This document shows, piece by piece, positions 1 to 64,000 of a stretch of DNA of 64,000 bases (positions are counted from its first letter, which is position 1; every line of letters starts with the position of its first letter). Made by a program: the position numbers and the translations under genes. The DNA is from Pedobacter chinensis (lineage in GTDB: Bacteria; Bacteroidota; Bacteroidia; Sphingobacteriales; Sphingobacteriaceae). The DNA is taken from positions 1,054,001-1,118,000 of the forward strand of contig NZ_QPKV01000003.1 of the NCBI RefSeq assembly GCF_003339865.1. The letters are read 5' to 3'. Under the pieces are notes generated by a model, which was not told the DNA's origin, did no database searches, and saw only the letters and a list, made by a program, of their open reading frames with translations.

Positions 1-490
1 TTAAGTTAAGCTTGTTGAGATTCCCGTCATTGTGAACTGAAGAAAAGGGAAGTGGGTTGGAGTGAAGCAATCTTTCCGATGCTGCAATTGGAGATAAATT
101 GATAGCACAGATTGCTTCGTCGTGCCTCCTCGCAGCGATGACGGTGTTCTGCGGGGCGCAAATTGAAGGTTTAAAATAGAACATTGTTGAAACGCTCGTC
201 ATTGCGAACTGAAGAAAAGGGAAGTGGGTGAAGCAATCTTTCCGATGCTTCAATTGGGATGACATTGATAGAACAGATTGCTTCGTCGTTCCTCCTGGCA
301 ATGACGGTGTTCTGCGGGGCGCAAATTGAAGGTTTAAGATAAAACATTGTCAAAACGCTCGTCATTGCGAACTGAAGAAAAGGGATGTGGGTTGGAGTGA
401 AGCAATCTTTCCGACGCTTCAATTGGGATGACATTGATAGCACAGATTGCTTCGTCGTTCCTCCTCGCAGCAATGACGATATTCTGAGAA
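1..490. repeat. Tandem block of hairpin-rich repeats (attgc/agcaatct family)
   Basis: Three successive copies of a unit of about 165-170 bp start near 26, 197 and 360. Each begins cgtcattgcgaactgaag and ends with a near-complementary agattgcttcgtcgt...caatgacg, so each can fold into a long imperfect hairpin. Copies differ by small indels. Short relatives of the same hairpin occur at 22366-22396 and 26983-27012. Open frames crossing it are not gene-like. The copies look like a REP/MITE-type intergenic repeat; the mobilising enzyme is not in the window. Confidence 0.85.
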
Positions 491-530
491 CCTGGATTTA
501 AACCGTCGCTATTTAGATAAATAGCAAAAC

Positions 531-2849
531 CTACAATTTCTCCACAACCTTCTTTGATGAATCTGGTTTTGGTAAAACAGGTTTGATCCCGAAATTAGCC
601 GTATCTAAAGGTTTTCCTTCAGGTAAATTTTTATCCAGGTTGAGGTTTATTTTTTCGTTTAGCGCACCAACCTTTTTGGTTAGTGAAAGGCTAACTGTAT
701 TTTTAGATGGCGTTGTTGTTTTGTTCGCCAGGGTTGTTTTAGGTGGAAGTGTTTTCAGATTTGCTTTAGGTTTCGCTTTGCCGGATGAACCTACAGCATC
801 CTTTTTACTCTTCGGTCTTTCATTAGGCTTCCATGAAAATCCTTTCAAAACATGATCTTTTGCTATTTTATTCTCCGGATTTAAAGCACCCTCAACACCT
901 TTGATGTAAACGATATCCTCAATATCATTTTCGTTATCCTTGAATATGAATTTAATACGGCTGCTTAGCGTTTGGTTCATTTCCTTATAAACCTTTGTGC
1001 TATCATCCTGAGTATAGTAAATACTTTCAGCGTTTCCATCAACATACATGGTTTTCAGCTTACCATCCTTAAAAAAGCCAGTCATTAACCTGCCTTTAAT
1101 CTGATTAAACCTCAACGAATCTTTTGGAGTATTCACTAAAAAAGCATTTCTAATGGCTTGCAGGTTGTTGAGTTTTTTATTCTTAAACTGAACATAAATG
1201 GTGTCAGCAATCTGTTGTGAACCCTCCGACCAAATAATTGGATTAATAAAACAACGTAAAGTAGAATCTGCACTGGTGTAAAATAAGCTGTCGGTTTTAG
1301 CCTGAATGTTGGTTTTGAAAATTTTAACGCCATGGTAAGCTTTAATAATACGCGCTTGAACGGTATCTGCAGGATTAAATTTTGCAGTATCATTTTTTAA
1401 ACCGGGCTTCAGGTTTACCAATGCTTTAGTTAAGCTGTCTGTTCCTGCGTTTTTCGTGATATTTTTGGAAAGACTATCAATCTTTGTTGTGCTTTTTACC
1501 ACATTTCCTGCTTTTGTCTTCAGCTGATTGGTCAAGCTGTCAGTTTTTAAATTTGGCAATTTTTTAACTATAGAATCGGCCTTGCTTTTTAAAAAATTCT
1601 CAGCACTATCTGGGTTTATTTTTGGCAAGGTTTTACTTAGCGAATCAACGTTTAAACTATCAATGCCTTTATCTGGAAATAAGCTTTGCTTATCTGCAGC
1701 TTCTGGCTCATCTTTTGATTTCTTTTTCGCCCTTTTATCATTTTTTGATTTACTTGCCGTTGGAGCCTTAATATTGATTGGTGCAGATGCAGGAGCATCA
1801 GGAGCTTCCTTTGTTTCCTTAGTTCCACCATCTTCATCATCTTCTCCAACCTCATTATCAGCTTTGATAGATATTTTGGGGATTAGCTTTAATGTTTTTT
1901 GTAAAACCATTTGAGTTTCTAAAGTATCGGCACCCATCCATAAACTATCTGGCTGTTTCTTTCCTTTTACCAATACCGAATCCTCTGTTCCGATACCTAA
2001 ATAAGCATTTCGGGTAACCAATGTTCTTTGATCGGCTTTGTAATAGTAACCCAAATCGCCAAACATTTTCATTTTATCTTTTGTATCAGAGAAAACGATG
2101 TTTTTAACCGCTTTTCCATAACCCACTTTCCCGAAATAATAAAGACTATCTCCTTTTAGCGATCTTGTGCCTTGTGTATAAAGGTTTTTCTTTCCGAAAT
2201 AGGCATCTTCCGTCATGGTATTATAAGCGCCATTTTCGGTGTATAAATTATCGTCTTTACCCTTAATGTTTGTTGGCCCGTAAAAGTAAGTCCATTTGGT
2301 TTGTGTGTTGTAACGGAGCGTATCCGACTTAATGGTAACCTGAGGTGTTACCACAACCACATTGTAACGGAAATAGGCATCATTACTTGTGCTAAAGTAG
2401 TAGCCGTTTTTGCTCGTTAACGTTACTTCCTGATTAACGATTTTACCACCGCTGGTATAGGTGCCGATTTTGCTCAGTGTGTTGTAATCTAAAATATTAG
2501 TGGTTAAAACCGACGTTGGATCTTTCATTTGAACGTTTCCGGTCAAATGGGCATGCTTTTTATTTCCATCATATTCCAGCTGATCGGAATAAATATCGGT
2601 AGTAAGCTGGTTGATATGAACATTTTTAAAAGCCTCAAAATAGTTTCGTTCACTGTAAAAAACAGCACTATCACAAGTAAGTGTTGCATTATCCTGCTGA
2701 AAAACAGGATTACGCAAATAGCTGATTTTATTTTTGTTATCTCCGGTTATTCTGGAAAAAGAAACGACTTTAATCCTCGTTCCCTGTTGTTGGGCGAATA
2801 AAATAACGGGGAAGAATATTAAAAATAAAAAGACAAATAGTTTTTGCAC
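531..2849 (-). CDS. OstA/LptA-like envelope protein
   Basis: A 772-residue exported protein with a GTG start and a clear signal peptide (residues 1-20, ending FAQ). The N-terminal half has the repeated beta-strand pattern of the OstA/LptA family (phrases such as NPVFQQDNATLTCDSAVFY and LTGNVQMKDPTSVL), a family that binds lipopolysaccharide or lipid on its way to the outer membrane. Residues about 335-480 are low-complexity, rich in K, D, S and P, with recurring DSL(S/T)K units, and a further strand-rich block follows before a K/P/T-rich tail. Bacteroidota often have such long OstA-like proteins; a role in LPS export is inferred from the family. It is divergent from tilS with a shared palindrome between them. 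The -7 element TAACTTTG ends 5 nt before the GTG. Confidence 0.8.
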   Translation of the reverse strand: MQKLFVFLFLIFFPVILFAQQQGTRIKVVSFSRITGDNKNKISYLRNPVFQQDNATLTCDSAVFYSERNYFEAFKNVHINQLTTDIYSDQLEYDGNKKHAHLTGNVQMKDPTSVLTTNILDYNTLSKIGTYTSGGKIVNQEVTLTSKNGYYFSTSNDAYFRYNVVVVTPQVTIKSDTLRYNTQTKWTYFYGPTNIKGKDDNLYTENGAYNTMTEDAYFGKKNLYTQGTRSLKGDSLYYFGKVGYGKAVKNIVFSDTKDKMKMFGDLGYYYKADQRTLVTRNAYLGIGTEDSVLVKGKKQPDSLWMGADTLETQMVLQKTLKLIPKISIKADNEVGEDDEDGGTKETKEAPDAPASAPINIKAPTASKSKNDKRAKKKSKDEPEAADKQSLFPDKGIDSLNVDSLSKTLPKINPDSAENFLKSKADSIVKKLPNLKTDSLTNQLKTKAGNVVKSTTKIDSLSKNITKNAGTDSLTKALVNLKPGLKNDTAKFNPADTVQARIIKAYHGVKIFKTNIQAKTDSLFYTSADSTLRCFINPIIWSEGSQQIADTIYVQFKNKKLNNLQAIRNAFLVNTPKDSLRFNQIKGRLMTGFFKDGKLKTMYVDGNAESIYYTQDDSTKVYKEMNQTLSSRIKFIFKDNENDIEDIVYIKGVEGALNPENKIAKDHVLKGFSWKPNERPKSKKDAVGSSGKAKPKANLKTLPPKTTLANKTTTPSKNTVSLSLTKKVGALNEKINLNLDKNLPEGKPLDTANFGIKPVLPKPDSSKKVVEKL

Positions 2850-2853
2850 TTTA

Positions 2854-2861
2854 CAAAGTTA
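2854..2861 (-). promoter_or_regulatory. -7 promoter element of the OstA-like gene
   Basis: On the minus strand the sequence reads TAACTTTG, a full match to the Bacteroidota -7 consensus TAnnTTTG. Its last G is 5 nt before the GTG start, so the transcript should start at or next to the start codon. Confidence 0.6.
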
Positions 2862-2869
2862 GTTTTTTG

Positions 2870-2885
2870 TTCCGAACGTTCGGAA
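2870..2885. promoter_or_regulatory. Perfect 16-bp palindrome, probable operator
   Basis: TTCCGAACGTTCGGAA is a perfect inverted repeat in the 65-bp space between the divergent OstA-like and tilS starts. It covers the -33 zone of both predicted promoters. Palindromes with a GAACGTTC core are common operators for TetR-type repressors; that assignment is inference and no regulator gene lies next to it. Confidence 0.6.
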
Positions 2886-2902
2886 TACCAGTTAAAATTA
2901 AA

Positions 2903-2910
2903 TATTTTTG
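2903..2910 (+). promoter_or_regulatory. -7 promoter element of tilS
   Basis: TATTTTTG matches TAnnTTTG and ends 5 nt before the tilS ATG, predicting a leaderless message. Confidence 0.5.
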
Positions 2911-2914
2911 AAGG

Positions 2915-4243
2915 ATGTTACCTTTGGCACAATTTCAGGATTTTATTGAACAGCATCAGCTGTTTGCTAATGATAACAAGATTCTTTTAGCCGTTAGCGG
3001 AGGAAAAGATTCGGTATTGATGTTGCATTTATTTAAAGCAATAGGCGTTAATATTGGTGTAGCACATTGTAATTTCAATTTACGGGCAGATGAAGCACAG
3101 CGTGATGAGAACTTTGTAAAAATGCTTGCCGCCAGTCTGGACCTTCCTTTTTACATAACGCATTTTGATACAAAAAAATATGCAGCTGAACATAAAATTT
3201 CCACGCAAATGGCTGCGCGTGATTTACGATACAACTGGTTTGAAGAAATAAGAGATAAAGAAGGTTATGATTTTATCGCTTTAGCCCAGCATCAAAATGA
3301 CATGGTTGAAACGGTGCTCATTAATCTTACCCGGGGAACAGGAATTGGTGGTTTACATGGAATTTTGCCTAAACGGGAAAAATTAATCAGGCCGCTTTTG
3401 TTTTTAAACCGCGAACAAATAAATGAACTGATAGAAGAAAATAATTTCGGTTTTGTTGAAGATAGTTCAAACCAAAGCACCAATTATACCCGCAATAAAA
3501 TACGGCTAAAGGTAATTCCCCATCTTCAGGAAATCAATCCGAATTTAGAGAAAACATTTGCCGCGAATATTGCCCGCTTTGCTGATGTGGAGGAGTTTTT
3601 AAACCTGCAAGTTCAGAAACTTCATGATAAAATTATCAATAGAAAAACTGATGGCATTTATATTCCACTATCAGAAATAGCGAAGTTAAAGCCGCAAAAA
3701 TTACTGCTTTTTGAGTTGCTTAAACCTTTTGGGTTCACTGAAAACATTGTTGATGAGATTCTGAATAACTTAAAAGCGATGAGTGGAACTCAATTTTTTA
3801 GTTCAAACCATCAGGCCATTATTAATAGAAATGATTTAGTTATTGTAGAGAAAAACGTAGTTGGAGTTAAAAATCAATTCATACATCCATCAACCACCTG
3901 CATTTTTTTGGGTAAGGATGAAATCAACTTATCTTTTTCAAATGATATTAAATTTGAAACTGACCCGAACAAAGCTTTTGTTAACGCCGATAAATTAATT
4001 TTTCCATTAATATTAAGATATTGGCAAAATGGAGATAAGTTTATTCCTTTGGGAATGCGCCAGCCGAAAAAGGTTAGTGATTTTTTTATCGATGAGAAAG
4101 TTCCCTTGCATTTAAAACACACAACTCCTATCTTAATAAATGGAAATGGCCATATTGTATGGATTGCAGGTATGCGACAGGATAATCGATATAAATTAAC
4201 TACAGCAACAAAAAAAGTTGCTATATTCGAACTCAAAAATTAG
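2915..4243 (+). CDS. tilS: tRNA(Ile)-lysidine synthase
   Basis: A 442-residue cytoplasmic enzyme that attaches lysine to C34 of tRNA(Ile)(CAU), using ATP, so that it reads AUA. The PP-loop motif SGGKDS is at residues 28-33 after a hydrophobic strand, followed by the family pattern HCNFNLR and ALAQHQND. The RNKIR...IPHLQEINP segment near residue 195 and the C-terminal block with WQNGDKFIPLG and KKVSDFFIDEKVP are characteristic of full-length TilS. The length is normal for the family. The next gene starts 3 nt after its stop, so they are probably co-transcribed. Confidence 0.95.
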   Translation: MLPLAQFQDFIEQHQLFANDNKILLAVSGGKDSVLMLHLFKAIGVNIGVAHCNFNLRADEAQRDENFVKMLAASLDLPFYITHFDTKKYAAEHKISTQMAARDLRYNWFEEIRDKEGYDFIALAQHQNDMVETVLINLTRGTGIGGLHGILPKREKLIRPLLFLNREQINELIEENNFGFVEDSSNQSTNYTRNKIRLKVIPHLQEINPNLEKTFAANIARFADVEEFLNLQVQKLHDKIINRKTDGIYIPLSEIAKLKPQKLLLFELLKPFGFTENIVDEILNNLKAMSGTQFFSSNHQAIINRNDLVIVEKNVVGVKNQFIHPSTTCIFLGKDEINLSFSNDIKFETDPNKAFVNADKLIFPLILRYWQNGDKFIPLGMRQPKKVSDFFIDEKVPLHLKHTTPILINGNGHIVWIAGMRQDNRYKLTTATKKVAIFELKN

Positions 4244-4246
4244 TAA

Positions 4247-4735
4247 GTGGAAAGCAGATACGCCTATATCGAAAAACAATACATCGGTCGTGATTATGTT
4301 CGCATTTTCATCAGATTAATTATGGCCGCATTCTGTTTTGCAGCATACGTTTACGAGCGTGACCGGGATAATACCCAAGATTTATTCCTGGTAGTTGGTT
4401 TTGGCATTATTGGTGTTTCAATGCTTTTGCTTTTTCTTATTCAATATAAAATTATTGTTGATAACGGAAGCTTGATTTTGGATGGGCTTTGGACCACGAA
4501 ACGTGTGAAAATTGATTTGAACAGCATTGTTGATGTCCGTAAAGCAACCTACAGCCGTTATTTTTTCAATAATCCTGTTTATAATCTACACACTAAAGGC
4601 ACCATCCGTTTTTATTCTTCAGGAAAAGATGCTGTCGTACTAACCGACCGTGATGGTTTGGAGTATTTTATAGGTACCCAAAGACCAAATGAACTTTTCC
4701 TTGTGATCAAAGAAGAAATGAGAAATCTGAAATAA
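4247..4735 (+). CDS. Small membrane protein, PH-like C-terminus (hypothetical)
   Basis: A 162-residue protein with a GTG start 3 nt after the tilS stop. Two hydrophobic segments (about residues 19-36 and 45-65) are followed by an alternating beta-type domain (ILDGLWTTKRVKIDLNSI ... IRFYSSGKDAVVL) resembling bacterial PH-like domains of small membrane proteins. No specific function is recognised. The tight spacing suggests translational coupling with tilS. Confidence 0.7.
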   Translation: MESRYAYIEKQYIGRDYVRIFIRLIMAAFCFAAYVYERDRDNTQDLFLVVGFGIIGVSMLLLFLIQYKIIVDNGSLILDGLWTTKRVKIDLNSIVDVRKATYSRYFFNNPVYNLHTKGTIRFYSSGKDAVVLTDRDGLEYFIGTQRPNELFLVIKEEMRNLK

Positions 4736-4738
4736 TTT

Positions 4739-4758
4739 TTGGGTAAAAATTTACCCAA
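4739..4758. terminator. Inverted repeat, possible terminator
   Basis: TTGGGTAAA-AA-TTTACCCAA, a perfect 9-bp stem directly after the preceding gene's stop. No strong T-run follows, so it could be a processing hairpin or an operator for the next gene. Confidence 0.4.
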
Positions 4759-4870
4759 TATTCAACATTTCAAAAACTGTAATATTCTTATATCCTCGAT
4801 TTCATGCTTTGACCCATATTTTTTGCCTTGGGCATTTTAATTGAGTTGATGGTTATCAAAATGATCATCA

Positions 4871-5329
4871 ATGAAAAAGTTAATATTCGCTTGTTTAATA
4901 AGTGTTGGATCAATTCCGGCAGTGGCTCAAACCTATCATCCAAAGGTTTCTAAAGATTCTTTAAATATTTTAACCAACCGGGTGGAAGTGTTGAAAATGA
5001 ACATCAAGGTTTTAGAGCTTAAAATAAAAGAAGCAGGAGAAGAAGCCGACGTGGAAAAATTACGCTTAAAGTTGCTTGAAGCAAATGGAAATGCTAAAGT
5101 GTCTTCAGAAAATCATAGCGGAAACATCAATAAATCTGGTTTGATTGTGGATCAAAAAGCTGCAGAAAAGTTAGCGAAGAAAGCAAAAAGTGATACTGAA
5201 GATGCAAAAAAAGCCTTGGAGCGTTACAATAAACAGGTTGCTAAAGTGGAAGATATCCGTACTCAGATACAAGGTGAAGAACGTAAGTTAAGCTACAAAA
5301 AACCTCAGGTGGTTTATGATTATAAATAA
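4871..5329 (+). CDS. Exported coiled-coil protein (hypothetical)
   Basis: A 152-residue protein with a signal peptide (residues 1-19, ending VAQ). The mature part is charged and helical with heptad-like spacing (residues about 30-75 and 95-140, for example KLAKKAKSDTEDAKKALERY), indicating a periplasmic coiled coil. No family is recognised. A hairpin terminator follows 26 nt after the stop. Confidence 0.7.
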   Translation: MKKLIFACLISVGSIPAVAQTYHPKVSKDSLNILTNRVEVLKMNIKVLELKIKEAGEEADVEKLRLKLLEANGNAKVSSENHSGNINKSGLIVDQKAAEKLAKKAKSDTEDAKKALERYNKQVAKVEDIRTQIQGEERKLSYKKPQVVYDYK

Positions 5330-5355
5330 TTAAAGATTGTTCCTGGCTTAATTAT

Positions 5356-5378
5356 CGCTCTGGTAACGGAGCGTTTTT
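5356..5378 (+). terminator. Rho-independent terminator
   Basis: CGCTC...GAGCG stem around the loop TGGTAACG, followed by five T. Confidence 0.65.
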
Positions 5379-5396
5379 CGTTTAGTTCAGAACTTA

Positions 5397-5415
5397 GCCG
5401 CAGATTTGCAGATTT
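5397..5415 (+). repeat. Left inverted repeat of the GxxExxY element
   Basis: GCCGCAGATTTGCAGATT matches, with one mismatch in 18, the reverse complement of AATCTGCTAATCTGCGGC found right after the GxxExxY gene. A solo relative CCGCAGATTCGCAGATT lies at 15878-15894. Confidence 0.65.
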
Positions 5416-5426
5416 AAAATAAATTC

Positions 5427-5830
5427 ATGATTATGAAAAATCTCTACAATGGTTCTGATTATCCCTTTCGAGAAGAATGTTATTTAATCATTGGCATTGC
5501 AATGGAGATATATAGAATTTTAGGTAAAGGTTTTTAGAAATTGTTTATAAGGATGCGCTTGAAAATGAGCTTAATTTAAGAGGCATTAATTACGAAAGAG
5601 AAAAAGAATTCTCAGTAAATTATAAAGGAATAATTCTTAAGCACAAATTTTATGCAGACTTTGTTATCGATAACAAGATAATTCTCGAGATTAAATCGAG
5701 CACTGGGTTTGTTGATGAGTATTACGCTCAGGTATTAAATTATCTCACAATTTCGAAATTACAAATAGGTCTGTTAATCAACTTCAATGAAAAGTCTTTA
5801 CAGTATAAAAGAATTATCCAAAGCAAATAA
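5427..5830 (+). pseudogene. Frameshifted GxxExxY (PDDEXK-like) protein gene
   Basis: Reading from ATG at 5427 gives MIMKNLYNGSDYPFREECY and stops at TAG after ILGKGF, at a run of five T near 5531-5535. Adding one T restores the frame: LEIVYKDALENELNLRG, then YADFVIDNKIILEIKSS and QVLNYLTISKLQIGLLINF to a stop at 5830. This is the GxxExxY family (TIGR04256; Pfam PDDEXK_3), about 125-130 residues, with the nuclease-like D...E-I-K pattern intact. It is either a real 1-nt deletion or an assembly error in the T-run. The function of the family is not established. Near-identical inverted repeats flank the gene. Confidence 0.85.
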
Positions 5831-6145
5831 TTGTTTTAATTCAATAAAAAATAATCTGCTAATCTGCGGCCACCTTCAATGAAAAGCCCCACAGCATAAA
5901 AAATAATCCAAAGCAAATAATTGTTTTAATTCAATAAAAAATAATCTGCGAATCTGCGGCCACCTTCAATGAAAAGCCCCGCAGCATAAAAAATTATCCA
6001 AAGCAAATGATTGTTTTAATTCAATAAAAAATAATCTGCTAATCTGCGGCCACCTTCAATGAAAAGCCCCACAGTATAAAAAATAATCCAAAGCAAATGA
6101 TTGTTTTAATTCAATAAAAATAATCTGCTAATCTGCGGCTACCTT
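5783..6145 (+). repeat. Four tandem copies (about 90 bp) including the GxxExxY 3' end
   Basis: Copies begin at 5783, 5875, 5965 and 6055, each starting ttcaatgaaaag and ending aatctgcggc(c/t)acc. The first copy overlaps the last 48 nt of the GxxExxY frame, so the unit spans the gene's 3' end plus the right inverted repeat. Later copies differ from the first but are nearly identical to each other, so they expanded after the first split. This accounts for most of the gap before bshA. Confidence 0.85.
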
Positions 6146-6207
6146 ATCCAGAAAACATACCTGTTTTTATTGCAATATCCCGACACGTATTATACATTAA
6201 AATCGGC

Positions 6208-6215
6208 TACATTTG
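6208..6215 (+). promoter_or_regulatory. -7 promoter element of bshA
   Basis: TACATTTG matches TAnnTTTG, 23 nt before the bshA ATG. No good -33 TTTG is visible at the usual spacing. Confidence 0.45.
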
Positions 6216-6238
6216 TGTTAACAACAATGCATGTATAA

Positions 6239-7381
6239 ATGAAGATAGGAATTGTGTGCTACCCCACTTTCGGTGGTAGTGGAGTAGTTGCCACAGAGCT
6301 TGGGAAAGCACTCGCAAACGAGGGACATCAAGTTCACTTTATCACATATAGCCAACCAGCAAGGCTTGATTTCTTTTCAGCAAACCTATTTTATCACGAG
6401 GTTTCGGTAAGAGATTATCCACTTTTTGATTATGCACCTTATGAATCGGCCCTGGCAAGTAAACTGGTAGATGTTGTTCGTTTCGAGCAATTGGACGTTT
6501 TACATGTGCATTATGCTATTCCACATGCATCTGCGGCGTTTATGGCGAAACAAATTTTAGCCAGCTATGGTATTCACATCCCGGTTGTTACCACTTTGCA
6601 TGGAACAGACATTACCCTTGTTGGTAAAGATCCAACCTATAAGCCTGTAGTAACTTTTTCTATCAACCAAAGCGACGGTGTAACCACTGTTTCTGAAGAT
6701 TTGAAAGAAGATACTTATAATCATTTCGAAATTACCAAAGAAATTAAGGTAATCCCGAATTTTATCGATTTCAGCCGTTTTAGTTTACAGGCAAAAGATC
6801 ATTTCAAAAAGGCAATTGCACCCAACAATGAGCGCATTTTAATCCATACCAGTAATTTCAGAAAGGTAAAACGTACGGCTGATGTTATTCGGATTTTTGA
6901 AAAAGTGCAAGCAGTAATTCCCTCAAAGCTTTTAATGGTGGGAGATGGCCCTGAACGTGCTTACGATGAACAACTTTGCCGTTCATTAGGTATTTGCGAT
7001 CATGTGCGTTTCCTCGGTAAGCAAGATGCTGTTGAAGAAATTCTTTCTGTTTCTGATTTGTTTTTGATGCCATCTGAATCTGAAAGTTTCGGTTTGGCGG
7101 CTTTAGAAGCAATGGCTTGTAAGGTTCCTGCAATTACAACCAATGCTGGTGGTTTGCCTGAATTGAACATAGATGGATTCTGTGGATATATGAGTGAAGT
7201 TGGCGATGTTGATTCGATGGCTGCTTATGCAATTGAAATTTTAAAAGATGAAGAAATCTTAAACCGTTTCAAAGAAAATGCCTATACCAGAGCACAGGAT
7301 TTTGATCTGAAAAAAATCCTGCCTTCATATATCAATTACTACAAAGAGGTAATCGAGAATTCGTTGCAAGCGAAATACTAA
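6239..7381 (+). CDS. bshA: N-acetyl-alpha-D-glucosaminyl L-malate synthase
   Basis: A 380-residue GT4 glycosyltransferase catalysing the first step of bacillithiol synthesis: transfer of GlcNAc from UDP-GlcNAc to L-malate. The N-terminus MKIGIVCYPTFGGSGVVATE is the family signature. TTLHGTDITLVG and the GT4 EX7E element (ESFGLAALE, about residues 280-290) followed by GGLPE are present. The length is typical. The window also carries ypdA, the proposed bacillithiol-disulfide reductase, about 20 kb away, which supports bacillithiol use. Its product is a cytoplasmic thiol precursor. Confidence 0.93.
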   Translation: MKIGIVCYPTFGGSGVVATELGKALANEGHQVHFITYSQPARLDFFSANLFYHEVSVRDYPLFDYAPYESALASKLVDVVRFEQLDVLHVHYAIPHASAAFMAKQILASYGIHIPVVTTLHGTDITLVGKDPTYKPVVTFSINQSDGVTTVSEDLKEDTYNHFEITKEIKVIPNFIDFSRFSLQAKDHFKKAIAPNNERILIHTSNFRKVKRTADVIRIFEKVQAVIPSKLLMVGDGPERAYDEQLCRSLGICDHVRFLGKQDAVEEILSVSDLFLMPSESESFGLAALEAMACKVPAITTNAGGLPELNIDGFCGYMSEVGDVDSMAAYAIEILKDEEILNRFKENAYTRAQDFDLKKILPSYINYYKEVIENSLQAKY

Positions 7382-7635
7382 AATTTGGTTTTTTGTAGCT
7401 TAAACGCTTATATTTAAAGGTTTGGGCATATAATTGGAAGAAAAAAATCTTCGTTTCTGCAAAGTAGAACGCAATCAAACGTTTGTCTTAAAGCAGTGCT
7501 TTTTCTCAGGAAAGCGGTAAAAATTCGCCGTTTTTTCGAAGAAAATAAAAAAAGTGAAATTTTTTTTCAAAAAAATATGGCCAATGTTAAATCGGGTAAT
7601 GCCCGGTTTGAAATGAACCTAATTAAATAAACACA
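7382..7635. other. Intergenic region before the GH35 gene
   Basis: 254 bp of AT-rich DNA. It holds AAAGCAgTGCTTT near 7493 and a small CGGGtaatgCCCG hairpin near 7594-7606. No good open frame or full promoter match was found. Confidence 0.4.
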
Positions 7636-9516
7636 ATGAAGACCAAATTTTTTACGCTTGCATTGCTGCTGACTCTGGCGCTAAATTCAAACGCTCAAAA
7701 CAAAGCAACTGCTGCAAAACACACGTTCGCGATTGCCGATGGCAACTTTCTGCTGGATGGAAAACCGGTTCAGATACACAGTGGCGAAATGCATTATGCC
7801 CGGATCCCAAAACCATATTGGCGTCACCGCTTAAAAATGATGAAAGCCATGGGCTTAAATGCCGTAGCCACCTATGTTTTTTGGAATTATCATGAAACAT
7901 CTCCGGGCGTTTGGGATTTTAAATCGGGAAACAAAGATATTGCTGAATACATCAAGACAGCCGAAGAAGAAGGTTTATTCGTAATTCTTCGTCCAGGCCC
8001 ATACGTATGTGCAGAGTGGGAATTTGGTGGTTACCCTTGGTTTTTATCTAAAGTTCCGGGAATGGTTATCCGTGGCAATAATTCCCAATATTTATCGGCA
8101 ACCAAAGCTTATTTTACTGCACTTTATGGCCAGGTTAAAAATCTTCTGGTTAGCAACGGCGGGCCGATTATTATGGTTCAGGGAGAAAATGAGTTTGGCT
8201 CGTACGTTGCTCAACGCAAAGACATCAGCTTGGAAGATCATAAAAAATATAGTGCTGCGGTATTTCAGCAGTTGAAGGATGTTGGTTTTAACGTTCCGTT
8301 TTTCACTTCTGATGGCAGCTGGCTTTTTGAGGGTGGTGCACTGCCAGGTGCTTTGCCTACTGCCAATGGCGAAGATGATGTGGCGAAGTTGAAAGATATT
8401 GTTAATAAATTCAATGATGGCAAAGGGCCTTACATGGTTGCTGAGTTTTATCCCGGTTGGTTGGATCATTGGGCAGAACCTTTTCCGAAAGTTTCTTATA
8501 AAAGCACGGCGAAGCAAACACAAAAGTATTTAGATGGAGGAGTTTCATTTAATTATTACATGGTGCATGGCGGTACAAATTTCGGTTTTACATCTGGCGC
8601 CAATTACGATGGCAAACATGATATTCAACCAGATTTAACCAGCTACGATTATGATGCACCGATCAGTGAAGCAGGTTGGGCAACCAAAAAATACGATACT
8701 TTAAGATCAATGCTTAAAACTGCTTCAACACCTGCTGTGCCGGCTAAAAATCCAATCATTGCTATTCCAGACATTGCCTTAACCAAAGCTGTAGATTTAG
8801 AGGATCTTAAAAGTAAGATTACGCCTGTAAATGATGATAAACCGCTAACATTTGAGGAGTTAAATCAGGGGCACGGTTACGTTTGGTACAGTAAGAAATT
8901 CAATCAGCCCATTAGTGGTAAACTGGAGCTCGCCGGACTTCGGGATTATGCGATTGTATATGTGAACGGAACCAAAGTTGCTGAGTTAAACAGTTATTAT
9001 AAAAAATACGATTGTGAAATTGACATCCCATTCAATGCTACATTGGACATTATCGTTGAAAATATGGGACGTATTAATTACGGATCTAAAATCATTAACA
9101 GTACCAAGGGAATCATTTCTCCGGTAATTATAAACGGGCAAACGATAACCGGAAATTGGGATATGTATAAATTACCAATGGATGTAGTGCCAAATATTGT
9201 TGCTGGCAAAAATACAGCCATTGCAGGAAGACCTGCAGTTTACCAGGGTAGTTTTACACTTGCTAAAACTGGAGATACTTTTCTGGATATGCGTGATTTT
9301 GGCAAAGGAATTGTATTCATTAACGGGATCAATATTGGTCGATATTGGAGCGTAGGTCCTCAGCAAACTTTATATGTACCGGGCTGTTGGTTAAAAGCTG
9401 GTAAAAATGACATCGTGATATTTGAGCAGAAAAATGATGTGATGCAAAAATCAGTTAAATCACTAACCACACCAATTTTAGAAGAACTTAAGCCTGAAAA
9501 CGGTTTGCCAAAATAA
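7636..9516 (+). CDS. Secreted GH35 beta-galactosidase
   Basis: A 626-residue exported glycoside hydrolase, with signal peptide residues 1-20 (ending SNAQ). The family 35 barrel begins at FLLDGKPVQIHSGEMHY and includes ILRPGPYVCAEWEFGGYPWF. The catalytic acid/base is predicted as E186 in QGENEFGS and the nucleophile as E270 in AEFYPGWLDHW. C-terminal jelly-roll segments follow, ending with GRYWSVGPQQTLYVPG as in other GH35 enzymes. It should remove terminal beta-galactosyl residues in the periplasm or outside the cell. No sus-type partner genes are adjacent. Confidence 0.93.
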   Translation: MKTKFFTLALLLTLALNSNAQNKATAAKHTFAIADGNFLLDGKPVQIHSGEMHYARIPKPYWRHRLKMMKAMGLNAVATYVFWNYHETSPGVWDFKSGNKDIAEYIKTAEEEGLFVILRPGPYVCAEWEFGGYPWFLSKVPGMVIRGNNSQYLSATKAYFTALYGQVKNLLVSNGGPIIMVQGENEFGSYVAQRKDISLEDHKKYSAAVFQQLKDVGFNVPFFTSDGSWLFEGGALPGALPTANGEDDVAKLKDIVNKFNDGKGPYMVAEFYPGWLDHWAEPFPKVSYKSTAKQTQKYLDGGVSFNYYMVHGGTNFGFTSGANYDGKHDIQPDLTSYDYDAPISEAGWATKKYDTLRSMLKTASTPAVPAKNPIIAIPDIALTKAVDLEDLKSKITPVNDDKPLTFEELNQGHGYVWYSKKFNQPISGKLELAGLRDYAIVYVNGTKVAELNSYYKKYDCEIDIPFNATLDIIVENMGRINYGSKIINSTKGIISPVIINGQTITGNWDMYKLPMDVVPNIVAGKNTAIAGRPAVYQGSFTLAKTGDTFLDMRDFGKGIVFINGINIGRYWSVGPQQTLYVPGCWLKAGKNDIVIFEQKNDVMQKSVKSLTTPILEELKPENGLPK

Positions 9517-9527
9517 AATATTTATTT

Positions 9528-9640
9528 ATGACTTACGAAGTTTTTGGCGGGAAGGTAGGCGGGGAACTTCGTAGGTCATAAGCTATAATACAAAACTTGC
9601 GAAGTTCTGCTACGCTTTTGCCATTGAAACTTCGCAAGTT
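9528..9640. terminator. Two adjacent hairpins after the GH35 gene
   Basis: ATGACTTACGAAG pairs with CTTCGTAGGTCAT (9528-9579), and AACTTGCGAAGTT pairs with AACTTCGCAAGTT (9594-9640). A relative of the same acttacgaagtt hairpin lies between convergent genes at 27995-28044, so this is a dispersed repeat that probably also ends transcription. Confidence 0.55.
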
Positions 9641-9715
9641 GATATGACTTACGAATTTAAAATCATCAACTTTAAATAAAACAAAACTTTCTCAAAATCA
9701 AATGATTATAAATCG

Positions 9716-9723
9716 TATCTTTG
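9716..9723 (+). promoter_or_regulatory. -7 promoter element of the J/KTSC gene
   Basis: TATCTTTG matches TAnnTTTG, 68 nt before the ATG. The leader between them is GC-richer than its surroundings. Confidence 0.5.
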
Positions 9724-9790
9724 CGCCCTTGAAATCATTGGTGGGTAAAAAACTGCCCGGTTTCATGAAAATTAAAAAAGGTTAGCATAA

Positions 9791-10237
9791 ATGAAAAAAA
9801 TAGTTGATTACAGAAAGCTTTTAAACGTAGATAAAGATGCTGAGTTAAAAGAGCTTAAATCGGTGTACCGTACATTGATGAAAGATTGTCACCCGGATAA
9901 ATTCCAGCAGGAAGAAGAGAAATTAGATGCAGAAGCAAGAAGTAAAGAAATTATTGAAGCTTACCATTTCTTAGTGAGTATTGCGCCAGAAACCTGTGAG
10001 CAAAACATCGAAAGCTACACGCAAACCACCACCTTGTCAAATATTCAGGATTTTGAATACAAACAACAGGTATTGAACATTCAATTTTACGATGGTAGTG
10101 CTTATGAATATTTTGATGTGCCAAGAGCAATTTATATTAAATTAGTAAATGCAGATTCTCCAGGTCGTTTTGCCCGCAGACATATATTTAATGAATATCC
10201 TTACCGTAACGTTGCAAGGGTAGCCGAGCCTGCATAA
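9791..10237 (+). CDS. J-domain / KTSC-domain fusion protein
   Basis: A 148-residue cytoplasmic protein. Residues about 5-62 form a compact J-domain (YRKLLNV ... YRTLMKDCHPDKF ... IIEAYHFL) with the HPD motif needed to stimulate Hsp70 ATPase. Residues about 80-145 resemble a KTSC domain (FYDGSAYEYFDVP ... SPGRFARRHI ... YPYR), though the KTSC tetrapeptide itself is not seen. KTSC domains are linked to nucleic acid or lysyl-tRNA-related proteins, but their role here is unknown. It could be a small specialised DnaK co-chaperone. A terminator follows directly. Confidence 0.8.
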   Translation: MKKIVDYRKLLNVDKDAELKELKSVYRTLMKDCHPDKFQQEEEKLDAEARSKEIIEAYHFLVSIAPETCEQNIESYTQTTTLSNIQDFEYKQQVLNIQFYDGSAYEYFDVPRAIYIKLVNADSPGRFARRHIFNEYPYRNVARVAEPA

Positions 10238-10260
10238 AGGATTCAAAAATATTTTAGAGA

Positions 10261-10288
10261 AAGACTTGCTTTAGGGCAGGTCTTTTTT
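10261..10288 (+). terminator. Rho-independent terminator of the J/KTSC gene
   Basis: AGACTTGC...GCAGGTCT stem (one wobble pair) with a short loop, followed by six T. Confidence 0.8.
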
Positions 10289-10295
10289 GGTTATG

Positions 10296-11423
10296 CGTTC
10301 CTGCGATTCAGGTCCTGAAACAAACGGCGCAGCCCTCTTGAATACCAATAAAAACTTAAAAACAAATGAAAAATTCAGGAAGGCGACCGTTCAGGTATAG
10401 TGTTTTAAACGCCTCGCCAAGCCATCACGTCATGCTGAACTTGTTTTACAAGTGTAAATATTAATTTTAAAGGTCTTGTAGCTACTTCGTGGTCAGCATC
10501 TTTCCTGCTATGCGTTCATGTCATTAAGGTTCTGAAACAAACGGCGCAGCCCTCTTGAATACCAATAAAAACTTAAAAACAAATGAAAAATTCAGAATGA
10601 CGACCGTTCATGTATGGTGTGTTAAGCGTAATGCCTAACCATCTCGTCATGCTAAATTTATTTCAGCATCTTTCCTGCTATGTTTTCATGCGATTCAGGT
10701 CCTGAAACAAGTTCAGGAAGGCGACCGTTCATGTATGGTTTTAGGCAGTATGCCTAGCCATCTCGTCATGCTGAATTTATTTCAGCATCTTTCCTGCTAG
10801 GCGTTCATGCCATTAAGGTTCTGAAACAAGTTCAGCATGACGATCGTTCATGTATGGTGTTTTAAGCGCCTCGCCTAGCCACCACGTCATGCTGACCTGT
10901 AGCGAAGCGGAAAGCTACGAAGTAAATTTATTTTACAAATGGAGTTAGTGTTTTCAATGGTCTTGTAGCTACTTCGTGGTCAGCATCTTTCTGGCGATGC
11001 GTTCCTGCGATTAAGGTCCTGAAACAAGTTCAGGATGACGATCGTTTGTGTATGGTGTGTTAAGCGCTTGGCCTGGCCATCACGTCATGCTGAATTTATC
11101 TCAGCATCTTTCCTGTGATGTGTTCATGCGATTCAGGTCCTGAAACAAACGGTGCAGCCCTCTTGAATACCAATAAAAACTTAAAAACAAATGAAAAATT
11201 CAGCATGACGATCGTTCATGTATGGTGTTTTAAGCGCCTCGCTAAGCCACCACGTCATGCTGAATTTATCTCAGCATCTTTCCAGCTAGGCGTTCATGCC
11301 ATTAAGGTCCTGAAACAAACGGCGCAGCCCTCTTGAATACCAATAAAAACTTAAAAACAAATGAAAAATTCAGAATGACGATCGTTCATGTATGGTGTGT
11401 TAACATAATGCTTAACCACCCCT
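10296..11423. repeat. 1.1-kb block of modular hairpin repeats
   Basis: Non-coding DNA built from recurring modules: (A) cgtcatgctgaatttatttcagcatctt, a hairpin; (B) ggtcctgaaacaagttcagg followed by atgacg, a hairpin; (C) a longer arm with agctacgaag and tgtagctacttcg; plus spacers such as cgttcatgtatggtgtttta. In some B modules the loop is enlarged by a conserved insert of about 51 nt containing cggcgcagccctcttgaata (near 10322, 10539, 11148 and 11320). The same modules recur at 23213-24018, 40655-40840 (reverse orientation) and 60143-60275. Open frames here are not genes. Confidence 0.85.
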
Positions 11424-11424
11424 T

Positions 11425-11919
11425 CTAGTTATTCAACATCGGTTTAAAACGATTATCCTTATTTCTCAAATCTAAGCCACCTTCATAAACAGACTTTAAA
11501 TTGATCAAATAAAAACTCCAGCCATTGTGACAACCCAATCGAATGTTTCTTTTAGCTTTTTCATCTGTTGGGATATTTTTTTGAGTCAGCTCTACAATGA
11601 CGTAATCAAATTCTTCTATTAAGTTAATGTCAATCAAACAGGCTCCTGCAAAAGTGAATTGAAAAAAGTCTTTACCATTTGCTTCCATTATTTTTCCATA
11701 CTCAATCTCATCATACAAATACCAGCTCCACTTATACTGATCGCCCTGGAGTACATTTTGAGTTTTGTTCAACAATACTTTATTCTCGTCAGAAAATTCA
11801 GCATCACTTAGAAACCACCTTTCAATTTCACTTGCCTGAGTCCAGGCATTGTAAATATCTTCCAGTTTTGCTTTAATTGCAATTTTTAAAGTGAACCTTG
11901 TCCAGTCGAAATTTTCCAT
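11425..11919 (-). CDS. START-like (SRPBCC/AHSA1) domain protein
   Basis: A 164-residue cytoplasmic protein with the helix-grip pattern of the SRPBCC/AHSA1 fold: IKAKLEDIYNAWTQASEIERWFL at the start and GWSFYLINLKSVYEGGLDLR at the end. Such proteins bind hydrophobic ligands or act as Hsp90 co-chaperone relatives; the ligand is unknown here. It lies 10 nt downstream of the lactonase gene on the same strand, so the two probably share a transcript. Confidence 0.8.
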   Translation of the reverse strand: MENFDWTRFTLKIAIKAKLEDIYNAWTQASEIERWFLSDAEFSDENKVLLNKTQNVLQGDQYKWSWYLYDEIEYGKIMEANGKDFFQFTFAGACLIDINLIEEFDYVIVELTQKNIPTDEKAKRNIRLGCHNGWSFYLINLKSVYEGGLDLRNKDNRFKPMLNN

Positions 11920-11929
11920 TTGGTTTTTA

Positions 11930-13039
11930 TTAATTAAACACTAAACAAACCGGGGCGCCAACCTCAATTCTTTTTCCGCTGTCAGTAAGTTTCCCCGTAA
12001 TTTTATTCCTGTTGAAAATTACCACCTCATTAGTATATTGATGGGCAATCAACAAATGTTTTCCACTTGGATCAATGGTGAAATTTCTTGGCCCTTTGCC
12101 TAAGGTGCTTACCGTTTCAATAAAATTCAGTTTTCCTGTTGGTTGAATGGAAAATACAGAAATACTGTTAGCGTCGCCACGATTAGTTTGATAAAGGAAT
12201 TTTCCATCAGCTGAAACGTGAATATCTGCGCCATCAATTTTACCATTGAAATCTTTTGGCGTAGTGCCAATTTCCTGAATTTTGGTTAAGTTTCCATTGG
12301 AATAGCTAAACGCAGTAATACTTCCGTTAAATTCATGTGCCAGATAAGCGAATTTACCACCCGGACTGAAAGTGATGTGTCTTGGGCCAGTTCCTGCGTT
12401 TGTTTTAATTACACTTTTATGGGTTAAAGTGTTATCTTTTCCTGCTGGATTATAGTTGTAAATATAGATTTGGTCTTCTCCAAGATCATTAACAATTAAA
12501 TATTTATGATCGGGTGTGAATTTTACCATGTGAACATGAGCACTTTCTTGCCTGCCTTTAGGATCAATACTTTTCCCGGTATGCCTGATTACTTGAGTTG
12601 CTTCTGTTAAAGAGCCATCAGCCTGGCGGGAAAATACGGCCAAACTTCCGCCACTATAATTTGCAACCATAACATTTTTTTCATCGACAGTGATATAACA
12701 AGGTTCTGCACCATGGCTATCAACTTTATTTAAAAAAGTTAATACGCCTGTTTTGGCATCGTACTTAAAAGCGCTAACCGTACTGGTATTTCCCGTTTCA
12801 TTTACTGCATAAACAAATTTCTGATCAGGAGCAATGGCTAAATAACTAGGGTTGGCAACGCCTTTAGCTATGCTTTTCAAATTAATTTCAGCAGTTTCGC
12901 TGTTGAAATTGTAGGTATAAATTCCTTCACTTTTCCCTGGTGCAGTATAAGTTCCAATTAATAAATTGTAATTGGTTTTTTGTGCAAACGCAGTTGTAGA
13001 TATTAACGACATTAAAGCTATAACGATATTTGTTTTCAT
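11930..13039 (-). CDS. Exported lactonase-family beta-propeller
   Basis: A 369-residue protein with signal peptide residues 1-19 (ending AFAQ), then a seven-bladed propeller of the 6-phosphogluconolactonase (Pgl/YbhE) family: LLIGTYT, PSYLAIAPDQKFVYAVNE, HVHMVKFTPDHKYL, GPRHITFSPGGKFAYL and GPRNFTIDPSGKHLLIA mark successive blades. Because it is exported, action on phosphorylated sugars in the cytoplasm is unlikely; a periplasmic lactone hydrolase is the best guess. It heads a two-gene unit with the START-like protein. Confidence 0.85.
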   Translation of the reverse strand: MKTNIVIALMSLISTTAFAQKTNYNLLIGTYTAPGKSEGIYTYNFNSETAEINLKSIAKGVANPSYLAIAPDQKFVYAVNETGNTSTVSAFKYDAKTGVLTFLNKVDSHGAEPCYITVDEKNVMVANYSGGSLAVFSRQADGSLTEATQVIRHTGKSIDPKGRQESAHVHMVKFTPDHKYLIVNDLGEDQIYIYNYNPAGKDNTLTHKSVIKTNAGTGPRHITFSPGGKFAYLAHEFNGSITAFSYSNGNLTKIQEIGTTPKDFNGKIDGADIHVSADGKFLYQTNRGDANSISVFSIQPTGKLNFIETVSTLGKGPRNFTIDPSGKHLLIAHQYTNEVVIFNRNKITGKLTDSGKRIEVGAPVCLVFN

Positions 13040-13249
13040 CTGTTTAAATTATTAATGTTTTGTTTATTGTTTTCAATGGTATTAATAAGCTCGTAAACCC
13101 GGGTTAAACAAATATGGGAAAAATGTTTTAGCATTCCTTTATCGTCTTCGTTTGTAATGATGATGTATGGGAACGACGATTGTATCGTTATGATGTTACC
13201 TGGATTTAAATCGACTTCAGTTTACTTATTCCCGACATTTCATTCGGCA

Positions 13250-13276
13250 TAAAAAAGGCAACCTTACGATTGCCTT
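13250..13276 (-). terminator. Terminator of the pseudouridine synthase gene
   Basis: On the minus strand AAGGCAA-tcgtaagg-TTGCCTT is followed by a T-run, 6 nt after the stop codon region. Confidence 0.8.
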
Positions 13277-13281
13277 AAATA

Positions 13282-14754
13282 TTATTTGATTAAATGTTTG
13301 ATCTGGATTAACTCATGATCTTCAAGATAACGCCATCTTCCGCGGGGCAAATCTTTCTTGGTTAAGTTACCATAAACCACACGATCTAATTTTTCTACGT
13401 TATAACCTAAATGCTCGAATATACGACGAACAATTCTGTTTTTACCACTGTGAATTTGAATGCCGATTTCCTTTTTGGTTCCACCTGTAACATAAGAAAT
13501 GTTATCAGGTTTTATTATCCCATCCTCAAGCTCTAAACCGAAAGCAATTTTATTTAAATCACCTTGAGATAAAGCTTTATCCAATTCTACATTGTAAATT
13601 TTGGTAATGCCGTTTCTTGGGTGTGATAATTTATCAGCCAGGTCGCCATCGTTGGTCATCAACAATAAACCCGTGGTGTTTCGATCTAAGCGACCAACCG
13701 GATAAATACGTTCGCGGCTCGCTTTATCAACCAATTGCATCACAGTACGGCGTTCCTGTGGATCATCAGTTGTAGTGATATAATCTTTTGGTTTATTTAA
13801 TAAAACGTAAACTTTTTTCTCACGTTTAAGTAATTCGCCGTTATAGCGAACCAAATCTTTTGCCGGGTCAACTTTGTGACCAAGTTCAGTAATTGCTTCA
13901 CCATTTACGGTAATAATACCTGCAGTAATTAACTCATCTGCTTTGCGGCGTGAACAAATTCCTGCATTTGAAATATATCTGTTTAGGCGAATTAAGCCTT
14001 TATCTTCATTGGTTTTATGGGCAGGAGCAATAACAGTTCTTTCCTGGCGGTTGAACTCTGTGTCTCTTGATCTTGCCTCCTCACGTTTTCTAAACGGACG
14101 AGTATCGCCTTCTCTTGCTTCCCTTGGTTTTACATCTCTTGAACTTCCGGCGCTAGGTTTAAACCCATCAGATTTTCCTCTTGATTTGAAATCTTTGTAA
14201 CCACCTTCTCTAGGCTTGAAATCCCTGTCTCCGCCTCTCGATTTGAAGTCGCGGTCGCCAGTTCTCGGTTTAAAATCTCTCGAATCTCCATCCTTAGATT
14301 TGAAGTCACGTTCTCCTGTTCTGGGTTTATAATCTCTTGCTCCACCATCTCTTGATTTAAAATCTCTATCTCCTGTTCTAGGCTTGTAGTCTCTTGAACC
14401 GCCTTCTCTTGATTTAAAGCCACGGTCTTCTGATCTCGCGCCGGAATCTTTTGATTTGAATTCACGGTCGCCGAACTTGAAGCTTTTTGATTCCCCGTCT
14501 TTCGATTTAAAATCACGATCTCCCGTTCTTGGCTTGAAATCTCTTTTGTCTCCGAAAGATTTTGATTTGAAATCTTTACTGTCTGAACTTCTAGGTCTGA
14601 AGTTGTCTTTTGAATCGGATGATTTTTTGAATTTGCTGTCTCTCTCGTCTGATCTTTTTCTATCAGATCCGGCATCATTGCTTCTGCCTTCTGTTCTCCG
14701 GTTGCCCGGTTTGGACTTGTCATCCCGACTGTTCCTACTGTTTTTATTTATCAT
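13282..14754 (-). CDS. Pseudouridine synthase (RsuA/RluB family) with repetitive tail
   Basis: A 490-residue enzyme. Residues about 1-240 are a very polar, low-complexity region of tandem 13-15-residue repeats (units like RDFKSKDGGSRDYKPRTGD). An S4 RNA-binding domain follows (IRLNRYISNAGICSRRKADELI) and then the synthase domain, with the catalytic Asp in GRLDRNTTGLLL and the conserved GKNRIVRRIFEHLGY. The family converts U to pseudouridine in rRNA; RluB-type action on 23S rRNA is likely but RsuA/RluE specificity cannot be excluded. The basic tail probably binds RNA. A minus-strand TAAATTTG lies upstream. Confidence 0.88.
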   Translation of the reverse strand: MINKNSRNSRDDKSKPGNRRTEGRSNDAGSDRKRSDERDSKFKKSSDSKDNFRPRSSDSKDFKSKSFGDKRDFKPRTGDRDFKSKDGESKSFKFGDREFKSKDSGARSEDRGFKSREGGSRDYKPRTGDRDFKSRDGGARDYKPRTGERDFKSKDGDSRDFKPRTGDRDFKSRGGDRDFKPREGGYKDFKSRGKSDGFKPSAGSSRDVKPREAREGDTRPFRKREEARSRDTEFNRQERTVIAPAHKTNEDKGLIRLNRYISNAGICSRRKADELITAGIITVNGEAITELGHKVDPAKDLVRYNGELLKREKKVYVLLNKPKDYITTTDDPQERRTVMQLVDKASRERIYPVGRLDRNTTGLLLMTNDGDLADKLSHPRNGITKIYNVELDKALSQGDLNKIAFGLELEDGIIKPDNISYVTGGTKKEIGIQIHSGKNRIVRRIFEHLGYNVEKLDRVVYGNLTKKDLPRGRWRYLEDHELIQIKHLIK

Positions 14755-14788
14755 GATACGCTTTTAACCACATCAAAAATGCGGGCTG

Positions 14789-14796
14789 CAAATTTA
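14789..14796 (-). promoter_or_regulatory. -7 promoter element of the pseudouridine synthase gene
   Basis: The minus strand reads TAAATTTG, 35 nt before the ATG. Confidence 0.45.
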
Positions 14797-14947
14797 TGAA
14801 AAATTGATGAATATTACAATTCTTGGAGGGCGAAAATTTTAATCAAAAAATAGCCTCTAAAATAGGAAAAACCACTCGAAAAACAAAATTTAAAATCCAC
14901 GTTTAAAGCACTTTACGGGCTGGTTTTTCGAGTTTATTTTGTAACTA

Positions 14948-14979
14948 TTTGATAATGTGCTTATTATTTTTTAGCTTTG
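14948..14979 (+). promoter_or_regulatory. Promoter of the lytic transglycosylase gene
   Basis: TTTG (14948-14951), a 20-nt spacer and TAGCTTTG (14972-14979) form a complete Bacteroidota promoter. Its position rules out a start at 14977 and supports the ATG at 15019. Confidence 0.75.
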
Positions 14980-15018
14980 CCGACGTTTTTATATAAGTTC
15001 ACCAAAAAAAGGAGGAAG

Positions 15019-15801
15019 ATGTTAAAGAAACACATCGTACCATTTTCGGTAGTGGCAACACTATTTATCTTGGCAAAAGTGTTCACTTACCAAATGCCCT
15101 TAGCACAAAAAAGTCTTTCAAAAGAAGCAGAATTAAACACTACAATAACATTAGCTGATCGCTCAAAAGTTGAAGAGGTAGAGAAACCTCAATCTTTAAT
15201 GGCTCAGTTAAATTTCGCGGATGAAACCTTGCCATTGGGCGATAAAAAGGTAGAAAGAAAAATGAAAAAAATTCTTGCCGCACACACTTACAAGAACACA
15301 CAAACAAATCTTTTGCACCAAAAAGCAGCAAAATGGTTTCCGGTAATCGAACCCATTCTTGAAGCTTATGGAATTCCGAACGATTTCAAGTATTTAGCTT
15401 TAGTTGAATCTGGAACAGTTGAAGGAGTTTCCCCAAAAGGTGCAGCGGGAATTTGGCAATTTATGCCAGGTACGGCTCGTACTTATGGCTTAAAGGTAAA
15501 CGGCAAAGTTGATGAGCGTTATAATTTGCGCAAATCTACTATCGCAGCCTGCAAATACATTAAAGAAATGTATGGAAGCTTAGAAAGCTGGACCTTGGTT
15601 GCCGCTGCTTACAATGTTGGCGATGGCCGCTTGCGTAAACAGATCAATAATCAAAATCAAGACAATTACTACAAAATGAAGCTGAACCGCGAAACCGGTG
15701 GCTATGTTTATAAGGTAATTTCCATGAAACAGATTATGGAGCATCCTAAACGTTACGGATACGAAAAACCGAGAGTATTATTGGCGTATAACGCTGATTA
15801 A
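15019..15801 (+). CDS. Lytic transglycosylase (SLT domain, MltD-like)
   Basis: A 260-residue protein started at the ATG preceded by GGAGGA, a strong ribosome-binding site. The longer frame would begin inside the promoter. An N-terminal hydrophobic segment (IVPFSVVATLFILAKVF) anchors or exports it. The SLT domain has the catalytic Glu in LALVESG (first E of the ES pair), then GAAGIWQFMPGTARTYGL and AAAYNVGDGRLRK. It cleaves peptidoglycan between MurNAc and GlcNAc, forming anhydro-muropeptides. LysM repeats of classical MltD are absent. A strong terminator follows. Confidence 0.9.
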   Translation: MLKKHIVPFSVVATLFILAKVFTYQMPLAQKSLSKEAELNTTITLADRSKVEEVEKPQSLMAQLNFADETLPLGDKKVERKMKKILAAHTYKNTQTNLLHQKAAKWFPVIEPILEAYGIPNDFKYLALVESGTVEGVSPKGAAGIWQFMPGTARTYGLKVNGKVDERYNLRKSTIAACKYIKEMYGSLESWTLVAAAYNVGDGRLRKQINNQNQDNYYKMKLNRETGGYVYKVISMKQIMEHPKRYGYEKPRVLLAYNAD

Positions 15802-15833
15802 TAAATTAAGATAAAGACAAGGCATTTGGTAAG

Positions 15834-15863
15834 GCGTTCCGGGTAAACCGGAACGCTTTTTTT
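15834..15863 (+). terminator. Rho-independent terminator of the transglycosylase gene
   Basis: Perfect 9-bp stem GCGTTCCGG / CCGGAACGC with loop GTAAA, then seven T. Confidence 0.92.
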
Positions 15864-15877
15864 GTGAAAGTTGTAGC

Positions 15878-15896
15878 CCCGCAGATTCGCAGATTT
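15878..15896 (+). repeat. Solo CCGCAGATTCGCAGATT motif
   Basis: Same sequence type as the inverted repeats that flank the GxxExxY gene at 5397 and 5850, here without a gene beside it. Confidence 0.5.
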
Positions 15897-16040
15897 TATT
15901 GTTTCCCTTCGGGATGATTTCACGGATGGTTTGATTACACCGATATAGGGTTGTATTTAGCTTTTGGTTTTTCTCCTTTGATTTTTTAAGCTTTGGTCTT
16001 TCTTCTTTAGTCTTTCAAACCAAATTCCTTTCTTTGCAAT

Positions 16041-17090
16041 ATGTTCAAATTGCGAATCGACAAAATAATCAATCAACCAGGAGATAATATTACTTTTCAG
16101 TTTGAAGATGTGGAGAAGAATTATCCTGAATATCTGGCCGGGCAGTTTGTTTCATTGGTTTTTCAAGGCCAACATAAAGAAGTGCGGCGATCGTACTCTT
16201 TTAACAGTTCGCCTGATGTTGATGAACCTTTAGCCATCACTGTTAAACGTGTAGAAAATGGAGAAATTTCACGGTTTCTGCATCATAAAACCGCTGTTAA
16301 TGATGTTCTTCTGGCGCAAGAACCTCAGGGGATGTTCAGCTATATTCCTGATGAAAACCTGGAGAGGGACCTTTTTCTTTTTGCAGCAGGAGTTGGCATT
16401 ACGCCATTATTTTCCATTTTAAAAACAGCGTTAGTTCGTGAAAAAAACTCATTGATTACATTGGTATACAGTAACCGGTCAATGCAGGATGCTTTATTTT
16501 ATGATGAATTGATTGAATGGCAAGATAAATATCCCGAAAGATTAAAAATTGTTTGGGTTTTTAGCAACAGCAAAAACTTAATGACTGCCCGGCTAAATAA
16601 GTTCTACATTGAAAAGTTGATCAAAGAGCATTTACACTTCGAAAGAGATAATGCTTTATTTTATACCTGCGGACCAATTATTTACATGGATTTATGCCGG
16701 ATAACTTTACTCGGGATGGGTTTTGATATCAAGCAAATCAAGAGAGAAACATTTGTTTTACCCGAAGATGAACTGGATGAAGATGATCATTCACCTGAAA
16801 AAGCAGTGGATAAAAACACTTATGCTGTGGTATTAAATTTTAAAGGCGAAACCTATCATTTAGATATTCCCTGGCCAAAAAGGATTTTAGATGTAGCGTT
16901 GGAAAATAAAATAAAACTGCCTTATAGTTGTCATGCAGGAATGTGCAGCACTTGCGTGGCAAATTGCACCAAAGGTGGTGTTCGTATGGATTATAACGAA
17001 GTACTAACAGATGATGAGCTGGCCAAAGGCAGGGTTTTGGTTTGTACGGGGCATCCAACAGAAAATGGGACTACGCTGGAGTGGCGGTAG
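16041..17090 (+). CDS. PaaE-type flavin/2Fe-2S reductase
   Basis: A 349-residue cytoplasmic electron-transfer protein with three domains in order: FAD-binding barrel (RRSYSFNSSP near residue 52, then the GMFSYIPD region), NAD(P)-binding domain (LFAAGVGITPLFSIL and TCGPIIYMD), and a C-terminal plant-type ferredoxin with cysteines in SCHAGMCSTC and a fourth in VLVCTGHP. This order matches the ferredoxin-NADP reductase of phenylacetate degradation (PaaE) and the related HmpF/stearoyl-CoA types. No paa genes are near, so the electron acceptor is unknown. A near-consensus TTTCTTTG ends 5 nt before the ATG. Confidence 0.88.
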   Translation: MFKLRIDKIINQPGDNITFQFEDVEKNYPEYLAGQFVSLVFQGQHKEVRRSYSFNSSPDVDEPLAITVKRVENGEISRFLHHKTAVNDVLLAQEPQGMFSYIPDENLERDLFLFAAGVGITPLFSILKTALVREKNSLITLVYSNRSMQDALFYDELIEWQDKYPERLKIVWVFSNSKNLMTARLNKFYIEKLIKEHLHFERDNALFYTCGPIIYMDLCRITLLGMGFDIKQIKRETFVLPEDELDEDDHSPEKAVDKNTYAVVLNFKGETYHLDIPWPKRILDVALENKIKLPYSCHAGMCSTCVANCTKGGVRMDYNEVLTDDELAKGRVLVCTGHPTENGTTLEWR

Positions 17091-17201
17091 TGATTATGTT
17101 ATATCCCTCTCTTTTATAAAATTAGAAACTGTTAAACGATGAACACCACATATTCTTCCAAAAACATGTTTGAAAATGTTTTTAATCTGGTCAGTTGTCA
17201 T

Positions 17202-18235
17202 TTATTGAGCATTGTTAATATTGTTATGAGCAATTGAAATAGCTTTACGGAGTCTGTCCAGCAGTATTTCTTTTGATGGCAATATGGTAAAGTAGTCTGC
17301 AACTTTTATATTGCTTTTATGTAATTGTAGTAATTCTATATGCTCAGGGTTTTTGCCTGTACATAAAATTAAACCGATTGGATTGTTTTCTCCCTCTACA
17401 GTTTCATATTTTTCCAAATAACTTAGATATAATTCCATTTGTCCTTTGTAAGCGGCATCGAATTCTCCAATTTTTAAATCAATAACTACTAAACATTTTA
17501 ATCTTCTATGATAGAAGAGCAGGTCAATATAATAATCTCTGTTATCGATCATTATTCTTTTTTGACGAGACATAAAAGCAAAGTCAGAGCCTAGTTCAGA
17601 AATAAACCGTTGCAATTCAGCAATAATGGCCGATTCTAAATCTTTTTCAGAATAGGTGTCTTTTAGTCCAAGAAAATCTAAAAAATAAGGGTCTCTAAAA
17701 ACTAAGTCGTGTGTGATTTGATTGGTGTCAGTAAGTTGTTGTAAATCTTTTTTTATGGTTTCTTCTGGCTTTTTACTAATCGCTGTGCATTCATATAGCA
17801 TTGAATTTATGCGTTCTCTAAGTGTGCGAACACTCTATTTTTCCATTTTGCACATCTCTATGTAAAAGCTTCTTTTTAATGGATCTTCCATAAAATCAAT
17901 ATACGGATATGCGACCAGCTCAATTGTCTACACAGTGTGTAGACAATTTCTTTTTCTGGCATTATCTCTGCAAAGCGGAGACAATGCCTTAATTGTTTTT
18001 CACTCCATCCGCTTCCATATTCTATCTCCAATTGCTTGGCAAGTGAAACAACAACGCACTTTCCGTATTCAGCTCGCTTATCTTTTAAAATTTCTTCGTT
18101 TATTTTTTTTCCAATACTCCAATATAATGTAGTAATGGCTGTATTAACTGCTACAGAAATTTGTTGTTTACTTTGTTCTATAAGTGTTTTGATATCACGT
18201 ATAAAACCTGTGTCTTCTATATTTTTTTGGACCAT
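17202..18235 (-). pseudogene. Broken DUF1016/YhcG-family nuclease gene
   Basis: Two fragments of one gene. The N-terminal part (from ATG at 18235, KNIEDTGFIRDIKTLIEQSK ... YGSGWSEKQLRHCLRFAE ... RQLSWSHIRILI) loses frame by one missing T near 17896. The frame that continues it reads FMEDPLKRSFYIEMCKMEK, hits a TAG where the family has Trp, then continues SVRTLRERINSMLYECTAIS into the C-terminal PDDEXK part (YYIDLLFYHRRLKCLVVIDLK). The restored length (about 345 residues) fits YhcG/DUF1016 proteins, some of which are tied to phage defence or restriction loci. One frameshift plus one nonsense change indicates genuine decay. Confidence 0.9.
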
Positions 18236-18372
18236 AGATTTACACTTCCGTTCGGAATCCAGAATCACAATCTAACTAAGTAAATGCTATAAACCTTTAA
18301 CTTACTTATGCGATCAAATGTTAATTAATAAAAACACAAAACCATCATCCGCATATCAACGTTTATGTAGGC

Positions 18373-19335
18373 ATGATGAAATCTCTTTTGATGCTTTTGG
18401 TCTTTGGCTTTTTGGCTATTGAGGTTTCCGCTCAGGATTCACTCATCATTAAAAGAGAGTTTGCCAATATACAATACGTAAATCTTTACAAAGAAAATTC
18501 AGATTTAGCTTACACCGCTCCGCTTGGAGAATTAGGAGCACCATCTAAATATGTCATCAACGGAAGGTTAACCACCACTTACATGCTTTTAGGAAGTTAT
18601 AAATCATCAATTGCTTTTGCTGTTATTCCTGATTTTACGGTTCGTGTGAGAAATGAGTTTTCTGCCGGGGTGCGTACACCAAGTTACCGGTTAGGTGGTG
18701 CACTATATGCGAGGTTAAGTATTAGTCCCGATAATTATAAGTATGGAGAACTTGCTTTTACACACCACTCCAACGGGCAGGATCAGGCTGCTATTAATTC
18801 TGACGGTACAATCAATACCCGAACAGGAAATTTCAATGCCAATTATTTAACACTTTCGTATCGTTTTGGTCATTTAACGCTAGCCAGTGCCAATGAAAGT
18901 TACTATTCTTTTAATCATCGTTTAGGTTTTCAATGGTATAAGTTTTTCAGGTATGAACCAGCTTTAGATCTGGGCTTTGGTTTCACAAGAGTGCTGTATA
19001 ATTTTTCCTGGCGTAAATATGAACAAACAGAAAGAAATGCAAAAAATAAACCTAAAGTTAAAACCGAGAAAGAAACATGGCGTTTAAATACTGAGGTTTC
19101 TTATGCGGTAAATCAAATTCCATCAAAGAATTTTGGTCATATTCAGAAAAGATTAAATGCTGAAGTAAATTTCAATTATAGTTTTCCCTTTATGAACAAT
19201 GTGTTCTTAATGGCTGCGGTTGGATATTATGGCGAAGATAATTACAATATTTATTTTCAGGATCATTATGGTTATTTGCGTTTTGGTTTATCGTCAGGTT
19301 TCCTCAGAAATAGAAGTCGACATTATGACAATTAA
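18373..19335 (+). CDS. Outer-membrane phospholipase A1-like barrel
   Basis: A 320-residue outer-membrane protein with signal peptide (ending VSAQ) and alternating aromatic beta-strands to the end. Residues 131-135 read HHSNG, matching the H-x-S-N-G catalytic signature of OMPLA (His142/Ser144 in E. coli), and N155 in FNANYLTL aligns with the third catalytic residue (Asn156 in NRLYTRL). This suggests hydrolysis of phospholipids in the outer leaflet, helping to keep outer-membrane asymmetry. Overall similarity to OMPLA elsewhere is low, so the assignment rests on the motif. Confidence 0.65.
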   Translation: MMKSLLMLLVFGFLAIEVSAQDSLIIKREFANIQYVNLYKENSDLAYTAPLGELGAPSKYVINGRLTTTYMLLGSYKSSIAFAVIPDFTVRVRNEFSAGVRTPSYRLGGALYARLSISPDNYKYGELAFTHHSNGQDQAAINSDGTINTRTGNFNANYLTLSYRFGHLTLASANESYYSFNHRLGFQWYKFFRYEPALDLGFGFTRVLYNFSWRKYEQTERNAKNKPKVKTEKETWRLNTEVSYAVNQIPSKNFGHIQKRLNAEVNFNYSFPFMNNVFLMAAVGYYGEDNYNIYFQDHYGYLRFGLSSGFLRNRSRHYDN

Positions 19336-19446
19336 TCCTTAATACAGCTTTACTTAGACTTTCTTTTTGATAAAATTTTTAGCAATTTTGCAGATTGGAA
19401 TTCAGGCTTGTTTTTCGCTGGAATTCCTCCCAATTTTCAACAAAAT

Positions 19447-22353
19447 ATGAGCAACAAATCCATCGACCTTGGTGAGCAGAAAGATGTAGAAGTTTACGGA
19501 GCTAGGGTACATAATTTAAAAAATATTGATGTTAGTTTTCCCCGCAACCAACTGGTAGTAATTACCGGTTTAAGTGGTAGCGGGAAATCTTCTCTGGCTT
19601 TTGATACCATTTACGCAGAAGGACAACGTCGCTACATGGAAACGTTTAGTGCTTATAGCCGGCAGTTTATGGGTGGTATGGAACGCCCTGATGTAGATAA
19701 GGTTTCGGGTTTGAGTCCGGTTATTGCCATTGAACAAAAAACCACCAGTAAAAATCCACGTTCTACAGTTGGTACCATTACCGAGATTTACGATTTCATG
19801 CGTTTACTTTTTGCCCGTGTTGCCGATGCATACTCCTACAACACTGGTGAGAAAATGGAGCGAATGAGCGAAGACCAGATTCTGCAGAACATTTTCAACA
19901 AGTTTGATGGTTTGGCAGTAAATATCTTAGCGCCGGTTGTAAAAGGAAGAAAAGGTCATTACCGCGAGCTATTTGAGCAAATTCGCAAGCAGGGTTATGT
20001 AAAAGTTCGTGTTGACGGGGAGATTAAAGACATAACCGCTAAAATGCAAGTCGATCGTTATAAAATCCACGATATAGAAGTGGTTATCGATCGTTTGATT
20101 GTTGATCATAAAGATAAAAAACGCCTGTTAGATTCAGTTCAAACTGCGATGAAGATGGGTAAGGGTGTAATTAAGATCAGCGATAAGGACAACAATGTTG
20201 CCCATTTCAGCAAATTTTTAATGTGCCCAACAACCGGAATTTCTTACGATGAACCTCAACCCAACAGCTTTTCGTTCAACTCGCCTTACGGCGCATGTGA
20301 ACGTTGTGATGGTTTGGGTTACATTTTCGTAGTGGATAAAGAATCGGTTATGCCGAATCCAAAACTGAGTATTTTAAATGGCGGTTTAGCACCGCTAGGC
20401 GAGTATCGCGATACCTGGATGTTTCAGGTATTAAAAGCATTGGCTAAAAAATACAGTTTTTCTTTGTCCACACCTATAGAGAAACTGGGTGATGAAGTCA
20501 TCAATATCATTCTGAACGGAACCCATGATTTAATTAAGGTTGAAGTAGAGTACAATAAATGGAACGTTCAGAATTATAACATTACTTTCGATGGCATCAT
20601 TAAAATGCTGGAAGAACAGAATGAAAAAAGATCGGAAAGTGCTGTTGATGACATGGAAGCTTTTCGTAAACTAAAAACTTGTCCGGAGTGTAATGGAGCA
20701 AGGTTAAAGAGAGAAAGCTTACATTTTAAGGTTGATGGAAAGAATATTTTTGATCTTTCTTCAATGGATATCAACAACCTTCATAGCTGGTTTGAACATG
20801 TTGATGAAAGACTTTCTGAACGCCAGAATATTATTGCAAAGGAAATTTTGAAGGAAATTAAAGCACGGATCGGTTTCCTTACCGATGTTGGTTTAACTTA
20901 CCTTACTTTAGATCGAACGGCTCGTACACTTTCTGGTGGCGAAGCGCAACGTATCCGTTTGGCTACACAAATTGGTTCACAATTAATGAATGTGATGTAC
21001 ATTCTTGATGAACCAAGCATCGGTTTGCATCAACGTGATAACGAAAGGTTAATTAATGCTTTAAAAAATCTTCGTGATCTGGGCAATACTGTTTTAGTTG
21101 TGGAGCATGATAAGGATATGATTTTGGAGGCCGATTGGGTAATTGATGTTGGGCCAGGTGCAGGTATTCACGGGGGGCAAATTGTTGCCGAAGGAACTGC
21201 ACAGCAAATTCTGAAATCGAAAACGCTAACAGCAGATTATCTCAACGGAAAGAAAAAAATCGAAACACCAAAAGCCCGCAGAAAAGGTAATGGACATAAG
21301 TTATCTATTATAAAAGCCACTGGCCATAATTTGAAAGAGGTTTCTGTTGATTTTCCTTTGGGTAAATTTATTGCTGTGACCGGGGTTTCAGGATCAGGAA
21401 AATCGAGTTTAATTACCGAAACTTTGTACCCGATTTTAAATCATCATTTCTTTAGGGCGAAGAAAACTCCGCTTCCTTATGAGAAAATAAGTGGATTGAA
21501 AGAGATTGATAAAGTTATTGAAATCGATCAGGCACCGATTGGGAGAACGCCACGTTCAAATCCATCAACATATACGGGTGTTTTCTCCGATATCAGAAAT
21601 CTGTTTGTACAATTGCCAGAAGCGAAAATTCGTGGTTATAAACCCGGCCGTTTTTCTTTCAACGTAAAGGGGGGAAGGTGTGAAACCTGTCAGGGTGCCG
21701 GAATGAAAGTGATTGAAATGAATTTCTTGCCAGATGTACAGGTTCCCTGTGAAGAATGTGGTGGTAGAAGATATAACAGAGAAACCCTGGAAGTTCGCTA
21801 CCGTGGAAAATCAATCAGCGATGTATTGGACATGAGCATTGAAGATGCCTGTGTTTTCTTTGAGCATATTCCAATTATTTATAGGAAAATCAAAACCTTA
21901 AAAGATGTTGGTCTGGGTTATATTACTTTGGGGCAATCTTCAGTTACTTTATCGGGAGGAGAGGCGCAACGTGTTAAACTGGCCACTGAGCTTTCGAAAA
22001 AAGATACAGGAAAAACATTTTATATTTTAGATGAACCAACTACCGGACTTCATTTTGAAGATATCAATGTTCTCTTAGGCGTATTACAAGAATTGGTTGA
22101 TAAGGGTAATACCATTTTGGTTATTGAGCATAACCTGGATGTTGTAAAAGTAGCCGACTGGGTAATTGATTTAGGCGAAGAGGGGGGAGCAGGTGGAGGA
22201 AGAATTCTATTTGAAGGTACGCCAGAAGGTTTAATCCAAAATCCAATCAGTTTAACCGGAAAATTCCTGAAGAAAGAGATGGAAGGTAGTTCGAAGTCTG
22301 AACCCAGAGAGTCGGAAGTTAAAAAGACGGGAAAAATAAAAAAGAAAGTTTAA
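19447..22353 (+). CDS. uvrA: Excinuclease ABC subunit A
   Basis: A 968-residue DNA damage sensor of nucleotide excision repair, forming UvrA2 with UvrB. Two ABC ATPase modules are present: Walker A GLSGSGKSS and GVSGSGKSS, signatures LSGGEAQRIRLA and LSGGEAQRVKLA, and Walker B DEPSIGLH and DEPTTGLH. Zinc-binding cysteine pairs occur in CERCDGLGY, CPECNGARL, CETCQGAG and CEECGGRRY. The start is set at ATGAGCAAC because an upstream in-frame ATG at 19408 adds a non-conserved leader. The tail after residue 945 is charged and lysine-rich. Bacteroidota often have several UvrA paralogues. Confidence 0.95.
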   Translation: MSNKSIDLGEQKDVEVYGARVHNLKNIDVSFPRNQLVVITGLSGSGKSSLAFDTIYAEGQRRYMETFSAYSRQFMGGMERPDVDKVSGLSPVIAIEQKTTSKNPRSTVGTITEIYDFMRLLFARVADAYSYNTGEKMERMSEDQILQNIFNKFDGLAVNILAPVVKGRKGHYRELFEQIRKQGYVKVRVDGEIKDITAKMQVDRYKIHDIEVVIDRLIVDHKDKKRLLDSVQTAMKMGKGVIKISDKDNNVAHFSKFLMCPTTGISYDEPQPNSFSFNSPYGACERCDGLGYIFVVDKESVMPNPKLSILNGGLAPLGEYRDTWMFQVLKALAKKYSFSLSTPIEKLGDEVINIILNGTHDLIKVEVEYNKWNVQNYNITFDGIIKMLEEQNEKRSESAVDDMEAFRKLKTCPECNGARLKRESLHFKVDGKNIFDLSSMDINNLHSWFEHVDERLSERQNIIAKEILKEIKARIGFLTDVGLTYLTLDRTARTLSGGEAQRIRLATQIGSQLMNVMYILDEPSIGLHQRDNERLINALKNLRDLGNTVLVVEHDKDMILEADWVIDVGPGAGIHGGQIVAEGTAQQILKSKTLTADYLNGKKKIETPKARRKGNGHKLSIIKATGHNLKEVSVDFPLGKFIAVTGVSGSGKSSLITETLYPILNHHFFRAKKTPLPYEKISGLKEIDKVIEIDQAPIGRTPRSNPSTYTGVFSDIRNLFVQLPEAKIRGYKPGRFSFNVKGGRCETCQGAGMKVIEMNFLPDVQVPCEECGGRRYNRETLEVRYRGKSISDVLDMSIEDACVFFEHIPIIYRKIKTLKDVGLGYITLGQSSVTLSGGEAQRVKLATELSKKDTGKTFYILDEPTTGLHFEDINVLLGVLQELVDKGNTILVIEHNLDVVKVADWVIDLGEEGGAGGGRILFEGTPEGLIQNPISLTGKFLKKEMEGSSKSEPRESEVKKTGKIKKKV

Positions 22354-22365
22354 AAAGCTAACCTA

Positions 22366-22396
22366 TCGTCATTGGGAGGCACGAAGCAATGACGAC
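22366..22396. repeat. Small hairpin repeat (cgtcattg...caatgacg)
   Basis: A short member of the family seen at 1-490. The long open frame of tatD would start inside it. Confidence 0.6.
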
Positions 22397-22439
22397 CGCT
22401 TCAGAAATGCCCATTTCACATCAACAATCTTTATCAATT

Positions 22440-23207
22440 ATGATATTTACCGATACCCATACTCATTTATATTACGAACAAGAAGCAGAAAAGCAAGCGC
22501 AGTTAATGGAACGTTGTTTTGAAAATGATGTTCGCCGTTTGTTCCTGCCAAATGTAGATGTGAAATCAATCGCTATGATTGATGATTTGGTAAATAAATA
22601 CCCTGAAAACTGTTTTGCAATGGCAGGCCTTCATCCTTGTGATGTTAAGGATGATTATCTTTCGATGTTGGATGAGATTTACAAAAGTATTTCTGGCAGA
22701 AAGATTTATGCCATAGGCGAAATCGGGATCGATCTCTATTGGGATAAAACCACTTTAACCATTCAGCAAGATGCATTTCGCAAACAAATTGGCTGGGCCA
22801 AAGCATTAGGTTTGCCAATTGTTATCCATTGTCGCGAAGCGTTTGATGAAGTTTTTGAATTGTTGGAAAGTGAAAAAGATGAGCGGCTCAGGGGAATTTT
22901 TCATTGCTTTACCGGGAATTTAGCACAAGCCAGACAAGCAATCGATCTTAATTTTTATTTAGGAATTGGTGGCGTGGTAACTTACAAAAAGGCGGGATTA
23001 GACCTTGTTCTTTCAGAAATCTCCTTAAATAATCTGGTGTTAGAAACTGATTCGCCTTATTTGGCTCCTGTTCCGTTTCGTGGAAAACCAAATGAGAGTA
23101 GTTATCTGATTTATGTTGCCCAAAAACTGGCTGACATTTATGGTGTTTCTGTTGAAGAGATTGCAAATGTAACTACAGAGAATTCTAAGAAAGTTTTTGG
23201 GATTTAG
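22440..23207 (+). CDS. TatD-family metal-dependent hydrolase
   Basis: A 255-residue TIM-barrel hydrolase beginning MIFTDTHTHLYY; the HxH metal ligands are in the THTHL motif. Further ligands lie in IGEIGIDLYW, IHCREAF, FHCFTGN and ETDSPYLAP. The family acts as 3'-5' DNase/RNase or D-aminoacyl-tRNA deacylase-like enzymes. The ATG at 22440 gives the usual length, whereas the upstream ATG at 22389 lies in a dispersed repeat. It lies downstream of uvrA on the same strand. Confidence 0.92.
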   Translation: MIFTDTHTHLYYEQEAEKQAQLMERCFENDVRRLFLPNVDVKSIAMIDDLVNKYPENCFAMAGLHPCDVKDDYLSMLDEIYKSISGRKIYAIGEIGIDLYWDKTTLTIQQDAFRKQIGWAKALGLPIVIHCREAFDEVFELLESEKDERLRGIFHCFTGNLAQARQAIDLNFYLGIGGVVTYKKAGLDLVLSEISLNNLVLETDSPYLAPVPFRGKPNESSYLIYVAQKLADIYGVSVEEIANVTTENSKKVFGI

Positions 23208-23212
23208 AATTT

Positions 23213-24018
23213 ATACTGTTAAGCGCTTGGCCTAGCCACTACGTTATGTTAAATTTATTTTACAAGTGTAAATATTAATTTTAAAAGGTCTTGTAGCTAC
23301 TTCGTGGTCGGCACTTTCTGGCGATGCATTCATGCCATTAAGGTCCTGAAACAAGTTCAGGAAGACGACCGTTCATGTATAGTGTTTTAAACGCCTAGCT
23401 TAGCCACTACGTCATGCTGAATTTATTTCAGCATCTTTCCTGCTAGGCGTTCATGCTATTAAGGTTCTGAAACAAGTTCAGAATGACGGCCGTTCATGTA
23501 TGGTGTTTAGGCGTTTTGTTTTGCCATCTCGTCCTGCTGACCTGTAGCGAAGCGGAAAGCTACGAAGTAAATTTATTTTACAAATGGAGTTAGTGTTTTC
23601 AATGGTCTTGTAGCTACTTCGTGGTCAGCATCTTTCTGGCGATGCATTCATGCCATTAAGGTCCTGAAACAAGTTCAGGAAGACGACCGTTCATGTACAG
23701 TGTTTTAAACGCCTCGCTAAGCCACCACGTCATGCTGAATTTATTTCAGCATCTTTCCTGCTATGCGTTCATGCCATTAAGGTCCTGAAACAAGTTCAGG
23801 ATGACGGCCGCTCATGTATGGTGTTTTAAACGCCTGGTCTGGCCACCACGTCATGCTGACCTGTAGCGAAGCGGAAAGCTACGAAGTAAATTTATTTTAC
23901 AAATGGAGTTAGTGTTTTTCAATGGTCTTGTAGCTACTTCGTGGTCAGCATCTTTCTTGCTATGCGTTCCTGCTGTTAAGGTCCTGAAACAAGTTCAGGA
24001 TGACGACCGTTTGTAATC
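23213..24018. repeat. 0.8-kb block of modular hairpin repeats
   Basis: The same A, B and C modules as at 10296-11423, with B modules all in the short-loop form (cctgaaacaagttcagg at several places). The long C arms at 23540-23640 and 23865-23955 are almost identical, pointing to recent copying. No gene is seen. Confidence 0.85.
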
Positions 24019-24183
24019 AGCATCTATCTTATTTGCTTTTTAAATTTTTAATTTATATGTCATTCGGTTAAAAATATCGTAACTAAGAGTAGATTTAAGG
24101 CTTAATAATTGCGAATTTGAAAATACTGCATGATCATTTGTAATTTTTTACTTTCTTTGCGCTGAGCAACCCAAACCAACCAA

Positions 24184-25203
24184 ATGACCAAGATTCTTAT
24201 TATTTATACCGGTGGAACCATCGGTATGGTTAACGACCCCAGTAATGGGATGTTAATTCCTTTTGATTTCGAACAGATTAAAGAAAATGTTCCAGAGTTA
24301 AGCCGTTTAGATTACCACCTGGATGTACATTCTTTTAATCCGGTTTTGGACTCTTCTAATATGGACCCCGAGATTTGGAAAACATTGGCAGAACTGGTTT
24401 ATAACAAATATGACTTATACGATGGTTTTGTGATTCTTCACGGATCAGATACAATGGCTTTTACTGCATCAGCATTAAGTTTTATGCTCGAAAATTTGGA
24501 TAAGGCTGTGGTACTTACCGGATCTCAATTGCCCATTGGCGAAATCAGAACTGATGCAAAGGAGAACTTAATTACGGCTTTGGAAATTGCTGCCACCAAA
24601 GTAAATGGCAAATCTTTATTTCCTGAGGTTTGTATTTATTTCGATGCCCAATTGTTTAGAGGAAACCGTTCCATTAAATACAATAGCGAAAAATTTGAGG
24701 CTTTTCGTTCGCCAAACTATCCGGTATTGGCTGAGGCTGGTGTGCATCTTCAATTTCATACTAACTATGTACTTAAGGCGCCAAAAGGTAAATTAACTTT
24801 ACATACCAACTTCAATGCTAATATTGGCGTTTTAAAATTATATCCTGGTATTACACCTCAAGCGGTTTCAGCGATAACGGATTCAAAAGTTGATGCCATC
24901 ATTTTAGAAACTTTTGGTTCCGGAAATACTACAACTGCTCAATGGTTTTTAGACAGCTTGCGTCAGGCAATTTTGAATGGAAAAATCATCATCGATATTT
25001 CTCAGTGTAAAAAAGGATCTGTGCAATTAGGTCGATACGAAACCAGTCGCGAATTGTTGAAAATGGGCGTGTTAAGTGGCTATGACCTTACTTTTGAAGC
25101 AACTGTTACCAAATTGATGTTTGTGATGGGTTTGGGTTTGCCGATTGAAGAAAGCCGTAAACTGATGGAGGAATCACTGCGCGGAGAGTTAACGAAAGAA
25201 TAA
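24184..25203 (+). CDS. ansA: Type I L-asparaginase
   Basis: A 339-residue cytoplasmic enzyme hydrolysing L-asparagine to aspartate and ammonia. The first catalytic Thr is in YTGGTIG (residues 8-14) and the second active-site block is HGSDTMA (residues 86-92, Thr90 and Asp89). LTGSQLPIGEIRTDAKEN and ETFGSGNT are family hallmarks. There is no signal peptide, as expected for type I enzymes. TTTG and a near -7 TTTCTTTG occur upstream, but not at standard spacing. Confidence 0.93.
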   Translation: MTKILIIYTGGTIGMVNDPSNGMLIPFDFEQIKENVPELSRLDYHLDVHSFNPVLDSSNMDPEIWKTLAELVYNKYDLYDGFVILHGSDTMAFTASALSFMLENLDKAVVLTGSQLPIGEIRTDAKENLITALEIAATKVNGKSLFPEVCIYFDAQLFRGNRSIKYNSEKFEAFRSPNYPVLAEAGVHLQFHTNYVLKAPKGKLTLHTNFNANIGVLKLYPGITPQAVSAITDSKVDAIILETFGSGNTTTAQWFLDSLRQAILNGKIIIDISQCKKGSVQLGRYETSRELLKMGVLSGYDLTFEATVTKLMFVMGLGLPIEESRKLMEESLRGELTKE

Positions 25204-25222
25204 TTCGCAATCGCATCGGCGT

Positions 25223-25515
25223 GCCTGTACGATTTTTTAAAAAATCCTGTCATGCTGAGGCACAAAGCATCTGTTTCATAGGTTGCAGTGGCTTCGTGCC
25301 TCAACACAGTTTATTCAAGGTCGTTGCTATTTAAAAGTATTTTCATTTCTATGGAGGTTAACATGGCCAAACAGCAATAGCTCCTGCTTTGCACAATCCT
25401 AATGCGTAATAAGTAAAACTTCTGCAATTATGACACTCATCATTTCGGTTATCCATATTTAGCCTTATTTTTGCTCTAACCATATTCGTCATGCTGAACT
25501 TGTTTCAGCATCTGA
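25223..25515. repeat. Dispersed hairpins between ansA and the MBL/rhodanese gene
   Basis: Near 25246-25305 the pieces gaggcacaaagcat and ttcgtgcctc can pair. At 25487-25513 the module cgtcatgctgaacttgtttcagcatct repeats module A. The stretch between holds only a possible 32-codon minus-strand frame (25358-25456). Confidence 0.6.
25358..25456 (-). CDS. Possible 32-residue Cys-rich microprotein
   Basis: ATG to TAA, reading MDNRNDECHNCRSFTYY then ALGLCKAGAIAVWPC. It has one CxxC pair and two more cysteines. There is no clear ribosome-binding site or promoter. It may be chance, though the composition is unusual for random AT-rich DNA and the neighbouring genes deal with thiols and persulfides. 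Confidence 0.2.
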   Translation of the reverse strand: MDNRNDECHNCRSFTYYALGLCKAGAIAVWPC

Positions 25516-25563
25516 TTTAAGAAAGACCTTGAAATAATTCAGGGACGGCGATACAGAGAAAAC

Positions 25564-26976
25564 ATGAGAATAGAACAAATATATACCGGATGCCTGGCTG
25601 AAGCTGCTTATTACATTGAAAGTAAGGGCGAAGCTGCAATTATTGATCCGCTGAGGGAAGTGGGAACTTATTTGAAGAAAGCTGAAAAAGCTGGTGCAAC
25701 TATTAAATATATTTTTGAAACTCACTTTCATGCCGATTTCGTTTCCGGACATGTGGATTTGGCTGAAAAATCAGGCGCTAAAATTATTTACGGACCAACA
25801 GCTAAAACTGAGTTCGAATCTCACATTGCAAAAGATGGAGAAAAATTTAAAATTGGCGATATAACCATTACAGCTTTACATACGCCCGGACATACACTCG
25901 AATCTACCACTTATTTGCTTACAGATGCCAGTGGTAAAGATCACTGTATTTTTAGCGGTGACACGCTGTTTATCGGTGATGTGGGCCGCCCGGATTTAGC
26001 ACAAAAGGGGAATCTGACCATGGATGATCTGGCTGGAATGCTTTATGACTCATTAAATGATAAAATTAAACCTTTAGCTGATGATGTAATTGTTTATCCG
26101 GCACACGGGGCCGGTTCTGCTTGTGGCAAAAGCATGAGTAAAGAAACCTTCGATACTTTAGGGCATCAAAAAGAAGTAAACTACGCTTTAAAAGCAGCAA
26201 CCAAAGAACAATTTATAAAAGAAGTGACTGATGGCATTATGCCTCCTCCACAATATTTTGCTAAAAATGCAGCCATTAATAAAGGTGGTGTAGAAAGCAT
26301 TGATGAAGTTTATGAAAAAGGATTAAAAGCTTTAACGCCACAAGCATTTGAAGATACTGCAAATCAAACCGGGGCAATCTTGCTCGATACCCGCGATCCT
26401 CAGGTTTTTGCAAAAGGGTTTATCCCAAATGCGATTAATATTGGTTTGAACGGACAATTTGCACCTTGGGTAGGGGCACTGATCACAGATTTACAGCAAC
26501 CTATACTATTGATCACTGAAGCTGGAAAAGAGCAGGAAAGTATTACCCGCTTAACTCGTGTGGGTTATGATAATACCATTGGCTACCTGGATGGCGGATT
26601 TGAAAGATGGACGGATGCAGGAAAGGAAATAGATACAATTGAAACGATTTCTGCAGATGCTTTTGAACAAGCAGCTCGCGAAAATGAAATTACAGCGCTC
26701 GATGTGCGAAAACCAGGTGAATATGAATCGGAGCATTTGGAGTTTACCTTGAGTCGACCTTTAGATTTTATAAATGACTGGATGGGAGAAATCAATCCAA
26801 AAGGTACTTATTACATTCATTGTGCAGGTGGTTACCGCTCAATGATTGCTGCCTCAATTTTAAAATCAAGGGGTATTGAAAATGTGATTGATATTGCCGG
26901 AGGTTATGGCGCAATTAAAAACACTGGTTTAAAGAGAACCGATTTTGCTTGCCCAAGTAAAGCAATGAAAGTTTAA
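25564..26976 (+). CDS. MBL-fold persulfide dioxygenase-like protein with two rhodanese domains
   Basis: A 470-residue cytoplasmic protein. Residues 1-250 are a metallo-beta-lactamase domain with metal ligands in HFHADFVSGH, PGHTLEST and FSGDTLFIGDVGRPD, plus a late PAHGAGS. This matches ETHE1/CstB-type persulfide dioxygenases. Two rhodanese domains follow: the first (about 265-365) has no active-site Cys (LLITEAGKEQ), while the second (about 370-465) carries Cys420 in IHCAGGYRS. This MBL-rhodanese layout oxidises low-molecular-weight persulfides to sulfite or thiosulfate. It precedes ypdA, so bacillithiol persulfide is a plausible substrate (inference). Confidence 0.9.
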   Translation: MRIEQIYTGCLAEAAYYIESKGEAAIIDPLREVGTYLKKAEKAGATIKYIFETHFHADFVSGHVDLAEKSGAKIIYGPTAKTEFESHIAKDGEKFKIGDITITALHTPGHTLESTTYLLTDASGKDHCIFSGDTLFIGDVGRPDLAQKGNLTMDDLAGMLYDSLNDKIKPLADDVIVYPAHGAGSACGKSMSKETFDTLGHQKEVNYALKAATKEQFIKEVTDGIMPPPQYFAKNAAINKGGVESIDEVYEKGLKALTPQAFEDTANQTGAILLDTRDPQVFAKGFIPNAINIGLNGQFAPWVGALITDLQQPILLITEAGKEQESITRLTRVGYDNTIGYLDGGFERWTDAGKEIDTIETISADAFEQAARENEITALDVRKPGEYESEHLEFTLSRPLDFINDWMGEINPKGTYYIHCAGGYRSMIAASILKSRGIENVIDIAGGYGAIKNTGLKRTDFACPSKAMKV

Positions 26977-26982
26977 GGCTAT

Positions 26983-27012
26983 CGTTATTGCGAGGTACGA
27001 AGCAATCTTAAA
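26983..27012. repeat. Small hairpin repeat (attgcgaggtacgaagcaatct)
   Basis: A short member of the attgc/agcaatct family between the MBL-rhodanese gene and ypdA. Confidence 0.6.
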
Positions 27013-27029
27013 CGATAGATAAAAACTAA

Positions 27030-27995
27030 ATGGCAAATCAAATTCATTACGATATATTAATCATTGGCGCTGGTCCAATTGGTATGGCTTGTGCCATTGA
27101 AGCACAAAAAGCTAACCTGAGCTATGTGATTATTGAGAAAGGTGCATTGGTTAATAGTTTGTTCAATTATCCGGTTTTCATGACATTCTTCTCTACTTCT
27201 CAAAAACTCGAAATTGGCGGGGTTCCATTCGTAACCATCAGTCCAAAGCCGAACAGAAATGAAGCTGTTGAATATTACCGCAGAGTTGCAGAAAAATTCG
27301 GTTTGAACATCAATCTGTTCGAAAAGGTTAAGCAGGTAAACAAAAATGAGGCTGAAATTTTTGAAGTAGAAACTTCTAAAACTCATTATACAGCTAAAAA
27401 TGTAATCGTAGCCACTGGTTTCTACGATGTGCCATTACTCATGAATATTCCAGGAGAGAATCTGCCTAAAGTTACTCACTACTATAAAGATCCGCACTTG
27501 TATGCTTTTCAAAATGTTGTGGTAGTAGGTGCAAATAATTCTGGCGTAGATGCTGCTTTGGAAACTTATCGTAAAGGTGCACATGTGACAATGGTAATTC
27601 GTAGCAGTGAACTTGGTCCACACGTAAAATACTGGGTGCGTCCGGATATTGAAAACAGAATTAAAGAAGGTTCGATCACTGCATATTTCAACGCTGAATT
27701 GCTTGAGATTAGAGAAAATGAGGTGGATATTAACACAACGGATGGAACCAAAACCATTCCAAATGATTTCGTTATTGCGATGACTGGTTATCAACCTGAT
27801 TTTTCGATGCTGAGAAAGTTTGGAATAGAATTACCTGAAAGCCTTTGTCCTGTTTATAACGAAGAAACAATGGAAACCAATGTAAAAGGCTTGTATTTAG
27901 CAGGGGTAGTTTGCGGTGGTTTAGATACGCATAAGCTTTTCATTGAAAATTCAAGGGTTCATGCGGAGATGATTGTTAGGAATATTACGAAGTAG
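27030..27995 (+). CDS. ypdA: YpdA-type bacillithiol-disulfide reductase
   Basis: A 321-residue FAD/NAD(P)H flavoprotein. The FAD Rossmann motif is IIGAGPIGMAC (residues about 11-21) and the NADPH Rossmann motif VVVGANNSGVDAA is near residue 167. The segment NYPVFMTFFSTSQKLEIGG and the ATGFYDVP turn are typical of YpdA rather than thioredoxin reductase, and the CxxC of thioredoxin reductases is absent. YpdA reduces bacillithiol disulfide in Firmicutes. Its pairing with the persulfide enzyme, and bshA in the same window, make a bacillithiol redox role likely. Confidence 0.9.
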   Translation: MANQIHYDILIIGAGPIGMACAIEAQKANLSYVIIEKGALVNSLFNYPVFMTFFSTSQKLEIGGVPFVTISPKPNRNEAVEYYRRVAEKFGLNINLFEKVKQVNKNEAEIFEVETSKTHYTAKNVIVATGFYDVPLLMNIPGENLPKVTHYYKDPHLYAFQNVVVVGANNSGVDAALETYRKGAHVTMVIRSSELGPHVKYWVRPDIENRIKEGSITAYFNAELLEIRENEVDINTTDGTKTIPNDFVIAMTGYQPDFSMLRKFGIELPESLCPVYNEETMETNVKGLYLAGVVCGGLDTHKLFIENSRVHAEMIVRNITK

Positions 27996-28044
27996 ACTTA
28001 CGAAGTTTAGCTGGGATTTGTAGTGGGAAACTTCGTCAGTCTTT
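27995..28044. terminator. Hairpin between convergent genes
   Basis: AGACTTACGAAGTTT pairs with AAACTTCGTCAGTCT. It is a relative of the hairpins at 9528-9640 and sits between ypdA and the convergent membrane-protein gene, so it can serve both strands. Confidence 0.55.
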
Positions 28045-28051
28045 TAATTGC

Positions 28052-28588
28052 CTATTCATTTTGTCTCATTCCCCATTTGTATCCCAATTTAACCAATAGG
28101 TAAATAATAAATACCTGAATTAACATAATCGAATATGAGAGTATTTCAGAAAAACTAATATATACTTTAGGCTCGGCCTTTTCTAATTTACCCAAAGGAG
28201 GGTAAACAGTCCAACCAGTGGCAGGCAAATCATTCTGATTGCTGTTTTTCAAGCTAGTTTCTATGCCCTTAAATAAAGAAATAAGACCATTTATCCTGGT
28301 AAGTGAAAGAATTAAAAGTAAACCAAAAATTATGATGATAATGTTTTGGGCTTTTCGTTGAAAATGTTTTCGATGCTCTTTAACATAATAGATAACAAAA
28401 CTTATCACAATAAATAAAAATGCGAACAGCGGTAATGATTGCGTTACAAAGTAAGTATCATGAAGATTAATGGCAACAGTTTTTTGGAGAATATTTTTGC
28501 CAAATACCAAGATTAATATTGATAAATTTATCAAAGCTGCTAATAACAACCAGCAAATTTCGATTAAGAGCGATTTTGGTTTATTCAT
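28052..28588 (-). CDS. Four-helix membrane protein with cytochrome-oxidase-like motifs
   Basis: A 178-residue protein with four predicted membrane segments (about 8-28, 50-68, 83-100, 148-168). LHDTYFV followed by a hydrophobic helix resembles the HDTYYV helix of heme-copper oxidase subunit I, and GWTVYPPLG resembles that protein's GWTVYPPL motif, but they occur in reversed order and the heme histidines are lacking. It overlaps the upstream hydrolase gene by 8 nt, indicating translational coupling. No function can be assigned. Confidence 0.7.
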   Translation of the reverse strand: MNKPKSLLIEICWLLLAALINLSILILVFGKNILQKTVAINLHDTYFVTQSLPLFAFLFIVISFVIYYVKEHRKHFQRKAQNIIIIIFGLLLILSLTRINGLISLFKGIETSLKNSNQNDLPATGWTVYPPLGKLEKAEPKVYISFSEILSYSIMLIQVFIIYLLVKLGYKWGMRQNE

Positions 28589-29582
28589 AGTTAATTACCG
28601 GCACCTTTAAAACATTCTCCACAAAGTTATCAATGGCTGTTTCTACACCTGGTAAATCTTTAGAGGTAATGTAAGAACCCAAAACATGATTTTCTGCATT
28701 TGGAATGGCAATTTTTCTTTTCAAATTTTCAGGAGTTCCCAGCTCATCAAACATTTTAAGCATGGCATCAACCCGAACAACAGGATCCTGTTCCAAATCA
28801 TTTTTATAATAATAGAGCATCAAAACAGGTTGTTTAACCTTTTCGAAAACAGATTTGCTCATCGTACTTTCTACAAACTCCTGCAATTCAACGAGTGATT
28901 CTATCCGGTAGTTAGTGTACCAGTATTTTCTATACTCCTCTGACCGGCCATCAACCTTGCGTTCATCACTTCGTAAAACAGTTCTGGCAATTTGCAAACC
29001 CCAGGGATCATTTAATAACCAGGCATTTTTATCATTAATAGCTACATTTGGCGATAGAAGTATTAAGCTATTAATTTCAGGGTAAGTTGCTGCTAATTTT
29101 AAGGCTACTGTTCCACCAGTCGAAGTGCCTACCAGAATTACTTTTTTACCTAATTTTTTTCCAATGGCATAAGCCTGTTTACTGCTTTCCCATAGTCGAT
29201 CGGCAGTGAAATATTGCATTGGTGCAATGGTGTCAAGGCCATGATCAGCTAATCGGGCGAGGTATAAATTGGCGTTTAGTGCTTTTGCAAGATTCAGGTG
29301 GACAGGATTACCCTCTGTTTTTGATGCTGAAAAGCCATGTAGATAAACTATTGCATACTCAGTTTGTTGATGCAGCGAATCGGCCCAAATTATTTCGGCC
29401 TCATTACCAGGTTTTATTTTATGCTTGCTTTCTATGTTTTGTACATAAATGTCAAGATCCATCAAATCCGGAACTTTGGTAAGTTCGGCGTTGTAAAGAG
29501 CCTTTTTAGGTTTAGGACCCAGTAAATACCCTGTAACAAGCAAGGCTGAAATGCCCAGCAAAAATTTATAGCGTTTTTGCAT
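28581..29582 (-). CDS. Membrane-anchored alpha/beta hydrolase
   Basis: A 333-residue protein with an N-terminal hydrophobic segment (residues about 6-21). The alpha/beta hydrolase core has the oxyanion-side HGFSAS, the nucleophile elbow GTSTGG (Ser in the middle) and a C-terminal His in NAENHVLGS; the acid is probably in the YYYKNDLEQDP strand. It may be an esterase or lipase acting at the membrane. It is the first gene of a two-gene unit with the four-helix membrane protein. Confidence 0.82.
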   Translation of the reverse strand: MQKRYKFLLGISALLVTGYLLGPKPKKALYNAELTKVPDLMDLDIYVQNIESKHKIKPGNEAEIIWADSLHQQTEYAIVYLHGFSASKTEGNPVHLNLAKALNANLYLARLADHGLDTIAPMQYFTADRLWESSKQAYAIGKKLGKKVILVGTSTGGTVALKLAATYPEINSLILLSPNVAINDKNAWLLNDPWGLQIARTVLRSDERKVDGRSEEYRKYWYTNYRIESLVELQEFVESTMSKSVFEKVKQPVLMLYYYKNDLEQDPVVRVDAMLKMFDELGTPENLKRKIAIPNAENHVLGSYITSKDLPGVETAIDNFVENVLKVPVINYE

Positions 29583-29764
29583 CCGTTATATCAATGTTTT
29601 TAGAGAAGATGAAATTATTATAATTTTTTTGTTCATCCTACAGTTTGCAATTGGCAAAATCATCATGGATTCATCTGGCATAAGGTTGGCTTAAATGTAA
29701 ACTTTTGGGTGGGATAAAGAAGAATTTTTCTACAATATGATTTCAATTTTAAAGGTTTTTGGTT

Positions 29765-29905
29765 ATGGATCAGCCAGTGTTTAAACCCGATAGAAGGACT
29801 CATGTCATTCAGATTCTTGATCATGAGCTAAGTAAAATGCCTAATAGGGGTAGAAGAAGTAAATTATTACTTCCTAATGCGATTATAGATTATCTTTTTA
29901 AGTGA
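29765..29905 (+). CDS. Possible 46-residue protein (uncertain)
   Basis: ATG to TGA giving MDQPVFKPDRRTHVIQILDH and then a basic tail ending LLLPNAIIDYLFK. No family is recognised. It fills most of the gap between the hydrolase gene and the polyprenyl synthase. The rest of that gap shows no other structure. Confidence 0.25.
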   Translation: MDQPVFKPDRRTHVIQILDHELSKMPNRGRRSKLLLPNAIIDYLFK

Positions 29906-29913
29906 AATTAGTT

Positions 29914-29921
29914 TAAGTTTG
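29914..29921 (+). promoter_or_regulatory. -7 promoter element of the polyprenyl synthase gene
   Basis: TAAGTTTG matches TAnnTTTG. It overlaps a possible TTG start at 29919, so the ATG at 29943 is preferred. Confidence 0.55.
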
Positions 29922-29942
29922 CAATCAAAATTTTTCGACTTA

Positions 29943-30914
29943 ATGCCGGGAATCGAACAGATAAAAACACCTATAGCTGCTGATATTAAAGCGTTTGAAA
30001 AAACCTTTAAAGAATCTATGCATAGCGACGCACCGTTGCTGGATAGGATTACCCATTATATTGTGAAGCAAAAGGGCAAACAAATGCGGCCAATGTTCGT
30101 GTTTTTTGCAGCTAAACTTTGCGGTGGAATTACAGAATCCACTCATCGCGGAGCGGCTTTGGTAGAGCTTTTGCATACTGCTACGTTGGTGCATGATGAT
30201 GTAGTGGATAATGCTTATGAGCGTCGTGGATTTTTCTCTATAAATGCTTTATGGAAAAATAAAATAGCCGTTTTGGTGGGCGATTATTTGTTGGCCAAAG
30301 GATTGTTGCTATCGGTAAACAATAACGAACATCGATTGTTACAAATTGTATCTGAAGCAGTAAAGCAAATGAGCGAAGGTGAGTTGCTTCAGGTAGAAAA
30401 GGTGCGCAAAATGGATATTTCAGAAGATTTATATTTTGATGTGATTCGTCAGAAAACAGCTTCTTTAATTGCTTCCTGTTGTGCTGCGGGTGCAGCATCA
30501 GCTGGAGCGGATGACGAAACCATCGAGAAAATGCGCCTGTTCGGAGAGAAAGTTGGTATCGCTTTTCAAATTAAGGATGACACCTTTGATTTCGGAACAG
30601 ATGATGTGGGCAAACCTTTGGGTATAGATATTAAGGAGAAGAAAGTGACTTTGCCTTTAATTTATGCGTTGAATAAAGCTGAAAGACCTGAGCGTAAAAG
30701 CATCATCAATCTGGTAAAAAATCATCAGGATGACCCGGTTAAGATTCAGCAAATTATTGATTTTGTAAATGCGCAACAGGGTGTTTACTATGCCAACCAG
30801 AAAATGTTGGAATACCAGAATGCGGCATTTGATATTTTGCATCAATTTGATGCGGGAGAAGCAAGAACTGGCTTAGAACAGCTTGTACTCTATACCACCG
30901 AACGTAAAAAATAA
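29943..30914 (+). CDS. Polyprenyl diphosphate synthase (trans)
   Basis: A 323-residue all-helical prenyltransferase that extends FPP with IPP to a long-chain diphosphate for the quinone side chain. GKQMRPMFVFF, the first Asp-rich motif in VHDDVVDNAYERRG and the second in IKDDTFDFGTD are all present, with KEKKVTLPLIYAL after it. The length and spacing fit octaprenyl/solanesyl synthases (IspB-like). Chain length cannot be told from sequence alone. Its stop overlaps the next start by one base. Confidence 0.92.
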   Translation: MPGIEQIKTPIAADIKAFEKTFKESMHSDAPLLDRITHYIVKQKGKQMRPMFVFFAAKLCGGITESTHRGAALVELLHTATLVHDDVVDNAYERRGFFSINALWKNKIAVLVGDYLLAKGLLLSVNNNEHRLLQIVSEAVKQMSEGELLQVEKVRKMDISEDLYFDVIRQKTASLIASCCAAGAASAGADDETIEKMRLFGEKVGIAFQIKDDTFDFGTDDVGKPLGIDIKEKKVTLPLIYALNKAERPERKSIINLVKNHQDDPVKIQQIIDFVNAQQGVYYANQKMLEYQNAAFDILHQFDAGEARTGLEQLVLYTTERKK

Positions 30915-31960
30915 TGAGCAACGAATTACTTTTCAGCTTAGGTTTTCTTTTATTTATTGTGCTCATACTGGCTTTAGATTTAGGGCTTTTTAGTAAAAGA
31001 GATCATGTGATCAGCTTAAAACAAGCTGGTATCATGAGTTTGATCATGGTTGGCCTAGCAATTGGGTTTTATTTTGTTTTGTTAGCTGAAGGACATGAGC
31101 TACATGGAATAAAAGATTTTGCCCGTCTTCAGGAAATTGTAACCAGGCATCAACATCACATTAAACTCATTCCAGATGACTTTTATGGTAGCTTAGCTAT
31201 TTATAAACAAAACCTGGGCTTAGAGTTTTTAACGGGTTATGTAATTGAATATGCATTATCGGTAGATAATATTTTTGTGATTGTGCTTATTTTTTCTGCG
31301 TTTTCAGTTGAAGAAAAATACTATCATCGTGTTTTATTCTGGGGAATTTTAGGTGCCATTATCATGCGTTTCATCTTCATTTTTGTGGGTGCAGCCTTGA
31401 TTGCCAAATTTGCATGGATACTTTACTTATTCGGTGCTTTCCTGGTTTTTACCGGTGTGAAAATGTTTTTTAATAGAGAAGAAGAAGAAAAGATCGATCC
31501 TGAGAATCATCCGGTGGTAAAGTGGGCTTCGAAGATTTTTTCTATCCATCCCAGGTATGAGGGTAAAAAATTCTTCATCAAAATTAACCATAAAAGATTT
31601 GTTACGCCATTGTTTTTGGTGCTATTAATTGTAGAGTTTACCGATTTGCTTTTTGCAGTTGATTCTATTCCTGCCATTTTTGCCGTTACAAAAGATCCTT
31701 ACATCGTATTTTTCTCTAATATTTTCGCCATCATGGGCTTACGTTCCATGTTCTTCTTATTGGTGAATATTATTCATAAATTCCATTATCTAAAAACAGG
31801 ATTAGCGATATTGCTGGCATTTATCGGAATAAAAATGCTCGGACATATTTATTTAGAAAGATGGGGTTTTACTACCCAGCATTCGCTCATTATCATTCTA
31901 AGTATTTTGGTCATCAGCATCGTGGCATCGCTGGTTTTTCCGAAGAAAAAACTTCATTAG
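30914..31960 (+). CDS. TerC/Alx-family membrane protein
   Basis: A 348-residue polytopic membrane protein with about nine membrane segments. The family motif regions LEFLTGYVIEYALSVDN and LIVEFTDLLFAVDSIPA carry the conserved acidic residues. The TerC/Alx family is linked to manganese export and metal loading of secreted proteins, and to tellurite resistance. It starts on the last base of the prenyl synthase stop (TAATG), so the two are translationally coupled although no functional link is evident. Confidence 0.92.
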   Translation: MSNELLFSLGFLLFIVLILALDLGLFSKRDHVISLKQAGIMSLIMVGLAIGFYFVLLAEGHELHGIKDFARLQEIVTRHQHHIKLIPDDFYGSLAIYKQNLGLEFLTGYVIEYALSVDNIFVIVLIFSAFSVEEKYYHRVLFWGILGAIIMRFIFIFVGAALIAKFAWILYLFGAFLVFTGVKMFFNREEEEKIDPENHPVVKWASKIFSIHPRYEGKKFFIKINHKRFVTPLFLVLLIVEFTDLLFAVDSIPAIFAVTKDPYIVFFSNIFAIMGLRSMFFLLVNIIHKFHYLKTGLAILLAFIGIKMLGHIYLERWGFTTQHSLIIILSILVISIVASLVFPKKKLH

Positions 31961-32070
31961 ATTTTTTTTGCTGCTAGGACACCGAAACTGTGGTTTGGTA
32001 TTTCTTAGGTCTTTAAAAATGCTGTTTTGGGACGAAGGTTGTAATGCTAACCCTGGTGTAAATATCTTAT

Positions 32071-32660
32071 ATGGTTTGAGTTTTTTTACCACCTAAGACA
32101 TCTGAGAGCAGCTAAGTCATATGTAATTATCTTTAGGGTTCTAAGGTGGTTGATTTAGAACGTGGCTAATTCATTTTAAAGTTTGTACTGCTGACACACC
32201 TTTACGGTTTGAGTTTTTTACCACCTAAGACATCTGAGGGCAGCTAAGTCATATGCAATTATCTTAGGTTTTCTAAGGTTTCTAAGGTGGTTGATTTTGG
32301 AAGACGTGGCTAATCATTTTAAAGTTCGTACTGTTGACACACCTTTACGGTTTGAGTTTTTTACCACCTAAGACATCTGAGGGCAGCTAAGTCATATGCA
32401 ATTATCTTAGGTTTTCTCAGATGTCTAAGTTGGTTGATTTAGAACGTGGCTAACCATCTTTTAAAATTCATACTGCCGACACACTTTATACGGTTGAGTT
32501 TTTACCACCTAAGACATCTGAGAGCAGCTAAGTCATATGCATTATCTTAGGTTTTCTAAGGTGTTGATTTTGGAAGACGTGGCTAATCATTTTAAAGTTC
32601 GTACTGTTGACACAGTTTGAGTTTTTACCCAGCTAATACATTTAACGGTACTTGAGTGTC
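32071..32660 (+). repeat. Five tandem copies of a 135-143-bp hairpin repeat
   Basis: Copies start near tttgag at 32074, 32208, 32351, 32492 (as ggttgag) and 32616 (partial). Each contains accacctaagacatctgag and a complementary ctcagatgtctaagttggt or its ctaaggtggt variants, so each unit can form a large hairpin. The last copy decays into the M28 gene's upstream region, and the frame at 32656-32757 is therefore not coding. Confidence 0.85.
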
Positions 32661-32757
32661 TAAAGAGGTTAATCTTTTTGGATTGCAAAGCAAAATATAC
32701 GTTACAGCCGTAAAGCTGAAAGTAAATTTTGTAATTTCAGCGGATAAACCATTCTCA

Positions 32758-34206
32758 ATGAAATACCTTTTTTCAACTGCAATTATTTTCAGTGCTTTGT
32801 TCGCTAATGCCCAGGATAAATTTGGTGATGTTTTTGCTAAAATCAACACTGATGTTCAGCAAAATTCTAAAGCTTACCAAACGCTTAAATATGAAACTGA
32901 AACCATCGGACATCGCTTAACAGGTTCCGAAAATGGCAAAAAGGCAGAACAATATGCTTATGATTTACTGAAATCTTACGGTTGCGAGGTAAAATTCCAA
33001 CCTTTTGAGGTAGAGAGCTGGAGTAGAAAAACCATCAATGTAGAAATAGGAGCAGATAAAAATAATTTAACAAAAATTAAAGCAGTAACCCTTGCGCATT
33101 CGCCGGTAAGTGCTGATGTTACCGGCGATATTGTTGATGCAGGAAATGGCATGGAAGTAGATTATCAGGCAAGTCCTGATCGGTTTAAAGGAAAAATTGC
33201 CTTGATTTACCTAGGTGTTTTACCAGGTTCTCCTGCTGGAACAAAATCATTACACCGTTCAGAGAAAACTGCGATTGCCACTAAATATGGCGCTATTGGC
33301 GTAATCATTATCAACACCGTAAAAGATAGTGTTTTGTTAACGGGTACAGCATCCGTTACTGGTAAATTAATTTCAATTCCTGCGGTTTGTATTGGCTTAG
33401 AAGATGGAGTAGCTTTGAAAGAAAAGTTAAAATCTCGGGCTCAAGTTGCTCATATCGGCATGACTAATTTTTCTGGTATTATTAAAGCAAGAAATGTTAT
33501 TGCTACTTTCAAAGGAACTGAAACACCAAAAGATAAAATTGTAGTTGGCGGGCATTTGGATAGTTGGGATTTGGCAACTGGTGCCATCGACAATGGTATT
33601 GGTTCTTTTGCCATTATGGATATGGCCCGTACATTTAAAACGCTAAACCTGAAAACAAAACGCACTGTGGAGTTTGTTTTGTTCATGGGCGAAGAGCAAG
33701 GTTTACTGGGCTCAAAAGCTTATATCGATCAAGCTAAAAAAGCAGGAACACTGAACCAGGTTAAATTCATGCTAAATTATGATATGACAAACGACCCAAA
33801 AGGTTTTGCTACTTCACGTATTGAAATGAAAGATTTGTTTACTGCGTGGGGTGCTGATATTGTTAAAATAGACACGGGATTTAAAAACCTGTTTAATGCA
33901 GGTGCTGGCTTACATAGCGACCATCAACCATTTATGCTGGAAGGGATTCCGACGGGTGGCGGCTTTGGTGGTAAGTTGCCAAATAATTCAGGTCCATTCT
34001 ATCATTCGGATGGCGATTCATTTAAACTGGTAGATGAACAGGAACTAAAAAATACAGTACGTTACAGTGCCATGCTTACTTATGCATTAGCCAATACACC
34101 AAAAATTCCGGTTGGTGTACAGGGCGAAGAAGAATTGAAGATCTTTTTAGAATCACAAAATTTAAAAGAACCATTGACAATTGCAGGCGAGTGGCGGTGG
34201 AAGTAA
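32758..34206 (+). CDS. Secreted M28-family zinc metallopeptidase
   Basis: A 482-residue exported aminopeptidase-like enzyme. The start at 32758 begins a standard signal peptide (MKYLFSTAIIFSALFANAQ). A protease-associated segment (about 120-240) is inserted before the catalytic domain. Zinc ligands are in GGHLDSWDLATGAIDNG, the general-base Glu in MGEEQGLLGS, a further Asp in LNYDMTNDP, and late His residues in LHSDHQPF and FYHSDGDSF. It likely acts as a periplasmic di- or aminopeptidase. The longer open frame starts in the tandem repeat. Confidence 0.9.
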   Translation: MKYLFSTAIIFSALFANAQDKFGDVFAKINTDVQQNSKAYQTLKYETETIGHRLTGSENGKKAEQYAYDLLKSYGCEVKFQPFEVESWSRKTINVEIGADKNNLTKIKAVTLAHSPVSADVTGDIVDAGNGMEVDYQASPDRFKGKIALIYLGVLPGSPAGTKSLHRSEKTAIATKYGAIGVIIINTVKDSVLLTGTASVTGKLISIPAVCIGLEDGVALKEKLKSRAQVAHIGMTNFSGIIKARNVIATFKGTETPKDKIVVGGHLDSWDLATGAIDNGIGSFAIMDMARTFKTLNLKTKRTVEFVLFMGEEQGLLGSKAYIDQAKKAGTLNQVKFMLNYDMTNDPKGFATSRIEMKDLFTAWGADIVKIDTGFKNLFNAGAGLHSDHQPFMLEGIPTGGGFGGKLPNNSGPFYHSDGDSFKLVDEQELKNTVRYSAMLTYALANTPKIPVGVQGEEELKIFLESQNLKEPLTIAGEWRWK

Positions 34207-34292
34207 TGATTCCAAGAGATTGATTTTTTTCTCCATGTGGATTCCACTGATAAATTGTTTTTGCAGATTAAATCTTATAACCCCTAAGCCTC

Positions 34293-34721
34293 TTATCCAC
34301 TAATATAGCTTTCCAATTGGGAAATGGTTTGTTTTTGGTCGGCAATAATAAACTTTACCACGTCGCCAATGGAAACCATGCCTTTCACTTCATCATTAAC
34401 CACAATAGGTAAATGACGAATGTGTTTCTCGGTCATGAGTTCCATGCAATAATCAATGGTATCGCTGAAATTAATGGTAATAGGATTCGCGGTCATGGCT
34501 TCACTAATCAAGGTGTCTTTTGATGATTTTCCCTGAAGAATGATTTTCCTCGCATAATCTCGTTCGGTAAAAATACCAGATAGCTTTTCGTTCTCCATAA
34601 CCAAAACAGCACTGATGTTTTTGTCGGTCATTACTTTTAATGCATCCAATACGGAAATGTTTTCGGGTACAGCGACTATTCTTGGTTGTTTGGTATCGAA
34701 TAACTGTTTTACTGTTTTCAT
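34293..34721 (-). CDS. Two-CBS-domain protein
   Basis: A 142-residue cytoplasmic protein composed of a tandem CBS pair (residues about 10-65 and 75-135): SVLDALKVMTDKNISAVLVME ... GIFTERDYARKI, then IDYCMELMTEKHIRHLPIV ... GMVSIGDVVKFII. Stand-alone CBS pairs bind adenosyl compounds such as AMP, ATP or SAM and sense energy state; the ligand and partner are unknown. Confidence 0.9.
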   Translation of the reverse strand: MKTVKQLFDTKQPRIVAVPENISVLDALKVMTDKNISAVLVMENEKLSGIFTERDYARKIILQGKSSKDTLISEAMTANPITINFSDTIDYCMELMTEKHIRHLPIVVNDEVKGMVSIGDVVKFIIADQKQTISQLESYISG

Positions 34722-34881
34722 GATTTTTAATTTGGTTACTTCAATTTAAGAAATAATAAGCTGAAAATCAAAGTTTTATTTTGGATTTGTGATGGTTTTA
34801 TAAATTACTGTAATTGTGTTCTAAGTTATAAGTGAAATGTGAACTATTTTACATTCTATAAACCAGCTTGTTTCTTAATCA

Positions 34882-34913
34882 TTTGACTTTCCCGCAGGGA
34901 TGTGGTAACTTTG
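34882..34913 (+). promoter_or_regulatory. Full-consensus promoter without a normal gene downstream
   Basis: TTTG (34882-34885), a 20-nt spacer and TAACTTTG (34906-34913). The transcript would cover a 24-codon frame and a two-stem hairpin (35063-35102). Confidence 0.7.
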
Positions 34914-34937
34914 CATCACATTTAAAAATAAGAAATT

Positions 34938-35012
34938 ATGTCATCAGTAGCAATGATCTCCTCGCTTCAACTACACCGCCTTTATAGGTTGTTTTATGGT
35001 AAGGGCTATTGA
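34938..35012 (+). CDS. Possible 24-residue leader-type peptide
   Basis: ATG to TGA: MSSVAMISSLQLHRLYRLF then YGKGY. It lies 24 nt after a perfect promoter. Its first 13 nt and 3 nt upstream (attatgtcatcagtag) are identical to the start region of ahcY at 39207-39222. It may be a leader peptide or a remnant of a displaced gene's 5' end. Confidence 0.35.
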   Translation: MSSVAMISSLQLHRLYRLFYGKGY

Positions 35013-35062
35013 TCCAATATTCGAATCATTTGCTAAATATCCGATATCACTTTGCATAATAG

Positions 35063-35102
35063 TTGGGATTTATTGAGAGGGATGATCTCTCGACCATCCC
35101 AA
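35063..35102. other. Nested two-stem hairpin
   Basis: Outer stem TTGGGAT/ATCCCAA encloses inner stem GAGAG/CTCTC with loop GGATGAT. It lies between the plus-strand mini-transcript and the convergent lipoprotein gene and has no T-run on either side. Confidence 0.45.
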
Positions 35103-35115
35103 ATAAAATTAATAG

Positions 35116-35880
35116 TTAAATTGGATCAATGGGTAAAGGTATGCTAGTTATTCTAGACTCTTGATAATTTGGATGTGCTATATAAAAGTGTATAACTCCT
35201 TGGCTATCTTTTAAAGCCGCCAGCTTGAAAGTTACCAACTTGGGGTTTGTCTGGCAATTGCCTAATCCATAAAACAAAACTCTTGTAATTTTTACTTTAT
35301 GAATATTGTCGAAAAAACGTTCGGCAATATCAAACCCATCTGGGTTATCAATAGCAATGTTCCATTCATTTGTTTGTTGAAATTGGCTGCCATAAGCTGT
35401 AAATGTATCTCCAGCATTGTCTTTTCCTATCATGTTATAATTGGTCCAAGTGCTTGTTGTTTTATATATTGTTGGAGGATTACATGATCGCCTCGTATAT
35501 CCGAATATTCTTGAAGGTCCATCCCCTGGATTATCTCCCGCTACTAGGTTTCCGACTTCGCCAGTGGGAAGCTCTGGAGTTCCAGTGATAACTGCCACAG
35601 CATAACCACTCGCATAACCATTTCTTAGCTGTACGTTACTCATGTAAATTGTTTGTCCATCCCAAGGAATCGCAGTTTTCCACTGCGTGCCATCTCCGTA
35701 AGGAAAGATTTCACTTTTGGCATATGCTTCCCAACTTGGAGCATTTGCTGAAGAATTAGGTTTACCGGCAAAAGTTTGAAAATCTTTTTCTTTTTCAATT
35801 GGTTCATTTTTTTTGCATCCTGAAAGTGTGACCGTCGCAACCATTGCAAGGCCAAGCATAAGTTTTAGATGTCTTTTCAT
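35116..35880 (-). CDS. Lipoprotein of unknown function
   Basis: A 254-residue protein with a lipoprotein signal peptide; the lipobox LSGC places the lipidated Cys near residue 22, followed by KKNEPIEKEK. The mature part is beta-rich with several Trp, Gly and Asn residues and two later cysteines (SCNPPTIY and NCQTNPK). No family is recognised. It is isolated between the mini-transcript at 34.9 kb and a decayed stretch. Confidence 0.75.
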   Translation of the reverse strand: MKRHLKLMLGLAMVATVTLSGCKKNEPIEKEKDFQTFAGKPNSSANAPSWEAYAKSEIFPYGDGTQWKTAIPWDGQTIYMSNVQLRNGYASGYAVAVITGTPELPTGEVGNLVAGDNPGDGPSRIFGYTRRSCNPPTIYKTTSTWTNYNMIGKDNAGDTFTAYGSQFQQTNEWNIAIDNPDGFDIAERFFDNIHKVKITRVLFYGLGNCQTNPKLVTFKLAALKDSQGVIHFYIAHPNYQESRITSIPLPIDPI

Positions 35881-36139
35881 AAAATTGAGTTAAGTGTTAA
35901 TAATTAATTACTACAAGATATGTTATATATCAATATAGCGCATGTATAATTTAGGTTACAAAACTTAAGTTAGTTACCATTTCCTCACACGTATCCTTCG
36001 ACCACATCGCCATTTTAAGGCATGCTCATGTTACAATTTTTTTTATGGGCATAAAAACCAAGGATTATTTAATTCTTAATTAGGCACCTACAATCTATCT
36101 CCTCAAATAAAAGCTAAAACCCTATGTATTAATTTAAAC
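35881..36139. other. Intergenic, nothing recognised
   Basis: 259 bp of AT-rich DNA without a promoter match or stable repeat that I can support. Confidence 0.4.
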
Positions 36140-36337
36140 TTGATTGCATTCATGGCTGAAAGTTTTTCTTTTATTGACTTCAACCCATCTTTTATAATAA
36201 GCCTAGTGATAACATCAAAAACGTTGAAAATAATAGCAGACCGAGAATTCCTTTGGGAAAATCTCCTCAAGGATGTTGGCTGGGCATTATTTATTATGAG
36301 CATTGGTTATATTAATTTAAATGAAAAAGATGTTTGA
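36140..36337 (+). CDS. Possible 65-residue membrane protein (uncertain)
   Basis: The frame reads MIAFMAESFSFIDFNPSFII and later ENLLKDVGWALFIMSIGYIN, with one good hydrophobic segment. It overlaps the start of the following frameshifted gene by 17 nt. It may be the N-terminal partner or a piece of the same decayed locus. Confidence 0.35.
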   Translation: MIAFMAESFSFIDFNPSFIISLVITSKTLKIIADREFLWENLLKDVGWALFIMSIGYINLNEKDV

Positions 36338-36966
36338 TTTTTTTCGTCCAGAATGCCGAATGGATTGCTGTTGTGGTGGAGTTATAGCCCTCGTTGGGAC
36401 CATACTGGTAAATATTAAATCAACAAGAGAATCAAAAGCTAATGAGTTGAAACAATCCGAATTGCTCAAATTATCATTGAAACTAAACGATAATATAACC
36501 GGTGGAGATAGTTATCCTATGATAACCTTCTTTGATATGGAAGAAGAATTTGGTATACCTCAATTTGCGGTGGCAAATCGTGGAGATTTCCCTTTATATT
36601 TTAACACAAATGATCATTACAGGCAGCTATGAGACTCAAAAGATCTTGGATGACCCAAGAAATACGACTGGACGCGGAATTCCTTCTGAGTTGTTTGAGC
36701 CATTCAAAAAGCGGTATGACTTATTAGAGATAATGCCAGGTAACGCGATTATGATGAATGCTTTTCCATTTCAAATGAAAGAGGAGGGTTCGTTCTCGGT
36801 TACGTTTACCGCTCGGAATGGTACTTTTACCCAAGCTATAATTCCACATAAAGCAAACGGGAGGTGGATTGTTGCACACCGTATGCGCAAATTTGATGGA
36901 AAGACTAACCCAATATTATTTGAATATGTGCCTAACGGCTTCCTACAACAGCTTTTAAATTGGTAG
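36321..36966 (+). pseudogene. Frameshifted gene for a membrane-anchored protein
   Basis: Two overlapping frames (36321-36632 and 36532-36966) make one product. The first ends after FAVANRGDFPLY, and the sense continues in the second frame as IITGSYETQKILDDP through to PFKKRYDLLEIMPG and FTARNGTFTQAIIPHK. Near the start, the frame used gives an odd CRMDCCCGG, while an adjacent frame gives EWIAVVV which joins GVIALVGTILVNIK as a clean membrane helix, so a further frameshift is likely. The restored protein would be about 210 residues: helix, short coiled coil, beta-rich domain. The family is unknown. Confidence 0.65.
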
Positions 36967-37133
36967 GGCTACCATCAACGTCTTTTTTGCGTGATCAAAT
37001 CTACATTTAACAAACATTTCAACATCTTACGACTGTATGTAGGAGTTTTGCATACTGCCCATCACATTATTATCAGGCAAGAAACAGGCAAAAACCTTAC
37101 CTTGATCAATAGTTTTGTAGTTGTTGGTAATTG
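36967..37133. other. Non-coding stretch in the decayed region
   Basis: No supported feature. The following 180 bp hold a short minus-strand frame and a hairpin. Confidence 0.35.
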
Positions 37134-37256
37134 TTAGTATTCAAACCATAATCTAGGCGGGAAGGTCTTTCTAACATCATTCAAAATATAGTATACACCT
37201 TTGATCTTCTCCCCCTGAAGGTAAGAGAAAGTAAAAGTAAAAGGAGCCTGTCTCAT
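37134..37256 (-). CDS. Possible 40-residue protein or gene remnant
   Basis: Minus-strand frame MRQAPFTFTFSYLQGEKIKG followed by a segment ending RKTFPPRLWFEY. The composition looks coding, but it has no own ribosome-binding site and starts within the hairpin loop at 37239-37282. It is probably the C-terminal remnant of a lost gene. Confidence 0.3.
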   Translation of the reverse strand: MRQAPFTFTFSYLQGEKIKGVYYILNDVRKTFPPRLWFEY

Positions 37257-37282
37257 CCCATAGACGAAAACATGCTCCTTTT
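37239..37282 (-). terminator. Hairpin downstream of the Gly-rich pseudogene
   Basis: AAAAGGAGC...GCTCCTTTT, a perfect 9-bp stem with a 26-nt loop. On the minus strand it is followed by ACTTTTACTTTCT, consistent with a weak terminator. Confidence 0.45.
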
Positions 37283-37314
37283 AATTCTAATGTTAACTTT
37301 TTATTTATTGATTA

Positions 37315-37900
37315 TTAACTAAAGCAAGATGCCAATAATTGTGTAGCAACGTTTGAGACAGTCCCCTGGATAAATCCTTGTGCAAAACCTGCCATAAATG
37401 AGCTAACACCGCCTGTCACTGTTCCAATTAAAGGAAAGGCAGCTGTGTCCATCATAGCGCCACCAACACCGATTACTGTGCCACGGAATAGCCCAGTCAT
37501 CACGCCTTGCTTTAATGCTTGCTTGGTATCTACCTTGCAATGAAGCCTGTTAAAGCCCATAACTCTATCCATTGGCTTAAGTGACATAGACGTCATATTT
37601 TTCAATCCGATCACTGGTGTAATTGGCAGCTCGCCTCCAACTTCAGTTACGCTAAGCCAAAACTCCATGTCTTGCTCGAAAGATGTCGCATAGGCTTTAA
37701 GCCAATTCCATTTCAGTTAATAGTTGGATCTTTTCCTCTTCAATATTATAAAAATCATAATAAAGTCCTAAAGCAATACCATCCATGGCTTCGATATAAC
37801 TATTCAGATCAGTATAATTATCGGTTGCAGCCCAATACATTGCTCGATACCCTTCTGCTAGTAAAGCCATTGCAGGACGGTTGGAAGTTCTTGTTAACAA
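37315..37900 (-). pseudogene. Frameshifted gene with a glycine-zipper-like C-terminus
   Basis: Two minus-strand frames join if one base is removed near 37696: the N-terminal helical part (SNRPAMALLAEGYRAMYWAA ... EEEKIQLLTEMELA) leads into KAYATSFEQDMEFWLSVTEV and then a C-terminal half rich in spaced Gly (FRGTVIGVGGAMMDTAAFPL, IGTVTGGVSSFMAGFAQGF), typical of membrane-inserting glycine-zipper segments. The first frame would begin with TTG at 37900 and may itself be truncated. The family is unknown; a secreted membrane-active peptide or toxin-like protein is one possibility. Confidence 0.6.
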
Positions 37901-37951
37901 TATTGTTATATTTGATATCTAAATTTAACGTTCAACTTAAGGTTTTTAAAC

Positions 37952-38053
37952 ATGGAGGCAATCATTAACTTTTTTTTCGATTTTGTAATTAATCCAATAT
38001 TAACACGATGGACCTTGAAAAAAGAGCAGCAGCGAAGAAAGAAGTCAAATTAG
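37952..38053 (+). CDS. Possible 33-residue frame in the decayed region
   Basis: ATG frame MEAIINFFFDFVINPILTRW then a basic tail KKEQQRRKKSN. A second tiny frame (MLLIRKPWYLSLFEVLKEFL..., 38080-38163) follows. Both look like pieces of former genes rather than functional ones. Confidence 0.2.
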   Translation: MEAIINFFFDFVINPILTRWTLKKEQQRRKKSN

Positions 38054-38320
38054 CATAATTAAAGGACTTATCAGATATATGTTGCTCATTCGTAAACCTT
38101 GGTATCTAAGCCTCTTTGAAGTCTTAAAAGAGTTTCTAATAGAATTGGAAAAAAGATTATAAAGTGTTTTGCGAGTCGGTCACGCGAGGAAATTATTCTT
38201 CCTAACCCGAAACACATTGATATTCATGTGATCAAGGCTCTTGGTGCGTTAAGAGATTTTCTAACAGTTAATAAGGGGTATTTTTAAATAGAGGGTAGTT
38301 ACCCATTGAATTGATGTAGA

Positions 38321-38924
38321 AACATGAGAAAACATGAGGTTTTTATAGTAACTCCCTCATCCCCTTAACCAATAAATTGCATTTCCAGCCAATTAAAGAT
38401 TTTTGGACAGTTAAATCCTTACTTACCTAAGCGTTTAGGCTTCGTTGTTAAGAAATGTTAAGGTTCAAGTAATAAATCCAAGTATTGGAAACCTCACAAA
38501 ACCTCACTATTTTTGATAAAAACATCTAAATGTGTAGCATTTATCATTTTCACGCCCACTTAGAACTTCATATAAATGGTAATTTGTATAGAAATTGGGT
38601 GTTTTTGGTCATTCTAATGTCACAGAGCTTGACAAAACTTTACATCTTTTTCAAAACATCCATCTCAAACTATGCTTTATTGCCATTACGATATTTTAAA
38701 CGTTGTCGGAAAACGTGACAAAACGTGAGTTATTCTTAATTTTTGAGTTATCAAGCCTAACACCATCAATGCTAAGAATCTGAGAAAACCTGATATTTTT
38801 CCGAAAAATCTTACAAAATCCGACATAAATAGTTTAACATCATTTCGAAACGTTCCCGAGGCAGGAGAGCTTAATCATTCAGAAGAAAATTTTAGAATTG
38901 GATAAACCTCATAAAACCTCATAT
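38321..38924 (+). repeat. Seven dimers of a 10-bp direct repeat
   Basis: Dimers start at 38321, 38490, 38626, 38712, 38777, 38807 and 38905. Each consists of two abutting 10-mers of the form AAnCTnAnAA then AAnCTnAnnn, for example AACCTCACAA+AACCTCACTA, AACGTGACAA+AACGTGAGTT and AACATGAGAA+AACATGAGGT. The two halves of a dimer vary together between dimers. The exact one-helical-turn period is like tandem binding sites. All face the same way. No gene is convincing in this stretch. Confidence 0.75.
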
Positions 38925-39209
38925 CAAAATTGATCCTTATTAACACATTAATAGCCTTGGTTCATTGATATTAACTGCAATAATTTAACATCACTACGCA
39001 TGCGTGTAAAGCCGCAGCCATTGCCATTGGAAAGTTATAAAGCACAACCTGGAACCGATTAAATTCTAAGCTTTTGATATTGGCTAAACTATTGTGTAAT
39101 TTTGAGGCTCGAAAAACATGGAGTTTTAGAAAAAGTAAGCAAATAGTGGGCAATCTCAAAATACTTATTTGCTAAAACATTGATTTGTAAACAAATAAAT
39201 AATTATATT
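38925..39209. other. Upstream region of ahcY
   Basis: 285 bp, AT-rich, with two similar phrases ttaacatcatttcg (just before, at 38836) and ttaacatcactacg (38986). No full promoter consensus is visible; TACTTATTTG at 39163-39171 is a loose -7 candidate. Confidence 0.35.
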
Positions 39210-40526
39210 ATGTCATCAGTAGAGACAACTTACGTTCCTTACAAAGTTAAGGACATTTCACTGGCAGAATGGGGCCGTAAAGAAATCGAATTGGCTGAGG
39301 CTGAAATGCCTGGGCTAATGAGTTTACGTAAAGAATTCGGTCCAACACAACCACTTAAAGGTGCTCGTATTGCAGGATGCCTGCACATGACCATCCAAAC
39401 AGCGGTTCTGATCGAAACTTTAGTGGCTTTGGGCGCTGAGGTTACCTGGTCATCCTGCAACATTTTCTCCACTCAGGATCATGCTGCAGCAGCAATCGCT
39501 GCCGCTGGTATTCAGGTTTACGCCTGGAAAGGCTTGAACGAAGAAGAATTTGATTGGTGTATCGAGCAAACTTTACATTTCGGTCCGGAGCAACAACCAT
39601 TGAACATGATTTTAGATGATGGTGGTGATTTAACCAACATGGTTTTTGATCGCTTCCCTGAATTGATTGCTAATATCAAAGGTTTATCAGAGGAAACCAC
39701 AACTGGTGTACATCGTTTATATGAAAGAATGAAAAACGGAACATTGCATTTACCTGCAATTAACGTTAACGATTCAGTAACCAAATCTAAATTCGATAAC
39801 AAATACGGATGTCGCGAATCATTGGTAGATGCGATCCGTCGTGCTACTGACGTAATGATGGCTGGTAAAGTTGCTGTAGTTTGTGGTTATGGCGATGTGG
39901 GTAAGGGTTCTGCAGAATCGTTGAGCTCACAAGGTGTACGTGTGATCGTTACCGAAATTGACCCGATTTGTGCTTTACAAGCGGCAATGGAAGGTTATGA
40001 GGTTAAGCGTTTGGATACGGCAATTAAAGAGGCAGATATCGTGGTAACCACCACTGGTAACTGTGATATCGTTCGCGAAAAACACTTCAGAGCATTAAAA
40101 GATAAAGCGATTGTTTGTAACATTGGTCACTTTGATAACGAAATCGACATGGCCTGGTTAAACGGTGCTTATGGTGATACCAAAATTGAGATCAAACCTC
40201 AGGTTGATAAATATACCATTGATGGTAAAGACGTGATCGTTCTTGCTGAAGGTCGTTTGGTTAACTTAGGTTGCGCAACTGGCCACCCAAGCTTCGTGAT
40301 GAGTAACTCATTTACCAACCAAACTTTGGCACAGTTGGAACTTTGGACCAACACAGATAAATACGAAAACAAAGTGTATACCTTGCCTAAGCATTTAGAT
40401 GAGAAAGTTGCCCGTTTGCATCTGGAAAAAATCGGTGTGGAGTTAGAGGTTTTAGATCAACACCAGGCTGATTATATCGGAGTTTCAGTTGAAGGTCCAT
40501 TCAAATCAGACGAATATCGTTACTAA
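39210..40526 (+). CDS. ahcY: S-adenosylhomocysteine hydrolase
   Basis: A 438-residue NAD-dependent enzyme that splits S-adenosylhomocysteine into homocysteine and adenosine, clearing the product inhibitor of methyltransferases. Features: [53 protein letters not shown] with the catalytic Lys/Asp, and the NAD loop [12 protein letters not shown]. The C-terminal KSDEYRY matches the conserved Lys-Tyr that reaches the partner subunit's NAD. The start at MSSVETTY is chosen over an upstream ATG at 39180. A terminator follows. Confidence 0.96.
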
Positions 40527-40561
40527 TTAGTCTTGAGTCCGGAGTCGGGAGTATTAATATG

Positions 40562-40593
40562 AAAGGGATGTGCAGATTGCATATCCCTTTTTT
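40562..40593 (+). terminator. Rho-independent terminator of ahcY
   Basis: AAAGGGATGTGCA pairs with TGCATATCCCTTT (one mismatch) and runs into six T. Confidence 0.8.
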
Positions 40594-40654
40594 GTTGCGT
40601 TAAGAATTCCAGGTTTTTAAACTTCTATCAATGCTTAGGCATCACATTTAAACC

Positions 40655-40840
40655 ATACAAGAACGGTCGTCATCCTGAATTTTTCATTTGTTTTTAAGTT
40701 TTTATTGGTATTCAAGAGGGCTGCGCCGTTTGTTTCAGGACCATAATAGCAGGATCATGTAACAAGAATATTGCTAACCGCGATTAGCTACAAGGGATTC
40801 ACAAAAAAGATGCTGAAACGAGTTCAGCACTGGCTGGATA
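40655..40840 (-). repeat. Modular hairpin repeat, reverse orientation
   Basis: Reverse-complement copy of module B with the enlarged loop (tattcaagagggctgcgccg is the complement of the insert seen at 10.3-11.4 kb), followed by a decayed module A (gatgctgaaacgagttcagc). Confidence 0.8.
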
Positions 40841-40945
40841 TTCAAGGTTGCTGCATTTTAAAATCTTTCACGCCTATCAGATTTATTTTACAAAGGATTG
40901 AAATTCTTTTAATATTCAAAGCCTACATTTGAAAAAACAATTGCA

Positions 40946-41281
40946 ATGAAAAACATAGCTATCCTTTTACTATTCATTATATCCGGTTTAACAACACAAG
41001 CACAAACCGCACCTAAAAAAACTGTTTCAAAGCAAGAAATTACCGATCAAATAGTTGATGTTGCCTGTGGCGAATGTCAATTTAAAATGAAAGGTAAAAA
41101 TTGCGATCTTGCTGTAAAAATTGATGGTAAATCTTATTTTGTTGAGGGAAAGGATATTGATGATTTCGGAGATGCTCACGGAAAGGAAGGTTTCTGCAAT
41201 GCAATAAGTAAAGCAGTGGTTTCAGGTAAAATTGTAAACAACAGATTTAAAGCCACCAGCATTAAGCTCTTATCCAAATAA
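40946..41281 (+). CDS. Exported DUF6370-type protein
   Basis: A 111-residue protein with signal peptide residues 1-19 (ending TQAQ). The mature part has the pattern VDVACGECQFKMKGKNCDLA, YFVEGKDIDDFGDAHGKEGF and CNAISKAVVSGKI, with four conserved cysteines, as I recall for the Bacteroidota family DUF6370. The function is unknown; the CxxC and later Cys suggest disulfides or metal binding in the periplasm. A strong terminator follows. Confidence 0.75.
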   Translation: MKNIAILLLFIISGLTTQAQTAPKKTVSKQEITDQIVDVACGECQFKMKGKNCDLAVKIDGKSYFVEGKDIDDFGDAHGKEGFCNAISKAVVSGKIVNNRFKATSIKLLSK

Positions 41282-41301
41282 AGTTAAACATTATAATTTC
41301 T

Positions 41302-41331
41302 AAGCCTTTCAATTCAAGTGAAAGGCTTTTT
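41302..41331 (+). terminator. Rho-independent terminator
   Basis: Perfect 10-bp stem AAGCCTTTCA / TGAAAGGCTT, then a T-run. Confidence 0.9.
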
Positions 41332-41462
41332 CGTTTCTAGTCAATTTTTTTTATCAAAAATAAATCAAAACTGTCACATTTTAATTTTTCCGGTGTCATA
41401 TAGCTGAAAATTGAGCTTATGATCTCAATATCAAAACCAAACCAAAAATTTAAATTTCAGAT

Positions 41463-44276
41463 ATGAAAACCTATTTATTTGTATTGTTATGCATTTTATC
41501 TACGAAAGTCTTCGCACAAGAGAGAGGAGGAATTACCGGAAAAATTATTGATGCCAAAACAAGTGTGCCACTTGAATACGCAGGAGTTATTTTATCTGGC
41601 AAAGCTGATTCTACAAAGAAATTAGGTGTTGTAAGTAATAAATCGGGAGAATTCTCTTTTAAAGATATCGCAAAAGGCGATTATAACATCAAAATCTCTG
41701 CAATGGGTTATAATCCAATTTTAAAAAACATCAGCATAAACGGTAAAATATTGAATTTAGGAACATTAAAAATGCAGGAAGATGCCATCGCCCTAAAAGA
41801 TGTATCAGTTGCAGGAAGATACGCTACAGCAACCATCAAAAAAGATACGGTTGAATTTAACGCTGATGCTTATAAAACTCAACCCAATGCTGCGGTTGAG
41901 GACCTATTAAAAAAATTGCCTGGTGTAACCATTGATAAGGATGGAAGCATTTTAGTGCAAGGGCAAAAAGTTACAAGATTAACAGTTGATGGAAAGGATT
42001 TTTTTGGTACTGATCCAAAAACAGCAACCAAGAATTTACCAGCAGATGTGATTGCAAAAGTTCAGCTGATTGATAGTAAAACCCTGGAAGCAAAAGCAAC
42101 TGGAATTGATGACGGGCAAAGAGAAAAAGTTTTAAACCTAACGATTAAGGAAGATAAAAAGAACGGTTGGTTTGGCAATGCCAATTTATCTGGAGGTACT
42201 ACAGATAAATATAGCAGCTATTTAAGCGCCAATCACTTTACCAAAAAGATGCAATTTGCTGTATTGGGTATGAGTAACAATGTTAGTAATGCAAGTTTTC
42301 AGTATGAAGATTTGAGCAGCTTTACGGGTGGAAATTTAGGAAATATTTTTGCCCCTCCTGGTGGTGGTGGTTTTTCTATTAACGTAAATAATGGCCGTAC
42401 AACCATTGGAGGCTCGGGTGTTTTTGATAATAGTGCTTTGGGAGAAGTGACAACACATAGCGGCGGACTTAATTACAGCAATAGTTGGGGAAAAAAAGAC
42501 AAGCTTGCGCTTAGCAGCAGTTATTTCACTTATTTTAGCAAAGGTTTGGGCAACAGGTTTTCCAATCTTCAGGATATTAACCAGAATGATGTGTTGAGAA
42601 CCAATGAAGTATCAAATCGAAATTCTGATAATCAGGCACACCGTTTCAATTTCAAGGTAGAATATCATCCCGATTCTTTAACTGATATCACTTTTCGATC
42701 TAACGCTATTCTTAACTACACCAACAATATCAATAACCGGAACTTTAATTCTGCATTTGATTTAGCCGGAAAAACCAACGATGGTAATCAATATCTCGAT
42801 CAGAGAAATTCCACACCAGCATTTTTTGGCGAATTTTCAGCTACCCGTCGCTTAAAGAAAGGATCTATCATTATTGGTTTAAATGGAACACAAAATACCT
42901 TTAACTCTAACTGGCTTAATAAATCGCTGATCAACAATTATAGTAGCGGCACAATAGATATTACAGATCTGAATCAGCAGGCAGAACAAGAAAATAATTC
43001 AAGAAATTATAGCTTTGCGGTCAATTATAGTCGTCCGATTATTGAAAAAAAAATGAGTAGCAATATTGCTTATATCCGTAATGAAGGTAAGGTTGAGGCG
43101 CAACAATTAACCTTAAGCTATAATCCATTAAACAATACTTACGATACTGTTGTTCCGGATTTTTCGAACACATTGGAAAACAGAACATGGACACAAACCG
43201 CAAGGTTAGGGTTGGTGTATAACCGTACAGGATGGACTTATAACTTAGGCCTGGGTTTTCAGGAAACCGGTTTGGATGCATCAACATTCAATAGTGCGGG
43301 AGTAAATATGAATAACCTTGAAAAGAAATACTACAATATTTTGCCCCGGTTAAACATCAATTTTAGAAATAAGAACAAACATACCTTGCAGATTAATTAC
43401 AATGCAAATGTGAACTTGCCATCAGTGAATGATTTACAACCCGTTCAAAATAACAGTAATCCACTGTATCAACGTATCGGTAATCCAAATCTGGAGGCCA
43501 GAAAGAGTCATCGCATGTCGGTTAACTTTAATACATTCAGCGCAGATAATAATAAATACTGGAATGGTTATTTCCTGATCAATTATGCCCTGGATGATAT
43601 CGGCAACAGTATTAATTATGTGGATGGTGTTCAGTATGTCCAGCCTGTAAATGTAGATGGTAATTATTACATTAATACCGGAACGTTTTTTGGTCAACCC
43701 ACAAAATTAAAAGGTTTAAGGATGGGCTATGGCATTAACTTGTTTGTTTCACATGCTTCCTCTTTTATCAACAGCGAAAAGAACATTACAGATCGTTATA
43801 ATTTTGGTCCGAATGCCAACTTTAGCTATGATATTGATGATAAATTAAATGCTGGAATTTATTTGGGTGTGCAATACAGTAAAGTCAACAATTCGCAACC
43901 AAGCGCAATTGATAATAAATATTTCAATTTCTCCAACAGCGCAAATTTAAGTTATGAGTTTATTAAAAACACGAGAATGAATGCCGAGCTTCAGCATAAT
44001 GGTGCCGCTGGCAGAGCAGATGGCTTTAATAACAATGTGTTTTTATTAAACGCAGGTTTGGAACAATATTTTATGCAACGCAGGATAACCTTAGCTTTAA
44101 AGGGTTTCGATATTTTAAATCAAAATACCAACATTGACAGAACAATTAATGGAAGTAGGATAGAGGATATCCGTTTTAATAGTATTACCAGGTATTTTTA
44201 TGTTTCATTAAATTATAAAATTACCAAGGTTGGTTCGAAAAACGAAAGAAGCAATCCAAGAAATACAGTGAATTGA
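41463..44276 (+). CDS. TonB-receptor-like outer-membrane beta-barrel protein
   Basis: A 937-residue outer-membrane protein. The signal peptide ends FAQ at residue 19. Residues about 22-100 are a carboxypeptidase-regulatory-like domain (GITGKIIDAKTSVPLEYAGV), about 110-220 a plug-like domain (AAVEDLLKKLPGVTIDKDGS ... VTRLTVDGKDFFG), and the rest a large barrel with Asn/Tyr-rich strands. This is the OMP_b-brl_3 / TonB-dependent-receptor-like architecture common in Bacteroidota. No SusD partner or regulator is adjacent and the substrate is unknown. Confidence 0.9.
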   Translation: MKTYLFVLLCILSTKVFAQERGGITGKIIDAKTSVPLEYAGVILSGKADSTKKLGVVSNKSGEFSFKDIAKGDYNIKISAMGYNPILKNISINGKILNLGTLKMQEDAIALKDVSVAGRYATATIKKDTVEFNADAYKTQPNAAVEDLLKKLPGVTIDKDGSILVQGQKVTRLTVDGKDFFGTDPKTATKNLPADVIAKVQLIDSKTLEAKATGIDDGQREKVLNLTIKEDKKNGWFGNANLSGGTTDKYSSYLSANHFTKKMQFAVLGMSNNVSNASFQYEDLSSFTGGNLGNIFAPPGGGGFSINVNNGRTTIGGSGVFDNSALGEVTTHSGGLNYSNSWGKKDKLALSSSYFTYFSKGLGNRFSNLQDINQNDVLRTNEVSNRNSDNQAHRFNFKVEYHPDSLTDITFRSNAILNYTNNINNRNFNSAFDLAGKTNDGNQYLDQRNSTPAFFGEFSATRRLKKGSIIIGLNGTQNTFNSNWLNKSLINNYSSGTIDITDLNQQAEQENNSRNYSFAVNYSRPIIEKKMSSNIAYIRNEGKVEAQQLTLSYNPLNNTYDTVVPDFSNTLENRTWTQTARLGLVYNRTGWTYNLGLGFQETGLDASTFNSAGVNMNNLEKKYYNILPRLNINFRNKNKHTLQINYNANVNLPSVNDLQPVQNNSNPLYQRIGNPNLEARKSHRMSVNFNTFSADNNKYWNGYFLINYALDDIGNSINYVDGVQYVQPVNVDGNYYINTGTFFGQPTKLKGLRMGYGINLFVSHASSFINSEKNITDRYNFGPNANFSYDIDDKLNAGIYLGVQYSKVNNSQPSAIDNKYFNFSNSANLSYEFIKNTRMNAELQHNGAAGRADGFNNNVFLLNAGLEQYFMQRRITLALKGFDILNQNTNIDRTINGSRIEDIRFNSITRYFYVSLNYKITKVGSKNERSNPRNTVN

Positions 44277-44400
44277 CGAAGTGAAGCAAGGATATGAGGG
44301 GCGCTAGGTAAGGGCAAATAACAAATTCCGCTACAAAGGTAGATTGCTTCGGTTTGAAGAAAATCTAGCAATAACGAATTTTCCTTAATTTAATGGGAAC
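44277..44400. repeat. Degenerate attgc/agcaatct-type repeat
   Basis: agattgcttcgg...tctagcaataacga resembles a worn copy of the 1-490 family. Confidence 0.35.
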
Positions 44401-44462
44401 CACGTAAGTGTCCATCGAAGATAGTCTTAATGCTTTTAGCTTGAAAACACAATCAAATTTTC

Positions 44463-44496
44463 AATCCGCAATGATTTAGGCCGTTGCGGATTTTTT
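44463..44496 (+). terminator. Rho-independent terminator
   Basis: AATCCGCAA / TTGCGGATT stem with T-run, 190 nt after the barrel gene and before the lipoprotein gene. Confidence 0.8.
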
Positions 44497-44540
44497 ATTG
44501 GTTGATAAATATTACCTTTGATAAAAATCCAACCTTGCTT

Positions 44541-44999
44541 ATGAAAAAAAATCTACCCTTAATCTTGATCATTGTTTGTGCTTTACTTTTTTCAGCTTGT
44601 AAAAAAGGTCAAATTAAAAATCTGAATAGCATTGGCTATGGTACATCATTTGGTATGTGCGCAGGTTATTGCTCCAATACGCTATTAATCAGCGATTCAA
44701 AACTTACCTTTTCAAAAAGTAAAAACGGGCAAACACCCGATACCAGAACCTGTAGTAAAACAATTTCTGAAGCTGAAGTGAATGCCATTAAAGATTTATT
44801 GAATTCCAGCCAGATTGCAAATTTACCAGAAGTGATCGGCTGTCCGGATTGTGCAGATGGAGGTGCTGAATGGGTTTCGGTTAATGCTGATGACAAACAA
44901 TATAAAATTACTTACGAATATGGTAAAGCACCCAAAGAGTTGGAAGCAGCCGTTGCCAAATTAAAAGTACTTAAAGATGGTTTTAAAGATTGTAATTAG
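44541..44999 (+). CDS. Lipoprotein of unknown function
   Basis: A 152-residue protein started at ATGAAAAAA, giving a lipoprotein signal with lipobox FSAC (Cys near residue 20). The mature domain starts SIGYGTSFGMCAGYCSNTLL and contains CSKTIS, VIGCPDCADGG and a final Cys-Asn, so several cysteines are spaced as if for disulfides; the pattern resembles DUF6438-like domains (tentative). Its stop overlaps the tail of the convergent prohibitin-like gene by 4 nt. Confidence 0.75.
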   Translation: MKKNLPLILIIVCALLFSACKKGQIKNLNSIGYGTSFGMCAGYCSNTLLISDSKLTFSKSKNGQTPDTRTCSKTISEAEVNAIKDLLNSSQIANLPEVIGCPDCADGGAEWVSVNADDKQYKITYEYGKAPKELEAAVAKLKVLKDGFKDCN

Positions 45000-45901
45000 T
45001 TTCCTCCTAAAATAATAGGTGCGCTTTTACCATTTCCCATAATAATCACTTTTGTATTTGCCGATTTTGCAACTTCTTTTTGAGCAAGAATAGATTCGTA
45101 CTGAAGCTGACGATCACTTAAACCTGTTGATAGAATTCTTTGGTAATCGGCAATACCTTGTGCTTCAACGCGCTTACGTTCCGCTTCCTGGCGCTCTTTC
45201 TGAAGCACAAACGTCATTTTTTGTGCATCTTGCTCCGCATTAATTTTAGATTCGATACTTGCTTTTACGGATGCAGGCAAGGTAATATTACGTACCAGCA
45301 GTTGTTCCAGTTCAAGACCCCTGTTTGCAAAGCTTTTCTCTATAGTGTTAAATATTTTTGCCTGAAATTCATCCCGTTTACTGGAATACAATGCAACGGC
45401 ATCATAAGCAACCGCATTATCTCTTATCGCCGTACGGGCAACTGGGCGGACTATTTTTTCTAAATAATCAGTGCCAATTTCTCTGAGAATATTTGGTGCC
45501 GCACTCCCCTTAACCCTGAATAATACTGAGAGGTCAATAATTACTTCCAGACCATCGGCAGATAGCACACGTAAAGCATCATCTGTTGTTTGTTTTCCCT
45601 CATCCTGTACGCCCGACATGGTATAATTTTGAGTTTTAACATCAAAAGTGGTGATTATAGCTATGGGGTTAATCACATTCAGGCCGCTGTACAAAACATC
45701 ATTGTCAACTTTTCCAAAAACTGTTTTAACCCCAACCTCTCCGGCATTAATCACTTTAAACATTGAAAATGACAGACCAATAATGACCAACACAATGCCT
45801 GTGATTTTAATAACGGTACTATATCGCGAAGCCATATTGTTTTGATTGGTTATGGCAAAGCCAATGAAGATGATGATAATTCCGATAATGCTTAGAAACA
45901 T
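44996..45901 (-). CDS. Prohibitin/SPFH-family membrane protein
   Basis: A 301-residue protein with two N-terminal hydrophobic segments (residues 2-18, 30-48) followed by an SPFH domain (AGEVGVKTVFGKVDNDVLYSG ... VDLSVLFRV-type strand, ARTAIRDNAVAYDAV) and a charged coiled coil (EQDAQKMTFVLQKERQEAER). Such proteins form large membrane rings, often holding FtsH-type proteases. The role here is inferred from family only. Confidence 0.9.
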   Translation of the reverse strand: MFLSIIGIIIIFIGFAITNQNNMASRYSTVIKITGIVLVIIGLSFSMFKVINAGEVGVKTVFGKVDNDVLYSGLNVINPIAIITTFDVKTQNYTMSGVQDEGKQTTDDALRVLSADGLEVIIDLSVLFRVKGSAAPNILREIGTDYLEKIVRPVARTAIRDNAVAYDAVALYSSKRDEFQAKIFNTIEKSFANRGLELEQLLVRNITLPASVKASIESKINAEQDAQKMTFVLQKERQEAERKRVEAQGIADYQRILSTGLSDRQLQYESILAQKEVAKSANTKVIIMGNGKSAPIILGGN

Positions 45902-46004
45902 AATTTAAGATTTTATTTAAATATAAGATATTTAAAATTATGTTGTAAAAAATTCTTTAATGAAGTATTTATGCCAACCTGAATTATTAACCAACACTGA
46001 TAAA

Positions 46005-46036
46005 TTTGCTTTGTTACCATTTTGGTAATATCTTTG
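46005..46036 (+). promoter_or_regulatory. Promoter of the higB remnant
   Basis: TTTG (46005-46008), a 20-nt spacer and TATCTTTG (46029-46036), a perfect consensus. The ATG is 8 nt further on, so the leader would be almost absent. Confidence 0.75.
46014..46028. promoter_or_regulatory. Perfect inverted repeat inside the promoter spacer
   Basis: TTACCA-TTT-TGGTAA lies between the -33 and -7 elements. This position is typical of a self-regulating antitoxin operator; HigA binding is inferred. Confidence 0.65.
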
Positions 46037-46043
46037 TGTTTAC

Positions 46044-46250
46044 ATGCGGATTATTGCAAAGAAAACACTTGTAGAATATTATAAGAAACACGGCGCTGCA
46101 AGGGCTAGCTTAGAGGCTTGGTATGCTGAGGTTGTTGAACAAGATTGGAATATGCCTGCAGAACTTAATAAAAGATTGCGTGGATTTACTGAAATGAATT
46201 TACTTCGTGGCTTCTCGCTTCGCTACACAGCACGATGCATGTTTTATTAA
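46044..46250 (+). pseudogene. Truncated HigB-family toxin gene
   Basis: The first 45 residues (MRIIAKKTLVEYYKKHGAA, LEAWYAEVVEQDWNMPAELN) match the N-terminus of HigB mRNA-interferase toxins of about 90-100 residues. After KRLRGFTEMN the sequence runs into unrelated text (GFSLRYTARCMFY) and stops at 68 residues, so the catalytic C-terminal half is missing. No HigA antitoxin gene follows. The promoter and operator are intact. Confidence 0.8.
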
Positions 46251-46364
46251 ACTCCCCTCAATACCTGTCAACTGCAAATTCCCAGCTGCAAACCGAATCG
46301 CAACTCCTTAATCTTCAAGTTAAAACTGATTATTGCCAGCTGAAAACTTTTTCTGCCCAAGCCC

Positions 46365-46395
46365 TTGATTTATAAAAAGAATTGTTCTACTTTTG
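46365..46395 (+). promoter_or_regulatory. Promoter of the rpsL operon
   Basis: TTG (46365-46367), 20-nt spacer, TACTTTTG (46388-46395). The leader of about 70 nt contains a GC-rich stretch (gaggatgccgggggagcgg) unlike the surrounding DNA. Confidence 0.7.
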
Positions 46396-46470
46396 CAGTC
46401 CGTTTTATGGGCTATCTGCGAGGATGCCGGGGGAGCGGTAAATTTTTAATAAAAAACATAAAAAAGCACA

Positions 46471-46884
46471 ATGCCAACTATTCAACAATTAGTTAGAAAA
46501 GGTAGAGTAGCACTGGAGTTCAAGAGTAAGTCTCCAGCGTTGGACAGCTGTCCACAGCGAAGAGGTGTATGTACACGTGTGTACACCACTACCCCTAAAA
46601 AACCAAACTCAGCAATGCGTAAAGTAGCCCGTGTTCGTTTAACGAACGGTAAAGAGGTGAATGCTTACATTCCTGGGGAAGGTCACAATTTACAAGAGCA
46701 CTCAATCGTATTGATTCGTGGTGGTCGTGTTAAAGATTTACCAGGTGTACGTTATCACATCATCCGTGGTGCATTGGATACATCAGGCGTTGCTGGTCGT
46801 AACCAACGTCGTTCTAAATATGGTACTAAACGTCCTAAACCAGGTCAAGCTGCTGCAGCTCCTGCAAAAGGTAAAAAGAAATAA
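46471..46884 (+). CDS. rpsL: 30S ribosomal protein S12
   Basis: A 137-residue protein of the decoding centre. [19 protein letters not shown] and [17 protein letters not shown] are the classical S12 blocks. The Lys in PKKPNSA is the usual residue, not a streptomycin-resistance replacement. The C-terminus carries an Ala/Lys-rich tail ([12 protein letters not shown]). It is the first gene of the str operon. Confidence 0.97.
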
Positions 46885-46901
46885 TCGGGAGGAAATAAGA
46901 A

Positions 46902-47369
46902 ATGAGAAAGTCAAAACCAAAAAAGAGAATTATTCTTCCTGATCCAAAATTTAATGATGTTCAGGTAACTCGTTTTGTAAATAATATGATGTACGATGGA
47001 AAAAAATCTATCGCTTACTCTATTTTTTATGATGCTGTTGAATTGGCTGAGAAAAAAGCTGGTGAAAACGGTTTAGAAATATTCAAACGTGCTTTAACCA
47101 ACATTATGCCAGCTGTAGAGGTTAAATCTCGTCGTGTTGGTGGTGCTAACTTCCAGGTTCCAACTGAGGTTAGACCAGAACGTAAAACAGCACTAGGTAT
47201 GAAATGGTTAATTTTATACGCTCGTAAACGTGGTGAAAAAACCATGAAAGAGAAATTAGCTGGTGAAATGGTAGCTGCTGCTAAAGGTGAAGGTGCTGCT
47301 GTTAAGAAGAAAGAAGATACGCACAAAATGGCTGAGGCTAACAAGGCGTTCTCTCACTTCAGATTCTAA
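46902..47369 (+). CDS. rpsG: 30S ribosomal protein S7
   Basis: A 155-residue 16S rRNA-binding protein, usual length. MRKSKPKKR start, [35 protein letters not shown] and [14 protein letters not shown] are typical. It lies 17 nt after rpsL, preceded by GGGAGGAAAT. Confidence 0.97.
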
Positions 47370-47432
47370 TTTAGGATTAACAGATTAGTAAGATTACACA
47401 GATTTAATTAGAAGATTATACTGATTAAATAA

Positions 47433-47466
47433 ATTACACCGATTTGTATTACATAATCGGTGTAAT
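47433..47466. other. Intercistronic hairpin between rpsG and fusA
   Basis: Perfect 12-bp stem ATTACACCGATT / AATCGGTGTAAT with loop TGTATTACAT. It lacks a T-run, so partial termination, processing or mRNA stabilisation is more likely than full termination. Confidence 0.6.
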
Positions 47467-47498
47467 CATTTAAAATCAGATAAATCAAAAAAATAACA

Positions 47499-49613
47499 AT
47501 GGCAAGAGATTTAAAATTTACAAGAAATATCGGAATCGCGGCTCACATTGATGCGGGTAAAACTACAACAACTGAGCGTATCCTTTATTATGCTGGTGTT
47601 AGTCATAAAATTGGTGAGGTGCACGAAGGTGCTGCAACAATGGACTGGATGGCACAAGAGCAAGAACGTGGTATTACCATTACTTCTGCTGCTACAACCG
47701 TGGGTTGGAAATACAGAGGACAGAACTATCACATTAACATTATCGATACACCAGGACACGTGGATTTTACCGTAGAGGTAAACCGTTCATTACGTGTGTT
47801 AGATGGTTTAGTGTTTTTATTTTCTGCTGTTGATGGTGTTGAACCTCAATCAGAAACTAACTGGCGTTTAGCCAACAACTATAATGTTGCCCGTATCGGT
47901 TTCGTTAACAAAATGGACCGTTCAGGAGCTGACTTCTTAAAAGTTGTTAAACAAGTTAAAGACATGTTGGGTAGTAATGCAGTTCCATTGCAATTACCTA
48001 TCGGTGCTGAAGATAACTTTAAAGGTGTGGTTGATTTGATCAACAACCGTGGTATTGTTTGGAACGAGCATGATAAAGGTATGACCTTTACTGAAGTGCC
48101 AATTCCTGATGATATGTTGGATGAGGTTGCTGAATGGAGAGAGAAATTATTAGAATCTGTAGCTGATTATGATGAGACTTTGATGGAGAAATTCTTCGAA
48201 GATCCAAATTCAATCACTGAGCGTGAAATTTTAGACGCTTTACGTGCAGCTGTATTAGATGCTAAAATCGTTCCTATGGTTTGTGGTTCATCTTTCAAAA
48301 ACAAAGGTGTTCAAACCATGTTGGATTATGTGATGGAATTATTGCCTTCGCCTTTAGATTCTGAAGGTGTTGTTGGTACTAATCCTAACACAGAAGAAGA
48401 AGTTTTATTAAAGCCATCAGAAAAAGAACCGTTTGCAGCATTAGCATTTAAAATTGCTACTGACCCATTCGTAGGTCGTTTATGTTTCATCCGCGTTTAT
48501 TCTGGTAACTTAGAAGCTGGTTCATACGTTTACAATACCCGTTCAAACAACAAAGAACGTATTTCACGTATCTTCCAGATGCATGCTAACAAGCAAAACC
48601 CAATCCCTAACGTAGGTGCTGGTGATATTGCTGCGGTAGTAGGCTTTAAAGATATCAAAACAGGTGATACACTTTGTGATGAGAAACACCCTATCGTTCT
48701 TGAATCGATGGTATTCCCTGAGCCGGTTATCGGTTTAGCAATTGAGCCTAAAACTCAGGCTGATGTTGATAAACTAGGTATGGCTTTAGGTAAATTAGCT
48801 GAAGAAGATCCTACTTTCAGGGTACAAACTGACGAGGAAACTGGTCAAACCGTAATCTCTGGTATGGGTGAGCTTCACTTAGATATCTTAATCGACCGTT
48901 TAAGACGTGAATTTAAAGTAGAGGTTAATCAGGGTGCACCACAAGTTGCTTACAAAGAAGCGATTTTTGGTACAACTCAACACCGTGAAACGTATAAAAA
49001 ACAATCTGGTGGTCGTGGTAAATTCGCCGATATTCAGGTTGTTATTTCTCCAATTGATGCCGATTTTGAAAAAGGTGGTTTACAATTTGTGAACGAAATT
49101 ACAGGTGGTTCAATTCCACGTGAATTTATTCCTTCAGTAGAAAAAGGATTTGCATCAGCAATGGCAAATGGTGTATTAGCAGGCTATCCACTTCCTGATA
49201 TGAAAGTTCGTTTGATTGATGGTTCATTCCACGCAGTCGATTCAGATGCTTTATCATTCGAGCTTGCTGCCCGTATGGCATATCGTGAGGCATTACCTAA
49301 ATGTAAACCTACTTTGATGGAGCCAATCATGAAAATCGAAATCTTAACCCCTGAAGAAAACATGGGTGATGTGATCGGTGATATGAACCGTCGTCGTGGT
49401 CAGTTACAAGGTATGGATACCCGTAATGGTTCTCAGGTAATCAAAGCATTGGTTCCACTTTCAGAAATGTTCGGTTATGTAACGCAATTACGTACCATCA
49501 CTTCAGGCCGTGCAACTTCTACAATGGAATTTGATCACTACGAACCAGCGCCTAAAAACGTTCAGGACGAAGTAATCGCAAAATCAAAAGGCAGAATTAA
49601 ATCTGTAGAATAA
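47499..49613 (+). CDS. fusA: Elongation factor G
   Basis: A 704-residue translational GTPase that moves tRNAs and mRNA through the ribosome. GTPase motifs: [19 protein letters not shown] (G1), DTPGHVDFT (G3) and NKMDRSGAD (G4). Domains II-V follow, with [22 protein letters not shown] and the C-terminal [16 protein letters not shown]. Full length for EF-G1. Confidence 0.97.
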
Positions 49614-49637
49614 TTAGCATCAAGATCAAAGTATCAA

Positions 49638-49666
49638 GTATCAAGACCTGCATTGGGTCTTGATAC
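49638..49666. other. Intercistronic hairpin between fusA and rpsJ
   Basis: GTATCAAGACC pairs with GGTCTTGATAC around TGCATTG. The tatcaagtatcaag flank looks like a dispersed repeat. Confidence 0.55.
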
Positions 49667-49749
49667 CCGATACTAATACTTGCTACTAAAAAGATAAATC
49701 CGATTTCTGTTGTTAATAGCTCTAACAGGAAATCATAATTAAAAATAAG

Positions 49750-50055
49750 ATGAGCCAAAGAATCAGAATTAAATTAAAATCTTACGATTATAACCTGGTA
49801 GATAAATCTGCTGAGAAAATCGTAAAAACTGTTAAACCTACGGGTGCAGTTGTAAGTGGTCCGATTCCACTTCCTACAGAGAAAAAAATCTTTACTGTAT
49901 TACGTTCTCCGCACGTAAACAAAAAAGCCAGAGAGCAATTCCAATTATGCGCTTACAAACGCTTATTAGATATTTATAGCTCTAACTCTAAAACAGTTGA
50001 TGCTTTAATGAAACTTGAATTACCTAGTGGTGTTGAAGTTGAAATCAAAGTTTAA
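49750..50055 (+). CDS. rpsJ: 30S ribosomal protein S10
   Basis: A 101-residue protein of the 30S head, also the NusE factor in antitermination. [36 protein letters not shown] and [16 protein letters not shown] are diagnostic. It is normally followed at once by rplC in the S10 operon, but here it ends with its own terminator and rplC is 12.3 kb away. Confidence 0.97.
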
Positions 50056-50076
50056 TTGATTTTAAAATGAATTGAA

Positions 50077-50105
50077 AACCATCGATGTAAATCGGTGGTT
50101 TTTTT
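50077..50105 (+). terminator. Rho-independent terminator after rpsJ
   Basis: AACCATCGAT-GTAA-ATCGGTGGTT stem (one wobble pair) followed by T-run, 21 nt after the rpsJ stop. It closes the first half of the split ribosomal cluster. Confidence 0.88.
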
Positions 50106-50152
50106 ATGCATTTAAATTTGAAACAAAAACTTCATTAACTGGTTTAAAGCAT

Positions 50153-50398
50153 ATGAAGAAGCCAATAAAGCAAGATGAAAATTTACCGGTTGAAGGTCAG
50201 GATTTTGCTGATCCTAAAGAAGAGCTAAATGAAAAACCATCATCTCATGGTGAAGTTGCAAATCAAAAAGGCAGTGATTTCTCCGAGTTAGAAGAAAGCA
50301 GGATGGAACATCCACCAAAACACAGAGAAGAGAATGATTCAAGTAAAGATGACTTGGATAGTACTCCATCAATTGACCAAAGTAAAGGCGTGAAATGA
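50153..50398 (+). CDS. Small charged, probably disordered protein
   Basis: An 81-residue protein from the ATG at 50153 (MKKPIKQDENLPVEGQDFAD); the longer frame starts in the rpsJ terminator. It has almost no hydrophobic residues and many E, D, K, S and N. It resembles two other proteins nearby (51423-51704 and 52186-52569), suggesting a local family of stress-type hydrophilic proteins (inference). Confidence 0.6.
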   Translation: MKKPIKQDENLPVEGQDFADPKEELNEKPSSHGEVANQKGSDFSELEESRMEHPPKHREENDSSKDDLDSTPSIDQSKGVK

Positions 50399-50401
50399 TT
50401 T

Positions 50402-51061
50402 TTAATCAATTATTCCATTCCTTACAACAAAATTGATCAGAGCAGCAGTATTTTTCTTGCCGGTTTTGTCCAATAGATTTTGTCGGTTCCCTTCAATTGT
50501 TCTTTTACTGGTAAACAATTTTTCAGCTATCTCTCCATTGGTATAACCCTCTGCAATTAGATTTAATATTTCTAATTCTCTCTTGGAAAGCTGAATGCTT
50601 GATTTTAGATTTTTTGAACTAAAAGTAAACCTCCCCTGCCAATGGTTCAGTAGTTTAATGCCGATTGCAGTACAAATATGCTTATGCCCGGCGTATAGCT
50701 GCTCAATCGCAAAAACAACTTCAGATATGGTTACATTTTTAAGTAAATAGCCTTGTGCGCCTGCATTAAAGCATGAAATGATCAGATCTTCCTGATCAAT
50801 AATGGTAAGAATTAATACCTTAATATCGGGATAGTTTAATTTTATTGATGCTGTTAATTCAATTCCATCCATTTCTGGCATGGTAATATCGGTAATGATA
50901 ATGTCGGGTTTCACGCCACTTTGTAAAAGCCGTAAAACTTCTAAACCATTTGATGCTTCAGCTACGATTTCTATGTTTTGTTGTTTTTCCAATAATGAAA
51001 TTATCCCATTTCGCACAATTGCGTGATCATCAGCTAGTAATACTTTTATTGGAATTTTCAA
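50402..51061 (-). CDS. NarL/FixJ-type response regulator (orphan)
   Basis: A 219-residue DNA-binding regulator. The receiver domain (residues 4-122) has acidic pair D11/D12, phospho-acceptor D58 in IITDITMPEMDG, and the late Lys in YLLKNV. The LuxR-type helix-turn-helix is at about 150-215 (LSKRELEILNLIAEGYTNGE, IAEKLFTSKRTIEGNRQNLL). No histidine kinase gene is adjacent. It sits among small charged-protein genes and may control them (inference). Confidence 0.93.
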   Translation of the reverse strand: MKIPIKVLLADDHAIVRNGIISLLEKQQNIEIVAEASNGLEVLRLLQSGVKPDIIITDITMPEMDGIELTASIKLNYPDIKVLILTIIDQEDLIISCFNAGAQGYLLKNVTISEVVFAIEQLYAGHKHICTAIGIKLLNHWQGRFTFSSKNLKSSIQLSKRELEILNLIAEGYTNGEIAEKLFTSKRTIEGNRQNLLDKTGKKNTAALINFVVRNGIID

Positions 51062-51422
51062 TTTTTAATTGTTAAAACTTTGAGGGGTTTATTCAAATAT
51101 CGAAATAATATTATACAGCAAAATATGTGTTAATACTCAAAATAAGCGTATTTATACTCTTTTTGGGTAGGAGTTTAAAGTTGAAACTTAATTAAGAAAC
51201 AGAGGGGTAGAAAATAAATTTTGCGTCGATACAATATTAGAATCAACCATTATTATCATTTATTAATTCATAGGTCAATAATAGTGCCGTTAAACTCCAC
51301 ATAAAAGCCTGGTTTCATTAATTCATTTTTAATTACCATTAAAAATGAGATAAGTTTATAAAATAATTAAACCTTATAGCGTAGATTATTGTTATCCATA
51401 AGATGGATTAACTAATTCTAAG
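51062..51422. other. Intergenic region between the regulator and a small charged-protein gene
   Basis: 361 bp with two related phrases near 51133-51170 (aatactcaaaataag and tatactctttttggg) that could be regulator sites. No full promoter consensus was found. Confidence 0.3.
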
Positions 51423-51704
51423 GTGATGAATAACGAAATCAATAATACAGACGGAGATCAATTTGAAAAACAAGATGATCAAAATATAGAATGGGATAAA
51501 GGCGAGGTTACTTATGGGCATAGCGTTACCCACTCTGAGTTTAAGCGGAAAAATCTTCCAAGCGAAGAGCATATAGCAAAAGCTGAAGAAGGAAATGATT
51601 CTAAAATAATCGATGATTTGAAGAATGCCAACCTTAGCCAGGGTGAGGATATCGGGAATAGAAATAGCGATGAGGAAAAAGGTATTGGTGGAAAGGATTT
51701 ATAA
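51423..51704 (+). CDS. Small charged, probably disordered protein
   Basis: A 93-residue acidic protein (start MMNNEINNTDGDQFEKQDDQ; the second ATG is equally possible). Rich in D, E, K, N and G, without membrane segment or signal. A segment FKRKNLPSEEHIAKAEEG suggests one short helix. No family is recognised. A perfect 12-bp hairpin follows its stop. Confidence 0.65.
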   Translation: MMNNEINNTDGDQFEKQDDQNIEWDKGEVTYGHSVTHSEFKRKNLPSEEHIAKAEEGNDSKIIDDLKNANLSQGEDIGNRNSDEEKGIGGKDL

Positions 51705-51709
51705 TTTTT

Positions 51710-51741
51710 AAATAGGGATCACCTTATTGATCCCTATTTAA
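51710..51741 (+). terminator. Hairpin terminator
   Basis: AAATAGGGATCA / TGATCCCTATTT, perfect 12-bp stem with loop CCTTAT, followed by AATTTG rather than a clean T-run. The rest of the gap up to 51979 shows nothing. Confidence 0.65.
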
Positions 51742-51979
51742 TTTGAAATAAATTTCCAGGCAGATGGAGAACTTATTTAGAATTCAACAGCTTAATGTAT
51801 TTAATTAAGAAGCATTATATAGCCCTTAAAATTAGTTTAGCTAATGATTTTGAAGATTTTGCCGCGAATTCCAATTAGCTGCAAATTTGATAACTTAATG
51901 GGAGATTTTCAAACGATTACAGAAATATACCGATTGATATAAGTCAACAAGCTGGGTAGTATAAGGCAGCTTGTTAATG

Positions 51980-52174
51980 TCAATATAATTCTGTGGTTTG
52001 ATTATAGTCTTTCCTGATTTTTTCTCCGTAATTTCTTATTTTATTGATGATGTCAGGAATAGCATCTGTTAAATCGTCAATTAAAGATTTTCCATCAACC
52101 GATCTTTTTTGTGTTGCGTACTTAAAGCCATAAACGCCTAGGGCGCCTAAAATGGCGTATTTTATTAATCTCAT
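51980..52174 (-). CDS. Small membrane-anchored protein (YtxH-like)
   Basis: A 64-residue protein with an N-terminal helix (IKYAILGALGVYGFKYA) and a charged amphipathic remainder (LIDDLTDAIPDIINKIRNYG). The layout resembles small YtxH-type stress proteins. It lies 11 nt downstream of the next charged-protein gene on the same strand. Confidence 0.6.
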   Translation of the reverse strand: MRLIKYAILGALGVYGFKYATQKRSVDGKSLIDDLTDAIPDIINKIRNYGEKIRKDYNQTTELY

Positions 52175-52185
52175 ATCTTAAAAAT

Positions 52186-52569
52186 TTAAATACCACTATT
52201 TAAAACATCATCTTCATCCCTTTGCTTTATTTGCTCTTCATTCGGAGTATCAAAGTCTTTAGATGAACTGCCTGTTTTGCTTTCGGCGCTTTCTACCGTA
52301 GGATTCTTATCATGACTATTATATGAATCATCACTTAGTGAATCATAACCCTGAGTTCCGGTATTGTCTAACCCATCTTTAGCGTGAATATTAGTTTCAT
52401 TATATCCGTGGGCATTTTTTTCGGCTATGGTTTCTTGTCCAAAACTTGTTACCTCATTTCCATCATTGCCTTTTTCGTATTCTTTTTGAACATCAGATTT
52501 ATTGTGGTCATCTCCTTTGCCAACATAACCTTCAGTATGTTCTTCCTTATTATAAATACTTGTTTTCAT
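52186..52569 (-). CDS. Charged, probably disordered protein
   Basis: A 127-residue protein from the ATG at 52569 (MKTSIYNKEEHTEGYVGKGD). It is very rich in D, E, K, N, S and G with few hydrophobics (EKNAHGYNETNIHAKDGLDN), typical of hydrophilin-like proteins that protect against drying or osmotic stress; that role is inferred from composition only. It probably shares a transcript with the small membrane protein downstream. Confidence 0.65.
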   Translation of the reverse strand: MKTSIYNKEEHTEGYVGKGDDHNKSDVQKEYEKGNDGNEVTSFGQETIAEKNAHGYNETNIHAKDGLDNTGTQGYDSLSDDSYNSHDKNPTVESAESKTGSSSKDFDTPNEEQIKQRDEDDVLNSGI

Positions 52570-52776
52570 AATTATATTTTTAAGAAAAACAGATGGAATC
52601 CGAAATGGTTTTATCCCACTTTTTGAAAAAATGGAATCAGCTCGGATTTTGATAAACATTGAGCTTCAAAAAAATTTAAATGGTCGTTAAAAATCATTCG
52701 GGTATTTTCTCCGTTTTATTTGAATATGATTTTCTTCTTTTGTTTAACTTGGCCCAAATTTTAAAGGTTACAATAA

Positions 52777-54120
52777 ATGGAGTGGAAATATTTACTATCA
52801 AACAAACGATTTGGGCAGGAAAGCTGGACCGGAGACCGTGATAAGGCACGTTCTGACTTCCAGAGAGATTATGACAGGTTAATTTTCTCTTCGCCATTCA
52901 GACGTTTGCAAAATAAAACTCAGGTATTTCCTTTGCCCGGCAGTGTTTTTGTACATAATCGCTTAACACATAGTTTAGAAGTGGCGAGTGTGGCCCGTTC
53001 TATGGCCAATATGTTTTTAAACAATGTAGAGGAAAAAAAACCTGAATTAGTTAAAGAGGTACCTTTAATTAATGAAGTGGGAAATATTGTTGCTGCAGCG
53101 GCCCTGGCTCATGATCTGGGTAATCCTGCTTTTGGTCATTCAGGCGAAGCAGCTATATCCAGATATTTTACTGATGGTGATGGTAGAATTTACCAAAAAG
53201 AGATGAATGAATCTCAATGGCATGACTTGATCAATTTTGAAGGGAATGCAAATGCTATCCGCATCCTTACACACCCATTGAAGGGTAAAGGGCATGATGC
53301 TTATGCACTCACTTATTCAACTCTTGCATCAATAGCTAAATATCCATGTGCATCAATTGCAGGTAAACAGAAAGGTCTTTTGCATCGCAAAAAATATGGT
53401 TTTTTTCAATCTGAGGAAGAAACTTTTAAGAAAATTGCCAATGAGCTTGGCCTGGAGCAAGAAGATAATGAATATTTGATTTATAAACGTCACCCACTGG
53501 TTTACCTGGTTGAAGCAGCAGATGATATTTGTTACAGTATCATCGATCTTGAAGATGCCCACCGTTTAAAAATCCTTTCTTATGAGGAGGTAAAAAACTA
53601 CCTGTTACCATTCGCAAATTCTAATACGATAGAAGACAGACTTAAAAATAATTATGAAGATGATGATGCTAAAATAGGATTGCTCAGGGCAAAGGCCATT
53701 AACACGCTGACTAATTTATGTGCAGATATTTTTTACAGAGAGCAAGAAAGTTTATTAAAAGGTAGTTTAAATAATAGCCTTACTGATTTGATTCCAGAAC
53801 CTTATCTTTTAGCCTGGAGAGCCATTGAAAAAGTTTCAATCGAGCGAATATATAATTTTTCTTCAGTGATTCAGAAAGAGGTTGCAGGATATAAAATTAT
53901 GGCCGGACTTCTGGAAGAATTTGTCCCTGCACTAATTAATAATAATACGCATTATTATAAAAAACTGGTTAAGCTTATCCCTAAGCAATATCATACTGAT
54001 TTAACAGACATTTACTCCCGAACACAAAGTGTTTTAGATTTCGTATCTGGAATGACCGATCTGTATGCCGTTGATTTATATCGCAATATTAAAGGTATAT
54101 CCTTTCCGTCCGAAACATAA
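52777..54120 (+). CDS. dgt: dGTP triphosphohydrolase-like HD protein
   Basis: A 447-residue HD-superfamily hydrolase that cuts dNTPs to nucleosides and triphosphate. The N-terminus has RDKARSDFQRDYDRLIFSSP, FRRLQNKTQVFPL, then metal-binding RLTHSLEVASVAR and AHDLGNPAFGHSGE (HD pair), and later YLVEAADDICYSIIDLEDA. These match the long Dgt type. It may tune dNTP pools or limit phage. A TAACTTGG (one mismatch to the -7) with TTTG 22 nt upstream precedes it. Confidence 0.93.
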   Translation: MEWKYLLSNKRFGQESWTGDRDKARSDFQRDYDRLIFSSPFRRLQNKTQVFPLPGSVFVHNRLTHSLEVASVARSMANMFLNNVEEKKPELVKEVPLINEVGNIVAAAALAHDLGNPAFGHSGEAAISRYFTDGDGRIYQKEMNESQWHDLINFEGNANAIRILTHPLKGKGHDAYALTYSTLASIAKYPCASIAGKQKGLLHRKKYGFFQSEEETFKKIANELGLEQEDNEYLIYKRHPLVYLVEAADDICYSIIDLEDAHRLKILSYEEVKNYLLPFANSNTIEDRLKNNYEDDDAKIGLLRAKAINTLTNLCADIFYREQESLLKGSLNNSLTDLIPEPYLLAWRAIEKVSIERIYNFSSVIQKEVAGYKIMAGLLEEFVPALINNNTHYYKKLVKLIPKQYHTDLTDIYSRTQSVLDFVSGMTDLYAVDLYRNIKGISFPSET

Positions 54121-54227
54121 GAATTGTTATTGATCTTATTGTTTTTTTTTAGATTTAATTAGTATAGTTTCTGTTAGATTTACCATTCTTCAATTTTAGA
54201 ATTGTGTTAAAACAGGACGTTCGTGTA

Positions 54228-54252
54228 AAAAAAAGCATTTTGTTGCTTTTTT
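54228..54252 (+). terminator. Terminator downstream of dgt
   Basis: AAAAAAGCA / TGCTTTTTT hairpin with loop TTTTGT, about 107 nt after the stop. Confidence 0.65.
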
Positions 54253-54409
54253 AAGATAATCATTATTAATGATTTAACCATTTATGAGTATTTATAGAAA
54301 GGCATTAGTGTAAATCAAGCATAGTGGGATATACTAATTATTAGATTTGAGAGTTGGGGCTTCTGCAGTTTTTGCATCAGGTTCAACAGATTAGATCATA
54401 TCCCTATTC

Positions 54410-56548
54410 ATGAAAAAAATTTTACTTATTGCTTTGCTGAGCATGGGCTTGGCATTTGCTGTAAAAGCACAAGCTCCGCAGCAGTTTAATTATCAAGGTG
54501 CAGCCAGAAATTCGAATGGAACCCCCATTGCGAACAAAAGTATTTCATTAAGAATTAGTATTCTTGATGCGTCTGCAACGGGAGCAGCGCAATATTCCGA
54601 AGTAAGAAGTGTTACAACAAATTCCACTGGATTATACGCCATAAGTATAGGTAGCGCTGGTGCAACGTCAACCACAGGTTCTATTGGAGCCGTAACCTGG
54701 GGCACAGGTTTAAAATTTGTTAAGATTGAGGTTGATTCAGATAACGGTTCAAATTTTAGTTTAGCAGGCACTGCTCAATTGTTAAGCGTTCCTTATGCGC
54801 TTTATGCCGCTAATGGTCCAAGCGGCCCTCAGGGTCCAGCAGGTCCTGCTGGCGTTGCAGGTCCCGCTGGTATTCAAGGTGCTCCTGGAGTTAAGGGTGA
54901 TAAAGGTGATACAGGTCCTGCCGGACCATCTACTGGGGTGGCAGGAGGGGATTTGACAGGTAATTACCCCAATCCCACTATTGCCGGTTTACAGGGTCAA
55001 GTCTTATCTGCTGCTACTCCATCAAATAATCAAGTATTATTATATGACGGTAATGCCTGGAAACCAGTAATGCTGGATGTAAGTCAACTGGCAGGAGCAA
55101 AATCTCTATCTTCTACAGATTTGAGCATAAGCGCTAATGGAGCAATTGCATTGTTAAAAGATGTGGTTGTTGATATCAATGCAGGCGCTGTTACAACTGT
55201 TAAAATTGCTGATGCTGCCATTACATCTGTTAAAATTGGAAATAAAGAAGTTAAAAATGTAAATATAGATGACGCTGCAGTTAATACTTTGCAACTCGCT
55301 GATGCTTCGGTTACTACTTTGAAACTCGCAGACGGAGCTGTTACGTCAGTTAAAATCGGGAATAAAGAAGTCAAAAATGTAAATATAGATGATGCTGCTG
55401 TTAACACTTTGCAACTTACAGACGGATCTGTAACAACTCCAAAACTCGCAGATGCATCTGTAACCGTAGCTAAATTAACAAGTGCCGGTGTAAGTGATGC
55501 CAATAAAGTTTATATAACCAATGCAATAACTGGCAAGCCAGAATTAATGAGTATTCCTGTACTGACTAAATCAAATACGTGGGCACTAAGAGGTAACTCT
55601 GGTAACATTGATCAAACCAATAATTTTTTAGGAAATACTGATGATGTGGCAATCAATTTTTTAGTAAATGGCCAAAAATCCGGTCGGTTAGGAAATTCAG
55701 CAGATAACAATATATCCTATGGTTATAGAACCCTTATGGCAAATGTTTCAGGATTTTTTAACAGTGCATTTGGCAAAGAAGCATTATCTGTAAACGTTTC
55801 AGGATATGAAAACAGTGCGTTCGGACATCTTGTTTTGCAACATAATTTTAGTGGGATCAACAACAATGGATTTGGTTCGCAATCATTGGCAACCAATACA
55901 GTCGGTTCAAATAACAGTGCTTTTGGTACGCATACATTAATGGCGAATGGTACGGGTGTTGCCAATACAGCAATTGGAAGTTTAGCTTTAGAAACGAGTA
56001 ACGGGAATAATAATACTGCTTTAGGGTTTTCGTCCGGGAACAAAAATAGAGGAAGTGGTAATATCTTTTTAGGAAGTAATGCCGGAAGTACATTGACCAA
56101 TACCAGTAATACGCTTATTGTAGCCAATAGCAATACAATTTATCCTCTACTGTCAGGAAACTTAACAACAGACGGGGGAACGCTAACAATCAATAGTTCT
56201 TCAGCAGCCACTGCAACAAGTTATGCTCCGGGCAACTCCAGCACTTTAAATGTAAACGGATCTGTTTCCGCAAGTATTTTAACACATACTGCGGCAGGTG
56301 CTTTAACCCTGGACGCAAGCCACTATACTGTTCGGGTAAAAAATGCAGGATCGGCAGTAACAATAAATCTGCCGAGCGCAACAAGTTGTAAAGGTAGAAT
56401 CTATATTATTATAAAAGCACTGTCATCTGGAAACATCACCTTTAATACTGCAATATCATTAAATGATGATACCACAACTACAACAATGAGTGGTAGTAAA
56501 ACTTATACTATTCAAAGTGATGGTACAACCTGGATTTCTTTAAACTAA
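54410..56548 (+). CDS. Exported collagen-like repeat surface protein
   Basis: A 712-residue protein with signal peptide (ending VKAQ). After a beta domain typical of such fibres (QAPQQFNYQGAARNSNGTPI), residues about 138-175 are Gly-X-Y collagen-like repeats (GPQGPAGPAGVAGPAG). Next come two near-identical internal units with VTSVKIGNKEVKNVNIDDAA, then head-type repeats with the recurring pattern N(S/N)AFG...L (about 440-560), as in YadA-like or tail-fibre proteins, and a C-terminal beta domain. It is likely a trimeric fibre. No type IX sorting domain of its own is seen; the next gene encodes one separately. Confidence 0.8.
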   Translation: MKKILLIALLSMGLAFAVKAQAPQQFNYQGAARNSNGTPIANKSISLRISILDASATGAAQYSEVRSVTTNSTGLYAISIGSAGATSTTGSIGAVTWGTGLKFVKIEVDSDNGSNFSLAGTAQLLSVPYALYAANGPSGPQGPAGPAGVAGPAGIQGAPGVKGDKGDTGPAGPSTGVAGGDLTGNYPNPTIAGLQGQVLSAATPSNNQVLLYDGNAWKPVMLDVSQLAGAKSLSSTDLSISANGAIALLKDVVVDINAGAVTTVKIADAAITSVKIGNKEVKNVNIDDAAVNTLQLADASVTTLKLADGAVTSVKIGNKEVKNVNIDDAAVNTLQLTDGSVTTPKLADASVTVAKLTSAGVSDANKVYITNAITGKPELMSIPVLTKSNTWALRGNSGNIDQTNNFLGNTDDVAINFLVNGQKSGRLGNSADNNISYGYRTLMANVSGFFNSAFGKEALSVNVSGYENSAFGHLVLQHNFSGINNNGFGSQSLATNTVGSNNSAFGTHTLMANGTGVANTAIGSLALETSNGNNNTALGFSSGNKNRGSGNIFLGSNAGSTLTNTSNTLIVANSNTIYPLLSGNLTTDGGTLTINSSSAATATSYAPGNSSTLNVNGSVSASILTHTAAGALTLDASHYTVRVKNAGSAVTINLPSATSCKGRIYIIIKALSSGNITFNTAISLNDDTTTTTMSGSKTYTIQSDGTTWISLN

Positions 56549-56637
56549 AGAATATGAAACCATCATGATTTTTCAAACCACACAGTGGTATGAATAAATC
56601 TGATAGCTTCATCACAATTAAAAACAAATTTATACGG

Positions 56638-57141
56638 ATGAAAAAAACATACTACCTGTTTATTTTCTCATGTTTGATGTTTTTAGGAAAAAACCTTAAA
56701 GCACAAAATCTGCCCTATGCTATAAATTCGGCAGGTGGATATGGTAAAATCAATAATCAGTTATACGATTTCAGTATTGGCGAAATGGTTTTGATACAGA
56801 CTTTTCAAGCCAGTGATATAAGCTTAACACAGGGTTTTTTACAACCTTTTTTATTGATCCAGACATCTGCCGATGTGGCTATTGTAAACAATATTCTTAC
56901 GCCTAATGGCGATGGAAAAAATGATTTTTTCTTTATTAATGGCTTGGAGAAATATCCAGCTAACAAGCTGACCATTTTTGATAGGGGCGGAAGAAAATTG
57001 TATTCAACTGCCAATTATCAAAACAATTGGGATGGTTACTTTAATGGAAAGCCCTTAATGGAGGATACATATTATTACATCCTGGATTTAGGTGTTGACG
57101 GAACAATTAAAGGGTTTATATCAATTTTATATAAGAAATAA
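56638..57141 (+). CDS. Stand-alone type IX (type B) sorting-domain protein
   Basis: A 167-residue exported protein; the signal peptide starts at the ATG at 56638 and ends LKAQ. A short N-terminal part (YAINSAGGYGKINNQLYDFS ... GEMVLIQTF ... LTQGFLQP) precedes the gliding-motility-associated C-terminal domain: NNILTPNGDGKNDFF, LTIFDRGGRKLY, NNWDGYFNGKPLMEDTYYYI. This type B sorting signal directs export and surface display through the type IX system. It lies between a fibre protein and a PorP/SprF protein, so it may be a surface anchor or adaptor. Confidence 0.88.
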   Translation: MKKTYYLFIFSCLMFLGKNLKAQNLPYAINSAGGYGKINNQLYDFSIGEMVLIQTFQASDISLTQGFLQPFLLIQTSADVAIVNNILTPNGDGKNDFFFINGLEKYPANKLTIFDRGGRKLYSTANYQNNWDGYFNGKPLMEDTYYYILDLGVDGTIKGFISILYKK

Positions 57142-57154
57142 CAACGTGAGAAAG

Positions 57155-58036
57155 ATGAAATTTTATTTATGTGGCTTGTTGTTATTGTTAATTACACCAG
57201 CCTTTGGTCAACTAAATCCGATGGGTAGCGTTTATTACCAAAACCAATTTCTGGCAAACCCTGCAATGGCAGGAGTAGAAAATGGTTTAACTTTAAACGG
57301 TGCTTTTAAAGCCCAGTGGCTGGGTGTAGATGGTGCACCCAAAATTCAATATATTACCGGTGATTATGGAATGGAAAGCAATAAGGTTGGCCTCGGTGCA
57401 CTTATTTACAACGAAACCGCTGGTGTAATAAACAGATTACGGGCAACAGTTAGCTATGCCTATCATTTACCACTCAATAGTGGCTCAAGCTTCTTAGATT
57501 TCGGTTTATCTGCCGGAGTGATGAATGAGTATGTGAACATGGGAAAGGTTAAAGGTGATTTCACTGATGATGTCCTCAATAGTTTCAATGATCGCCGAAT
57601 GTATCTGGATGGCGATTTCGGAATGGCTTATCGTATGGATAAGCTGACTTTACAGGGAACATTACCCAACCTTAAGCGTTTTTTTAAGAGGGATGTATTG
57701 AGAAATGTTGTAGACCGGTCAATCTATTTTATTGCAGCGGGTTATAAATTTACAACCACCAATGTGATTAACAGTATTGAGCCCAAACTGGTTTACAGGG
57801 GCGTACAAAATTACAATGGTATTTTTGATGTAGGTATCAATCTTCAATTTCTAGAGAATAGGTTTATGTTAAATGGAATTTATCACAGTACCAATAGCCT
57901 TACCGCTGGTTTTGGAGCAAATTATAAAGAACAGTTTTTGATTTTATTCCAATACACAACCAATACTTCTCAAATGAGAAATTATAGTAATGGCGAGTTT
58001 GAAATCGGTTTAAGATATAATTTCAAAAATCAATAG
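57155..58036 (+). CDS. PorP/SprF-family type IX secretion membrane protein
   Basis: A 293-residue outer-membrane barrel started at MKFYLCGLLL, with signal peptide ending FGQ. SVYYQNQFLANPAMAGVENG is the PorP/SprF hallmark and the repeated Gly/aromatic strands run to RYNFKNQ. PorP/SprF proteins are often encoded next to type B sorting-domain substrates and help tether them at the surface. The start is 14 nt after the preceding stop, suggesting a three-gene unit. Confidence 0.92.
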   Translation: MKFYLCGLLLLLITPAFGQLNPMGSVYYQNQFLANPAMAGVENGLTLNGAFKAQWLGVDGAPKIQYITGDYGMESNKVGLGALIYNETAGVINRLRATVSYAYHLPLNSGSSFLDFGLSAGVMNEYVNMGKVKGDFTDDVLNSFNDRRMYLDGDFGMAYRMDKLTLQGTLPNLKRFFKRDVLRNVVDRSIYFIAAGYKFTTTNVINSIEPKLVYRGVQNYNGIFDVGINLQFLENRFMLNGIYHSTNSLTAGFGANYKEQFLILFQYTTNTSQMRNYSNGEFEIGLRYNFKNQ

Positions 58037-58040
58037 AAAC

Positions 58041-58090
58041 AAAAAGGTTGTCCAAAAGTCTCATTCAATTGCTTTTTGGACAACCTTTTT
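58041..58090. terminator. Bidirectional terminator
   Basis: A 17-bp perfect stem (AAAAAGGTTGTCCAAAA with its complement) between the PorP/SprF gene and the convergent coiled-coil gene, with T-runs on both strands. Confidence 0.92.
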
Positions 58091-58097
58091 AATTTTT

Positions 58098-58709
58098 TTA
58101 TCTGCCTCTGGCATCATCCCATTTATTTCTCTCGTCCTGGAGTTCACGTGCAAGTTTCATCTCTTTGTCCTTGGCTTTAACTTTGTGCGCCTGGAATTCG
58201 TCGGCCACTTCCTGATAAAGTTGTGTTCGGTATGTAGCCTCTCTTCTATATTTTCCAGATTGAAAAATCACAATTGCCAAAGCTGCACCAAGCACAAGAA
58301 TAATGGCCCATACTATAGTGTTGTAAGTGCCTTTTTCAAATGATATGCCCAAAAACTTGATCTCATTAACAGATGCTGTAGCGTTGGCTAAAGAACTTTC
58401 TTTTCCTGAAACTTCTCCTTTTAAACTTGAAATATTGTCTGATTGTGCTTTAATTTCCTTTCGGGCATCTTGTAGTTGCTTGCGCTCTTTTCTTAAGGTG
58501 TCATTTACGCTCTTCCATAAAGAAGTTAACCTGGATGGATTAATCAGCTTTGCACCATACAAGCTTTTGGATTTTTTTAACATAAATTCATACTGACCGT
58601 TTAATGATGGATCGGTATTCTTCGAAGTATCAGGTAGAACTTGTCCAAATGCAACGTTTAAAAATAGCATAGCTCCTAAAAACAATAGCGTGTGTTTAAT
58701 TTTCTGCAT
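58098..58709 (-). CDS. Membrane-anchored coiled-coil protein (hypothetical)
   Basis: A 203-residue protein with signal peptide (ending AFGQ), a periplasmic coiled coil (residues about 65-110, ERKQLQDARKEIKAQSDNIS), one membrane helix (TIVWAIILVLGAALAIVIF, about 128-147) and a cytoplasmic helical tail rich in K and E. No enzymatic motif is seen. In Bacteroidota similar proteins carry unsupported enzyme names; I do not assign one. Confidence 0.7.
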   Translation of the reverse strand: MQKIKHTLLFLGAMLFLNVAFGQVLPDTSKNTDPSLNGQYEFMLKKSKSLYGAKLINPSRLTSLWKSVNDTLRKERKQLQDARKEIKAQSDNISSLKGEVSGKESSLANATASVNEIKFLGISFEKGTYNTIVWAIILVLGAALAIVIFQSGKYRREATYRTQLYQEVADEFQAHKVKAKDKEMKLARELQDERNKWDDARGR

Positions 58710-58861
58710 AGTTTAAATATAGGTGTTAGAATGTAAAACTACATTTTTATATATTTCTTAACCAATTATATTTTATTTAAAAGGTTAAGAGAATGAATAA
58801 ACTGTTTTTGTTAAAATAACAATTTTATCTAAGTTTTATTATAAATTAATTCACTATAGGT

Positions 58862-58869
58862 TACATTTG
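58862..58869 (+). promoter_or_regulatory. -7 element of the tyrA-like gene
   Basis: TACATTTG matches TAnnTTTG and ends 5 nt before the ATG. Confidence 0.55.
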
Positions 58870-58873
58870 TTTC

Positions 58874-60130
58874 ATGCAAATAGGAATTATCGGTTTAGGC
58901 GATATGGGCAGATTATATGCAATATCGTTTGTAAACGCTGGTTATAAGGTATGCGGGGCGGATATGCCTTTACGTTTTACAGATTTAAAAAATGAACTTG
59001 AACCAAAAGGAATTGAAGTATTGATTGATGGTCATGAAGTGGCCAGAAAGTCTGATTTTATTATCTATTGTGTTGAAGCTGAGAAAATTGATGAAGTAGT
59101 GGCCACCCTTGCACGCTCTACAAAGTTTGGTGCAATTGTTTCCGGGCAAACATCTGTTAAACATCCTGAAATTGCTGCTTTTGAGAAACATCTTCCGGAG
59201 GATACGCAAATTGTAACATGCCATTCTTTACATGGGCCTGCTTTTAGTCCTGAAGGGCAAACGTTGGTTGTGGTTCGCCATCGTGCAACGGATGAAGTTT
59301 ATGGAAAAGCATTAGAAATTTATAAATCTCTGAAATCAAACATCATTGAGATGGATGATTACCGGGAGCATGACAGAATTGTTGCCGATACGCAGGCGGT
59401 TACACATATGGGTTTCGAAAGTATGGGCTCGGCATGGAAAAATGCAGGTTTTTTCCCCTGGGATAATCCGGCTTATGCGGGCGGAATAGATAATGTCAAA
59501 ATTTTAACCACCCTGAGGATTTTTAGCTACAAATCTCATATTTATGCCGGTTTAGCCATCCTAAATCCCTACGCTCAAAAGCAAGTTAAATATTATGCAC
59601 AGGCAGAGTCTGAATTATATAAACTGATGATTTGTGAAAATGAAACCGAATTCAGGGAAAAGATTTATGCTGCCCGCGATTTTGTTTTTCATGAAAGCAG
59701 AACACTTTTGCTTTTGGATGATAAGATCATGAAAGAATTTAGCTTGTCTGATTCTGAACATAAACAGAAACCAAACTCGCATTTAAGTTTGTTGAGTATG
59801 GTTTACGCCTGGTATAAAATGGGCGTTAACCCTTATGATAATTTGATTTGCCAAACGCCGCCATTTAAACTGAGATTAGGTATTGCCGAATATCTTTTCA
59901 AAAATGAAGAAATGCTCGAAGAATCCATACGAACTGCCTTGTACGATAAATCGATCAGGGGTGATGATCTGGAATTTCATACGGCGGTGCACGAATGGGC
60001 ATCAATTATAGGGTATGGAGATTTAAAAGGATATAAAGAACATTTCGAAGCTGCTAAATCATTTTTTGCTAATCGTTTAAATGACGGACGTGATTTAAGT
60101 GCAGAAATGATTAGAAGATTAGGAAAGTAA
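58874..60130 (+). CDS. Prephenate dehydrogenase, fungal TYR1-like
   Basis: A 418-residue NAD(P)-dependent enzyme for tyrosine synthesis (prephenate to 4-hydroxyphenylpyruvate). The Rossmann motif GIIGLGDMGRLYA is at the N-terminus. Blocks such as IVADTQAVTHMGFESMGSAW, ENVK-like IDNVKILTTLRIFSYKSHIY and AGLAILNP, then PNSHLSLLSMVYAWYKMGV and NPYDNLIC, match what I recall of yeast Tyr1p much better than the short bacterial TyrA. The length also fits the TYR1 type rather than the usual 280-370. No other aromatic-amino-acid genes are next to it. Confidence 0.82.
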   Translation: MQIGIIGLGDMGRLYAISFVNAGYKVCGADMPLRFTDLKNELEPKGIEVLIDGHEVARKSDFIIYCVEAEKIDEVVATLARSTKFGAIVSGQTSVKHPEIAAFEKHLPEDTQIVTCHSLHGPAFSPEGQTLVVVRHRATDEVYGKALEIYKSLKSNIIEMDDYREHDRIVADTQAVTHMGFESMGSAWKNAGFFPWDNPAYAGGIDNVKILTTLRIFSYKSHIYAGLAILNPYAQKQVKYYAQAESELYKLMICENETEFREKIYAARDFVFHESRTLLLLDDKIMKEFSLSDSEHKQKPNSHLSLLSMVYAWYKMGVNPYDNLICQTPPFKLRLGIAEYLFKNEEMLEESIRTALYDKSIRGDDLEFHTAVHEWASIIGYGDLKGYKEHFEAAKSFFANRLNDGRDLSAEMIRRLGK

Positions 60131-60142
60131 TTGATTTAAACA

Positions 60143-60275
60143 CGAGTGGTTGTCATGCTAACCTGTAGCGGAAAGCTACGAAGTAAATTTATTTTGCAAG
60201 TGTAAATATCAATCTTAAAAGGTCTTGTAGCTACTTCGTGGTGAGCATCTTTTCTGCTATTAAGGTTCTGAAACA
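60143..60275. repeat. Modular hairpin repeat (module C)
   Basis: gcggaaagctacgaagtaaa ... ggtcttgtagctacttcgtg repeats module C of the 10.3- and 23.2-kb blocks, ending with a partial module B (ggttctgaaaca). Confidence 0.8.
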
Positions 60276-60322
60276 GATTTAAGTGATGATATTTCTAAAT
60301 ACATTCATTCAAAATTAATTCT

Positions 60323-60330
60323 TAACTTTG
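60323..60330 (+). promoter_or_regulatory. -7 element of the toxin-antitoxin operon
   Basis: TAACTTTG ends 6 nt before the antitoxin ATG. Confidence 0.55.
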
Positions 60331-60335
60331 TTATT

Positions 60336-60575
60336 ATGACTACTTTAACTGTAAAAATAGATAATAAAAAAACAGAAAAGGCCGTGAAAGCAGTTTTAGA
60401 TGCTTTAGGATTGAGTTATGCTGAAGATAAAGGAATAAAAAAAGCTCAAGAACCATTAAATAATGCTGAGCAAGCAATGTTTAATCGTTTAAAAAACTCT
60501 TTTGAACAGATTAAACTTCATCAAGAAGGAAAGATAAAGCTTAGGGATGCTAGAGAACTTTTAGATGAATTATAA
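60336..60575 (+). CDS. Antitoxin of a RelE/ParE-type pair
   Basis: A 79-residue protein: a short N-terminal beta strand and helix (TTLTVKIDNKKTEKAVKAVL) and a long charged C-terminal helix (NNAEQAMFNRLKNSFEQIKL ... DARELLDEL), the usual antitoxin layout. It overlaps the toxin gene by 11 nt, which couples their translation. No close antitoxin family is recognised from sequence. Confidence 0.78.
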   Translation: MTTLTVKIDNKKTEKAVKAVLDALGLSYAEDKGIKKAQEPLNNAEQAMFNRLKNSFEQIKLHQEGKIKLRDARELLDEL

Positions 60576-60897
60576 TGTTAAAACAATACCCGATTTTGAC
60601 AAAGAAGCAAAAAGGATTGCAAAAAAGCATAAATCAATTAAATATGATATTTCAGACTTAATTGATAATCTTGAAGTTAATCCAACTTTAGGCATTCATC
60701 TCGGACAGAATGTTTACAAAATTCGCATGGCTATTTCCGACACGAATAAGGGGAAATCTGGTGGCGCTAGAATAATTACTTATGTTTTGTTAGACGATGA
60801 AACTGTATTTTTAGCTGACATTTATTTGAAAAGTGAGCATGATACTGTTGATGTGAATAGGGTTATACTGCGGTTAAAGGATGCAGGGATAATTTAA
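60565..60897 (+). CDS. RelE/ParE-family toxin
   Basis: A 110-residue protein with the RelE/ParE fold pattern: MNYNVKTIPDFDKEAKRIAK, DLIDNLEVNPTLGIHLGQNVYKIR-type central strands (Gly-rich GIHLGQN), SGGARIITYVLLDDETVFL and DIYLKSE. RelE members cut mRNA on the ribosome and ParE members poison gyrase; the sequence alone does not decide. Confidence 0.82.
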   Translation: MNYNVKTIPDFDKEAKRIAKKHKSIKYDISDLIDNLEVNPTLGIHLGQNVYKIRMAISDTNKGKSGGARIITYVLLDDETVFLADIYLKSEHDTVDVNRVILRLKDAGII

Positions 60898-61009
60898 CAG
60901 TAAATCTAATCTTAAATAATTTTAATTCATTCAAAATCCTATTTTATCCCCTTAATATATAGACTTTATTTTATTCACTCAATCTTTCGTTTCCATAAAA
61001 CAAGTGCAT

Positions 61010-61017
61010 TATATTTG
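61010..61017 (+). promoter_or_regulatory. -7 element of the TauE/SafE gene
   Basis: TATATTTG ends 6 nt before the ATG, predicting a leaderless message. Confidence 0.5.
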
Positions 61018-61022
61018 CCCGC

Positions 61023-61856
61023 ATGTCGGTATTGCTGTTTACCATTATCGTTTTATTGGGCGCTTTTTTAGCTGGTTTGCTAGGTTCGTTAACCGGTTTG
61101 GGCGGTGGTGTAATCATCATTCCTTTGCTAACCCTGGCGCTTGGTGTTGATATTCATTATGCTATTGGCGCCTCCATCGTTTCTGTTATTGCAACATCTT
61201 CAGGTTCTGCCGCGGCTTATGTTAAAGAGGGAATCACTAATATTCGGATAGGGATGTTCCTCGAAATTGCTACCACGGTAGGGGCTATTTGTGGGGCGAT
61301 TGTTGCTGTATATCTTAATGCGAATTACATTGCTATTATATTTGGTTGCATTTTGATTTTTTCGGCCATCATGACGCTTAAGAAAAAAGTAGATCATACT
61401 ACTTTAGATAATACCGATAAATGGGCTAAATTTTTTAAACTGAACAGCACCTATCCCGATAAAGGAATTGACCATCCTTATGCGGTAAAAAACGTTCCTG
61501 GTGGTTTTTTAATGATGCTTTTTGCTGGAACGCTATCCGGGTTGTTGGGTATTGGAAGTGGCGCATTGAAAGTTATTGCGATGGACAACATTATGCGGCT
61601 ACCATTTAAAGTATCTACAACAACGAGTAACTTCATGATGGGTGTAACAGCCGCTGCAAGTGCTATTGTTTATTTACATCGTGGTCAGATTGATCCGGGA
61701 ATCGCCATGCCGGTTTGCATTGGTGTTTTAACAGGCGCATCAGTAGGGTCAAAAGTGTTATTAAAAACCAAAACAGATAAACTCAAAATTATTTTTGCAA
61801 TTGTAGTTACATTTTTAGCATTGCAAATGATATATAAAGGAATAAGTGGTTTGTAA
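61023..61856 (+). CDS. TauE/SafE-family sulfite/anion exporter-like protein
   Basis: A 277-residue membrane protein with about eight membrane segments. Both halves carry the family Gly-rich motif: LLGSLTGLGGGVIIIPLL near residue 20 and LSGLLGIGSGALKVIAMD near residue 175. The family moves sulfite, sulfoacetate or other organosulfur anions. It is directly followed by a DUF1634 gene, the usual partner. Confidence 0.92.
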   Translation: MSVLLFTIIVLLGAFLAGLLGSLTGLGGGVIIIPLLTLALGVDIHYAIGASIVSVIATSSGSAAAYVKEGITNIRIGMFLEIATTVGAICGAIVAVYLNANYIAIIFGCILIFSAIMTLKKKVDHTTLDNTDKWAKFFKLNSTYPDKGIDHPYAVKNVPGGFLMMLFAGTLSGLLGIGSGALKVIAMDNIMRLPFKVSTTTSNFMMGVTAAASAIVYLHRGQIDPGIAMPVCIGVLTGASVGSKVLLKTKTDKLKIIFAIVVTFLALQMIYKGISGL

Positions 61857-62252
61857 ATGGGTACAGTTAAAAAAGAAAATATTAACGATAAGGATATTCA
61901 AATCATTTTGGGCACACTATTACGTGCTGGTGTAATTATTTCTATGGGTATCGTATTAATAGGCGGCATCATTTTCCTGATTCATAATAAAGGAGTGATT
62001 ACCGATTATAAAGTATTCAGGCCTGAGCTTTCCAAATTTTCTTCAATTGCTGCAATTTTCAAAGGTGTTTCTACATTTCATGGCGATGCAATCGTGCAAT
62101 TTGGCATTCTCATGCTGATCTTTACACCAATAGCCCGCATAGTTTTCGCTATTTTTAGCTTTTTAATTGAAAAAGACTACTTGTATGTGATCATTGGATT
62201 TATCATTTTAGCGATCATAACCATCAGTTTAAATGGTGGTTTGGCACACTAA
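61857..62252 (+). CDS. DUF1634 membrane protein
   Basis: A 131-residue protein with three membrane segments (about 20-43, 78-100, 108-128). The order LLRAGVIISMGIVLIGGIIF then FGILMLIFTPIARIVFAIF matches DUF1634. It begins right at the end of the TauE/SafE gene with no gap, so they are co-translated. It probably assists the transporter; direct evidence for the family is lacking. Confidence 0.88.
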   Translation: MGTVKKENINDKDIQIILGTLLRAGVIISMGIVLIGGIIFLIHNKGVITDYKVFRPELSKFSSIAAIFKGVSTFHGDAIVQFGILMLIFTPIARIVFAIFSFLIEKDYLYVIIGFIILAIITISLNGGLAH

Positions 62253-62316
62253 CTTTCCTTTTTCGGTTAAATCCCATCGTATCAGCAATTTATTTGAAAA
62301 AATATTTCGCTAACTA

Positions 62317-62347
62317 TTTGAAAATTAATAATTCTTGTCTATCTTTG
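62317..62347 (+). promoter_or_regulatory. Strong promoter of the rplC operon
   Basis: TTTG (62317-62320), 19-nt spacer, TATCTTTG (62340-62347). It gives the second half of the ribosomal cluster its own transcription start. Confidence 0.8.
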
Positions 62348-62351
62348 CCGT

Positions 62352-62424
62352 CCCTTTCGGGGGATGTACAACCACCTTGAACGAAGCCCTACTGCTTCGA
62401 TGGGTGTTAAAAAGAAAAGATAAA
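62352..62424 (+). promoter_or_regulatory. Structured leader of the rplC operon
   Basis: About 73 nt between the predicted transcription start and rplC. It contains a tccctttcgggg hairpin and CGAAGC-CCTACT-GCTTCG (62382-62399). It could be an autoregulatory site for a ribosomal protein (L4 plays this role in E. coli); this is inference. Confidence 0.45.
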
Positions 62425-63042
62425 ATGTCAGGAATTATTGGAAAAAAAGTAGGAATGACCAGTATTTTCGATGCAGAAGGAAGAAACATTCCTTGTACTG
62501 TAATCGAAGCTGGGCCTTGTGTAGTTACACAAGTAAAGACCGAAGAAAAAGACGGGTATTCATCAATCCAGTTGGGTTACGATGAGAAAAAAGAGAAAAA
62601 CACAACTCAACCGTTAAAAGGCCATTTCGCGAAAGCAAACACAACTCCGAAACGCAAACTTGTTGAATTCAATTCGTTTACAACTTCACTTAATTTAGGT
62701 GATGTAGTAACAGTTGATGCATTCGAGGAAGGCGATTTTGTTGATGTTGTAGGTACCTCAAAAGGTAAAGGTTTTCAGGGTGTTGTAAAACGCCACGGAT
62801 TTGCCGGTGTTGGTATGCAGACTCACGGTCAGCATAACCGTTTACGTGCCCCAGGTTCATTGGGAGCATCATCATTCCCATCACGTGTATTCAAAGGAAT
62901 GCGCATGGCAGGAAGAACAGGCGGAGACAGAGTGAAAATTCAAAACTTACAGGTTTTGAAGATTTATGCTGATCAAAACTTATTAGTAGTTAGTGGTTCC
63001 ATTCCAGGAGCTAAAGGTTCTTACGTAATCTTAGACAAGTAA
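62425..63042 (+). CDS. rplC: 50S ribosomal protein L3
   Basis: A 205-residue early-assembly protein at the peptidyl transferase region. [37 protein letters not shown] and [15 protein letters not shown] are diagnostic. The start at 62425 is set by homology; the upstream in-frame ATG at 62335 precedes the promoter's predicted start site. Confidence 0.97.
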
Positions 63043-63046
63043 TCAG

Positions 63047-63676
63047 ATGGAAGTTAAAGTATTAAACATTTCAGGTAAAGAAACAGGTGCCAAGGTGCAA
63101 CTTCCTGAATCGGTATTTGGTATCGAGCCTAACGACCACGCGATTTATTTAGATGTAAAACAGTATTTGGCTAACCAACGTCAAGGTACTCACAAATCTA
63201 AACAACGTAACGAGATTGCAGGTTCTACCCGTAAACTATACAAACAAAAAGGTACAGGTGGTGCCCGTGCCGGAAGCATTAAATCTCCATTATTTAATGG
63301 TGGTGGTCGTGTTTTTGGTCCTCAGCCACGTGATTATAGTTTTAAATTGAACAAGAAATTAAAATCATTAGCACGTAAATCTGCTTTAGCTTATAAAGCA
63401 AAAGATAACAACGTGGTAGTTTTAGAAGATTTCAACTTCGATACAATTAAAACTAAAAACTATACAAGTTTAATTTCAGCATTAAACGTTGGAACTCAAA
63501 AAACTTTGTTGGTTTTACCTGCACAAAATAATAATATCTATTTATCAAGCAGAAACGTTCAGAAAACTAAAGTAATCACTGCAGCAGAATTAAATACTTA
63601 TGATGTATTAAACGCTGGTGTTCTTGTGTTAACTGCTGATTCTGTTAAAACTTTGGAGGAGGCATTTGCCAAGTAA
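63047..63676 (+). CDS. rplD: 50S ribosomal protein L4
   Basis: A 209-residue protein lining the exit tunnel. [35 protein letters not shown] and [18 protein letters not shown] form the tunnel loop. It lies 4 nt after rplC. Confidence 0.97.
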
Positions 63677-63677
63677 T

Positions 63678-63968
63678 ATGGAAATTTTAAAAAAACCAAT
63701 ATTAACCGAAAAAGCTTCAGCTTTAACTGAGAAATCTAACCGTTTCACTTTTAGCGTTAACCACAAGGCTAACAAAATCCAGATTAAAGCAGCAATTGAG
63801 AAATTGTACGGTGTAACCATCGTTGCAGTTAACACAATGGTTGTTGATGGAAAAGCTAAATCTCGTTACACTAAAGCAGGTTTTGTATCAGGCCGTAGTC
63901 CTAAATACAAAAAAGCAATCGTAACGTTAAAAGACGGCGAAACAATAGATTATTACGCAACCCTTTAA
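63678..63968 (+). CDS. rplW: 50S ribosomal protein L23
   Basis: A 96-residue protein at the tunnel exit, docking site for trigger factor and SRP. MEILKKPILTEKASALTEKS and FTFSVNHKANKIQIKAAIEK are typical. The ATG at 63678, 1 nt after the rplD stop, gives the family length. Confidence 0.96.
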   Translation: MEILKKPILTEKASALTEKSNRFTFSVNHKANKIQIKAAIEKLYGVTIVAVNTMVVDGKAKSRYTKAGFVSGRSPKYKKAIVTLKDGETIDYYATL

Positions 63969-63988
63969 TTTAATAATTAATTATAACT

Positions 63989-64000
63989 ATGGGCTTAAGA
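63989..64000 (+). CDS. rplB: 50S ribosomal protein L2, first codons only
   Basis: ATGGGCTTAAGA reads MGLR, the expected start of Bacteroidota L2, in the expected place after rplW. The rest lies beyond the window. Confidence 0.7.

Follow-up and report, generated by a model that had tools for sequence, protein, structure and literature searches.

What kind of element is formed by a GxxExxY gene and the inverted repeats on either side of it? The question is raised by a small cassette in the window, the 64,000-nt stretch of Pedobacter chinensis DNA that was analysed. Its left arm, GCCGCAGATTTGCAGATT (5397–5414, plus strand), consists of two words, GCCGCAGATT-T-GCAGATT, and is followed by an apparently decaying copy of the gene at about 5433–5830 (plus strand; delimited by profile matches and sequence) and by a first right arm, AATCTGCTAATCTGCGGC (5853–5870, minus strand). 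By sequence match the two arms were located as inverted copies of each other with one mismatch, as the initial annotation had described them. Three more right arms were matched on the minus strand at 5943–5960, 6033–6050, and 6122–6139, with spacings of 90, 90, and 89 nt. Tandem repeat analysis with TRF placed them in an array at 5782–6145 (plus strand; period 90, 4.0 copies, 93% match) that begins about 49 nt before the gene end and repeats this part of the gene together with the right arm, in agreement with the earlier statement that the right end and the last 48 nt of the gene are present in four copies at intervals of about 90 bp. The arm unit, GCCGCAGATTNGCAGATT, repeats one word in direct orientation and forms no palindrome. 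A single gene-less word pair, CCGCAGATTCGCAGATT, was found by sequence match in an intergenic position beyond a terminator-like hairpin (15879–15895, plus strand); this solo copy had been listed at 15878, and its start is to be corrected to 15879. The neighbours of the cassette are bshA and unrelated genes, and in relatives the equivalent place, with bshA on one side and other genes on the other, is occupied by intact orthologues. In two of these orthologues (L137 and L142) the right arm occurs twice, approximately 70 bp apart, a duplication that apparently arose independently of the 90-bp one in the window.

Read across its frameshift, the window gene matches TIGR04256 (6e-39, 133 bits; curated cut-off 35) and PF13366 PDDEXK_3 (123.5 bits; cut-off 22), and its intact relatives fall in the same family. 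The domain search returned PF13366 and weak nuclease matches only, and no Y1 (HUH) transposase was detected between the arms. The 1-nt frameshift that had been proposed was borne out by the match across it and by the existence of intact orthologues; the reading frame is apparently broken at the T-run 5531–5535, and the downstream frame holds only post-shift residues. The window copy also has a tyrosine at a nearly invariant histidine position, so that its catalytic residues are not intact. Judged from its sequence, this copy is decaying: it is frameshifted, has lost the histidine, and has a tandemly repeated right end. Most comparisons of the orthologues at the bshA site gave dN/dS values of 0.04 to 0.31, which indicates purifying selection; one pair with very few changes gave 0.96.

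GxxExxY proteins have a length of about 115–130 amino acids and fall into two clades, in both of which the residues H, D, ExK, and QxxxY are conserved, a pattern that fits a putative RecB/Cas4-type active site. An intact orthologue was modelled (pLDDT 93.9), and the best structural match of the model was Cas4 SSO0001 (Foldseek 4e-6; VIA Z 9.6, 4.0 A over 100 residues). Relatives of lambda exonuclease, restriction enzymes, and archaeal Holliday resolvases came next, with scores at which a common fold is hardly informative. GxxExxY is thus predicted from the model to be a minimal PD-(D/E)XK nuclease of the RecB/Cas4 type. No invariant cysteine column was present among 41 aligned sequences, and the proteins therefore lack the four-cysteine Fe-S signature of CRISPR Cas4. 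Models of defence nucleases gave weak matches only; a protein from Sphingomonas (L218) weakly matched the PD-(D/E)XK portion of RTasPDDEXK, a model for a defence system with a reverse transcriptase (8.4e-5). A collection of 50,697 phage records contained no GxxExxY match, 8 of 72,556 plasmid records contained one, and a single match, to the second-clade profile, was obtained from viral contigs. An origin as phage or plasmid cargo is not supported by this near-absence of the family from the phage, plasmid, and viral collections.

The genome of P. chinensis encodes seven GxxExxY genes, which are only 26–56% identical to each other, so that each kind is present as a single copy. CAGATT words occur at the window gene alone among the seven; other members are bracketed by inverted words of their own (ACCACCTAAG, ACCGCAAAG, CCACGGAA, and CACAAAAGAAAC). 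For some of these words, the genome also contains copies without a gene. One example, identified by repeat search and word match, is a gene-less tandem array of the ACCACCTAAGACAT... word in the window (32073–32614, plus strand; period about 143, 3.9 copies), whose word is also found on both sides of a different GxxExxY gene (contig C11:35579-35905). At two genes of this genome, L014 (AGGATTAACA) and L010 (CCTTAATG-like), the flanking word series are partly direct rather than inverted and represent two clear dialects outside CRCNRAK.

Bracketing by inverted words is common to the family. Inverted arms were detected at 73 of the 79 scorable loci, drawn from 80 named GxxExxY loci of public genomes, compared with 9 of 129 control open reading frames (ORFs). 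Left and right arms from a single locus matched far better than arms swapped between loci (19.7 vs 11.4). A larger set gave inverted arms for 136 of 174 GxxExxY genes (shuffled, 4; reversed, 5), and 91 of 145 genes, but only 1 of 138 control ORFs, were flanked left and right by tandem CRCNRAK pairs that are inverted relative to each other. The arms consist of two to four copies of a word of 7–9 nt, usually CRCNRAK; about 20% of GxxExxY genes have no clear arms. The layout extends to the alphaproteobacterium Sphingomonas parapaucimobilis, where a GxxExxY gene (L218; NZ_CP155749.1, 482837–483265) lies between fabD and fabG with inverted CGCGAAG words. The arm signal was weak in Treponema, and no clear arms were seen in the Fusobacteriota and Persicobacter genes inspected. 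The words themselves are clade-specific (CAGATT, CGAATT, CAAAG, CAGAG, and others). One universal word for all GxxExxY genes was accordingly rejected, and of the earlier expectation that these genes are flanked by CCGCAGATTnGCAGATT ends the bracketed layout holds for the family, whereas the exact word is bound to a clade and provides no rule. The description of a nuclease-like gene with recognition-type ends and without a transposase is supported, and more generally than the sequence of the window could show.

The association between word and protein was assessed by scoring each word by its ending, AT or AG. On a tree of 139 genes the word type changed 4 times, compared with 41 changes for shuffled labels (minimum 32). 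After thinning to 13 rows (<55% identity) 2 changes remained, compared with 4.7 when shuffled, and 3 of 500 shuffles were as low. Genomes such as G312, G360, G364, and G065 carry genes of both clades and both word types. Since single genomes hold genes of both types, the word follows the clade of the gene and not the host. Such a link could also arise if gene and arms were passed on together, and does not by itself prove recognition.

Most copies of the window word have no GxxExxY gene between them and form convergent hairpin doublets and tandem arrays. The 17-mer GCCGCAGATTNGCAGATT (searched as CCGCAGATTNGCAGATT) has 69 sites in the genome at ≤1 mismatch and the reversed control has none, which shows that the word is not a product of chance. 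Of the 71 word sites obtained from genome stretches, 37 belong to convergent doublets, in which the words face inward and are capable of hairpin folding, 21 are part of tandem series, 10 stand singly, and only 3 diverge. The loops of the doublets showed no relatedness between loci, apart from one other repeat; TTTCATCTTGAGCATAGTCGAAGA lies within some of them (L030, L031, and L026), so that repeats are nested in each other. A separate repeat family, tandem or interspersed, occupies positions 25–478, 10584–10868, 11020–11403, and 23625–23859 of the window (CGTCATTGCGA..., CGTCATGCTGAA...TTCAGCATC). A sample of 464 kb, made up of the window and 400 kb chosen irrespective of words, was searched with an anchored generic pattern for two CRCNRAK words, which had 19 matches and its reversed control 2; 15 of the 19 were intergenic, although intergenic bases make up 20% of the sample. 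Tandem arrays were rejected as a special mark of the words: arrays are common anyway, and 16 of the 18 in the 464 kb lack a generic word pair, a pattern that does not catch an array of the L009 type. Rfam had no match at the word sites and only a SAM riboswitch and a Flavo-1 RNA nearby, and a known RNA family was rejected as the identity of the words. The initial annotation had counted abundance of the motif far from such genes against the association; this abundance was indeed found, and it is read here not as a refutation but as a gene-less population resembling that of REP sequences.

Across genomes, the words were encountered where GxxExxY genes were present. The genus was represented by 145 genomes, and three or more sites of the CCRCDRATTNRCDRATT pattern were present in 42 of the 84 that carry GxxExxY but in 0 of the 61 that lack it; in a phylum sample of 296 genomes the corresponding figures were 18 of 149 and 0 of 147 (raw counts in both cases, with kinship ignored). 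A strict dependence of each word on one gene failed, however. When all GxxExxY genes of ten word-rich genomes were inspected, five genomes had exactly one gene of the abundant word type and five had none. The gene is therefore not needed for persistence of the words, and perhaps not for their spread. Gene loss or decay after spread, comparable to the decaying gene of the window, would explain the latter genomes, and spread by another agent would explain them too.

Orthologous sites differ in their content. At the bshA site, 9 of the 30 orthologous loci compared contain the gene-bearing element, and a gene-less element of 136 bp (L027b) is missing from the relatives G047 and G053. At one intergenic site (L255 and its orthologues L328–L336), the hairpins found belong to dialects that differ between species (CAGATT, CACGGAA, CACAGATAA...), as if the element had been replaced or re-lettered. 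No target-site duplication was common to the flanks of eight doublets, no relative was near enough for exact empty sites, and the comparisons of orthologous sites revealed no movement of the element. Of the mobile cassette proposed earlier, the variable occupancy of sites thus stands, and neither a target duplication nor movement was seen; mobility is supported only indirectly, by presence and absence at orthologous sites.

Taken together, we consider it somewhat probable that the GxxExxY gene and the surrounding word repeats constitute a two-part genetic element resembling REPIN/RAYT, in which a PD-(D/E)XK nuclease acts on doublets of its own word. The bracketing, the link of word and clade, the gene-less copies, the variable occupancy of sites, and the catalytic signature were observed; binding, cleavage, and a causal role of the nuclease in the spread are inferred from them. 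The five word-rich genomes without a matching gene speak against this reading, as do the unrelated loops, which set the doublets apart from ordinary non-autonomous transposons, and the genes without clear arms. In the proposed mechanism, the nuclease would recognise and bind this word in doublets that have folded or become single-stranded, and would cut at the recognised doublet. Host repair or replication could then copy the small element elsewhere, which would mobilise it and make the nuclease a cause of its spread, or could duplicate it in place, which would give rise to tandem arrays.

The main rival explanation regards the gene as a passenger that merely lies inside or adjoins words spread by another activity (a RAYT, another transposase, or replication slippage). 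The five word-rich genomes without a gene of the abundant word are in keeping with this, as is the presence of four Y1_Tnp matches, two of them strong, in the host genome. Nevertheless, we regard a passenger role as unlikely, considering that the words are near none of these four loci, that word type tracks the GxxExxY clade, and that genomes without GxxExxY are also without words. A RAYT adjoining the words was likewise unsupported, as the Y1_Tnp genes are located elsewhere and without words. Another possibility is that the words regulate the nuclease gene by binding or termination, the gene-less copies being ordinary terminator hairpins at gene ends. Several gene-less copies do directly follow a stop codon and lie between an A-run and a T-run, and at the orthologous site of one of them (B_L026) an ordinary terminator takes its place in relatives. 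An upstream arm, tandem arrays, a near-identical 17-mer at unrelated loci, and turnover between species would be unexpected for regulatory sites, which renders this explanation improbable. Even less can be said for a cassette that carries a lone nuclease of defence or repair and whose arms serve recombination between copies. The relationship of the protein to the Cas4/RecB fold and the weak matches to defence nuclease models are compatible with such a role, but the near-absence from phage, plasmid, and viral collections speaks against it and the gene-less words of matching type are left unexplained, so that we deem it very improbable.

We tentatively propose, as a plausible though by no means assured reading, that Cas4/RecB-type GxxExxY nucleases recognise their own tandem words and propagate hairpin doublets, and thereby form a second, independently evolved system of the REPIN/RAYT type. 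Co-evolution of nuclease and word would here have led to many separate dialects, several per genome. In the open-access literature on the words, on TIGR04256/PF13366, and on related repeats, neither anything on function nor a report of the association of gene and word was found. GxxExxY is widespread, being carried by about half of the sampled Bacteroidota genomes and often in several copies, and has no assigned function. The link to a dispersed word provides a candidate substrate for this family and suggests where common intergenic repeats may come from. Should the nuclease indeed read its word, the many pairs of nuclease and word found in nature would lend themselves to work on the evolution of DNA specificity in a small PD-(D/E)XK enzyme.

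Among known systems, MITEs and other non-autonomous insertion sequences share with the GxxExxY elements the occurrence of small gene-less inverted-repeat forms beside a gene-bearing one. They differ in that the loops of the gene-less copies are unrelated here (a shared loop sequence of the MITE kind was looked for between loci and not found), that no target-site duplication was seen at the eight doublets compared, and that the gene-bearing form lacks a DDE or HUH transposase. Cas4 and RecB-family nucleases (SSO0001, lambda exonuclease, and AddAB) resemble GxxExxY in the predicted fold and the H, D, ExK, QxxxY signature, whereas GxxExxY is small, has neither conserved cysteines nor a helicase, is chromosomal, and is bracketed by word repeats. 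The closest layout is that of RAYT genes with their REP/REPIN repeats (PMC2817692, PMC3116915). In both systems the gene lies between two inverted repeat units, the unit is dispersed intergenically as inverted doublets, each kind of gene is a single copy divergent from the others in its genome, the flanking repeat co-varies with the gene, and tandem clusters take in flanking sequence. In contrast, the GxxExxY system is centred on the Bacteroidota in the present sample, its enzyme belongs to the predicted PD-(D/E)XK nucleases and RAYT to the Y1 HUH transposases, and its unit consists of tandem words of 7–9 nt where REP is self-palindromic with a GTAG/CGTC-type tag. With an enzyme other than a Y1 transposase and a unit of tandem words in place of a palindrome, the GxxExxY system falls outside the RAYT family. 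It has the appearance of a partnership of gene and repeat that has been overlooked, resembling REP/RAYT but employing an unrelated enzyme.
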